Shown here: piece by piece, positions 1 to 38,436 of the stretch
Numbering within the stretch: position 1 is the first letter of the stretch
Layout: every line of letters starts with the position of its first letter
Source: Phycisphaeraceae bacterium
Lineage (GTDB): Bacteria > Planctomycetota > Phycisphaerae > Phycisphaerales > Phycisphaeraceae
Direction: 5' to 3'
DNA: 38,436 nucleotides
NCBI GenBank assembly: GCA_020831765.1
Contig: JAFIFY010000181.1
Coordinates: 1-38,436, forward strand
The notes under the pieces: model-generated
Database searches by the model: none
What the model saw: the letters and a program-made list of their open reading frames with translations, nothing else
What the model was told of the DNA's origin: nothing
Program-made: the position numbers and the translations under genes

Positions 1-576
1 CAGGCTGGGCGAACGCGAATCAGAGGGAATCATGCACTGGAGAATCTGCAACCGGCTTTTCCAGTGTGTTCGCGTGTCATCATCAGGCAGCACCACCGGC
101 TCATCCAGGCATACCAGCACGTGAAAGCCTCGACCGGAAAACCGCACCTCACTGTGTCGAAGTAGCGAGTGACGGCCCAGCATCGGTTCCAGATGATGGG
201 TCCAGAATGTTTTGGGGTTGATGACAGATGGATCGGCGAGTTCTTGGTCTGAGAGAACACCCCGCCAGTCCGAAGGGTCCACATCGATCATCAGGCGGGA
301 GATGGAGGTGATCAGCTCTTCTTTGAGCGAGACCTGGCTTCGTTTGCCGATGGCGCACTGGTTGACATTGTGCTCGGCCAGATCGATGAGATGCTGATGG
401 TCGGCGTGGAACACACAGGATGGCGGTTCACCCAATCCCAGGTCAGCTTCAACCACACGGGAATCAGCGGAAGACTCACAGGGCGGTTGATCAGTCCGTT
501 CAAAATCAGTTTTCGACGTTGCGCAATTGGCAATACCTCCTTGCGCTTTGGAGCGAAATACGGTAAAATTGTTCAT
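1..576 (-). CDS. Primase-polymerase (AEP-like), N-terminal 192 residues, runs off left edge
   Basis: Open frame from ATG at 576 to the window edge with no stop, 192 codons. Around residues 95-100 it has a hydrophobic strand ending in D98-x-D100, matching motif I (hhDhD) of archaeo-eukaryotic primases, and at 147-152 'SGRGFH', matching motif II (sGxGxH). The spacing is right for an AEP catalytic core, and the sequence near 180-186 (Gln, then Pro-Ser-Asp) also resembles mobile-element primases. The third motif would lie outside the window. In plasmids, phages and integrative elements such proteins prime DNA synthesis. It shares strand with the excisionase-like gene at 795-1034 and lies on the same side of the integrase and tRNA, so I read it as the replication gene of the element. 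Upstream is a perfect hairpin (589-620). Specific subfamily not determinable from the fragment. Confidence 0.68.
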   Translation of the reverse strand, partial: MNNFTVFRSKAQGGIANCATSKTDFERTDQPPCESSADSRVVEADLGLGEPPSCVFHADHQHLIDLAEHNVNQCAIGKRSQVSLKEELITSISRLMIDVDPSDWRGVLSDQELADPSVINPKTFWTHHLEPMLGRHSLLRHSEVRFSGRGFHVLVCLDEPVVLPDDDTRTHWKSRLQILQCMIPSDSRSPSL

Positions 577-588
577 AGTTGACTTTCT

Positions 589-626
589 GCCGGCTGGGGT
601 ATGTCTTGATTCCAGCCGGCTTTTTT
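589..626 (+). terminator. Perfect 9-bp hairpin plus T6: terminator-like on plus strand, leader hairpin of the primase gene on minus strand
   Basis: GCCGGCTGG (589-597) and CCAGCCGGC (612-620) form a perfect stem with a 14-nt loop, followed by six T on the plus strand. That geometry is an intrinsic terminator for plus-strand transcripts, yet no plus-strand gene precedes it. On the minus strand the same hairpin sits 12 nt before the primase ATG, so it may also act in that leader, for example by controlling translation or blocking antisense transcription into it. Confidence 0.6.
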
Positions 627-728
627 ATGGGTTCATTCATTCCTTTCCATGTTCACGCCACGATGATCCGCTTACGCAAGGTCATCATGGAGCGATGGGC
701 CAAAGAAACTCTCAAATCATCCGGATAG

Positions 729-764
729 CACCCCCGGAAGTATCCCCGGAAACACCCCCGGAAC
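729..764. repeat. Dispersed CCCCGGAA motif, copy 1 (non-coding)
   Basis: Three spaced units of the pattern C4-5GGAA follow each other here, the first as CCCCCGGAAGT. The same core recurs near 12623, 17710, 25241 and 38397. This is the only copy lying outside a gene, between the primase and excisionase-like genes. Confidence 0.5.
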
Positions 765-794
765 GCACTGACATCCGGCTTACGGTCTTATTCT

Positions 795-1034
795 TCATCC
801 GGAAGCGAGTGACTCCATACTTCGTTCAGCGATTCCGGGTCTGGCGGCGATCTCTTTCCGGTCAACGAAGGCATCCAGGTCCTTCACTTCGAATAATTTG
901 GCGCGACCGACCAGGACATAGGGAAGGCGGCCGTGACGAATGACCTCCTTCCACATGTGCTTGGTCAGTCCCAGATATTCACGGGCACATTGAGCCGTGA
1001 CCAGTTGACGACGTTTGGTTCCAAGGTAACTCAT
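795..1034 (-). CDS. Excisionase-like small HTH protein
   Basis: 79 residues from the ATG at 1034, chosen because AAGGAG lies 7 nt upstream; an in-frame upstream start lacks such a site. Residues about 9-58 follow the MerR-like/helix_turn_helix_17 pattern: 'LVTAQCAREYLGLTKHMWKE' as the helix-turn-helix, then a wing with 'GRAKLFEVKDLDAF'. Proteins of this size and fold are recombination directionality factors (Xis) or small repressors in integrative elements. A consensus sigma-70 promoter lies at 1137-1165. Its location on the same element as a tyrosine integrase supports a role in excision or control of the primase gene downstream. Whether it is Xis or a regulator cannot be separated by sequence alone. 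Confidence 0.7.
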   Translation of the reverse strand: MSYLGTKRRQLVTAQCAREYLGLTKHMWKEVIRHGRLPYVLVGRAKLFEVKDLDAFVDRKEIAARPGIAERSMESLASG

Positions 1035-1136
1035 GGCGATTCTCCTTATGCATGATCTGATCCCTTCCCGCATCCAGGACCTTTCCAAAACCCCAAGTAC
1101 GGGATTGTGTTGCGGGATAGTGACCAGGTCGTATCG

Positions 1137-1165
1137 ATTTTACCAGACAGCGCAGATTATGTCAA
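1137..1165 (-). promoter_or_regulatory. Consensus sigma-70 promoter of the excisionase-like gene
   Basis: On the minus strand: TTGACA (1165-1160), 17-nt spacer, TAAAAT (1142-1137). The predicted start lies about 95 nt before the ATG at 1034. Directly upstream, at about 1167-1181, two heptamers AGTACAT and AGTACAA are in tandem; each contains the palindrome GTAC, a possible operator half-site pair. Confidence 0.75.
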
Positions 1166-1181
1166 GTACATAGTACAAGAA

Positions 1182-1737
1182 AAAATACATACCAACACAA
1201 TCACCATACTACCATATACTCTAAAAAGTGCAAGTCATCGAAACGCACAAAAAACAAACCCGTGCGAACCACCATGAAGATTGCCCATGGATTCCGAAGA
1301 TTGCACGACGTTGCTGCATTCTGGGGACGAAGCGATATGCCCCCGCCCACTCCGCAGCGATGATGGTCTCAAGCGTTGTTGTCCGCCAGTGATCACTATG
1401 CGCTACTCCAAGGCCTATTCGGCAAGCACGGGAACGGAAATGATGAGCCGCAGCGTGAAGAAGAGATCAATGCGGTAAAGATGAGCGGAACATGGCATCT
1501 GGGTGCTCTTCAACTGGCTTCACGCACCATCGGCATTGCTATTGAACCATCGGAGAATCACACTGCGCACATTGACCGGAGACAATTCACTGGACCATGG
1601 ATGTAGTTCACGAGGATGTTTTGTCCATGAAGTGAGCAGAGCGAAGTGTCAATCATGAATGAGCTGTGTTGACATCCATCGCTCATCAACGGGAAGGGGA
1701 TAGCGATGATGATTGGGCCAGGTCGACGATTCATTCA
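1182..1737. other. Gene-free stretch upstream of the excisionase promoter
   Basis: The first 100 bp are A/T-rich with A-tracts, consistent with an upstream promoter element or regulator-binding DNA. From about 1290 onward the DNA is mixed in composition. Short open frames exist on both strands but overlap one another, lack ribosome-binding sites and show no recognisable domain. I see no supported gene. Confidence 0.5.
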
Positions 1738-1894
1738 ACAGCCAACACGCGCGAAACAGATCCTCCATTCGCTCAACACGGCCACACGAACTCAGGAATG
1801 CGCGATAAGGCCCGGAGAATGGCCTCTGAGCGCTTCGGTGAGTCAAGCAGGCCAATGGAGCGGAGTAAGGTCAAGAGCGCGCAGAATGGCTTGT
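1738..1894. repeat. Long direct repeat, copy 1 (157 bp)
   Basis: Begins ACAGCCAACAC and ends GAATGGCTTGT. Nearly identical to 2190-2348; from about 1814 to 1894 I see no difference by eye, while the first 75 bp carry several substitutions and small indels. Copies are 452 bp apart in the same orientation. No transposase, target duplication or terminal inverted repeats seen, so this looks like a local duplication rather than an insertion sequence. Confidence 0.85.
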
Positions 1895-2189
1895 GGTGGC
1901 TCAGAAGCAAAGTGGAAATCAGCGGAAGGACAGATGAGCATTGAAAAGCGATGACCACGAGTTGAGCGATGACCGGACAAAACAGAGCGACGATGAGCAT
2001 GAATGAAGCGATGGCCACGATCTGACTGACGAATGCACTGGCCATATCGCGCGTGGTTGCTGTTCCCTTCTCACTGCGCTTCATCGATCGACAATGAGAA
2101 GATGGATGTGAGCACGAAGATGACACGTGGATCAACACACGTGGATCAGCATCATCGATTCCCACTGGACGACGAAGCCAGGGGCATGA
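1895..2189. other. Low-complexity spacer between the two long direct repeats
   Basis: Rich in the words GATGA, GAGCGA and CACGA, and contains a short tandem of CACGTGGATCAACA / CACGTGGATCAGCA near 2127-2155. A minus-strand open frame crosses this spacer and both repeats with a hydrophobic middle, but it has no ribosome-binding site and no family resemblance. No gene is supported. Confidence 0.45.
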
Positions 2190-2348
2190 ACAGCCAACAC
2201 CCATGCGCACCAGACCTTCCATTCGCTCAACACGGCCCAATGAACTCAGGAAAGCGCGATAAGGCCCGGAGAATGGCCTCTGAGCGCTTCGGTGAGTCAA
2301 GCAGGCCAATGGAGCGGAGTAAGGTCAAGAGCGCGCAGAATGGCTTGT
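2190..2348. repeat. Long direct repeat, copy 2 (159 bp)
   Basis: Second copy of the unit at 1738-1894, same orientation. The 3' half (about 2268-2348) is the best conserved part, suggesting either a more recent conversion event or a functional core there. Confidence 0.85.
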
Positions 2349-2723
2349 AGGCGCTTCAGTGACCAGCCAGCGTCTTGATGACCCACGGTGAAGATAAGAA
2401 GACACGTCACCAGGGAGCCAACCAGTCAGTCAGTCAATCACACCTGACCCGGCTGAACATCGACACAGCCCAGATCGTGGATAGTGAGCAGCGGGAAGAA
2501 CCTGGGAGCGTGAATTCAAAGCAGCGGGCCAGGGCAACCACCCCCCCATCGCCGCTTCCTCTGCCCAACGAAAGAGCGAACAGAGGCGAATGGATGATGG
2601 GCGAGGTTGGGGGATCAAGCGTCAGTGCCAGCGAGAACCCACAAACCAGACCAGACCACCGAACCGAAGGCTGAATGGCGCAAATGGACCGATGGCAACC
2701 AAAACGCGACAGAATCCGGGAAA
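2349..2723. other. Purine-rich gene-free stretch left of the iteron dyad
   Basis: Conspicuously rich in A and G on the plus strand, with several Ser/Thr/Pro/Asn-rich short open frames that overlap on both strands. None has a ribosome-binding site or recognisable domain. The composition reverses to pyrimidine-rich beyond about 3250. Confidence 0.45.
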
Positions 2724-2754
2724 TAGTGAAGATGGTGAAGCAGTGGTGAAGCAT

Positions 2755-2783
2755 GGTGAAGATGCCATTTTGACATCTTCACC
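2755..2783. repeat. 29-bp palindrome 1 of the iteron dyad
   Basis: Arms GGTGAAGATGCCA and TGACATCTTCACC around a TTT spacer, one mismatch between arms. Its reverse complement differs from palindrome 2 (2996-3024) by one base, including the spacer (TTT versus AAA). Confidence 0.9.
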
Positions 2784-2995
2784 ACTTTAAGTAATTTATA
2801 AGACAGCACTTACAGCACTGTGGTGAAGATGGTGAAGCAAAAGTGCCTACTCAGCGGCCCCTATACGCGTGTGTATGTGCGAGGGACTCTCTATACGGGG
2901 AAGGAGAGGGAGTCCTATGCGCGCGTAGGTTTGGGATTTATCTTCACCATCTTCACCACATCATCATAACCACATCAAAAAACAACACTTATGGT

Positions 2996-3024
2996 GGTGA
3001 AGATGCCAAAATGGCATCTTCACC
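2996..3024. repeat. 29-bp palindrome 2 of the iteron dyad
   Basis: Perfect 13-bp arms GGTGAAGATGCCA and TGGCATCTTCACC around an AAA spacer. It is the inverted counterpart of palindrome 1 and is followed, like it in mirror image, by a GTGAAGC-type half iteron. Confidence 0.9.
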
Positions 3025-3055
3025 ATGCTTCACCATTCCGATTTATCTTCACCAC

Positions 3056-3920
3056 TCCGGATACGTGGGTCCTGTTTTCGGGGCTGTCATTGGGGGTTGG
3101 GGAGAGGTCTGGCGAAGGAGCTGGCGGGTGTTTGGTCGGTGTGCGGTGGCTTGGGTGACGAATGAAGGCTGGTCGATGTGGGCTATCCGGATCTCCATCA
3201 CCATGACCATCGACGCGGCCTGTTCCGAAGACTTCCGACTGTGGGGGATGTCACTGCCTACTCGATGATCCACGCCCCGTCATTCAAGCATCGTCCGGCT
3301 GCTTTCACATCCTGCCTTGCTCAATCGTCCTCAGGTCAACGTCAACATCCATCAGACCGCGAAAACAACCACTGCCTTATCACAGATCGCACCGCCAGCT
3401 TCTTTGTCGTCGTCGTACTTGCCGTCTTGCCGTGTGATCGTGCGTGCCCCATCACCGTTTCGATTTTCTGCGTGCTTCAAAATCCTGTGCCCTTATCCAG
3501 CGTTCAAAATCCCTGTCTGCTTGCGCTTCGCCTGTGTTGCGTTCCTTATTCCACCGCAGCCTGAGACCCCAACGCGACATCAACCAAAGGACCATCTTGC
3601 TGTCATCCCCATTCTGCACAGGCCAGTCCATCAGCCCGCAGTGAACGCCCCAGTTTCACGGCATCCTGGAATCAGACGGCCAAACGCTCCATCCCTGTGA
3701 ACCCAAAATCTCCCCACTGCACAAGGTCAAGCCAGTTCATGAGGCGAAGCGAACATCACCCTGCCCCCAGTCAACAAAGCCCAACTCAATCGTCAGCACA
3801 ACAAGCCCCAGTGAATCGCCAGAGTGTGTTTTTTTTCGACGTCCATTCTTCTCGACCACAACCACATCGCCATCCGCATCTCGCTCATCATCGAAAACGA
3901 AAATTTTCTCGCTTTACCTC
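3056..3920. other. Pyrimidine-rich gene-free stretch right of the iteron dyad
   Basis: From about 3250 the plus strand is strongly rich in C and T and poor in G. Several overlapping plus-strand frames give Ser/Pro/His/Arg-rich translations with no domain, no ribosome-binding site and no consistent frame. I take them as compositional artefacts. A non-coding RNA on either strand cannot be excluded. Confidence 0.45.
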
Positions 3921-3949
3921 TTGCCTTCTGAAAACTGCCGTGCTAATAT
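3921..3949 (+). promoter_or_regulatory. Sigma-70-like promoter for the HTH-integrase pair
   Basis: TTGCCT (3921-3926), 17-nt spacer, TAATAT (3944-3949). Transcription would start near 3956, giving a leader of about 250 nt before the ATG at 4209. No gene is seen in that leader. Confidence 0.5.
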
Positions 3950-4208
3950 TTCAGTGCTTCAGGGTTCATGCAGTCTATCTTGCCTTCGGAACACCTCCTT
4001 GTTCGTGTTCCAACCCCAAGTCGAAGTCAGTCCTGCTTTCTGATTTCGCATCCTCACCCTTCAACCCTGCTTCAGCGCGATCCCATTTAACCAAGGTCAT
4101 CACATACACCACGGCTCTGACGGGACTGCGATCTCTGTCACCAGGCTATGTCGTTCATGCCTGATTCGCGGTGAGGACGGTTCGAAAGGCAGATGGAGAA
4201 CACGCAAG

Positions 4209-4685
4209 ATGGAAACCAAACAGTACGAAGCGCAGTTTTTGACCGCACACGAATTGGCCCAGTGGATCGGCGTCAGCACACGAACGATCTGGAACTGGCG
4301 ACAACGAGGCCTGAGGTGTTTCCAGGCCGGCCCAAGAGGCAATGTCCGATTTCGCGAAAACGATGTCCTGGCGTTTCTGGCAGCCCGGAATCAGCAGGAG
4401 AATGAAGAAAGTGGCGAAAATTTCTGTTCATCCGATTTTTTCATATTCAGCCAGGACCAGGATCAGGCGGAAAATCTCAACGTCCTGCAAAGCACAGGAT
4501 CAAAGGGATTTACAAGCACGTGTGGCCTGAATGTCGCTGCCCGATCATCTGAGAATACATCGCGTCAGATGAATCCGGGGCAAAATGGTGGATACGGCAA
4601 ATGGGCACTGGAAAACAACGCATCCAGGCTCGATAATGCTTTTGAAGCCCAGACGGTGAACGGGGGTGAAGCATGGCGAGCTTGA
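4209..4685 (+). CDS. Helix-turn-helix protein coupled to the integrase
   Basis: 158 residues. Residues about 9-57 form a HTH_17/MerR-like DNA-binding domain: 'FLTAHELAQWIGVSTRTIWN' as the HTH, followed by 'RGNVRFRENDVLAFLAA', the wing and last helix of this family. The rest (about 65-158) is polar, rich in Asn/Gln/Ser/Glu and unrecognised, probably disordered or element-specific. The start is supported only by a weak GGAG about 10 nt upstream. It overlaps the integrase start by 13 nt, implying translational coupling. Likely role: directionality factor, accessory factor or regulator of integration. A second, smaller HTH gene at 795-1034 could share or oppose this role. Confidence 0.65.
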   Translation: METKQYEAQFLTAHELAQWIGVSTRTIWNWRQRGLRCFQAGPRGNVRFRENDVLAFLAARNQQENEESGENFCSSDFFIFSQDQDQAENLNVLQSTGSKGFTSTCGLNVAARSSENTSRQMNPGQNGGYGKWALENNASRLDNAFEAQTVNGGEAWRA

Positions 4686-5977
4686 ACCAGGACAAGAGCG
4701 GCAAATACCGAATCCAGTTTGCCGATGAGAACCGGAAGCGCAAGACGATCTATCTGGGACATCTCGCCAAGCGTGATGCGGAGATGATCAAGTGGCGCGT
4801 CGAGGAGTTGATTCGCGCTCGACTCATGGAAGATCGGCCCAATGATGAGGTGGCCCGTTGGTGTTCAAGGCTGGAGGGTAAGTGGCGCAAGAAACTGGAG
4901 GGGGTCGATCTGATCCCCAAACGCGAGAATGCCACGTTGGAGGAGTTCATCACGGCGTACATCAACGGGCGTAATGACATCAAGCCTTCGACGCGGGATC
5001 GATTGCTGCGGACTCAGAGGGAGTTGATCGGGTGCTTCGGGGGCCGCAGAAACATTCGCTCCTTTTCCGAGGAAGATGGCCGTAAGTTTGAGGCGTGGAT
5101 GATCAAGGAGGGGCGGGCCAACAACACGCTTCGCCGCTACATCGGAACCGCGCGGCAGTATTTTGAGGCAGCCATTCGACGAGGGCTGTACGAGGGGTTC
5201 AATCCCTTCAAGTCGGTGACGGCGGCCATGCGTCGTGTTGCATCGCGGGATTATTTTGTCAGTCGCGAGGAAATCCAAGCCGTCCTGGAAGCCTGCCCGG
5301 ATGCGGAGTGGCGGGTGATCTTCGCTTTGACCCGATTCGGCGGTGTGCGTTGTCCATCGGAGATCATGCCGCTGAAGTGGTCGGACATCTACTGGGACCG
5401 CAACCGGGTACGGATCACCTCGCCCAAAACCGAGCATCACGAGGGAGGCGGCGAGCGGATGATTCCTCTGTGGCCGGAGCTTCGTGAGGCGCTGCTGGAG
5501 TTGTTTGAGCAGGTCGAGGAAGGTGTGGAGCACGTGATCACCCGGTATCGAGACACGCGGACCAATCTACGGACGCAGGCTCACCGGATCATTCGACGGG
5601 CGGGCCTTGTGCCCTGGCCGAAGATTTTCCACAACCTCCGCAGCAGCCGCCAGACCGAGCTTTCGATGACGCACCCGATTCACCAGGTGTGCGCATGGAT
5701 CGGCAACTCGAAGGCGGTGGCGATGAACCATTACCTTCAGGTCCGGGACGAGGACATCAATGAGGCGGTGTCAAAAGCGGCCGAAGAACGAACGCAAAAA
5801 GCAACGCGGCAACCTCGTGCAACGGTCGGAAATGAAAAGCAACGTAATGGGCCGCCGGCGGAGACCCGAAACTCGCAAAGCTCAAAGATTGCCGCACTTA
5901 TCGCGAAATTTCGGGATATTTCCGACCCTGACAAAACCCAAAAAGCTCCCCGAGCAGGGCTCGAACCTGCAACCTAG
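4673..5977 (+). CDS. int: Tyrosine recombinase / integrase
   Basis: 434 residues. N-terminal arm-binding-type region (1-75), SAM-like core-binding domain (about 85-185, with 'EEFITAYINGR'), catalytic domain (about 195-365). Visible catalytic residues: Arg226 in 'GGVRCPSE', Lys252 in 'SPKTEH', His320 and Arg323 in 'HNLRSSR', nucleophile Tyr354 in 'MNHYLQV'. The His usual before the nucleophile helix is Asn345 ('IGNS'), a tolerated variation. The start follows a GGGGGTG-type ribosome site and overlaps the upstream HTH gene by 13 nt. Residues 370-434 form a Lys/Gln-rich tail ending 'RAGLEPAT', encoded by the antisense of the tRNA-Asn 3' end. It most likely integrates and excises the element at this tRNA gene. 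Confidence 0.95.
   Translation: MASLNQDKSGKYRIQFADENRKRKTIYLGHLAKRDAEMIKWRVEELIRARLMEDRPNDEVARWCSRLEGKWRKKLEGVDLIPKRENATLEEFITAYINGRNDIKPSTRDRLLRTQRELIGCFGGRRNIRSFSEEDGRKFEAWMIKEGRANNTLRRYIGTARQYFEAAIRRGLYEGFNPFKSVTAAMRRVASRDYFVSREEIQAVLEACPDAEWRVIFALTRFGGVRCPSEIMPLKWSDIYWDRNRVRITSPKTEHHEGGGERMIPLWPELREALLELFEQVEEGVEHVITRYRDTRTNLRTQAHRIIRRAGLVPWPKIFHNLRSSRQTELSMTHPIHQVCAWIGNSKAVAMNHYLQVRDEDINEAVSKAAEERTQKATRQPRATVGNEKQRNGPPAETRNSQSSKIAALIAKFRDISDPDKTQKAPRAGLEPAT
5946..5977. other. Predicted attachment-site core overlapping int 3' end and tRNA-Asn 3' end
   Basis: The last codons and the stop of the integrase lie within the acceptor and T-arm of tRNA-Asn. That is the typical geometry for integration into a tRNA 3' end, where the incoming copy restores the gene. 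A second copy of this sequence should mark the far left end of the element, outside this window; I found none inside. Core borders are therefore approximate. Confidence 0.6.
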
Positions 5978-6018
5978 CGATTAACAGTCGCTCGCTCTAC
6001 CAATTGAGCTATCGGGGA
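5946..6018 (-). tRNA. tRNA-Asn (anticodon GTT)
   Basis: 73 nt on the minus strand. Acceptor TCCCCGA pairs perfectly with TCGGGGA; discriminator G; D-arm GCTC/GAGC; anticodon stem AGCGA/TCGCT with loop CTGTTAA giving GTT; T-arm GCAGG/CCTGC with loop TTCGAGC. The CCA end is not encoded. It is the host gene for the integrative element to its left and appears fully intact. Confidence 0.97.
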
Positions 6019-6337
6019 AAAACTGTGATCGGCCCGGATTTTGGCCGGGTTGGTAAGGATATCGGCTTTTTGGGTGGTGGCAAATCAGGGTGGCCGCGTC
6101 GCGGACGTGTCGGAGGCGGACCGGTTGTCGATTGTGTTGGGGCCTGGGTGGAGGCTCAGTCGTTGGCCGGGGTTATTCACCGCTTGCGGGGCGGGCCTTG
6201 CGGCATGGGAGGCTTTGCCGGGGCGTGTTCGGTGTTAAGGTGCGAACATTATCGCCTGGGATTTGACCTTGAGGCTGTCGGGGGGCAACAATACTTGGTT
6301 CTTCGACCCTTCCTTCCCTTTGTTCTGGATGCTGACA
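6019..6337. other. Intergenic region between tRNA-Asn and sppA
   Basis: Should hold the promoter of the tRNA (leftward) and of sppA (rightward). No strong -35/-10 pair is visible on either strand. Open frames starting here are in-frame extensions or shadows of sppA without ribosome-binding sites. Confidence 0.4.
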
Positions 6338-8320
6338 ATGAATCGATCGAGAAACCGTGTCGTGGTTGCCCGCATGGATTTGCGTAAGCAGTTGATTAAC
6401 CGGTGGTTTGTGCTGCTTGGGGCGGGCGCGGCGGTGATGCTGGCGGCTTTGGTTTGGGCCGGGGTGTTCAGCGGCGGCTCGGCTTGGGCGAACGAGAATG
6501 GCTCGGGGCCGGCGACCTGGGAGGAATTTGAGGCCCAGACACGCGAGGCGGCCGAGAACGCCGATGGCCAGCGCCCGGCGGCGGGCGGACGGCCTCAGGT
6601 GGGCTGGCTCTCACTCGAGCAGACGCTGATCGAGACGCCCCCGCCCTTTTCGATGGGCACGGAGACCGGGCCATCGCGATTTTCGATGCGCGGCGTATTG
6701 GGCCAGTTGCGTCACGTCGCGACCAGCCCGAACCACAAGGGCCTGGTGCTCTTTCTCGATGGCGCTCCGCTTTCGCTTAGTCAGGTCTGGGAGCTTCGCG
6801 AGGCGATCGGCGAGGTGCGCGAGGCGGACAAGACCGTGATCGTCTTCGCCGAGAGCTACAACCTGCGGGATTTTCTGCTGGCCAGCGCGGCGGACAAGGT
6901 TCTGATCCAGCGCGGCGGTATGGTGGAGCTTAGCGGCCTGGCCGTCGAGGAGATGTACCTGGCCGGGCTGTTTGAGAAGGTCGGGATCAAGGCCGATCTG
7001 ATGCAGTTGGGCGATTTCAAAGGTGCCGCCGAGCCCTTTACCCGCCGCGCACCCTCCGAGGAATGGGACCGGATGTTCGACGCCCTGCTGGATGACCTTT
7101 ACGGGCAGATTGTCGGGCAGATCGCCGAGGGCCGGAAGATCACGCGTGAAGCGCTTGAGAAAGTGATGGCTGAGGGCTTTACGATGTCGGCGGCGAAGAT
7201 GGTCGAGTCTGGGCTGGTCGATGCGGTGGTGGATCGCGATCTTCGCGAGGTGACGGGCGAGCTGTTTGGCGTGGGGTTTGGCTGGGACCGGCAGATGGGT
7301 CTGAGCCGGCGTTCTTCGCGGATGGACAATCCCTTTGCCGCGCTCTCCATGCTGATGCAGAGCCGCGAACGTCCTCTGCGACGCACGACGATCGGCGTCT
7401 TGCATGTCAATGGTGCGATTCAGAGCGGTGATGGCGGGCAGGGTCTGCTTGGCGGCTCGGCGGCGGGATCGAGGACGATTCTTCGCGCGGCGGCGGACCT
7501 TCGGGATGAGGCGCGGATCGCCGGCGTGGTCGTGCGGATCGAGTCGCCCGGCGGCTCGGCGCAGGCCAGTGAGGTGATCTGGCAGGCGATCCGGGAGTTG
7601 GCCGAGGAGAAGCCGGTGTATGTGAGCATCGGCAACATGGCGGCCAGCGGCGGTTATTACATCGCCGCGGCGGGCGAGCGCATCTATGTCACGCCCTCGA
7701 GCCTGGTGGGTTCCATCGGTGTGGTGGGCGGCAAGTTCGTCCTGGGCGAGTTGTATGAGAAGCTGGGCGTGAGCATTCACCGCCGGGCACGCGGTCCTCT
7801 GGGTGACCCCTTTAACAGTGTCGAGCCGTTTACGGATGAGCAGCGTCGCGTGGTGCGGCGTGCGTTCGCCGGCATTTATGAGCAGTTCCTCGATCGAATC
7901 CGGCAGGGCCGAGGCGAGAAGATCCAGGATATGGATGCGGTGGTGGGCGGACGGGTATTCACCGGTCAGCAGGCGGTTGCCAACGGTCTGGCGGATGAGG
8001 TCGGCGGCCTGCAGGCGGCGATCACGGGGCTGGCGACGAAGCTTGAACTGGCCGCCAATGCGTATGACGTGGTGGAGTATCCCCGGCCGATGCCATTGGC
8101 TGAATACCTGGATAAGGTTTTTGGCGTGAGCGCCCCCGGGCCCCGGCAGGCATCGGGTGCCGCGGGCTTCGGGCCGCAGGCGCTTGAAGGGCTGACGGCG
8201 ATCCGCGCGGTGGTGGGTGAGCGTACCTGGCAGTCAGCGCGTCCGCACCTTGAAGGATTGCTGCTGCTGCGAAATGAACCCGCCCTGCTGCTGATGCCCT
8301 CGGCGGTGATCCTGCCGTAA
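6338..8320 (+). CDS. sppA: Signal peptide peptidase SppA, long (67K) type
   Basis: About 660 residues from the ATG at 6338; an ATG at 6374 and a TTG at 6263 are alternatives, none with a good ribosome site. An N-terminal membrane anchor ('WFVLLGAGAAVMLAALVWA') is followed by two tandem S49 peptidase domains, as in E. coli SppA. Lys228 in 'GDFKGAAEPF' of the first domain and Ser437 in 'MAASGGYYIA' of the second match the Lys/Ser dyad split between domains. The second domain also shows 'VRIESPGGSA'. The family degrades cleaved signal peptides in the inner membrane, with the active site facing the periplasm. The gene converges with the CAP-domain gene, 33 nt away. No operon partner. Confidence 0.93.
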   Translation: MNRSRNRVVVARMDLRKQLINRWFVLLGAGAAVMLAALVWAGVFSGGSAWANENGSGPATWEEFEAQTREAAENADGQRPAAGGRPQVGWLSLEQTLIETPPPFSMGTETGPSRFSMRGVLGQLRHVATSPNHKGLVLFLDGAPLSLSQVWELREAIGEVREADKTVIVFAESYNLRDFLLASAADKVLIQRGGMVELSGLAVEEMYLAGLFEKVGIKADLMQLGDFKGAAEPFTRRAPSEEWDRMFDALLDDLYGQIVGQIAEGRKITREALEKVMAEGFTMSAAKMVESGLVDAVVDRDLREVTGELFGVGFGWDRQMGLSRRSSRMDNPFAALSMLMQSRERPLRRTTIGVLHVNGAIQSGDGGQGLLGGSAAGSRTILRAAADLRDEARIAGVVVRIESPGGSAQASEVIWQAIRELAEEKPVYVSIGNMAASGGYYIAAAGERIYVTPSSLVGSIGVVGGKFVLGELYEKLGVSIHRRARGPLGDPFNSVEPFTDEQRRVVRRAFAGIYEQFLDRIRQGRGEKIQDMDAVVGGRVFTGQQAVANGLADEVGGLQAAITGLATKLELAANAYDVVEYPRPMPLAEYLDKVFGVSAPGPRQASGAAGFGPQALEGLTAIRAVVGERTWQSARPHLEGLLLLRNEPALLLMPSAVILP

Positions 8321-8353
8321 GGCGGTGGTGTTGGAGCGCGGCGGGAATCGGGT

Positions 8354-9520
8354 TCATCGGCCTCGCATCGGCGGCAGGATGTCGCCTTCGATCGTGACTT
8401 GGGCCTGTTCGGATTCGCTCATGAGCATGATGCGGGGTCCGCGGCCGAATTTCTGCGTCCAGTGGCGACCCCAGCGACCGACGCCGAAACCGGAGTTACC
8501 GGTTGATGCCATGATCTTGTGATGGCCGGGGCTGTCGAACCACATCCGGAACGCCCTTTCGCCCGATATCGTGCCCATGGCGATGTTCTCCGAGGTTCCC
8601 CGCGGGTATCCGGCATTCCGCATGCGTTGGACGTGGGATCGGTTCTCCGGTGTCGGGGATGTGTGGGAGAAGTAACCCATCTCGGCCATTTCCTTGCTGT
8701 GTCGCCGCGCGGCCTGAACCAATCGCGGATCGACTTCAAAGGGCAGCAGTCCCAGATGGATGCGGTATTCATTGACCTTCTGGATGTTCTCCCACTCAGC
8801 ATCGTCAACCAAAGTGCGTTGGTGCTGGTTGAACTCATGAATCCGCCGCGCGGCGAAGTAAAAGGCCATGGTCTTGACCATCGGCTCCTCAGGTGTCCGA
8901 CCACCGACCCAGTCGCGGGCGATCGCGGCCTTTTCGGCATCCATGCCCAGAACCTGCTCGACGCGTTGCGTCAGTCGTTCGATGCGCTCGGGCGTGAAGA
9001 TCGGTTCGTTCTCGGGGCGGACCTCCTCCCAGTACTCGAGGAAGCGGGCACGCAGGGCAAAGGCTTCGATGATCAAGGCCCGGCGATGGTAGAAGGGTTG
9101 GAGGGCCTCGAAGTGCGTCTTGAGCGATTCCTGAAACTCGCGGGCCTTGCGGACGTTGTCGTCGCGTTCCAACACACGGATATTGGCCAGGGCCTCGGAT
9201 CGCACTTGATCAAAAGCGGCCTGCCGGTCCAGAAACCACTTGGGCTCGCCCGCCCGGGCAAGCTCGCGCTGTATCGACTGCTCGGTCCGGTTGACCCACG
9301 ATCGTGCCGCGCTGCGCAGGGCATCCTGTCCATCGGGCCCGGCCTTGGCCAGGGCATCCATGGCCTTGAGCGCTGCATCGGAATCCGGACCCATCGCCTG
9401 CCGGCGAAGGTTGTTCAGTTCGGCCCGGGTAAGCTCGGGGGCTTGGTCATCGGCACGAACCGCCGGCACGAAGAACGATGCAATCAGCAACATCAGGGGC
9501 AGAGTTCGAAGCGCGACCAT
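8354..9520 (-). CDS. Secreted CAP (SCP/PR-1) domain protein
   Basis: 388 residues from the ATG at 9520, chosen because GGAG lies 7 nt upstream and the N-terminus is then a clean Sec signal peptide ending near Ala23 ('VPAVRA'). Residues about 25-235 are charged and helical and not recognised. Residues about 250-370 form a CAP domain: 'VNEYRIHLGLLPFEVDPRLVQAARRHS' in pieces, 'MGYFSHTSP', 'SENIAMG', and 'MWFDSPGHHKIMAS', including the His and Glu positions typical of the CAP cavity. Bacterial CAP proteins are extracytoplasmic with varied or unknown roles. The 160 aa membrane protein gene lies 130 nt upstream on the same strand and could be co-transcribed. Confidence 0.88.
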   Translation of the reverse strand: MVALRTLPLMLLIASFFVPAVRADDQAPELTRAELNNLRRQAMGPDSDAALKAMDALAKAGPDGQDALRSAARSWVNRTEQSIQRELARAGEPKWFLDRQAAFDQVRSEALANIRVLERDDNVRKAREFQESLKTHFEALQPFYHRRALIIEAFALRARFLEYWEEVRPENEPIFTPERIERLTQRVEQVLGMDAEKAAIARDWVGGRTPEEPMVKTMAFYFAARRIHEFNQHQRTLVDDAEWENIQKVNEYRIHLGLLPFEVDPRLVQAARRHSKEMAEMGYFSHTSPTPENRSHVQRMRNAGYPRGTSENIAMGTISGERAFRMWFDSPGHHKIMASTGNSGFGVGRWGRHWTQKFGRGPRIMLMSESEQAQVTIEGDILPPMRGR

Positions 9521-9650
9521 CAAGATGCTCCATGACCAAAGGACCGAACGTATCTTAGGAGCTACCGCTCCCTGCCGATACCCATGACCAGCCGCTCGGG
9601 TTGCCCGTTGCGGCCGCGCAACACCTGATCGGCAAGTGCCGCGGGGTAAT

Positions 9651-10133
9651 TCAGCGTCCGGGCCGGGCCGGTGGCGGCGATGAGATTTCCTCACCCGGGG
9701 CGGGGTCAGGCGTGGAGGATCGGGGGTCAGAGCCCTTTACATCGAGCGCGGCCTCGAGTTGTTTGATGCGGTGCTCAGCCAGATCGAGCAATTGCTCGAG
9801 GGTTCTGGCTTTGGCATCGAGCTGGACGGCGTATCTTCGGACGAATCCTTCAACTCGGACCGTCGAATCCTCGCCCGAGGACGGAGTGGCCTGGTTCAAG
9901 CGGAACTGCGGCTCGGGACGCTGACGGGGCTGGGCGGGCGGCGGCGCGGCGGCCGCTTGCTCGCGCCGATCCTCTTCCTCATCCCGAATCGCTTCCTGAC
10001 GCCGGCGCTTGCGGATGCTTGAGAACAGCGATGCGATCAACAGCACCAGTCCCAGGGGCAGGAGCATGTCGATCCAGAAACTCGAATCACCGTTCCCGGC
10101 ATCGAGTAGGAGTGTGGAGTAGGGCGTGAGCAT
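9651..10133 (-). CDS. Small membrane protein with helical C-terminal region, unknown function
   Basis: 160 residues from the ATG at 10133, with GAGG 4 nt upstream. Short N-terminus, one membrane segment at about 22-38 ('MLLPLGLVLLIASLF'), then a strongly basic stop-transfer 'SIRKRRRQ', an acidic/Ala-Pro linker, and a helical stretch at about 100-132 ('LDAKARTLEQLLDLAEHRIK') that could be coiled coil. The tail is Pro/Ser-rich. I do not recognise a family. It diverges from tilS and precedes the CAP-domain gene. Confidence 0.6.
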   Translation of the reverse strand: MLTPYSTLLLDAGNGDSSFWIDMLLPLGLVLLIASLFSSIRKRRRQEAIRDEEEDRREQAAAAPPPAQPRQRPEPQFRLNQATPSSGEDSTVRVEGFVRRYAVQLDAKARTLEQLLDLAEHRIKQLEAALDVKGSDPRSSTPDPAPGEEISSPPPARPGR

Positions 10134-10240
10134 GAGACCTCAAAGGTCATCGACCGGGTTCGGTCCGCTGAGTTGGATGGCGCCCGGAGCGGCAAGGTTA
10201 TCGGGCGAGGAGACTGGTCGTCGGCCGGCCCGGGTTGGTT

Positions 10241-11323
10241 ATGATCGGCAAAATGAAAGCGAACGCCGAACAACTTCTGCCCCGCGCCTGTCAGCGGGCG
10301 CTTCGCCAGCGATGCGGTGTGCCCCCGGGGGCACGCATTCTCGTGGCGGTCAGTGGCGGCGCGGATTCGGTCGCGCTGATTCGGGCACTGGCCGAGCTTC
10401 GGGGTAAACGCGGGTGGGAGTTGGGCATTGTCGTTGGACACGTACAGCACCACCTGCGCGGGTCCGAGAGTGAGGGCGATGCGGAGTTTGTCGATCGACT
10501 GGCCGATGACCTGGGCTTGGAGGCATTGCGGGAGGATGTCCATCTGGATGTCACCCGGGGCGATGTGGAAACGCAGGCGCGGGCAGCGCGCTACCGGGCG
10601 CTGGCGAGTATGGCAGCGCGTGAGCAATGCCGGTGGATCGCCACCGGGCACCATGCGGACGATCAACTCGAAACCATTCTGATGCGCCTGGTTCGTGGCG
10701 CTGGCATCGGCGGCCTCGCGGGGATGCGGTGGCGAAGGATGCTGGCACCGGAGCACTCACCGAAGCGGACGCGGGGCAAGGACAAGTCCGAGCGGCTCAC
10801 GCTGGTTCGGCCGTTGCTCGCCACACCGCGAAGCGAAATCGAGCGCTACCTGCGCGATCTCAAGCAGCCCTGGCGTGAAGACGCTTCCAATCGGCAGCCG
10901 ATCACCTGGCGTAACCGGTTGCGCCATGAGGTCATCCCCGTGCTCGATTCGCTTCGCCCGGGATTGGCCGGCCGGGTCAGCTCGGTCGCCGAGTGCATGG
11001 CGCAGGTCCATCGCTGGATTTACGACTATGGCAACATCCTCCTGGGCCAGGCCCTTCTGGAGAAGTACAGCCCACGCGAGGTCTACCAGCGCCTGGTCTT
11101 TCGAGGCACGCCGGAAGTGCTGATCTCCGACATGCTCCGAAGGCGGTTGATCCAGGCCGGCGCCCGTCCGGATACGCTTGGCTTTCACCGGATGAGCCAG
11201 ATCGCGCACGCGGTCAATGACACGCTCGGCCATGAACGGTCGTTCAGTTTTTCCGGTGGCGTGAGATTGCTGATCCGGCGAAGCACGGTCGAGATCATCA
11301 GCAAACGCACACCATCGCCATGA
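10241..11323 (+). CDS. tilS: tRNA(Ile)-lysidine synthase
   Basis: 360 residues from the ATG at 10241 (a TTG at 10235 and an ATG at 10253 are alternatives). The PP-loop ATP-binding motif SGGADS is at residues 38-43. Other TilS signatures are 'GHVQHHLRG', 'ARYRAL', and 'ATGHHADDQLETILMRLVRGAG', then 'RPLLATPRSEIERYL' and 'NRLRHEVIP'. It converts C34 of tRNA-Ile2 to lysidine so that AUA is read as Ile. The C-terminal part is short and weakly conserved compared with E. coli TilS (432 aa), as in many non-proteobacterial enzymes. It stands alone on the plus strand, diverging from the gene at 9651-10133. Confidence 0.94.
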   Translation: MIGKMKANAEQLLPRACQRALRQRCGVPPGARILVAVSGGADSVALIRALAELRGKRGWELGIVVGHVQHHLRGSESEGDAEFVDRLADDLGLEALREDVHLDVTRGDVETQARAARYRALASMAAREQCRWIATGHHADDQLETILMRLVRGAGIGGLAGMRWRRMLAPEHSPKRTRGKDKSERLTLVRPLLATPRSEIERYLRDLKQPWREDASNRQPITWRNRLRHEVIPVLDSLRPGLAGRVSSVAECMAQVHRWIYDYGNILLGQALLEKYSPREVYQRLVFRGTPEVLISDMLRRRLIQAGARPDTLGFHRMSQIAHAVNDTLGHERSFSFSGGVRLLIRRSTVEIISKRTPSP

Positions 11324-11403
11324 CCCCGGAGCGCGCACGGCGAGCAACATCAAGCGGCCGCCATCGATATCACGATTGTGGAGCGAGAACAAGCCGGCCG
11401 GAA

Positions 11404-12162
11404 TCACTGACTGGCGGGCCGATGGTTGAGCGCGGCTGAGTTGAGGCAATGCCGCTTGCCGGTCGGTGGCGGGCCATCGCGAAATACGTGCCCAAGGTGT
11501 GCTTCGCAACGGGAGCAGCGAATTTCGGTGCGAACCATGCCGTGAGACCGATCCTCGTGCTCGGTGACGGCCTCCGGCGTGATGGCGGCGTAAAAACTGG
11601 GCCAACCGGTGCCCGAATCGAACTTGGTCTGGGAATCGTACAGCGGCTGGTCACACGCCGCGCAGTGATAGACGCCCGGCTCCTTGGTGTTCCAGTATTT
11701 GCCGGTGAATGCACGCTCCGTGCCGGCCTCGCGCATGATCCGGTATTGCTCCGGTGTGAGCACAGCACGCCATTCCGCATCCGTCTTCGATGCCCAATGT
11801 TCAGCGCTGCACCCCTTGTCGCTGGCCTGAACATCACAGCTTTCCGAGCCACCCGCGTTGGTGTTCCGATCATCCATCACCATCATCTCCAAAGTGCGAT
11901 CCTGCGAGTTTGACTGATGGGCCACCAGGGCCGATTCATCCGCGTTCGATTCCGCGCCCGTCATCACGCCGCCCGAATGCGATGACCTTTCCGAATTGCA
12001 GCCCGCCAGAACCATCGCCAAGGCAGACAAAAGTACCACCCACCACAAGTTCGGCAGGCCGATCTCGTTCAGGCCGTGCCGAACCGCATCCGCATGCAGA
12101 GGGGCCGCATCCACTCGTGAACCCCGGCTTGATTCGATCAGTGCGCGTTGCTGATGCCGCAT
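11404..12162 (-). CDS. msrB: Peptide methionine-(R)-S-oxide reductase MsrB, lipoprotein form
   Basis: 252 residues. A membrane segment ending in the lipobox 'VLAGC' predicts lipidation at Cys55 and an extracytoplasmic location; the 40-residue n-region is long, so a GTG at 12114 could be the true start. A linker (56-115) precedes the MsrB domain (about 122-245). Zn ligands Cys167/Cys170 ('CAAC') and Cys216/Cys219 ('CSRC'), '[10 protein letters not shown]', and catalytic Cys239 in '[10 protein letters not shown]' are all present. It reduces methionine-R-sulfoxide in proteins. The start overlaps the end of msrA by 25 nt, indicating one transcript and possible coupling. Confidence 0.95.
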
Positions 12163-12839
12163 GAGCCCAGACCTCGCTTTTCGAGATAGCGCTGGTGATA
12201 CTCCTCAGCGCGGTGAAACGTGCCCGCCCGCTCGATCTGGGTTGCGATCGGACGCCGGAACTTTCCGGATACTTCCAACGCCGCCTTGCTCCGATGGGCC
12301 TGGGCCAACTGTTCTGGAGTCGTCGCGAAGATCGCTGAGCGATACTGCGTGCCGACATCCGGACCCTGGCGATTGACCTGGGTGGGATCATGCATGGCCC
12401 AGAAATGCTCAAGTAATGCATCAAACGTGATGCGACCGGGATCAAACTCAACCTGGACAACCTCGGCGTGACCGGTTGTGCCGGTACGCACCAGCTCATA
12501 GGTGGGGTTGTCCACATGCCCCCCGCTGTAGCCGACCTGGGCATCGATGACACCCTCGATCCGGCGAAAAGCCACCTCGATCCCCCAGAAGCAGCCGGCA
12601 CCAAACATGACCACCTCGGTCGACCCCCCGGAAGTCTCAGAACCCCCGGAAGGTGACGTCCGCTTCTGTCCGTTTGAATCTGGGTTACTCGACACCAAAT
12701 CACCTCCCTGCCTGCCCATCGCGCCCGATCCGACCGGGCCACAGGCGACAACCAGCATGGTCGCGATCAGCAGTATGAGTAAATTCATCAGGGTCATCGA
12801 GCCCAATGGTAGGCGCGCGATACGGCCTTGTGGAATCAC
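12138..12839 (-). CDS. msrA: Peptide methionine-(S)-S-oxide reductase MsrA, lipoprotein form
   Basis: 233 residues from a GTG at 12839 with AGG 4 nt upstream; starting at the ATG at 12797 would remove the basic n-region. The signal segment ends in lipobox 'VVAC' (Cys33). A Gly/Ser-rich linker (about 40-74) carries a copy of the dispersed CCCCGGAAGT repeat. The catalytic domain begins at 'MFGAGCFWG' with nucleophile Cys83, followed by '[13 protein letters not shown]', '[11 protein letters not shown]' and '[14 protein letters not shown]', all typical. It reduces methionine-S-sulfoxide. Together with msrB it makes an envelope repair pair covering both diastereomers, comparable in logic to fused MsrAB proteins. 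Confidence 0.95.
12623..12652. repeat. Dispersed CCCCGGAAGT motif, copy 2 (inside msrA linker)
   Basis: Two units, CCCCCCGGAAGT and CCCCCGGAAGG, 5 nt apart. On the coding strand they encode the Ser/Gly-rich linker between the lipobox and the catalytic domain of MsrA. Confidence 0.5.
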
Positions 12840-13171
12840 CTCGCCTGTGCGGCGTTACCGAACCGACCGCCCGATCCGCTGAAAACGACGACGCGTAGGC
12901 TCCTAGACTCGGGCACTTTGCGTTCTCCGCTCCTCCCGCCTGTCGGAAAATCGCCGGGTTGCCCGCATGGCCGGCGCGGGTCGGCCTGGATTCCCCAGTC
13001 GGGGTTCTCCGACTGCGGCACGACAAAGGATGCAAGAAATACCTTAATGCTTTTGTCTGGCGCGTTGTGAATCGTATTATTGGCAGGATCGCACGCGGCC
13101 GATATGGCCTCAAGCGAACACCGCCCGGCCCGACGCGGCGGAAATCAAGGCAACGTCCCAAGGCGTGCTTT
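12840..13171. other. Divergent intergenic region msrA / response regulator
   Basis: Holds a perfect 7-bp hairpin (12996-13002 with 13009-13015, loop GGTTCT) without a T-run, and a promoter for the rightward gene at 13053-13080. No clear promoter for msrA was found. Confidence 0.45.
13053..13080 (+). promoter_or_regulatory. Sigma-70-like promoter of the response-regulator gene
   Basis: TTGTCT (13053-13058), 16-nt spacer, TATTAT (13075-13080). The start would be near 13087, about 85 nt before the ATG at 13172. Confidence 0.5.
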
Positions 13172-13630
13172 ATGAACCAACCCCATTCCGAATCCTCCCG
13201 CAAGTCAGCGAGGCTCACGCCGCGCGAAGGCTCCGATGCGCCCGTGAACGGCTCCAGCGATGCCGCTGTCCTGATTGTTGATGATGAATTCGCCTTCGCC
13301 GGAATGCTCAAGACACTTCTGGAACTGGAGAGGTTTGTGGCCTTGATCGCGGGCAACCCGGAAACAGCGCTAAGGCTTATGTCGAAGCATCACTTCGATG
13401 CCGCGATTCTGGATGTTCGGCTTGGCGAACGGACGGCAGCGCCGATCGCCGATGCCCTCGATGAGCGGGGCATTCCCTTCATTTTCCTGACCGGTTACAG
13501 CGACCTGGATGAACTGCCCCAGCGGCTTCGCCAACACCCATGCCTGGCCAAGCCCGTCCCCCCACAGGTACTGATTGAACAGGTCAAGACCTTGACCGCC
13601 AGGCACAAGGCCTCGGTTCGTTCATCCTGA
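13172..13630 (+). CDS. Single-domain response regulator (receiver only)
   Basis: 152 residues from the ATG at 13172; longer in-frame extensions cross the promoter and hairpin and are unlikely. After a polar 30-residue N-terminus comes a CheY-like receiver: acidic pair Asp37/Asp38 in 'LIVDDE', phospho-acceptor Asp81 in 'AAILDVRLGE', Thr107 in 'IFLTGYS' and Lys127 in 'CLAKPV'. No output domain. Such proteins pass phosphate or bind partners. No histidine kinase is in the window. The diguanylate cyclase gene is its convergent neighbour, which hints at but does not prove a signalling link. Confidence 0.88.
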   Translation: MNQPHSESSRKSARLTPREGSDAPVNGSSDAAVLIVDDEFAFAGMLKTLLELERFVALIAGNPETALRLMSKHHFDAAILDVRLGERTAAPIADALDERGIPFIFLTGYSDLDELPQRLRQHPCLAKPVPPQVLIEQVKTLTARHKASVRSS

Positions 13631-13740
13631 TTCAGCTCCGCTGATCGTGGACCTTCAACGATTGCGTCTGGATGCCTGTCGGCCGCCGGGGCGATGCGGC
13701 TTGCTGGGAAAGGATGCGGAGCTTCGGGCCGCGGGCACGT

Positions 13741-14865
13741 TCAGTCGGCTTTCGGGCCGACGATGCGACCTTTGCCGCTGTTCTTGGCCTCGTAGAGCCT
13801 CTGGTCGGCCAGGTCCAGCAACTGGCGGCCGTCCTTGAGCCGATCCCACTTGAGCGAAGCCACACCCACCGAAAGATTCGCCTTGGTTTTTCCAGCGTGC
13901 GCGGTGGCCGTGTGCTGCCGGAAGAGCGTGATCAATTGCCGCGCAAGCTCGATGGCCCGTTCGACACCGGCGCCCGGCATCAGCACCACAAACTCATCGC
14001 CGCCGAGCCGGACCACGTAATCCTCGTGGCGCACGCCCGCCGTGAGCAGACTGGTGGTGAAGATCAACAGTTCATCACCCGCCGCGTGCCCAAAAATGTC
14101 GTTGACCTGCTTGAAATTGTCCAAATCCATCAGGAGACAGATCAGATCGGTATTCGACGCCAGCGCCGATTCGACCAGTGACGGTAGGGTCTGCTCCAGG
14201 AAGCGGCGATTACCCACTTCGGTGAGCGGATCGCGCATGGCCATCTTCTCAAGCTGGCGCGTCGCCTGCTGGGTCGCCTTGCGGACACGGTGGTCCAGAT
14301 CGCGTCGAAGCCTTCGCGCTTCCTGCCAGTCACGCGCGGCCGACACATGGACACGATGCATCACCCGGGCCAACCGGCCAAGCTCATCACGACGGGTCAG
14401 GGGAAGCTCCAGACCACGCGCGGGATTCTCCAAGAGCGCCTGCCGTTCGAGGCTGCGAACCAACATCAGGATCGGACGCTTGATGTAGACCCGCGCCAAG
14501 CCGAACAGCACGATGAGCAGCATCAGCGAACCGGTGATCATGGGCAGCCGCGAAAACTCGCTGATCGCTTCAAGCATTCCGATCACCAGTCCGCCGATCA
14601 GTGAAATCAGTATCAGCAGGTTGACCTTCAGACCGATCGGCGCATCGTCCCAAGCCCGATTGCCGCGCTTCATGCGACTGGAATCAATCGCGCTGATGAG
14701 ATGCGCATGCGATCGCGGCTCACTGGAATCCGATGCGCGATCCGTTTCGACGATGGGCGTCGAACGCACCAGTTCACTTTCCGGCCTCGCCACAACCCTG
14801 GTCAATACCAAATCCTCCGGGAGCCCGAACCCGGAGCGCTGCACAAGCGCCCCGATACTGGCCAC
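13741..14865 (-). CDS. Membrane diguanylate cyclase (GGDEF)
   Basis: 374 residues from a GTG at 14865; an internal ATG at 14673 is an alternative. A polar N-terminus (1-75), two membrane helices (about 80-100 and 107-127), a HAMP-like segment (about 128-185, 'RRDELGRLARVMHRV'), a short coiled coil and a GGDEF domain (about 208-370). Signature GGDEF at 288-292, with the inhibitory-site motif RxxD at 279-282 (RHED) five residues before it, so product inhibition by c-di-GMP is expected. The substrate motif 'DLDNFKQVND' is intact. It makes c-di-GMP from two GTP. A 15-bp perfect palindrome at 14914-14928 next to a -10-like box may regulate it. Confidence 0.93.
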   Translation of the reverse strand: MASIGALVQRSGFGLPEDLVLTRVVARPESELVRSTPIVETDRASDSSEPRSHAHLISAIDSSRMKRGNRAWDDAPIGLKVNLLILISLIGGLVIGMLEAISEFSRLPMITGSLMLLIVLFGLARVYIKRPILMLVRSLERQALLENPARGLELPLTRRDELGRLARVMHRVHVSAARDWQEARRLRRDLDHRVRKATQQATRQLEKMAMRDPLTEVGNRRFLEQTLPSLVESALASNTDLICLLMDLDNFKQVNDIFGHAAGDELLIFTTSLLTAGVRHEDYVVRLGGDEFVVLMPGAGVERAIELARQLITLFRQHTATAHAGKTKANLSVGVASLKWDRLKDGRQLLDLADQRLYEAKNSGKGRIVGPKAD

Positions 14866-14913
14866 CTCCCCCGTATCGTCTATCGGCCGGAGAAGATCGG
14901 AAGTTAACCACCG

Positions 14914-14938
14914 AACTCAACTTGAGTTAGCGAGTATA
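14914..14938 (-). promoter_or_regulatory. Palindromic operator beside a -10-like box, upstream of the GGDEF gene
   Basis: AACTCAA-C-TTGAGTT (14914-14928) is a perfect 7+1+7 palindrome. On the minus strand TATACT (14938-14933) ends 4 nt upstream of it, so the palindrome would cover the transcription start, a common repressor position. No good -35 is visible, so the promoter call is weaker than the palindrome. Confidence 0.5.
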
Positions 14939-15030
14939 GCCAAGGGTATATCGCCAGCCGGGCCGGTCTGCTGAGCGTAACGCCTGGGCCAACCGGCCGC
15001 ATTGGGATTCGCGATGCTCGAAGGCTCGGA

Positions 15031-16062
15031 TCACCGCCGCTCAAGGAACGGCTGGATAGCCCGATAAACCGCGGTCGGCCGGCGATCGAGATCCAGCATG
15101 CCAAACCCGCCACGGTAATCCCAAACCGCCCAGCCGATGTCCAGGGAATGGAACACGGCGATGAGGTCGCTCAGCCACGCGATCCTGATGTCATCCTGAA
15201 CCGAATCCCGAACACCGAACTCGCCGCAGTAAAGGCTCAGGCCGGTTTCTTCCCGCCGCGCCAACGGTTTAATCAGGGCGTGCCGGATGGCGTCGGCATC
15301 GAAAGGCGCGTTCCATCGCTTCAGATCGACCCGCCCTTCCGGCACGGCGGCTTGAAGCCGAGCTATATCTTCCGATGCGACAGGCTGGCCGGGATAATGG
15401 ATCGGTCCATCGTAATCGCCGATCGCCGTCCAACCGGCCCGATAATGCGTGATGAGCATCGGTTCATAGAAATGAAAGCTCAGGATCAGATGGCGATCGT
15501 CGGGGATATCCAGCTCATCGAAGGTGGTTGCCGACTGGAATCGATTCGAGCCCAGGTAGACCACGCGTTCGGGCTCGTGATGACGGACGGCGGCCAGCGG
15601 CTTTCGCAGGACCCGGTTCCAGTCCGCGGCATTCCGGGCGACCGGCTCATTGAGTAGTTCATAGGCCAGTCGGTCCAACGGATGATGCTTCAGATGAGCT
15701 GACAGAACATCCCAGAGCCGTGCGAAGCGATCCGATTCCGATTCATCGGTGTACAGCGCCGGCTCGGTCGGCTGGTTGAAGTAGTGCGCACGCAGAATGT
15801 GCAGATCAACCAGAACCCGCAGTCCCGACTCGGCCGACCAGTCCAGGGCCTGATCCAGCAGATCGAACGCCTCGGGCTCCGGCCGGCCCGATTCATCGAA
15901 CATCTGAACCTCATCGATGGGCAGCCGGATGTGATCCATGCCCCATTCGGCGATCCGCCGGACATCATCGCGCGTGAAGTAACTTCGGCGTTCTTCGCCG
16001 CGCCGCTTGCTTTGGCTGAGCCAGTGCGAGATGTTCACGCCACTTCGGGCCAGAAACGACAT
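15031..16062 (-). CDS. Glycoside hydrolase family 5-like (cellulase fold), no signal peptide
   Basis: 343 residues; the ATG at 16062 has GGAGG 7 nt upstream. TIM-barrel GH5 pattern: 'GVNISHW' at strand 1, 'WGMDHIRLPID' (36-50), 'VLVDLHIL' (83-90), acid/base Glu139 in 'ELLNEP', 'HFYEP' (197-201), nucleophile Glu281 in 'YCGEFGV', and Trp in 'GWAVWDYRGG'. Family members hydrolyse beta-1,4-linked glucans or mannans. Lack of a signal peptide suggests an intracellular role on oligosaccharides, or export by another route. A SET-domain gene lies 120 nt upstream on the same strand. The closest described groups are intracellular GH5 enzymes; substrate unknown. Confidence 0.9.
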   Translation of the reverse strand: MSFLARSGVNISHWLSQSKRRGEERRSYFTRDDVRRIAEWGMDHIRLPIDEVQMFDESGRPEPEAFDLLDQALDWSAESGLRVLVDLHILRAHYFNQPTEPALYTDESESDRFARLWDVLSAHLKHHPLDRLAYELLNEPVARNAADWNRVLRKPLAAVRHHEPERVVYLGSNRFQSATTFDELDIPDDRHLILSFHFYEPMLITHYRAGWTAIGDYDGPIHYPGQPVASEDIARLQAAVPEGRVDLKRWNAPFDADAIRHALIKPLARREETGLSLYCGEFGVRDSVQDDIRIAWLSDLIAVFHSLDIGWAVWDYRGGFGMLDLDRRPTAVYRAIQPFLERR

Positions 16063-16182
16063 CAGTTCACCTCCGTGCCAGCCGACCGATAGCCGCTTCC
16101 CGGTCGGAAATCGTCGGGGAAGCCGGGAATCACCCGATCGCCCGTGCCCATACCGGGCAAGCGCGGCTCGAGTGTGGACAGG

Positions 16183-16575
16183 CTATGCCACCGCGGCGGC
16201 CGGCGCATGCTCGGCCATCTCGCGAGCCTGGGGCGCATCCTCGGTCCAATCATCCCCATAGTGGTGGGTGATCTCCTCGCCGGGCTGGATCGTGCGGATC
16301 GCTTCGAGGGTTCGTCCGTAAAAAGCGGCGTTCGGACGGGTCGAGTGGTTCACGAATCGCAGGGCGTTCCTGCCGCTGATCCCGAAGATGCGACCGTCCT
16401 CCTCCTCGATCCAGAGCGTATAGGCCCCGATACGATGGGTCACGGGCCCGTCATAATCTCCGATGATCTGCCCCTTGCGAATCCTGCGTCGGGCGAAAAG
16501 TCCCCGCCCATGAATGTCACTTCGACGGACTTCGATCATGCTCATGTCGAGCCCGTCCTGGTATTGATCCGGCAT
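16183..16575 (-). CDS. SET-domain protein (protein-lysine methyltransferase-like)
   Basis: 130 residues; GGAG lies 7 nt before the ATG at 16575. Nearly the whole protein is a SET domain: 'RGLFARRRIRKGQIIGDYDG' (SAM-binding N-terminal part), 'LRFVNHSTRPNAAF' matching the RFxNHSxxPN pseudoknot motif, and 'IQPGEEITHHYGDDW' matching the GEElxxdY motif, with His in place of Asp before the Tyr. No post-SET Cys cluster. Bacterial SET proteins of this size methylate lysine in unknown partners. It precedes the GH5 gene and diverges from mreC. Confidence 0.88.
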   Translation of the reverse strand: MPDQYQDGLDMSMIEVRRSDIHGRGLFARRRIRKGQIIGDYDGPVTHRIGAYTLWIEEEDGRIFGISGRNALRFVNHSTRPNAAFYGRTLEAIRTIQPGEEITHHYGDDWTEDAPQAREMAEHAPAAAVA

Positions 16576-16842
16576 TCAGGCACTCCATTGTCTGGTCGTT
16601 CGAACTCGCGACGGTCCGGCATTCAACGTCGATCCAACCTCACCTCGTCAACCGGACCCGCGCGACCAGGTGTTGCCCAATGATGCGCGCAAATGAATCA
16701 GAAGACAAATGGACCACCGACCACAAAGCGGCAATCGCATCGAGCGGTCCACCCCATCAAATCGCTTCGGCACCGCACTTGAACCGATAAACCCCGGTCC
16801 AGGCCATCCGACACAGCACCCGGATCGACTTACAATGACTTG

Positions 16843-17769
16843 ATGGCCCGCTCCAAGCCATCCAGTTCCCATGCCCTGGCGATCGTGCTCGCCATTCTGC
16901 TGGTTGTCAGCCAGTTGCCCGCGCGATGGATCGCTCCGGTCTCGCGGCCGTTCGGCCGATTGCTTGATCTGGCTTACAGCCCGCTGACCGCGTTCCTCAC
17001 CCACGCATCCAGCCGCGTCACACGGCATCCGGACCTGCCGGTGGCGCGGGATGCGATCGAACATCTGGATGATGTCCTGCTGGAGAATCGCCGGCTTCGG
17101 CAGGAGCGTGATGAGCTGCGGCGGCGACTGGCTGAATTTGAAGGATTGCGCCAGAGATTCGGCGGCCAGTTCGCCGCGCGAAACCTTCTGAGCGCTTCGA
17201 TCACGGGTTACTCCGGCCAACGAAGCGATCCGCAACTGGTGATCAATCGCGGCACCCTTCACGGTATTTCAAAGGATGATGTGGTGATCAGCTCCAGCTA
17301 TCTGGTCGGCCGGATCGCCGAAGCCGGCCCTTCGACCAGCCGGGTCCGCCTGATCAACGCCCCGGATACGCTGCTGGAAGTCAGCATCGCGCCCCTGACG
17401 ATGGGACCGCCCCCACGCCAGACCATCGCCGCGATCCGTTCGATCGGCCGCACCGGCCGCTTCGAGGTCATCGTGCCCTATGACCGGCCGGTGCGGGTCC
17501 AGGATGCAGCCACGCTGCACTTAGGCGACCTTCGGGTCACACGAGGCATCTGGCCCGAGCACGCTCGCGGGCTGATCGTCGGCGTGGTGGTCGAGGTCGA
17601 ACCCCATGAACCCAACCCGACCATGGAACAGCGGGTCATCATTCGGCCCGTGATCGATCTGACTCGACTCACCCGCGTGGTGGTCATCACCGAAGAGCGG
17701 CTGGATGGCCCCCCGGCCCCGGCCCCGGCCCCGGCCCCGGAAGTGCCCCGGGAAGGGGGTGGGCCGTGA
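16843..17769 (+). CDS. mreC: Rod-shape-determining protein MreC
   Basis: 308 residues from the ATG at 16843 (TTG directly before it is an alternative). One membrane helix (about 10-28), a coiled coil (about 75-108, 'LENRRLRQERDELRRRLAE'), then the MreC beta domain (about 115-285): 'ASITGYSGQRSDPQLVINRGTLHGISKDDVVI', 'LVGRIAEAGPSTSRVRLI' in parts, and the later 'RGLIVGVV'. A Pro-Ala repeat tail at 287-303 is encoded by a GC-rich repeat. MreC links MreB-directed elongation to periplasmic peptidoglycan synthases. Its stop overlaps the GTG of mreD. mreB is not in the window. Confidence 0.93.
   Translation: MARSKPSSSHALAIVLAILLVVSQLPARWIAPVSRPFGRLLDLAYSPLTAFLTHASSRVTRHPDLPVARDAIEHLDDVLLENRRLRQERDELRRRLAEFEGLRQRFGGQFAARNLLSASITGYSGQRSDPQLVINRGTLHGISKDDVVISSSYLVGRIAEAGPSTSRVRLINAPDTLLEVSIAPLTMGPPPRQTIAAIRSIGRTGRFEVIVPYDRPVRVQDAATLHLGDLRVTRGIWPEHARGLIVGVVVEVEPHEPNPTMEQRVIIRPVIDLTRLTRVVVITEERLDGPPAPAPAPAPEVPREGGGP
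17710..17757. repeat. Dispersed CCCCGGAAGT motif, copy 3 (mreC 3' end)
   Basis: Tandem GGCCCC hexamers followed by CCCCGGAAGTGCCCCGG. In frame it encodes the alternating Pro-Ala tail of MreC. Confidence 0.55.
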
Positions 17770-18368
17770 ACTGGTTCATCTTCATTCTGTTCGCCTACGT
17801 GTTCACCGTCCTCGAAGTCGGGCTGGAAACCCTGATCAGTCCCCGTGTCGACTGGCTCCGCGAAACCTCGCCACAGTTCCTGATCATTCTGCTGGTGTTC
17901 ATCGGCCTCAATGCCCCGTTCCGAACGGCGCTGTGGGCGGGCCTGGCCCTGGGCCTGATCGCGGACCTGATCGCCCCGGTCACGGTGGACCTTGGCGACG
18001 ATATGACGCTGCTGACCTACCTGCCCGGACCGCGCACGCTCGGCTACGTCGGCGCGGTTTACTTTGTCCTGCAATTGCGCGGCGTGGTCTACCGAATGTC
18101 GCCCCTGGCGACCGGCGCGGCGACGTTCTCAGCCTGCATCGCGATGAGTCTTATCTCCATCGCCCTCTGGGCGATGCGCGGCCTGCCCTTCACCCCCGGG
18201 GAGCCGCGCCAGGGCTGGATGCCCTCCGATGCGCTGGCTGTGGGCTTCCTCGATGCCGTTTACACCATGCTGGCCGCTATGCTCATTCATGGACTCTTTC
18301 AACTGGCTCGGCCCCTGTGGCAGTTCCAGACCCCCGCCGGCCCCGGTCGGCGTGTTCACAAAGCTTGA
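17766..18368 (+). CDS. mreD: Rod-shape-determining protein MreD
   Basis: 200 residues from a GTG whose last bases overlap the mreC stop (GTGA overlap). Five to six hydrophobic helices, with the MreD-like 'LFLIGL'-type core seen as 'LLVFIGLNAPFRTALWAGLALGLIADL' in two helices and a conserved 'GLIADL'. Slightly longer than the typical 160-180 residues. It works with MreC in the elongation complex in the inner membrane. Identification relies mainly on gene order plus topology, since the family is poorly conserved. Confidence 0.82.
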   Translation: MNWFIFILFAYVFTVLEVGLETLISPRVDWLRETSPQFLIILLVFIGLNAPFRTALWAGLALGLIADLIAPVTVDLGDDMTLLTYLPGPRTLGYVGAVYFVLQLRGVVYRMSPLATGAATFSACIAMSLISIALWAMRGLPFTPGEPRQGWMPSDALAVGFLDAVYTMLAAMLIHGLFQLARPLWQFQTPAGPGRRVHKA

Positions 18369-18372
18369 TGGC

Positions 18373-18735
18373 ATGACCGATCGCGATCACACCGACTCCG
18401 AACCCAACGAATCCCAAGACCAGGGCGATCAACCCCCCAAAGCTTCGGTCGACCCGCCAGGCGTTGAGAAGTCCGATGCGTTCGGCTATCCGCGCCCGAC
18501 CTCGGATCGAATCTGGCCCACCGGCGAGGCGCCCGTGACATGGCAACCGGCCAGAGGTCCGGTCGCCCGCCTCCTGGCCGCGCTGGTCCTCCTGATGATG
18601 CTGGCCGGCATCGCGATTATGATCCACTGGAGTATCATGATGTTTCGCGGCGAAACGGTCGATTTCCTCGACCGGCTCTTCCCCGCCGTCGGCGAGGTCG
18701 AGGACGAAGCAATCCAGGACGAGCCGGAGCCGTAA
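18373..18735 (+). CDS. Small single-pass membrane protein in the mreCD-exbBD operon
   Basis: 120 residues from the ATG at 18373, 4 nt after the mreD stop. An acidic, Pro-rich cytoplasmic-like N-terminus (1-62), one membrane helix (about 66-90, 'LLAALVLLMMLAGIAIMIHW'), and an acidic tail ending 'EDEAIQDEPEP'. No family recognised. Close packing with mreD argues for a role with the membrane complexes encoded around it. Confidence 0.68.
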   Translation: MTDRDHTDSEPNESQDQGDQPPKASVDPPGVEKSDAFGYPRPTSDRIWPTGEAPVTWQPARGPVARLLAALVLLMMLAGIAIMIHWSIMMFRGETVDFLDRLFPAVGEVEDEAIQDEPEP

Positions 18736-18804
18736 GTCCGTGTGAACCTGGTCCCCGATCGGTCCAGCGACTGATCCAGGGGACCGATCGATGGAATCTC
18801 GACG

Positions 18805-19638
18805 ATGCGCATGAGTTGGAATGGTGTGGGCCTGGCGATCGGCATTGGCGCGGCGGTGGTGTTGACCGCCGGCGGCCCCGCATGGGCTGAATCCTCGCTC
18901 GAAGGTCTGGGCCGGATGCGCGCCCGGTTCGATCAGGGCGGATTCACCATGTATCTGCTCCTGATGCTTTCGGTGGTGGGACTGGCTTTCACCCTCGAAC
19001 GGCTCTTTCACCTGCGCCAGGCATTCATCGTTCCTGAAGGGCTTATCGAACAGTACATGGAACTTTGGCAGCGCGGCCAGTGGAAGACACTGGATGAGCT
19101 CTGCCTGGCACGGCCGTGTTCGCTCAGCCGCATGGTGCGATTCATGCTCCGCCACCGCATGGCCCCGGCCGAGCGACTTTCCCAGGCGCTCTCGGACATG
19201 GGTTGGCGGGAGATGCGGCCCCATCTGCGCCGCCTGCATCCCCTGGCCCTGGTCGCGACCGTCGCCCCCCTGCTGGGCCTGTTTGGCACGGTCGTCGGCA
19301 TGATCGAGGCCTTCGAGCAGTTCCGAGTCTACGGCGAGACCGGCAACCCGGCGGACTTCGCCGGCGCGATCTCCAAGGCCCTGATCACCACCGCCTTCGG
19401 CCTGGCGATCGCCCTGCCCGCCCTGGCGTTCCATCAGTTCTTCAAGAGCCTGGCCCAGAAATACGGTGACCGCCTTGAAAGCGAGGTCGGCAGGCTGTTC
19501 GAGACGTACTTCCTGCTGATCCCCGATGAACGAGCCAGCCGGGCCACGACGCGCCCGGCGATCGAGACCGACGTCATGGCCGAGGAGGCTGAGAACCCTC
19601 GAAACAGCCCGGAGCGCGGCGATGCGTTTTCACCGTGA
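18805..19638 (+). CDS. ExbB/TolQ/MotA-type proton channel protein
   Basis: 277 residues. The N-terminus looks like a signal peptide ('AIGIGAAVVLTAGGPAWA', cleavage near residue 28), common in ExbB of planctomycetes and Bacteroidetes. Three membrane helices follow: about 47-66, 147-170 ('VATVAPLLGLFGTVVGMIEAF', the signature helix) and 187-212 ('ISKALITTAFGLAIALPALAFHQFF'). The conserved Thr pair of the family is visible in the last two. It forms with ExbD a channel that converts proton motive force into motion of a TonB-like partner. exbD overlaps its end by 17 nt. Confidence 0.93.
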   Translation: MRMSWNGVGLAIGIGAAVVLTAGGPAWAESSLEGLGRMRARFDQGGFTMYLLLMLSVVGLAFTLERLFHLRQAFIVPEGLIEQYMELWQRGQWKTLDELCLARPCSLSRMVRFMLRHRMAPAERLSQALSDMGWREMRPHLRRLHPLALVATVAPLLGLFGTVVGMIEAFEQFRVYGETGNPADFAGAISKALITTAFGLAIALPALAFHQFFKSLAQKYGDRLESEVGRLFETYFLLIPDERASRATTRPAIETDVMAEEAENPRNSPERGDAFSP

Positions 19639-20026
19639 AAGCGAAGATGATTCTCCGGCCGTGCAGATGACGCCGATGATCGACTGCGTCTTTCTGCTGT
19701 TGATTTTCTTCATTGTGACCGCGAGCATCGAGCCGCCGTCGCCACAACTGGACCTCGACCTGCCGGTGATCGAACTGGCCGAGCCCGCACCCCGGATTCC
19801 GGGACAGGTTCATATTTCCATCGACAGCCAGGGCCAGTTCCATCTCGATTCGGGCCCGGTCAACCGGCAGCAGCTTCGCCAATTCCTCGAAGTGTTGTCT
19901 CGAGATGACCCCGCGCCAAGAATTCGATTGAACATCGATCAGCAGGCGCCCTCCCGCTACTTCCTGGAGGTCACCAATATGCTGACGATCCATGGCCTTC
20001 GGCAGGTTTCGTTCGGCGGAAAGTAG
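19622..20026 (+). CDS. ExbD/TolR-type protein
   Basis: 134 residues from the ATG at 19622, inside the end of exbB (coupled translation). A cytoplasmic N-terminus, then 'QMTPMIDCVFLLLIFFIVTA' with the essential proton-carrying Asp21 at the start of the helix, then a periplasmic domain with 'VHISIDSQGQFHLDSGPVN' in parts, as in ExbD/TolR. It ends 'HGLRQVSFGGK', typical of the last strand. It pairs with the preceding ExbB. Only one ExbD is present; some planctomycete clusters carry two. Confidence 0.93.
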   Translation: MRFHRESEDDSPAVQMTPMIDCVFLLLIFFIVTASIEPPSPQLDLDLPVIELAEPAPRIPGQVHISIDSQGQFHLDSGPVNRQQLRQFLEVLSRDDPAPRIRLNIDQQAPSRYFLEVTNMLTIHGLRQVSFGGK

Positions 20027-20044
20027 AGCCTGGAGCACCCTGTC

Positions 20045-21502
20045 ATGTTCGCCCGTCTGAAGAAGTATTCGCTGACCTGGTGGGTGGTGTCCCTGGCGCT
20101 GCATGCCGCCGTGGTCGGAGCGATCGCCGGATCGCCAAAGCTCCAGGCCTGGCTCAATCCGTTCGAACGGTCCACGCCGCAGATCGACCCCGCGCCCGAA
20201 CGCGTCGAGGCGATGATCGAACTCACCCGGCAGCGGATGGTTCAACGGCTGGATCAGAGCCTCGGTTCGATGCGGATGGGCCTGGCGTGGATGGAAGAAA
20301 CCGAAGAGCAGCACCGAGGCCGCGTGGCGGCGCGGCAGCCGGAGGTGCTGGACTTGAGCATCGCTTCGCTTCGTGAAATTCAGGATCGCCCCCCGGCGGT
20401 CGGGAGCGGCGCGGTGGAAAACGGAATCGAAGAAGACGATCCACAAAGAGAAGCGCCGCGCCTCGAGCCCGGCTCGACGGAGCAGCGGCTGGTTCAGCTC
20501 TACGAGGAACTGCTCGATCACGAACGGAAGATCAACCAGGCTTACGAAAGGCTGAAGATCAGCGCCCTGGCGGCTCGGCGCGGGGTCAATCTCTCGACGA
20601 TCTGGGAAAGCAATCGACTGATCTTCCCGGAACGCGAGAAGCTGGACTACGAAACGATGACGATGCCCATCGACCGGCTTGATGATGGTCGATTCGATCG
20701 TTTCCGCGATGAGACCGCACGATTGCGCCGCCAGATTCTGACCGTCGGCGAGCGGATGTCGAATTTGACGCGGCTGGCGCGCGAGCTGGCGACGCGGGAC
20801 GATGATTTCGAGCTTTTCGGCTGGCATCCGGAAGAGTCCGGCCTGACGCCGGTCGGCCGCGCCCTGGCCACCGAAGAAGTTCAGGCCGGCGGCGATATCG
20901 ACCTGGACTGGATTCGCGACAGCCCGGGCGATGCCTATGTGCCCAGTGGACTGGTTCGACAAGGTACACGGCTGGGCCACCCCGATGATGCCGAATCCGT
21001 GGAGTGGATGATCGTGGATGCATGGTATGTGGTCGGGCCTTTTGAGCACCCCGGACGGTCACGACAGGACCTGGACCGGCCATATGCGCCCGAATCGATC
21101 ATCGATCTGGATCAGGAATTCATCGGCAAGGACGGGCAGACCGTTCGCTGGCGCTTCACCCAACTCGGGCGGCACAACCAGCGGCCCCAGATGATGGTCA
21201 CCCCGCCCGGCCGGATTGAATCCTGGGCGGTCTGGTACGCCTATACCGAGATTTATTCACCCACCGATCAGACCGTCCTCATGGCCTTCGGCAGCGATGA
21301 CTATGGCATCTGCTGGGTCAACGATCAGGTGGTCTGGAAAAGCAATGTCGCCGTCCGAGCCTGGACGCCGTTCGGCCCCGATGCGTTTGCCAGCGTCAAT
21401 CTCCACCGGGGCATCAATCGCGTTCTGTTCAAGCTGGAAAATGCAGGCGGGCTTACCGGGTTTTCGATGCTGATCTACACGCGGCCGGTGGGTAGACCTT
21501 AG
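20045..21502 (+). CDS. TonB-position protein: TonB-like Ser16/His20 helix, helical stalk, PA14/jelly-roll-like C-terminal domain
   Basis: 485 residues; GGAG lies upstream of the ATG at 20045, 18 nt after exbD. One N-terminal membrane helix (about 12-28, 'WWVVSLALHAAVVGAIAG') has Ser16 and His20, the same residues, spacing and numbering as the essential pair in E. coli TonB. Residues 50-290 are charged and helix-rich, probably coiled coil. Residues about 320-482 match the planctomycete 'WYVVGPF ... LMAFGSDDYGICWVNDQVV ... LHRGINRVLFKLENAGGLTGFSM' sandwich domain, related in pattern to PA14/galactose-binding modules. The usual TonB C-terminal domain is absent. I infer an ExbBD-energised periplasmic protein that grips a carbohydrate or wall component rather than a TonB-dependent receptor. 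Confidence 0.82.
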   Translation: MFARLKKYSLTWWVVSLALHAAVVGAIAGSPKLQAWLNPFERSTPQIDPAPERVEAMIELTRQRMVQRLDQSLGSMRMGLAWMEETEEQHRGRVAARQPEVLDLSIASLREIQDRPPAVGSGAVENGIEEDDPQREAPRLEPGSTEQRLVQLYEELLDHERKINQAYERLKISALAARRGVNLSTIWESNRLIFPEREKLDYETMTMPIDRLDDGRFDRFRDETARLRRQILTVGERMSNLTRLARELATRDDDFELFGWHPEESGLTPVGRALATEEVQAGGDIDLDWIRDSPGDAYVPSGLVRQGTRLGHPDDAESVEWMIVDAWYVVGPFEHPGRSRQDLDRPYAPESIIDLDQEFIGKDGQTVRWRFTQLGRHNQRPQMMVTPPGRIESWAVWYAYTEIYSPTDQTVLMAFGSDDYGICWVNDQVVWKSNVAVRAWTPFGPDAFASVNLHRGINRVLFKLENAGGLTGFSMLIYTRPVGRP

Positions 21503-21543
21503 CCAATGCCCCGGCGCGGCGGGATGGATGGCCGTGGCCCGTC

Positions 21544-22221
21544 TCATCCATCGTCCGAACCCACCACGATCCTGACGGCCTCGAGCACGGCGTTGGGCTC
21601 CAATCGCTTGCGGTAGTCCGCTTCCCAATGCGCAAAGCGAACCTCGCCGGACCGATCAATCACATAGACCGCCGGAACCGGCAGCATGCGATGCCGGCGC
21701 TCAGAGGCGGCCTGGATGTCGATGCCGTAATCCTGGAGCATCGTCATCGTCGGATCATCAACGCGGAAGGCCACCCCGAAGCCCTGCGAAAGCCACATGT
21801 CCTGATCCGAGACGATCCGATAGGCAAAAGCGTGTTCGCCCTTCCCGGCCCGGATCGTTGCCGGTGAATCCGGGCTGACGGCCAGAACCGTCACGCCCAG
21901 CTCCTCCAATGCCTCGTCGATATCAGCCATCGCCGCAAGATGCTCGGTGCAGTACGGGCACCATCCTCCACGGTAAAAGATCAGAACGACCGGACCCTCG
22001 CGATAGAGCGCGCCCAGATCAACCTCGCGGTCTTCCCCATCACGAACAGGCAGCAGCGGTGCTCGATCACCGACGCCCAGCGGCTTGACCTCGGCCGCGC
22101 TTTCCGGAACGGGGCCGAAATCGACCGACGTCGGCGAGTGTCGATGCACACCGGCACAAGCCTGCATGGCCAGGCCCACCATCAGCAAGGTCAACGGGAA
22201 CAGGAGACGATTCAGGTTCAT
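21544..22221 (-). CDS. AhpC/TSA-family thioredoxin-fold lipoprotein (peroxiredoxin-like)
   Basis: 225 residues from the ATG at 22221, with GGAG 8 nt upstream. Signal peptide with lipobox-like 'MQAC' (Cys22) predicts lipidation. The redoxin domain (about 45-220) has 'GDRAPLLPV', 'VVLIFYRGGWCPYC' with Cys88 and Cys91, 'VTVLAVSPDSPATI', and 'PVPAVYVIDRSGEVRFAHWEADYRKR'. The CPYC site places it near the PRX-like-2/BCP branch of AhpC/TSA proteins that reduce peroxides. Being lipid-anchored, it adds to the envelope oxidative defence seen with MsrAB. dapF lies directly upstream on the same strand. Confidence 0.88.
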   Translation of the reverse strand: MNLNRLLFPLTLLMVGLAMQACAGVHRHSPTSVDFGPVPESAAEVKPLGVGDRAPLLPVRDGEDREVDLGALYREGPVVLIFYRGGWCPYCTEHLAAMADIDEALEELGVTVLAVSPDSPATIRAGKGEHAFAYRIVSDQDMWLSQGFGVAFRVDDPTMTMLQDYGIDIQAASERRHRMLPVPAVYVIDRSGEVRFAHWEADYRKRLEPNAVLEAVRIVVGSDDG

Positions 22222-22365
22222 GGCGACAACTCCAGCGCGGACGCGGGAAATCTCGGCCATCAGCCACACGGATGAGCTTTCGATCGTCCCCGATGGGGAC
22301 ACGCATCGCAAAAGTGTACGGTTCGGCCCGATCATTGGTGCGGCAATCCTTTTTCAGAGCGCGGC

Positions 22366-23292
22366 TCAATCCGGATGGGGCGAAAAAACGCCCGAAAACA
22401 CCTCAACCGCCGGCCCGGTCATCATCACGCTTCGCTGGCGTCCCTCCCAGGACAACTCCAGGTCTCCGCCCGGCAGATGGGCCAGAATCTTCGAGCCGGT
22501 TCGATTCGTCAGCACACCGGCGACGCAAACGGCCGATGCGCCGGTCCCGCAGGCCAGCGTGATGCCGCTGCCTCGCTCCCACGTCCGCATCGTCACCTCG
22601 TCCGGTCCGTGGACCTGGACAAAATGCACATTCATCCGCCGAGGGAAAGCCCGGTGCGTCTCAAGCTTCGGCCCAACCCGCGAAAGAGGCACCGAGGCCG
22701 CATCCTCGACATACAGCACCAGATGCGGGTTGCCCATGCTGACCGCCGTGGTGCCCGGGGCAAGCCCGGCACGCTCCCACCACGCCTCGCCGCCTCCATC
22801 AACCCCCAACGCATCACGCCCAAGCCACGCTTCCCACGGATGATCGATCACCTCGCGCACGTCGGCCGCCTCGACCGGTATTCGCGAGGCATCCAGAATC
22901 GGAGCGCCCATGTCCACCGTCACCGAAACGACCCGGCCGTCCCCGCCCACCCGGTAGGTCAGGGCCAGCACGCCCGCCCCGGTTTCGATCCGCATCGGGT
23001 TCCGTTGGCGGATATCCGATCGCACCTGATGGTCGTAAGCCAGCTTGCAGGCACAGCGAATCCCGTTGCCGCACATCTCCGATTCGCTGCCATCGGCGTT
23101 GAACATCCGCATTCGCAGGTCGGCCTCGACCCCATCTGAAGGTGGAAGCAGCATGATCAGCCCGTCGCCACCGATCCCCTGATGGCGGTCCGACACCCGG
23201 CGGGCCAGGTCGGCGGGATCGCCCACCGGCTCACGGAAGCCGTTGATGTAGATGTAGTCGTTGCCGATTCCATGCATTTTGATGAAGTGCAA
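22366..23292 (-). CDS. dapF: Diaminopimelate epimerase
   Basis: 308 residues from a TTG at 23292. That start gives the family N-terminus 'xxFxKMHGxGND' and has GGAG 9 nt upstream. Catalytic Cys74 in 'EMCGNGIRC' and Cys248 in 'LACGTGASA' are both present, as are 'FNADGSE' and 'SMGNPHLV'. It interconverts LL- and meso-diaminopimelate in lysine and peptidoglycan synthesis, in the cytoplasm. Slightly longer than the usual 275 residues because of an insert around 140-180. No other lysine-pathway gene is in the window. Confidence 0.95.
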   Translation of the reverse strand: MHFIKMHGIGNDYIYINGFREPVGDPADLARRVSDRHQGIGGDGLIMLLPPSDGVEADLRMRMFNADGSESEMCGNGIRCACKLAYDHQVRSDIRQRNPMRIETGAGVLALTYRVGGDGRVVSVTVDMGAPILDASRIPVEAADVREVIDHPWEAWLGRDALGVDGGGEAWWERAGLAPGTTAVSMGNPHLVLYVEDAASVPLSRVGPKLETHRAFPRRMNVHFVQVHGPDEVTMRTWERGSGITLACGTGASAVCVAGVLTNRTGSKILAHLPGGDLELSWEGRQRSVMMTGPAVEVFSGVFSPHPD

Positions 23293-23405
23293 GGTCAGAT
23301 GCTCCAGTCATGAAACCGATGGCTCAAGCCGGTTATCGGACTCGCTCCGCGGGCTTCGGCTTTGTGGAAACTTTGGTGAAATCGAAGCTTAACAAGAAAA
23401 AGTGC

Positions 23406-23434
23406 TTGGCGAAACAAGACTGTGCTGCTATCAT
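23406..23434 (+). promoter_or_regulatory. Sigma-70-like promoter of the sigma-region-4-like gene
   Basis: TTGGCG (23406-23411), 17-nt spacer, TATCAT (23429-23434). Transcription would start near 23441, 200 nt before the ATG at 23641. Confidence 0.55.
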
Positions 23435-23541
23435 AGACCGATAAGTCGCCGGCCTCGGGTCGGCTCGCAGGTCCGAGAAGTCTCGCTTCGACGGTCTAGT
23501 CGACTCGATCCACAGCTCGGGTGGATCATTCCGATGGGCAT

Positions 23542-23567
23542 CGATGGAGCCCCGAAGAACTCCATCG
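23542..23567 (+). ncRNA. Hairpin in the leader RNA (possible cis-regulatory element)
   Basis: CGATGGAG (23542-23549) and CTCCATCG (23560-23567) pair perfectly around a 10-nt loop; no T-run follows. It resembles no riboswitch class I know. Listed as RNA structure, not as a defined family. Confidence 0.35.
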
Positions 23568-23640
23568 GCGGGTCAAGAGAACGAACCATGGAAGGTTCCT
23601 TCGCCCGGCTCCGGTTCGGATCAACATGGGGTAATGGATC

Positions 23641-23871
23641 ATGGATGATCGCCGCCTCTTATCGCAGAACCAATTCATCGCGCAGAAGCTCACCCGCACG
23701 GAACGCCTGGTGCTGATGCTTTGGAAGATCGAGGGTCTGACCGACCTGGAGATTGCCACAACCCTCGACCTCCCCCCGGGCCTGATCATTTCCGTCAAGG
23801 CTGCGTTGCGAAACCGCCTGGGGATCTATCTGGCCGACTTTGAAGCCGCCAACATCATCAGCACTTCGTGA
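23641..23871 (+). CDS. Small sigma-region-4-like HTH protein
   Basis: 76 residues from the ATG at 23641, with GGGG about 10 nt upstream. Residues 17-62 ('KLTRTERLVLMLWKIEGLTD', then 'IATTLDLPPGLIISVKAALRNRLG') follow the sigma-70 region 4 / LuxR-type HTH pattern: a helix with 'TxxERLVL', then 'GLTxxEIAxxL' and a recognition helix ending in basic residues. No region 2 is present, so it is not a complete sigma factor. It could be a stand-alone regulator, an anti-activation partner of RNA polymerase, or part of a split sigma system. Expression is probably through the promoter and structured leader upstream. Confidence 0.7.
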   Translation: MDDRRLLSQNQFIAQKLTRTERLVLMLWKIEGLTDLEIATTLDLPPGLIISVKAALRNRLGIYLADFEAANIISTS

Positions 23872-23943
23872 ACCCGATGCGATGCGCCTCCAACGAAGGT
23901 CCGCGATCAGGCCGATCGCTGATGCGGCGGTTGTGGCGGGCAC

Positions 23944-25422
23944 TCAGGCGCGATCCGGCGCAATACTCTGACTCCCGCCATAGGCGATCTTCCGCAAGAG
24001 CCGCTCCACCGGCCCCTGTCCGAATCCGCGGAACCACCAGACCGAGAGCGGAACCTGGATCAGCCACACCAGCAGCACGAAGCCGACCTGGCCGACGCGG
24101 CTGACCTCACCGAACAGGCCAAAACCGTGGCCATAGAAGATCGTCGTGCAGATCAGCGATTGCAGCAGATAGTTGGATAGCGCCAGGCGACCCACCGCCG
24201 CCAGTGCCTCCTCGAGCCAACCCAATACGCCGGCGCGAACCAGCAGCACCACGAGCCCGATCCAGCCCGCCGACATAACGGGCGCTGCCCAGTAGCCGAA
24301 CTGGAACCCGAAAGACTGCCATCGGTAATCCCAATCGATCGCGAAGTTGTAGATGGCCCCCACCACAGCCAGCGGCAGACCGACACACAGGGCAAGCCAT
24401 ACCGGCACGACATAGCTGCTTTGCGGACGTTTACCCGTGAGCCAGCCCCACTTGATCGCGGCCATGCCCAGCAGCATCAACCCGGTGATGCCGGGGATGG
24501 CGATCAGCATGCCCTTGGTATGCATCTCCAGCGCGAGCTCGAAACGGGCCGGCATCTGCTCCAGCCAGCTTCCACGGAACGCCGCGACCTCTTCATCCAC
24601 TTCAAAGACAAAGCTGGACCAGTACTCCTGCAATTCAGCGACGATATCGGCCGGCGCGTAAACCATCGCGATGCCCAACAGCATCAGGAACCCGGACGGC
24701 AGGGCGTACAGCGTCCCCCCGAGCACGGCCAGCGAGGCCGGTGACAGTCGCCACACCAGATAGGCCAGCGAACCGCAAACCGCATAGATCAGCAGAATGT
24801 CCCCATACCAGACCAGGTAGGCATGCAGGAGCCCAATGGCAAATAGCGCGGCCATGCGCCGATAGTGAATCGACGCCGGAGGCCGGCCCGCTTGCAGATT
24901 TCGCTCGGCCAGCAGCACGATACCGGCGCCGAACAACACCGAGAAGATCGTGATGAATCTCTGGTCAAAGAATAGATAAGCGATCAGCCAGACAACGAAG
25001 TTACCCCCTTCAAGGTCACCCCAGGCGGTGGGCACGACATAAGCCGGACTGGGCATCGAAAAGCTCTGGATGTTCATCACCAGGATGCCCAACAGCGCAA
25101 AACCCCGCAGGACATCCAGCATCGGCTGGCGCTCCTGGCCACCCAGTGATCGATCCAACTCGCCGGATGATGGGGGGCGTGCGGTGCCCAGGTCCTCGAT
25201 CGGCATGACCTGATCGGATTGTCCCGGGCGGGTGGTGTGTTCCCGGAGCCCTTCCGGGGCCGGAGCGGGGGCCAGGGGCGGGGATACTCCCTGGGGTTCT
25301 TCCGGGACGGGGGGTAATTCCGGGGGCGGGGGCACTTCCGGGGGCGGGGGCGGGGAGGGCGATCCAAAGGCGGCACCCGTCGGAGCGCGGCGGTGATCTT
25401 CGGTTGCCCGGATGTTGTCCAT
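23944..25422 (-). CDS. DUF418-family multi-pass membrane protein with Pro-rich N-terminal extension
   Basis: 492 residues from the ATG at 25422. Residues about 101-480 are a YeiB-like DUF418 protein: start of helix 1 'MLDVLRGFALLGILVMNIQSF', 'FDQRFITIFSVLFGAG', then about ten further helices and 'GRLALSNYLLQSLI', all hallmark segments. Function of the family is unsettled; transport or acyl transfer is suspected. The first 100 residues are unusual: long Pro/Glu/Ala runs coded by a GC-rich repeat at 25241-25360. A later ATG at 25122 (residue 101) would give a standard-length protein. It diverges from gcvH across 102 nt. Confidence 0.88.
   Translation of the reverse strand: MDNIRATEDHRRAPTGAAFGSPSPPPPPEVPPPPELPPVPEEPQGVSPPLAPAPAPEGLREHTTRPGQSDQVMPIEDLGTARPPSSGELDRSLGGQERQPMLDVLRGFALLGILVMNIQSFSMPSPAYVVPTAWGDLEGGNFVVWLIAYLFFDQRFITIFSVLFGAGIVLLAERNLQAGRPPASIHYRRMAALFAIGLLHAYLVWYGDILLIYAVCGSLAYLVWRLSPASLAVLGGTLYALPSGFLMLLGIAMVYAPADIVAELQEYWSSFVFEVDEEVAAFRGSWLEQMPARFELALEMHTKGMLIAIPGITGLMLLGMAAIKWGWLTGKRPQSSYVVPVWLALCVGLPLAVVGAIYNFAIDWDYRWQSFGFQFGYWAAPVMSAGWIGLVVLLVRAGVLGWLEEALAAVGRLALSNYLLQSLICTTIFYGHGFGLFGEVSRVGQVGFVLLVWLIQVPLSVWWFRGFGQGPVERLLRKIAYGGSQSIAPDRA
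25241..25360. repeat. Dispersed CCCCGGAAGT motif, copy 4 (DUF418 gene 5' end), expanded
   Basis: Several reiterations, on the plus strand, of CTTCCGGGG / ACTTCCGGGGGCGGGGGC and diverged versions, spread over 120 bp. In frame they encode the Pro/Glu-rich N-terminal extension of the DUF418 protein. Confidence 0.6.
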
Positions 25423-25524
25423 CGCCCCAGCTTACCCTCGATCGGCCAAACGCTCGCCCGGCCTCCCACAGGTACTCATGATTGGGTTAGGATATGGCAT
25501 TCACCAGACAGGAAGGATCGGCTT

Positions 25525-25914
25525 ATGGCTGCGCCCGATGATCGGCGATATCTGAAGAGTCACGAATGGCACCGGCGGGAACCGGATGGACTGATCGCCG
25601 TCGGTATCAGTCAGTTCGCCGTCGAGGAACTGACCGACATCACTTATGTTGAAGTCACCCGCGACGAGGGTTCGATCGAGGCTGGCGAGGTCTTCGGCGA
25701 AGTCGAGTCGGTCAAGGCCACCAGCGAGTTGTACTGTGGCATCGGCGGTACGGTGGTGGCGGTCAACCAGCAAGTCATCGACAAGCCCGAGACCCTCAAC
25801 GAAGACTGCTATGACGCGGGCTGGATCATCAAGATTCGTCCCGCCGATCCGGCCGAGTTCGAGAAGCTGCTCAGCGCCGCCGACTACGACAAGGCGTGTG
25901 GTCAGGCCGAATGA
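25525..25914 (+). CDS. gcvH: Glycine cleavage system H protein
   Basis: 129 residues from the ATG at 25525, with AGGAAGG about 9 nt upstream. Standard length. 'YLKSHEWHR' at the start, 'VGISQFAVEELTDITYVEV', lipoyl-lysine Lys64 in 'GEVESVKATSELY', 'VNQQVIDKPETLNEDCYDAGWIIKI' in parts. It carries the aminomethyl group between P, T and L proteins of the glycine cleavage system. gcvT and gcvP are not adjacent, so it is either unlinked to them or serves as a lipoyl carrier. A plausible link with the next gene is lacking. Confidence 0.95.
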   Translation: MAAPDDRRYLKSHEWHRREPDGLIAVGISQFAVEELTDITYVEVTRDEGSIEAGEVFGEVESVKATSELYCGIGGTVVAVNQQVIDKPETLNEDCYDAGWIIKIRPADPAEFEKLLSAADYDKACGQAE

Positions 25915-26009
25915 TTCGTTGATGGACGTTCCCGCCAATGACCGCCTCGGTGGATGGATGACATCGCCCGGCCTTCCCGGGTCGAACCGGCCGATGGGAA
26001 ACTAGAACC

Positions 26010-26924
26010 ATGATTATTGATGTCGCGGCTTACGTCTGGGACAATCCGTTGCAGTTGGGAGCGGATGGTGAGGCGTTGCTGCGGCGCATGGCCGATTCGG
26101 TCGCCGAACGGCCCGATCCCTCCGTCCAGGCGCTGGCCGCCGCGGCCGAATCGGTGGATTACGTGCTGGTTCACGGCCTGTGCAGCAAGCTGCTGGGCGC
26201 TTCGGTGCCCGCGCGTAAGGTCGAAGAAGTGGTGGGTTCGCTGGGTGGCAAGGCGCTGGGGATCGCGTCGGTGGATCCGCTGGACGCGGCCTGGCCCGAG
26301 CGGATCGAGCAGGCCCGGGCCCTGGGCATGGCGGGGTTCGCCACCAGTCCGGCGCTGTGCGGGTTTCATCCCTGCCATTCCGAGGCCATGGCGATGTATG
26401 AATCGATCCATCGCCTGGGCATGCCCCTGTTCATCGATCAGCGGCTGACCCTGTCGCCTCGCACAAGCATGGAGTTCGCCCGTCCCGGCCTGCTGGATGA
26501 GGTGGCCCGCACCTGGCCCGGTCTGAAGATCGTCATCGGCCAGGCCGGTTACCCATGGGTGGATGAGACCATGGTCATGCTGGTCAAGCACACCAACCTT
26601 TACACCGAGCTTTCCGGCATCGCCCCCCAGCCCTGGCTGCTGTACCAGTTCATCGTCAACGCGCTGCGACAGGGCGCATTGGATCGGGTGATGCTGGGCA
26701 GCGGCTTTCCATTCTCATCGCCGCGCCAGATCATCAGTAACCTGTATCGGATCAACAATTTCGCGTTGGGAACGCAACTGCCGGTGATCCCTCGGGATGA
26801 ACTGCGAAGCGTGGTCGAGCGCCCGGCGTTGTCCCTGCTGGGCCTTAGTTCACCGGACACCGATCAGGCGACGGACGAGGATTCGACAACGGACATGACC
26901 CATGAGGCTGAACATGCGGGATGA
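26010..26924 (+). CDS. Amidohydrolase-2-like TIM-barrel protein with degenerate metal site
   Basis: 304 residues from the ATG at 26010. The overall pattern follows amidohydrolase family 2: 'MIIDVAAYVW' at strand 1, 'GKALGIASVDP', 'ARALGMAGFATSPALCGFHPCH', 'YESIHRLGMPLFIDQ', 'WPGLKIVIGQAGYPW', 'NLYTELSG', and 'DRVMLGSGFPFSSP'. Several expected metal or catalytic residues are replaced: the HxH of strand 1 is absent, His in 'GHxGxPW' is Gln178, and Asp in 'GSDxPF' is Gly232. It may therefore be a non-catalytic member or act without a metal. gcvH lies upstream, and the next lipoprotein gene starts inside its 3' end. Confidence 0.8.
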   Translation: MIIDVAAYVWDNPLQLGADGEALLRRMADSVAERPDPSVQALAAAAESVDYVLVHGLCSKLLGASVPARKVEEVVGSLGGKALGIASVDPLDAAWPERIEQARALGMAGFATSPALCGFHPCHSEAMAMYESIHRLGMPLFIDQRLTLSPRTSMEFARPGLLDEVARTWPGLKIVIGQAGYPWVDETMVMLVKHTNLYTELSGIAPQPWLLYQFIVNALRQGALDRVMLGSGFPFSSPRQIISNLYRINNFALGTQLPVIPRDELRSVVERPALSLLGLSSPDTDQATDEDSTTDMTHEAEHAG

Positions 26925-27648
26925 AGCTTCCACCGGAACACCCAGCAGCGCCGGCCGATCGCTTGGCCACGGCGGCCTGCTGTGTGGCCTTTGCCTGGTC
27001 GCCCTGGCGCTCTGGCTCCCGGGCTGCGTCGGCGTCGATCGGACACTGGCCAGGACGACCGGAACCTCAACGCCTGGCGGGGAAACGAGTTTGCGCAGCC
27101 TGATGAGCGAGGCCAGCCTCACCGGGAGATTTGACACGGCGATCTACGCCAATGACGGCGCTTCGACCTTGACGATGGTGCTCACTGAGGGCCCGGTGGA
27201 AACAACGACACAAGCCATGGTCATCCGCCTGCTCTGGGTGCCCCGTTCCGTTGAGACGCCGCGCCATCGCACCGCCACGAACATCACGGTGCATTACGTG
27301 GTGTTCGCCGGTGAGGATGAGGTGGGTATCTTCGAGGGTGCTGGGTTCATGCTCCCCCTGGCCGATCCGGGCGATGCCCGTTTCCGAGGAAGGATTACCC
27401 AGGCCAGTGTCCGGTTGGTCGAACGCAGCGAACGCTTCGCCGATCGCGTCGGCCCCTCGGTCCTGACCGGCGGCGTGCTGGCCGAGCACGATGAGGCCGG
27501 AATGCCCGAAGCCCTCCGCCGCCTGTCCCGGCGTGTCCACGATCGGCTTGGTTATCCGAGGCTGATCCTGGACTGGCGCATCGAACCGGGGCTTCTGGCC
27601 GAAGCCGAACCCGATCGCAATCATCCGCCGGCGGATGCGCGGCCCTGA
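26902..27648 (+). CDS. Putative lipoprotein of unknown function
   Basis: 248 residues. The ATG at 26902 overlaps the end of the amidohydrolase-like gene by 23 nt, suggesting coupling. The signal segment 'LLCGLCLVALALWLPGC' has a good lipobox with Cys42; a second ATG at 26914 is an alternative start. The rest (about 60-248) has alternating beta and helical character, with 'TLTMVLTEGP', 'NITVHYVVFAGEDEVGIFEGAGF' and 'RGRITQASVRLVE', and I do not recognise a family. Likely anchored in the envelope. Confidence 0.68.
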   Translation: MRLNMRDEASTGTPSSAGRSLGHGGLLCGLCLVALALWLPGCVGVDRTLARTTGTSTPGGETSLRSLMSEASLTGRFDTAIYANDGASTLTMVLTEGPVETTTQAMVIRLLWVPRSVETPRHRTATNITVHYVVFAGEDEVGIFEGAGFMLPLADPGDARFRGRITQASVRLVERSERFADRVGPSVLTGGVLAEHDEAGMPEALRRLSRRVHDRLGYPRLILDWRIEPGLLAEAEPDRNHPPADARP

Positions 27649-27700
27649 ATCATCCCTGCCCCCTCGCGTGCCGATTCCCGCTTCGTGCGCATCGCCCACC

Positions 27701-27994
27701 TCAACACGGCAACACGTTGCCCAGGCGATGAAGCGAATGGATGGCGCCCACCCTGCCGCTAAGCCCCACCAGCCGAAGATCACTACCCAGCTCAAGAAGC
27801 ACGCGGCGAAGTTCGATCAGCTTGGCCAGGGCCGCGATCGTGGTATTGGCCGAGTCGGATAGATCAATCACCAGTTTCTCCCCGCGTCCAAGCTGATGCG
27901 CCAAGGCGAACAGCGCCTGTGCGCTCTCATACGAGAACTCACTGCCGTGATGCCTGACGATCCGCTCGCCTTGGCCGATGGTCGCAATGCTCAT
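27701..27994 (-). CDS. STAS-domain protein (anti-anti-sigma factor-like)
   Basis: 97 residues; the ATG at 27994 follows AAGGGGTGAGG. Nearly the whole protein is a STAS domain: 'EKLVIDLSDSANTTIAALAKLIELRRVLLELGSDLRLV' in pieces, then 'GLSGRVGAIHSLHRLGNVL', the two C-terminal motifs of the fold. The usual phospho-acceptor segment (D-S-S-G) reads N-T-T-I here, so Thr51 or Thr52 would have to replace Ser if it is phosphorylated. No kinase or phosphatase partner is adjacent. The gene stands alone. Confidence 0.82.
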   Translation of the reverse strand: MSIATIGQGERIVRHHGSEFSYESAQALFALAHQLGRGEKLVIDLSDSANTTIAALAKLIELRRVLLELGSDLRLVGLSGRVGAIHSLHRLGNVLPC

Positions 27995-28357
27995 GCCTCA
28001 CCCCTTGTCCTGGTTCGATTCCAGCGCCGCCGTACACCTCAACCGGCCGATGCCCCACCCAGAATCGCGCATCAACCATTGAATACGAAGGTCTTCCGAG
28101 TCCATCCGATACCGCGTGCCATTCGGGAAATCCCACTTACCCAAACCCGCCAAAACGCACCGATCACCCAGCTTTACATCTGGTCGCCGGGGCGGCGCAG
28201 CTCATCGCAATGAACCTGAACGGTTCGGTGGGAGCAATCCCAAAACGCTTACAGGGAATATGCCTCAAAAAATCTCAAATGCCAGTCTTTTGACTGAAAA
28301 GAGCATCAAATCGGACGGAAAAGCGAAAGCATAATCGGCCGTTACAGCACGATCCGC
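27995..28357. other. Intergenic region upstream of the STAS gene
   Basis: No supported gene. A small hairpin (CAGTC 28283-28287, loop TTTT, GACTG 28292-28296) lies in an A-rich patch. The VWA gene ends at 28358 on the same strand, so this DNA holds its terminator and the STAS promoter, neither clear to me. Confidence 0.4.
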
Positions 28358-29542
28358 TCAGCCGCTGAATGATTTCTTCTTGCGTCCGGACAGATAGCTT
28401 TCGATCACCAGCGCGCCCATATCCTCACCAGCGCTGTAAAACGCCGCGCCACGGCACAAGCGATTGAGCCGATCGACGAATCCGACCCAATCCATGCCCC
28501 AGTACTCCTCAACCAGGGCGAAGGTGTTGATGCGAATGTCGGCGGCGCGGCAGCGCCAGGCTTCATTCAGCGTCGCTTCTGTCGAGCGCCTATCGGGCGG
28601 ATAGAGCAGATAGAGCATCTCGCCGCCCTTCTCGCTGCTCTCGATGTGCGCGGTGGGTTGACCGTCGGTGATGATGAAAATCTGCTTGTTCGTGCCGCCC
28701 CGACGCGCCAGTATCCGCCGCGCCAGGCGAAGCCCCATCTGCAGGTTGGTGAAGTGCTGTGGCAGTCGGTCCCGCATCTCACGCGCCTGGTCAAGCGGCA
28801 CGCGGTACCTGACGCGCGAATCGTAAATCGTCACCGGCTTGGGCATGAGCATGGGCAGATCAATCGGCCTGATGACCTCGGCCATGGAGCTGAACCCGAC
28901 AAGGTCCACGGTATCGTTCGGAAAGCGGGTGCGCATCAGCTCCATCAAACCCAGGACCACCCGCTTGGCGTTGATGAAACGCCGATAGCGGAACATCGAG
29001 CCGCTCATGTCCAGCAACAGGCACAGCGCAACATCCGTCCGGCTCTCGGTCTGGAAGATTTCGAAATCCGCGGGCTGGAGCCTGGCGGGCATTTGAAGCT
29101 TCCGCTCCGGGTGCTCGGTGCGCAGCCGCGCCACGAGATTCCGCATGGTGGACGCCATATCCACCTCGCTCAGGCGATCGCCGAATTCATACCGATGCGT
29201 GCCCTCGGTCCGCTCATCGCTTCGGCCCGATTGCTCGGCGGCATGCCCTTCGCTTCGGCCCTGGCGGAGCTTCTCGAACATCTCCATCAACGCCTGGTGG
29301 CCGAATCCCCGGACGAGCTTGGGCGTGGGCTTGAGCTTGCCCGTGGCATCGTCACGCTCAAGCAAACCGTCAGCCAGCATCTGCATGACCAACTCCGCGA
29401 TCGCCTCATCCTCGCTGCGTTCCAGCGCATCAAGCCCATCCTCGCCATAGGTCAGGATGAACTCCATGATCTCGGGCGACTGAAACAGGCTGTCCACGGT
29501 GGGAAAAGGTTGGCCGTCGTACTTGGAATACTCGTGACGCAT
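28358..29542 (-). CDS. VWA-domain protein with MIDAS site
   Basis: 394 residues from the ATG at 29542 (a TTG at 29548 precedes it in frame). An acidic, helical N-terminal half (1-165), then a von Willebrand factor A domain (about 170-380). The MIDAS motif DMSGS is at 178-182; 'FIITDGQPTAH' supplies the later acidic metal ligand and a Thr lies between in 'HFTNLQMGLRLARRIL'. No membrane segment. This layout, with a helical N-terminal half, resembles VWA partners of MoxR AAA+ ATPases, but no MoxR gene is in the window. Predicted to be cytoplasmic and metal-dependent in partner binding. Divergent from nadA. Confidence 0.85.
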   Translation of the reverse strand: MRHEYSKYDGQPFPTVDSLFQSPEIMEFILTYGEDGLDALERSEDEAIAELVMQMLADGLLERDDATGKLKPTPKLVRGFGHQALMEMFEKLRQGRSEGHAAEQSGRSDERTEGTHRYEFGDRLSEVDMASTMRNLVARLRTEHPERKLQMPARLQPADFEIFQTESRTDVALCLLLDMSGSMFRYRRFINAKRVVLGLMELMRTRFPNDTVDLVGFSSMAEVIRPIDLPMLMPKPVTIYDSRVRYRVPLDQAREMRDRLPQHFTNLQMGLRLARRILARRGGTNKQIFIITDGQPTAHIESSEKGGEMLYLLYPPDRRSTEATLNEAWRCRAADIRINTFALVEEYWGMDWVGFVDRLNRLCRGAAFYSAGEDMGALVIESYLSGRKKKSFSG

Positions 29543-29726
29543 GACCAATCGTAGGACGGAGCTGGGCCGATCGGCGGACGACCGGGTACGCGGCCAAGTC
29601 GCCGGGCCAATAAGCTCAAACCTGCATCTTCAGCCCTTGACGCGGCGCATCGCACGCAAAACCGGTGTTTCGGCCGGCGGAATCCGACATCTTCTGGCGT
29701 CAGATGAAAATCACCCCCAAGTGACC

Positions 29727-29732
29727 TATTAT
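29727..29732 (+). promoter_or_regulatory. -10 box TATTAT of nadA
   Basis: TATTAT sits 31-36 nt before the TTG start of nadA; the -35 region is weak. It supports the short NadA start at 29763, because a start further upstream would precede transcription. Confidence 0.4.
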
Positions 29733-29762
29733 CTCTACCGATTCACCCGTGGAGAGATTCGA

Positions 29763-30950
29763 TTGATCCTTTGGCAGCCACCCATCCCCCCCCTTTACAA
29801 CACCCTCGAGCCGGACCGTCTGGCCGACCGTATCCATTCGCGCAAACGCGAGTTGGGTGACAACCTGATCATCCTGGGTCATCACTACCAGCAGGATGAT
29901 GTGATCCAGTTCGCCGACTTCACCGGCGACAGTTTCAAGCTCAGCCGACTCGCGGCCGAGCAGGTCACGCAGAGCGGTGCCCGGTTCGTCGTGTTCCTGG
30001 GCGTACACTTCATGGCCGAATCGGCCGACATTCTGACGCCGGACTCGACGCAGGTGATTCTTCCCGATCTGGGCGCAGGCTGCTCGATGGCGGACATGGC
30101 CGATCACGATCAGGCGGTGGCCGCGCTGGAAGCGATCCACGAGATGCTCGAAGACCAGGGCGAACCGGCCCGGGTCATTCCGATCTGCTACATGAATTCC
30201 TCGGCGGCGATCAAGGCGTTCTGTGGTGAGAACGGCGGCGCGGCGTGTACCAGCAGCAATTGCCGCGCGATCTTTGAATGGGCCCTGGCCGGCGGAGAAA
30301 CCGGGCCGCGACCCGGCGAGCGGATCAAGATTCTATTCCTGCCCGATCAGCACCTGGGCCGGAATACCGCGGCACAGATGGGATACGACATCGAGGCCGA
30401 CATGGCCTTGTGGGATCCCCGAGGTCCCGATCCGATGCGACCCGGCGGCAATGATCCTCAAACGATCGACCGGGCGACCTTCATCCTGTGGAAGGGGCAC
30501 TGCTCGGTCCACAAGCTGTTCCGGCCCGAGCACATCGATCAGATTCGCTCGCAGTGGCCGGGGGTGAACGTCATGGTCCACCCCGAGTGCGATCACGATG
30601 TCGTGCTCAAGGCTGACCGGATCGGGTCAACCGAGGGCATCATCCAGGCGATCAACGAAGCACCCGCCGGCTCACGCTGGGCGATCGGTACCGAGATTCA
30701 CATGGTCAACCGGCTGGCTCGCCAAGCCGCCCAGCGAGGTGTCGAGGTGCGCATCCTGTCCGATTGCCAGTGCCTTTGCACAACGATGTACCGGATCAAC
30801 ATGCCGCACCTGGCCTGGGTGCTCGATGAACTGGCCCAGGGGCGCGTGGTCAATCAGATTCGCGTCGCTCCGGAGGTCAAACACTGGGCACTCGAATCGA
30901 TGAACCGGATGCTGGCCCATCAGAATGCGCCGCTGGTCGTGGCCGAGTGA
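29763..30950 (+). CDS. nadA: Quinolinate synthase A
   Basis: 395 residues from a TTG at 29763, chosen for the GGAGAG 6 nt upstream and a TATTAT box at 29727. Signature parts: 'LGDNLIILGHHYQQDDVIQFADFTGDS' in pieces, 'FLGVHFMAESADIL', 'CYMNSSAAIKAFCGENGGA', and 'WKGHCSVH'. The [4Fe-4S] ligands are Cys108 ('GAGCSMAD'), Cys277 ('VHPECDHD') and Cys340 ('CLCTTMYRI'). It condenses iminoaspartate with dihydroxyacetone phosphate to quinolinate in NAD synthesis. nadB and nadC are not in the window. It converges with the Gfo/Idh/MocA gene. Confidence 0.95.
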   Translation: MILWQPPIPPLYNTLEPDRLADRIHSRKRELGDNLIILGHHYQQDDVIQFADFTGDSFKLSRLAAEQVTQSGARFVVFLGVHFMAESADILTPDSTQVILPDLGAGCSMADMADHDQAVAALEAIHEMLEDQGEPARVIPICYMNSSAAIKAFCGENGGAACTSSNCRAIFEWALAGGETGPRPGERIKILFLPDQHLGRNTAAQMGYDIEADMALWDPRGPDPMRPGGNDPQTIDRATFILWKGHCSVHKLFRPEHIDQIRSQWPGVNVMVHPECDHDVVLKADRIGSTEGIIQAINEAPAGSRWAIGTEIHMVNRLARQAAQRGVEVRILSDCQCLCTTMYRINMPHLAWVLDELAQGRVVNQIRVAPEVKHWALESMNRMLAHQNAPLVVAE

Positions 30951-30992
30951 ACCCCGGCGGCGGGCGCCGGCCCACCTTGCCAAGGGCCGGGT

Positions 30993-32081
30993 TCAGTCGA
31001 ACCGCCCGAGTTGTTCGGTCTCCGGCATCGGGAGCGGACGACGCAGGTCGCTCTCAAGCTCGACAACCTTGCCGGATTCCCAGCTCTCGTAAAACGCCCG
31101 CATGATGCGCAGCGCCTCGAAGGCCAACTCGCCCGATGCCCGAGCCGGACGGTCATTCAATATCGCCTGGGCAAGGTCCGCGACGCCGCTCATGCGGCCA
31201 TAGCCGACGGCATGCGCCACGGGAAGCTCTTCCCAAGTCCCCCGTCGCTCGCGGCAAAGCGTCACCTTGCCATCAAAGCCATTGGGATCGGGCACACCGA
31301 GGCTGGCGGTCGTTCCAAAAAGCGTGATCGGCGGATGCTGGGAAGCAATCACCGCGAAGCTGGTGACAATGGTCACCATGGCCCCCTGCTCGAACTCGAG
31401 CAGACCGGCAACGTGATCCGGAACCTCGACGGTCAGCTTCGATCCGGCATCCGGACCGGCGCCCAGCGTGCGTTCGGGAATCTGGATGCCGGTCATGCCC
31501 ATGACGCGGCGGACCGGGCCCAGCATGTTGATCAACGCGGTCAGGTAATACGGCCCCATATCCAGCATCGGGCCGCCACCCTCGCGGTAGTAGAACTGCG
31601 GCGCGGGATGCCACGACTCGTGACCCGGACACAACATGAAAGCCGTGCCGGCGACCGGACGGCCGATCAACCCATCATCGACCGCCTTACGCGCTGTCTG
31701 ATGCCCGGAACCCAGAAAGGTATCCGGCGCACCGCCCACGCGAAGGTTCCGCCCCCGGGCTTCCTCAAGCAGCGCACGGGCCTGCTGCACCGTCGCCGCC
31801 AGCGGCTTTTCGTTGTAGACGTGTTTGCCGGCCTGAAGCGCGGCCATGGCCACCTCGTAGTGCGAGGCGGGAATGGTCAGGTTCACCACCAGCTCGATGT
31901 CCGGATCGTCCAGCAGTTCATCCACCGAACAGGCCCGACCCAGTCCGAACTCCTCGACCCGGGCCTGGGCACGCTTGATGTCCAGGTCCGCAAGCGCCTC
32001 GATATCCAGAAACTCATAGGCGCGGCTGTGTTTGAGATACTGCGGCACAATGTTGCCGCATCCGATGATGCCGATACGCAT
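30993..32081 (-). CDS. Gfo/Idh/MocA family oxidoreductase
   Basis: 362 residues from the ATG at 32081, with GGAG 6 nt upstream. Rossmann start 'MRIGIIGCGNIV', 'IELVVNLTIPASHYEVAMAALQAGKHVYNEKPLA' in pieces: the EKP motif with Lys as usual catalytic residue. 'GGGPMLDMGPYYLTALINMLGPV' matches the substrate-domain motif, with 'GPYY' in place of the more common 'GxHx'. Family members oxidise or isomerise sugars and inositols using NAD(P). It is the last gene of a minus-strand cluster behind an FAD-dependent oxidoreductase. Confidence 0.93.
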   Translation of the reverse strand: MRIGIIGCGNIVPQYLKHSRAYEFLDIEALADLDIKRAQARVEEFGLGRACSVDELLDDPDIELVVNLTIPASHYEVAMAALQAGKHVYNEKPLAATVQQARALLEEARGRNLRVGGAPDTFLGSGHQTARKAVDDGLIGRPVAGTAFMLCPGHESWHPAPQFYYREGGGPMLDMGPYYLTALINMLGPVRRVMGMTGIQIPERTLGAGPDAGSKLTVEVPDHVAGLLEFEQGAMVTIVTSFAVIASQHPPITLFGTTASLGVPDPNGFDGKVTLCRERRGTWEELPVAHAVGYGRMSGVADLAQAILNDRPARASGELAFEALRIMRAFYESWESGKVVELESDLRRPLPMPETEQLGRFD

Positions 32082-32185
32082 AGGGCACTCCAGCAATTGC
32101 GTGGTTGGGCCGATCGCCCGATCACAGAACATACCCACCCCACCGTTGCCTGTCTATGACCATGGCCGCATGACCAACTCTTCGC

Positions 32186-34069
32186 TCAGGCACCGGCTTT
32201 GGTTCGTTTGCCAGGACCCGGATCCAGCTCCTTGGCCGGCGGGGCCAGGTCGGAGGGCCGCTGGGCGGCGCGCAGTTCGCTGAACCTCGGGCCGCTGGGA
32301 ATCACCGGGCACCACTGAACCATGGTTTCCAGCGCATCGAGGCCGAACAGCCGAACCGCATCATCGCCCCAGGTCTCATCCAGCCGGATACGAACCTGCC
32401 GGGTCGTGCGGCCGACCGGAGCGTGGATCAGCCGATGAACGTTCTCAAGCTCCTGGCATGTCCGTTCCCACGTACCGTCCTCGCCAAGGGCCTCGACCGT
32501 GAACGCCCGGAGCAGCGAACCGGGCATCGCGATCCGATCGCACGTCACCGGATACCGATAAGGCATCCGCTTATCGTTGTTCAGGTTGCTGTCGGCGATG
32601 AGCCGCAGCCCACCGACAAAGACCGGCCGATCCCACCGGAGCGTCAGGACCGCGCCCCGATCGCCCACCCAGGCATGACTCTCCCCCTCACGATCACGGT
32701 CGATCCCATCGTGAAGCTTTTCCAGCCCGCGGCCCGGGCCATCCAATTTCGCCACGCGGGTCAATTCCGGGGGCGCGCGATGGACGCCCGGCAGGAAGCA
32801 ATCCTGATCCATCAGAAGCTGCTGCAACTGCCGGATGTGATCGCGCCAAAGGGAGCGGGGGGTGCAACCTCGGGCCGAGCACATCGCCGCCGCCGTGCCC
32901 GCCGCCTGACCGATCACCGCGCAGGTCGCCATCACCCGAGTCGATGACAAAGCCGCATGGGTGACCGAGATATTCCGCCCGGCAAAGAGCAGGTTGTCGA
33001 TGTTGCGCGAATAGAGGCAGCGGTAAGGGATGCCGTAGGGCGTGGGCGCTGGATGGAAGACCGTCGGCTTGCCGGGATAGAGCAACCCGGCCGGGTGGTG
33101 ATCGTCCATCGTCCAACCGCCGTAGGCCACCACATCATCGAACCGGCCGCCGCCCTCCACATCATGCTGGGTCATGATGTGGTCGCCCTCATAGCGGCGG
33201 TTCTCCCGCTTGCCCGGCAGAGCACCCAGCCAATGAAGCCCCCAGTTGATGGTCTTCTCCCGCTCCGGACACCGATTCTTCAGATAGTCCCAAACCCCGT
33301 AGGCGATGCGCATCAGCTCGTGCCGTATGGCCTCGGCATCGGCGATGGTATTGTCCAGGCCGCCGATCTCCAGCCACCAGAAATTGTGGCAACTGACTCC
33401 ATCGACACGGTGTTCGAGGTCTTCAGGGCCATCAAACCGATACGCCCACGGAGGCGCGACAAACGGCTGGGGCTCATCGCCGCGATGCGCCTGGATGAGC
33501 AGCGAATTGCCCATCGTCTTGTGGTCGGCGACCGGTGGCTCGATGTCCTCGCCGAACTCTTCGCGAGCCTCACGGCCCCAGCGGTGGGCCGCGGGGGTCA
33601 GCGCGGCGAGAATGCTGTCGCCCGAACAGTCGATGAAGTATGAGGCCTCGATGGTGTGCCACGTCTGGCTGGTCAGTTGCCAGGCGCGGATGGACTCGAT
33701 CCGGCCGGCATCCATCGTCGCATCGGCACACGAGGCATTGAGCAGTGTCGTCAGGCCGGGCTGGAAGAATGCCTTTTCGTACAGCACACCATCCCAGATC
33801 GAGTAGTTCAACCCCGGGTTGCGATGGAGATTCAGAAGCTGAATCTCTTCAAGGATGCCGGTCTCCTTGTTGTGCCGGCCGTGCGCGCCGCAGATCCACA
33901 TCCGGATTTCCGAAGAGGCATTGCCGCCAAGCACCGGCCGGTCATGCACCAGGATGGTCCTGGCCCCATTCCGCGCCGCGGCGATCGCGGCACATAAGCC
34001 GGCCATGCCCCCACCAATCACGCAGACATCGACGGTATGCTTCTGATGATTCAAGCCGGACGACCGCAT
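32186..34069 (-). CDS. FAD-dependent oxidoreductase (FAD_oxidored family) with C-terminal beta-sandwich
   Basis: 627 residues from the ATG at 34069. Residues 12-60 contain the dinucleotide fold 'VCVIGGGMAGLCAAIAAARNG' in parts and 'VLGGNASSEIRMWICGAHG', the hallmark of the FAD_oxidored family (PF12831) often annotated beside xanthan lyases. 'NLLFAGRNISVTHAALSSTRVMATCAVIGQAAGTAAA' (about 365-400) closes the FAD site. Residues about 470-580 look like a galactose-binding/discoidin-type domain ('LTLRWDRPVFVGGLRLIADSNLNNDKRMPY' in pieces). No signal peptide. Neighbours are a Gfo/Idh/MocA gene and a CDGSH protein, so a sugar or uronate oxidation pathway is likely. Confidence 0.9.
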   Translation of the reverse strand: MRSSGLNHQKHTVDVCVIGGGMAGLCAAIAAARNGARTILVHDRPVLGGNASSEIRMWICGAHGRHNKETGILEEIQLLNLHRNPGLNYSIWDGVLYEKAFFQPGLTTLLNASCADATMDAGRIESIRAWQLTSQTWHTIEASYFIDCSGDSILAALTPAAHRWGREAREEFGEDIEPPVADHKTMGNSLLIQAHRGDEPQPFVAPPWAYRFDGPEDLEHRVDGVSCHNFWWLEIGGLDNTIADAEAIRHELMRIAYGVWDYLKNRCPEREKTINWGLHWLGALPGKRENRRYEGDHIMTQHDVEGGGRFDDVVAYGGWTMDDHHPAGLLYPGKPTVFHPAPTPYGIPYRCLYSRNIDNLLFAGRNISVTHAALSSTRVMATCAVIGQAAGTAAAMCSARGCTPRSLWRDHIRQLQQLLMDQDCFLPGVHRAPPELTRVAKLDGPGRGLEKLHDGIDRDREGESHAWVGDRGAVLTLRWDRPVFVGGLRLIADSNLNNDKRMPYRYPVTCDRIAMPGSLLRAFTVEALGEDGTWERTCQELENVHRLIHAPVGRTTRQVRIRLDETWGDDAVRLFGLDALETMVQWCPVIPSGPRFSELRAAQRPSDLAPPAKELDPGPGKRTKAGA

Positions 34070-34126
34070 GGTCAGGTTTCCAGAGCCACGCCCTGTGCGG
34101 GCGACGGCGAACAGATCTCACCCGGA

Positions 34127-34336
34127 TTACGAATCATCGCGCATCTCGATAACCGTCTTGCGGTCCTTGTCGTAGATGCAGAGCTTGCCTTCCGGCTCGG
34201 ATTGCCGCGCCAGTTTGTGATTGCCATCGCAAAACGGCAGGTTCTGGCTCAAACCGCAGGCGCAGATCCAGACGCTTTTTTCCTGCGGCTTGACCTCGAT
34301 CGGGTTGCAGGCTTCGTGTCGAACAAGTCGGGCCAT
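34127..34336 (-). CDS. CDGSH-type [2Fe-2S] protein
   Basis: 69 residues; GAGGAG lies 7 nt before the ATG at 34336. 'ICACGLSQNLPFCDGNHK' contains the ligands Cys25, Cys27, Cys36 and His40, the 3Cys-1His set of the family. Small single-domain form. Such proteins are electron carriers or redox sensors. It lies 57 nt upstream of the FAD-dependent oxidoreductase gene, so it may deliver or accept electrons there. The 3' part ('EGKLCIYDKDRKTVIEMRDD') is typical of bacterial members. Confidence 0.93.
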   Translation of the reverse strand: MARLVRHEACNPIEVKPQEKSVWICACGLSQNLPFCDGNHKLARQSEPEGKLCIYDKDRKTVIEMRDDS

Positions 34337-34383
34337 GGAAGTTCTCCTCTAGGTTGAGTCAGGCGACGCTCAGGCGGTCAATG

Positions 34384-35904
34384 CTAGGACGCGAGCTTGG
34401 ACGAGGGCGAAACCGCCACCAGCAGGTCGGTCTCCCCCTCGGTTCGAGCGATCACCGCCGCGCCGCAGGAATCGGAGAAGATATTCACCGCCGTGCGGCA
34501 CATGTCCAGGAACCGGTCGAAGACGAACAGAATCGCCACGCCGGTTTCAAGCGGGATGACGACGCCGTGTTGAGCTTCAAGCTGGCGGCCGACGCTTTGC
34601 AGGATGACCAGGATCGCCACGAGCGAAGCGCTGGGCACGCCGGCCACACCGATACTGGTCAGCAATGCGACAACCACCACGAAAAGCTGCTGCATGAAGT
34701 CCAACTGGTAGCCGAATGCCTGCACGATGAAGATGGCCGCGACACATTCATACAGCGCTGTGCCGTCCATATTGACCGTTGCGCCCAGGGGCAAAACGAA
34801 ACTGCTCGTCTTGCGGGAAACACCGGCGCGTTCCTCGACGCACTTCATCGTCAGCGGCAGTGTCGCCGCGGAACTGGCGGTCGAGAAGGCGGTCATCAGC
34901 GCCGGGGCCATCGCGTGGTAATACTTGAACGGATTGATCCCGCCGACGAAGTAGAGAATCAGCGGCAGCACCAGGCCAAAGTGAAGGAGCAACGCTCCCA
35001 CCACCGTCGCCGAGAACAGCAGGATGCCGCGTAATAGGTCGATGAACCGGTCATCCGGTGCCAGACGGGCATAGTTGAGCGCGATGGTCGTGGCGATCAG
35101 GGCCGCCACACCGATGGGCGCCAACCGGATGATCACGTGGGTAATCGAGAGCGTGATCGAGTAAATGGCCTCGAAAAAGTCGGTCAGAACCTCGCCCTGC
35201 CGGCCCTTGAGCCGCGAAAGGAAGAAGCCCACGACCATGGAAACGATGATCAATCCCAGAATGTTGTTGGTCGCCGCCGCAACCACAAGATTGCGTGGCA
35301 CCATGTCGCGAATCGTGTTGAGGAACGCCGTGCCTTCCGCGCGCCCCTCGGGCAGACCCAGCCTGCGCTCCATATCCTGACGCTCACCCTCGAAGCGCTC
35401 GGCCTGCTCGGCCGTCAGCAAGGGTTCAGGACCACTGGAGACCCCGGGTTGAATCGTATTGACCAGCACCAGGCCGATAAGGATCGCGATCGTGCTGGTG
35501 CTCAGATAGTAAGCGATGGTCTTGAGCCCGATGATGCCAAACCGCGATCGACTGGCGATGTTGTTGACCGCCAGGATGATCGAGGTGGTGATCAACGGGA
35601 TGACGATAACGAACAGAGCGCTTAGAAATAGATCGCCCACAAGCTGGTAGAAGATGTACTCGAGGCGTTCCACAACAACATCGGCCGCCTCCGTGGTCCA
35701 GCCCGTCCGTCGAAGCGCCAGCCAACCGGATAGCCACCCGAGCAAGCCACCGATGATCAGCCCGATGAGAATCTGCCAATGCAGTGGAAACCGCTCACGC
35801 CGGGGGCCTTGGCCGCGATTCGATGCGGACGGCGGCGGTGGTGGCGTATCTTTCGACGCCGGCGAGGGATCGGATTGATGGGATGCCTTGCTGGATTCGG
35901 TCAT
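34384..35904 (-). CDS. Dicarboxylate/amino acid:cation symporter (DAACS family)
   Basis: 506 residues from the ATG at 35904 with AGGG upstream. A Pro/Ser-rich cytoplasmic N-terminus (1-38), then about eight membrane helices and two re-entrant loops. Family signatures: 'STASSAATLPLTMKCVEE' (the Ser-rich loop) and 'GATVNMDGTALYE' (the NMDGT cation site), plus 'VPSASLVAILVILQSVG' (second loop). They import Glu, Asp or C4-dicarboxylates with Na+ or H+. A long polar insert between helices at about 165-205 is larger than in GltP. It is the first gene of the minus-strand cluster with the CDGSH, FAD and Gfo/Idh/MocA genes; a co-transcript is possible but unproven. Confidence 0.92.
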   Translation of the reverse strand: MTESSKASHQSDPSPASKDTPPPPPSASNRGQGPRRERFPLHWQILIGLIIGGLLGWLSGWLALRRTGWTTEAADVVVERLEYIFYQLVGDLFLSALFVIVIPLITTSIILAVNNIASRSRFGIIGLKTIAYYLSTSTIAILIGLVLVNTIQPGVSSGPEPLLTAEQAERFEGERQDMERRLGLPEGRAEGTAFLNTIRDMVPRNLVVAAATNNILGLIIVSMVVGFFLSRLKGRQGEVLTDFFEAIYSITLSITHVIIRLAPIGVAALIATTIALNYARLAPDDRFIDLLRGILLFSATVVGALLLHFGLVLPLILYFVGGINPFKYYHAMAPALMTAFSTASSAATLPLTMKCVEERAGVSRKTSSFVLPLGATVNMDGTALYECVAAIFIVQAFGYQLDFMQQLFVVVVALLTSIGVAGVPSASLVAILVILQSVGRQLEAQHGVVIPLETGVAILFVFDRFLDMCRTAVNIFSDSCGAAVIARTEGETDLLVAVSPSSKLAS

Positions 35905-36146
35905 CGGTTGTCCCTGCTCATCATCACTGGGAATGGGTCCGACGCTTGACTCATCCAAGGTTAGAAGATTCCGCCCGGGATGCCAAGCGGGGCCGACGGC
36001 TCCAAACCCTTACAGGTCCGAAGGTAATTGGCGACGATTGGCCCCGAACACCGCTTGGCATCCGCATTTTGCTGAATCCTCGCCCCCGTTTCACATCCAA
36101 ACAACCACCGATTAGACTCGGTCACATACCGAAAAGGAGTTTCATC

Positions 36147-37118
36147 ATGCAGTACACCCAGCTTGGCCGCACGGGCCTGTCCGTTTCCCGCCTGTGCCTT
36201 GGCACCATGAACTTCGGCCGCGATGCCACGCCCGAAGAAAGCTTCCCGATCATGGATCGTGCCCTGGATGCGGGGATCAATTTCTTCGACACCGCCGATG
36301 TTTACGGCGGCCGCAAGTTCGAAGGCTGGACCGAGCAGGTCATGGGCCAGTGGTTTGCCCAGGGTGGCGGTCGGCGGGAGAAAATCGTCCTGGCCACCAA
36401 GTGCTACAACCGGATGGGCGAGGGCCCCAACGACCGGGGACTGTCGGCGTACCACATCCGCCGCGCGTGTGATGATTCGCTTCGACGCATGGGTGTGGAC
36501 CATATCGACCTGTATCAGATGCACCACATCGACCGGACCACACCCTGGGACGAAATCTGGCAGGCGATGGAACAACTGGTCCGTGAGGGCAAGATCAGCT
36601 ATGTCGGCAGCAGCAATTTCGCCGGTTGGCACATCGCCACGGCGCAGGGTGCCGCTGTGGCGCGCCATTTCCTGGGCCTGGTGAGCGAGCAGAGTCTCTA
36701 CAACCTCAGCCAGCGGACGGTGGAGTTGGAAGTCCTGCCCGCCTGCCGTCACCACGGGCTGGGGTTCATCGCCTGGAGCCCGCTTGCCGGTGGGCTTCTT
36801 GGCGGGGTGCTGGGCAAGGAGCAGGGCGTCCGCCGCGCTCGCGAAGGCATGGCCGACCGGATCGAGAAGCACCGCAAGTCTCTGGAGGCTTACGAGAAGC
36901 TGGCCGTCGAGTTGAAACTGACCCCCGCCGAGCTTGGCCAGGCATGGGTGCTGGCCCAACCCGGTGTGACCGGCCCGATCATCGGCCCGCGAACGATGGA
37001 TCAACTCGAAGCCGCGCTCAAGGCGATGGAAGTCAAGCTTTCGGAAGAAACCATTGGCCAGTTGGATGAAATCTGGCCCGGTCCGGGCGGAGAGGCCCCG
37101 GAGGCTTATGCATGGTAA
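36147..37118 (+). CDS. Aldo/keto reductase
   Basis: 323 residues from the ATG at 36147, with AAGGAG 8 nt upstream. Family start 'YTQLGRTGLSVSRLCLGTMNFG', catalytic tetrad Asp48 and Tyr53 in 'FFDTADVY', Lys85 in 'LATKC', and His126 in 'DLYQMHH'. 'WSPLAGGLLGG' and 'VTGPIIGPRTMDQLE' close the NADPH site. An AKR9/AKR14-like, ring-shaped group of NADPH reductases for aldehydes and ketones. Divergent from the symporter gene, with about 240 nt between. Confidence 0.95.
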   Translation: MQYTQLGRTGLSVSRLCLGTMNFGRDATPEESFPIMDRALDAGINFFDTADVYGGRKFEGWTEQVMGQWFAQGGGRREKIVLATKCYNRMGEGPNDRGLSAYHIRRACDDSLRRMGVDHIDLYQMHHIDRTTPWDEIWQAMEQLVREGKISYVGSSNFAGWHIATAQGAAVARHFLGLVSEQSLYNLSQRTVELEVLPACRHHGLGFIAWSPLAGGLLGGVLGKEQGVRRAREGMADRIEKHRKSLEAYEKLAVELKLTPAELGQAWVLAQPGVTGPIIGPRTMDQLEAALKAMEVKLSEETIGQLDEIWPGPGGEAPEAYAW

Positions 37119-37298
37119 GCGCGGCGGCGGATGGCGAGAGCTGACCCTGATATCCGGGGGGATGACCGTTAGCGGCGCATTTCGGGCGCTCGATGAACGT
37201 ATCGCACGCTCGCGCTGGATCACCCGCTCAACCGGCAGCCGCGACTTGTGGAAACGGTTATCCTGAAGCCGATTTCAGACTGGCTTCGGGAGTGAACC

Positions 37299-38436
37299 AT
37301 GCATTGGATGACCCTGCTGATTGGTGTTAGCGTCCTCGCCTTCGCTTCCATGCTCGGGGGATGTGGGCGAGCCGGTGAGGCCGAGATTCCCCCGCGCCCG
37401 GTTCGAGCGATCCAGATCGGAAGCGCCGTCGAGCTCACGCAGCGCGGCCTGCCCGGCCAGGCCATTCCCAGCGAAGAGGTCAATCTCGCGTTTCAGGTCG
37501 GCGGCCCACTGGTCGAGTTGAATGTCCGTGCCGGGCAGCGGGTCGAAGCCGGCGATCTGCTGGCGCGGATCGATCCCCGCGATTTTCAGGTGCAGATCCG
37601 CGATCTCGAGGGCCGACTTGAGGCGGCTGGGGCCAATCTGGAACTGGCCCAGATGGAAGAGCAGCGGCTGACCGAGCTCGAGCAGCGGGGCGCGGCGACA
37701 CCGGTCGAACTGGAACGCGCCCGGCTGAAGGTCAAGGAACTGAGCGGCCAGATCCGGTCCATGGAAGCGGGGCTGGAGCGGGCTCGGGACCAGCTTGGCG
37801 ATACCTCGCTGTTCGCTCCGTTCAGCGGAACCGTTTCAATGGTCTTCGCGGACCTGTTTTCAACCATCGCCCCGAGGGAACCGGTGCTTCGCCTGATCGA
37901 TGAGAGCCGCATCAAGCTGGTGGTCGATGCCCCCGAGCGGCTGATGGCCAATCTTGACTTTGTCCGGGACATCACCTGCACGTTCGATGCGCTGCCCGGC
38001 CTGGTCCTGCCCGCTGAGATTCATCAGATCAGCCGCGAGGCCAGCCCGGCCACACGCACCTATCCAATCACGCTGATCATGGACCAGCCCGACGAAGGAC
38101 CGCGCGTGCTGCCAGGGATGGCCGGAACCGCCCGGGGCACACTGGCGCTGCCGGATGATCCGGAACAGATGGGCGTGGTCGTTCCGGTCGGGGCTGTCTT
38201 CCGCCATGTGGATGGCCAGGATTCAGTCTGGATCATCGATGCCGAGCAACAACGGACACAGCGCCACCCGGTCGAGGTCGTCGGCCTGACCTCGCGCGGC
38301 GTTCAGGTGCGCGGCCTGAGCGCCGGCTGGTGGATCGCCACAGCGGGCGCATCGTTCCTTCGTGAGGGCATGCAAGTTCGTCTGGAGACCGATGACGCTT
38401 CCGGGGCCGGGGCCGGGGGCGCTTCCGGGGGCGGGG
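37299..38436 (+). CDS. RND efflux periplasmic adaptor (membrane fusion protein), lipoprotein, partial
   Basis: 379 codons, open to the right window edge. ATG at 37299 with GGGAG 6 nt upstream. Lipobox 'LGGC' (Cys22). Domains: N-terminal beta-barrel half and lipoyl half ('FQVGGPLVELNVRAGQRVEAGDLLARIDPRDFQ' in pieces), a coiled-coil hairpin (about 105-170, 'AQMEEQRLTELEQRGAATPVELERARLKV' in parts), the second lipoyl half ('LFAPFSGTVSMVFAD') and a beta-barrel plus membrane-proximal domain (to about 360). It couples an RND pump to an outer-membrane channel. The tail from about 365 is Gly/Ala/Ser-rich, coded by the dispersed repeat. The pump gene should follow outside the window. Confidence 0.9.
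   Translation, partial: MHWMTLLIGVSVLAFASMLGGCGRAGEAEIPPRPVRAIQIGSAVELTQRGLPGQAIPSEEVNLAFQVGGPLVELNVRAGQRVEAGDLLARIDPRDFQVQIRDLEGRLEAAGANLELAQMEEQRLTELEQRGAATPVELERARLKVKELSGQIRSMEAGLERARDQLGDTSLFAPFSGTVSMVFADLFSTIAPREPVLRLIDESRIKLVVDAPERLMANLDFVRDITCTFDALPGLVLPAEIHQISREASPATRTYPITLIMDQPDEGPRVLPGMAGTARGTLALPDDPEQMGVVVPVGAVFRHVDGQDSVWIIDAEQQRTQRHPVEVVGLTSRGVQVRGLSAGWWIATAGASFLREGMQVRLETDDASGAGAGGASGGG
38397..38436. repeat. Dispersed CCCCGGAAGC-type motif, copy 5 (3' end of the adaptor gene)
   Basis: CTTCCGGGGCCGGGGCCGGG followed by GGCGCTTCCGGGGGCGGGG at the window end. In frame it encodes the Gly/Ala/Ser-rich tail of the adaptor. It may continue to the right. Confidence 0.55.

Follow-up and report, generated by a model that had tools for sequence, protein, structure and literature searches.

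A candidate TonB/TolA-like force transducer with a predicted jelly-roll tip, encoded next to exbB and exbD in a Phycisphaeraceae bacterium

The 485-aa protein encoded at positions 20045–21502 of the window (the whole stretch of DNA that was analysed, 38,436 nucleotides long, contig C24 of the 98.4% complete genome G000) is a candidate force transducer of the TonB/TolA-like type, and its relatives, spread over many Planctomycetota and Verrucomicrobiota and over phyla close to these, indicate a genuine kind of force transmitter that seems not to have been described before. We consider it likely that the protein is the third component of a proton motor of its own, of the ExbB5-ExbD2 type, in which TonB/TolA-like docking would connect the motor through a stalk to a jelly-roll tip that grips a target in the envelope. 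The sequence basis for this reading is the linkage of the genes, the residues of the motor, the conservation of a Ser/His pair and its co-variation with ExbB. The features of the locus are as follows:

16840–17769, plus strand: mreC (PF04085, 5e-21, a clear match)
17766–18368, plus strand: mreD (weak Pfam match, 1.5e-4)
18373–18735, plus strand: small ORF with one helix, matching no family
18805–19638, plus strand: exbB, 277 aa, MotA/TolQ/ExbB motor subunit (PF01618, 4.1e-26)
18970–18972, plus strand: ExbB Ser56, which aligns with Ser34 of E. coli ExbB
19622–20026, plus strand: exbD, 134 aa, with its stop codon at 20024–20026 (PF02472, 2.2e-24)
19682–19684, plus strand: ExbD Asp21, proton-carrying
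20045–21502, plus strand: candidate TonB/TolA-like force transducer, 485 aa
20078–20131, plus strand: membrane helix, about residues 12–29 (sequence, family alignment and a motif-independent hydrophobic-window check)
20090–20092, plus strand: Ser16 of the 485-aa protein
20102–20104, plus strand: His20 of the 485-aa protein
20195–20794, plus strand: predicted helical stalk (AlphaFold2 model and alignment)
20954–21484, plus strand: predicted C-terminal jelly-roll domain, residues 304–480 (AlphaFold2 domain model, fold comparison and invariant columns)

Within the window, the region is flanked by genes for a GH5 cellulase-family protein (15031–16062, minus strand) and a peroxiredoxin-like (AhpC/TSA) protein (21544–22335, minus strand). 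The transducer ORF starts 18 nt after the exbD stop codon, and the only membrane helix of its product lies at the N-terminus and carries an S-x3-H motif, Ser16/His20, an arrangement pointed out in an earlier sequence-only reading of this DNA and confirmed in the sequence. That reading had also drawn attention to the identical numbering of the two residues in TonB, which is a coincidence, as the position of the motif varies widely along the N-terminus of the relatives. Its statement that the TonB C-terminal domain and proline-rich spacer are lacking stands, since comparison of the protein with Pfam, NCBIfam and PDB sequences gave nothing significant (TonB_C included), with only chance or coiled-coil matches, and residues 30–300 contain only 17 prolines. 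In the AlphaFold2 model of the full protein, stalk helices are predicted at residues 51–113, 145–179 and 216–250, and in the alignment residues 145–250 form a helical segment that is conserved across the family. The ExbB of the window retains the pore threonines and the TM3 proline, as judged by residue alignment.

A search of 60 relatives returned a single full-length orthologue, in G033 (35% identity, on the same contig as locus L092), together with many matches to the C-terminal part alone. Among the best loci, nine whose surroundings were inspected have the domain protein adjoining exbB and exbD (at L037, exbD alone at the end of a contig), and one of these is a second copy in the genome of the window itself. 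A diverse alignment (A1) contained no conserved stretch, and a closer subset (A2) was used instead for a profile scan of the genome contigs, which yielded 60 loci, 42 of them holding a high-scoring form. The hosts of this form are Planctomycetota, Verrucomicrobiota, Kiritimatiellota, Lentisphaerota and KSB1 MAGs, together with one MAG labelled Blastochloris, and among the Planctomycetota samples the distribution is patchy (11/392 genomes at E<=1e-35). Essentially all high-scoring loci with enough upstream DNA lie downstream of exbB-exbD; two orphan copies, L074 and L152, have no adjoining exbBD, yet keep S-x3-H. All-against-all comparison of the neighbouring genes identified only exbB, exbD and the transducer as widely common to the loci, with no common carbohydrate-pathway gene or other partner. 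The low-scoring matches (at most 106 bits) fall in proteins of other kinds. Four of them were tested, and three proved to belong to DUF2961 (PF11175), which has been assigned to GH172 (PMC10115798, PMC8605356). Away from exbBD operons, the sequences most closely related to the tip (L094, L095 and L098, from Archaeoglobus, Calditrichota and Bacteroidetes MAGs) are located C-terminal to DUF2961 domains.

The S-x3-H motif is kept in 49 of the 60 family members of known status, a count to which divergent members were added because the A2 scan favours consensus-like ones. For comparison, the background frequency in other hydrophobic N-terminal segments of the same loci is 4.6%, and nearly all of these background occurrences are in split stalk genes of the same transducer family. 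Its retention in the G033 orthologue and in most relatives bears out the expectation that the Ser/His pair is conserved. In the motif-independent window check, the hydrophobic segment directly after exbD contains S-x3-H in nearly all A2-scan loci. Alignment of the helix, with rows chosen by the motif, gave Ser in 41/42 and His in 42/42 sequences, and the motif-anchored columns commonly have Trp at −8, Pro at +12 and a basic N-side. The Leu and Ser positions of the SHLS pattern (+7 and +11 from the His) are mostly Leu/Ile and Thr in the family; the window protein, with Ile27 at +7 and Pro31 at +11, matches this second half imperfectly. Such docking cannot apply to the whole family, because the motif is absent in 11/60, among them the second copy in the window genome (L032), whose ExbB has also lost the Ser34 equivalent, and most two-exbD operons. 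Most of the latter lack both S-x3-H and ExbB Ser34 (L147, L148, L149, L150, L161, L163 and L164), while two of them, L038 and L039, keep both S-x3-H and the Ser34 equivalent.

These residues were compared in an alignment of 49 family ExbBs with E. coli ExbB. In the E. coli sequence, positions 34, 38 and 190 fit the numbering of the cryo-EM structure of the E. coli Ton complex, in which Ser16 and His20 of TonB touch Ser34 and Trp38 of ExbB, and Trp38 in turn touches Pro190 (PMC12215075). The equivalent of ExbB Ser34 is Ser in all 39 of the 39 operons with an S-x3-H transducer and is another residue in 9/10 operons without one, the sole exception being L089, where the transducer still has the His. 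The co-occurrence is significant by Fisher's test (5e-9), which ignores relatedness, and on the ExbB tree five changes are needed at position 34, at least four of which are forced by well-supported branches. Elsewhere in the window genome, further ExbBs, the one in a vWA system among them, also have Ser at this position, and thus Ser34 is probably ancestral and was lost jointly with the docking pair. We regard this co-variation as the strongest evidence for the putative docking, which is well supported at the level of sequence. The family does not conserve ExbB Trp38, and its network of contacts would therefore match that of E. coli only in part. The proton-path residues of the motor are kept in nearly all cases: the ExbD Asp motif is present in 64/65 ExbDs compared, and the equivalents of ExbB Thr148, Thr181 and Pro190 in 48/49, 46/49 and 44/49 ExbBs, respectively. 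Together, linkage, S-x3-H and co-variation with ExbB uphold the suggestion of the sequence-only reading that the protein is a transducer of a proton-motive-force motor, with a TonB/TolA-type docking helix and a different tip.

Several lineages encode the protein in two genes, the first for the stalk, with the S-x3-H helix and a coiled coil, and the second for the tip; the tip gene begins like a signal peptide and continues with the conserved helical segment and the C-terminal domain. At L073 (4004–9425), a split stalk/tip pair is followed in tandem by a fused paralogue within one operon; residues 1–319 of the fusion match the stalk gene (65% identity) and residues 260–857 the tip gene (59% identity). 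The split genes, and this fused paralogue matching both, indicate that split stalk and tip probably act as one unit. We infer from the signal-peptide-like starts of the split tip genes that the tip is probably periplasmic. At the second locus of the window genome (L032, G000:C113:11000-30000), the transducer gene (8573–9961, minus strand) lies downstream of exbB-exbD, and upstream of exbB are two large secreted-looking proteins (992 and 1039 aa) with no Pfam match, a group that blastp connects with ORFs in the vicinity of the system at L089 and L093.

The tip domain (~170 aa) has no counterpart in Pfam or NCBIfam; vWA (Pfam) is matched neither by the window protein nor by 38 aligned members, and PA14 (PF07691, Pfam) by none of the 38. 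AlphaFold2 confidently predicts the C-terminal domain as an all-beta jelly roll (pLDDT 88 and pTM 0.85 for the domain alone). In the PDB fold comparison, the best VIA-align matches are the N-terminal jelly rolls of GH2 beta-glucuronidases (Z 11.0, rmsd 3.2–3.3 Å over 137–140 residues), and the top Foldseek rows contain CBM35, the PA14 lectin domain of MpAFP and the yeast flocculin/Epa (Flo/Epa) lectins, with modest TM-scores for MpAFP PA14 and Flo/Epa. In place of the 'PA14-like' label given to the tip by the sequence-only reading, a broader term is preferable: PA14/Flo domains are among the top Foldseek matches along with CBM35, but VIA-align places the GH2 N-terminal domain first. Many jelly rolls of sugar enzymes rank almost level and the differences in Z are small, so that 'galactose-binding-like jelly roll' is the safe label and no single fold is put forward as the closest. 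Asp418-Asp419 are invariant in the family alignment and may be comparable to the Asp pair of PA14 lectins; similarly, the SDD...W(V/I)N core of the tip presumably resembles the PA14 'DD' core. The likeness of the predicted fold to the jelly rolls of GH2 N-termini, CBM35 and PA14 makes a glycan a plausible ligand, although a fold by itself does not establish one. In contrast to these jelly rolls, the window tip has no Pfam match and is carried by a motor-linked membrane protein, rather than by an enzyme or adhesin.

In the mechanism that we favour, the N-terminal helix would dock on the outside of ExbB, with Ser16 and His20 placed against the Ser34 equivalent as in TonB/TolA, and the helical stalk would transmit motion into or across the periplasm. 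There, the galactose-binding-like (PA14/CBM/GH2-N-like) tip, taking the place of the TonB/TolA tip, would grip its target. The likeliest targets are glycans (the peptidoglycan, LPS or some other polysaccharide of the envelope) and proteins that carry glycans or sit in the outer membrane. In this scheme the fold and the periplasmic location are predictions, and the stoichiometry of the motor, the generation of force, the ligand and the cellular role are inferred. Possibly, however, the tip binds a protein (an outer-membrane protein or lipoprotein) and not a glycan, so that the system would form a link of the TolA/Pal or Ton type through another adaptor, a reading to which we attach some weight. 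Jelly-roll and galactose-binding-like domains also serve protein binding, and no carbohydrate-pathway gene is shared by the loci. The tips of TolA and TonB, moreover, bind their targets by beta-strand addition (PMC12204202). On the other hand, the closest folds and the nearest sequence relatives of the tip are sugar-active enzymes and lectins, and no partner gene is conserved nearby.

A passive role, in which the protein would regulate or help to assemble ExbBD from the periplasm, sensing glycan in the envelope and gating the flow of protons instead of pulling as an arm, seems to us unlikely. Strong pulling is less obvious where the tip is a separate secreted protein, as in several lineages, and some members without the docking residues remain in the operon, but S-x3-H is retained in the split stalk genes and the pore residues of the motor are intact. 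Control of cell shape through mreCD, as the sequence-only reading had proposed from the position of mreC and mreD upstream on the same strand, is very improbable: mreC adjoins the system in the window only, and in seven other system-bearing genomes where mreC was found it lies elsewhere, sharing a contig with the system only in G026, at a distance of ~15 kb. We therefore regard mreCD as a local, non-conserved neighbour and reject it as a functional partner, the linkage not being conserved. That the protein is an unusual TonB serving TonB-dependent receptors is scarcely credible, the operon position and S-x3-H helix notwithstanding, as TonB_C (PF03544), TonB_2 and Plug (PF07715) are absent from the 98%-complete window genome and from five other carriers, and three carriers that do have Plug proteins have TonB_C proteins of their own.

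The proton-motor reading is thus not one of a hidden Ton system, because the window genome has no detectable TonB_C or receptor plug. Consistent with the sequence-only reading, which expected no linked TonB, a profile built from the TonB_C domains of six relatives found no TonB gene near the exbBD operons. The window genome contains six genes of the MotA/ExbB family: the window exbB and its paralogue, one in a MotAB-like pair, one that stands alone, one in an exbB-exbD-exbD locus and one in a vWA-transducer locus. The vWA-transducer locus (L145, G000:C30, 1372–7147, minus strand) has the order exbB-exbD-TPR-(S-x3-H helix + vWA) and matches the published vWA transducer class. At the exbB-exbD-exbD locus (L143, G000:C98, 6453–8390), a 1102-aa ORF without a Pfam match follows, and no S-x3-H helix was seen nearby. 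Elsewhere, adjoining a family member, L083:2018-5196 encodes exbB-exbD-exbD-(S-x3-H helix + Pfam PA14, 4.5e-6), a further type of SHLS transducer whose tip is PA14.

A class of SHLS transducers ending in vWA has been described and further kinds foreseen (Williams-Jones et al. 2025, PMC12204202). By its sequence features, the window system is a candidate SHLS-type transducer in the broad sense, having a linked motor with intact proton-path residues and a Ser-His pair matched to its contact residue. It shares with the vWA class the ExbB/TolQ and ExbD/TolR neighbours, the N-terminal S-x3-H helix, a non-TonB tip and an occurrence in Planctomycetota and Verrucomicrobiota, and the window genome itself holds a locus of the vWA class. 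The vWA class, however, has a vWA tip, a proline-rich or disordered linker and a TPR gene nearby (PMC12204202), whereas in the window family a helical stalk bears a predicted jelly roll, and the loci have no TPR gene family in common. TolA is similar in the S-x3-H helix and, in gamma-proteobacteria, in the helical stalk (domain II), but the window protein has no TolA/TonB-type tip recognised in Pfam or NCBIfam, and no TolB/Pal neighbour is recognised, the loci having no common neighbour beyond exbB/exbD. With TonB, the system has in common the exbB-exbD linkage and the Ser/His docking pair, but not TonB_C, the proline-rich spacer or, in the window genome, the plug of a TonB-dependent receptor. 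No earlier description of the jelly-roll tip family was found in the searchable literature, which leaves out most subscription papers and all preprints. The kind of transducer is thus already known, and the predicted jelly-roll tip on its helical stalk appears to be what is new within it.

More tentatively, we suggest that the family constitutes a third class of proton-driven envelope transducer beside TonB/TolA and vWA, in which a lectin-like tip would grip and work on envelope polysaccharide and would sometimes be secreted as a separable subunit, with a stalk on the motor to hold it. The contact between Ser/His and ExbB Ser34 observed by cryo-EM gains evolutionary support from outside Proteobacteria, and in several phyla a TonB/TolA-type docking helix appears joined to a tip of quite another kind. 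Split and fused forms occurring in nature offer ready-made tools for studying how such motors transmit force, and where PVC bacteria have no detectable TonB, the system is a candidate source of energy for the outer envelope.
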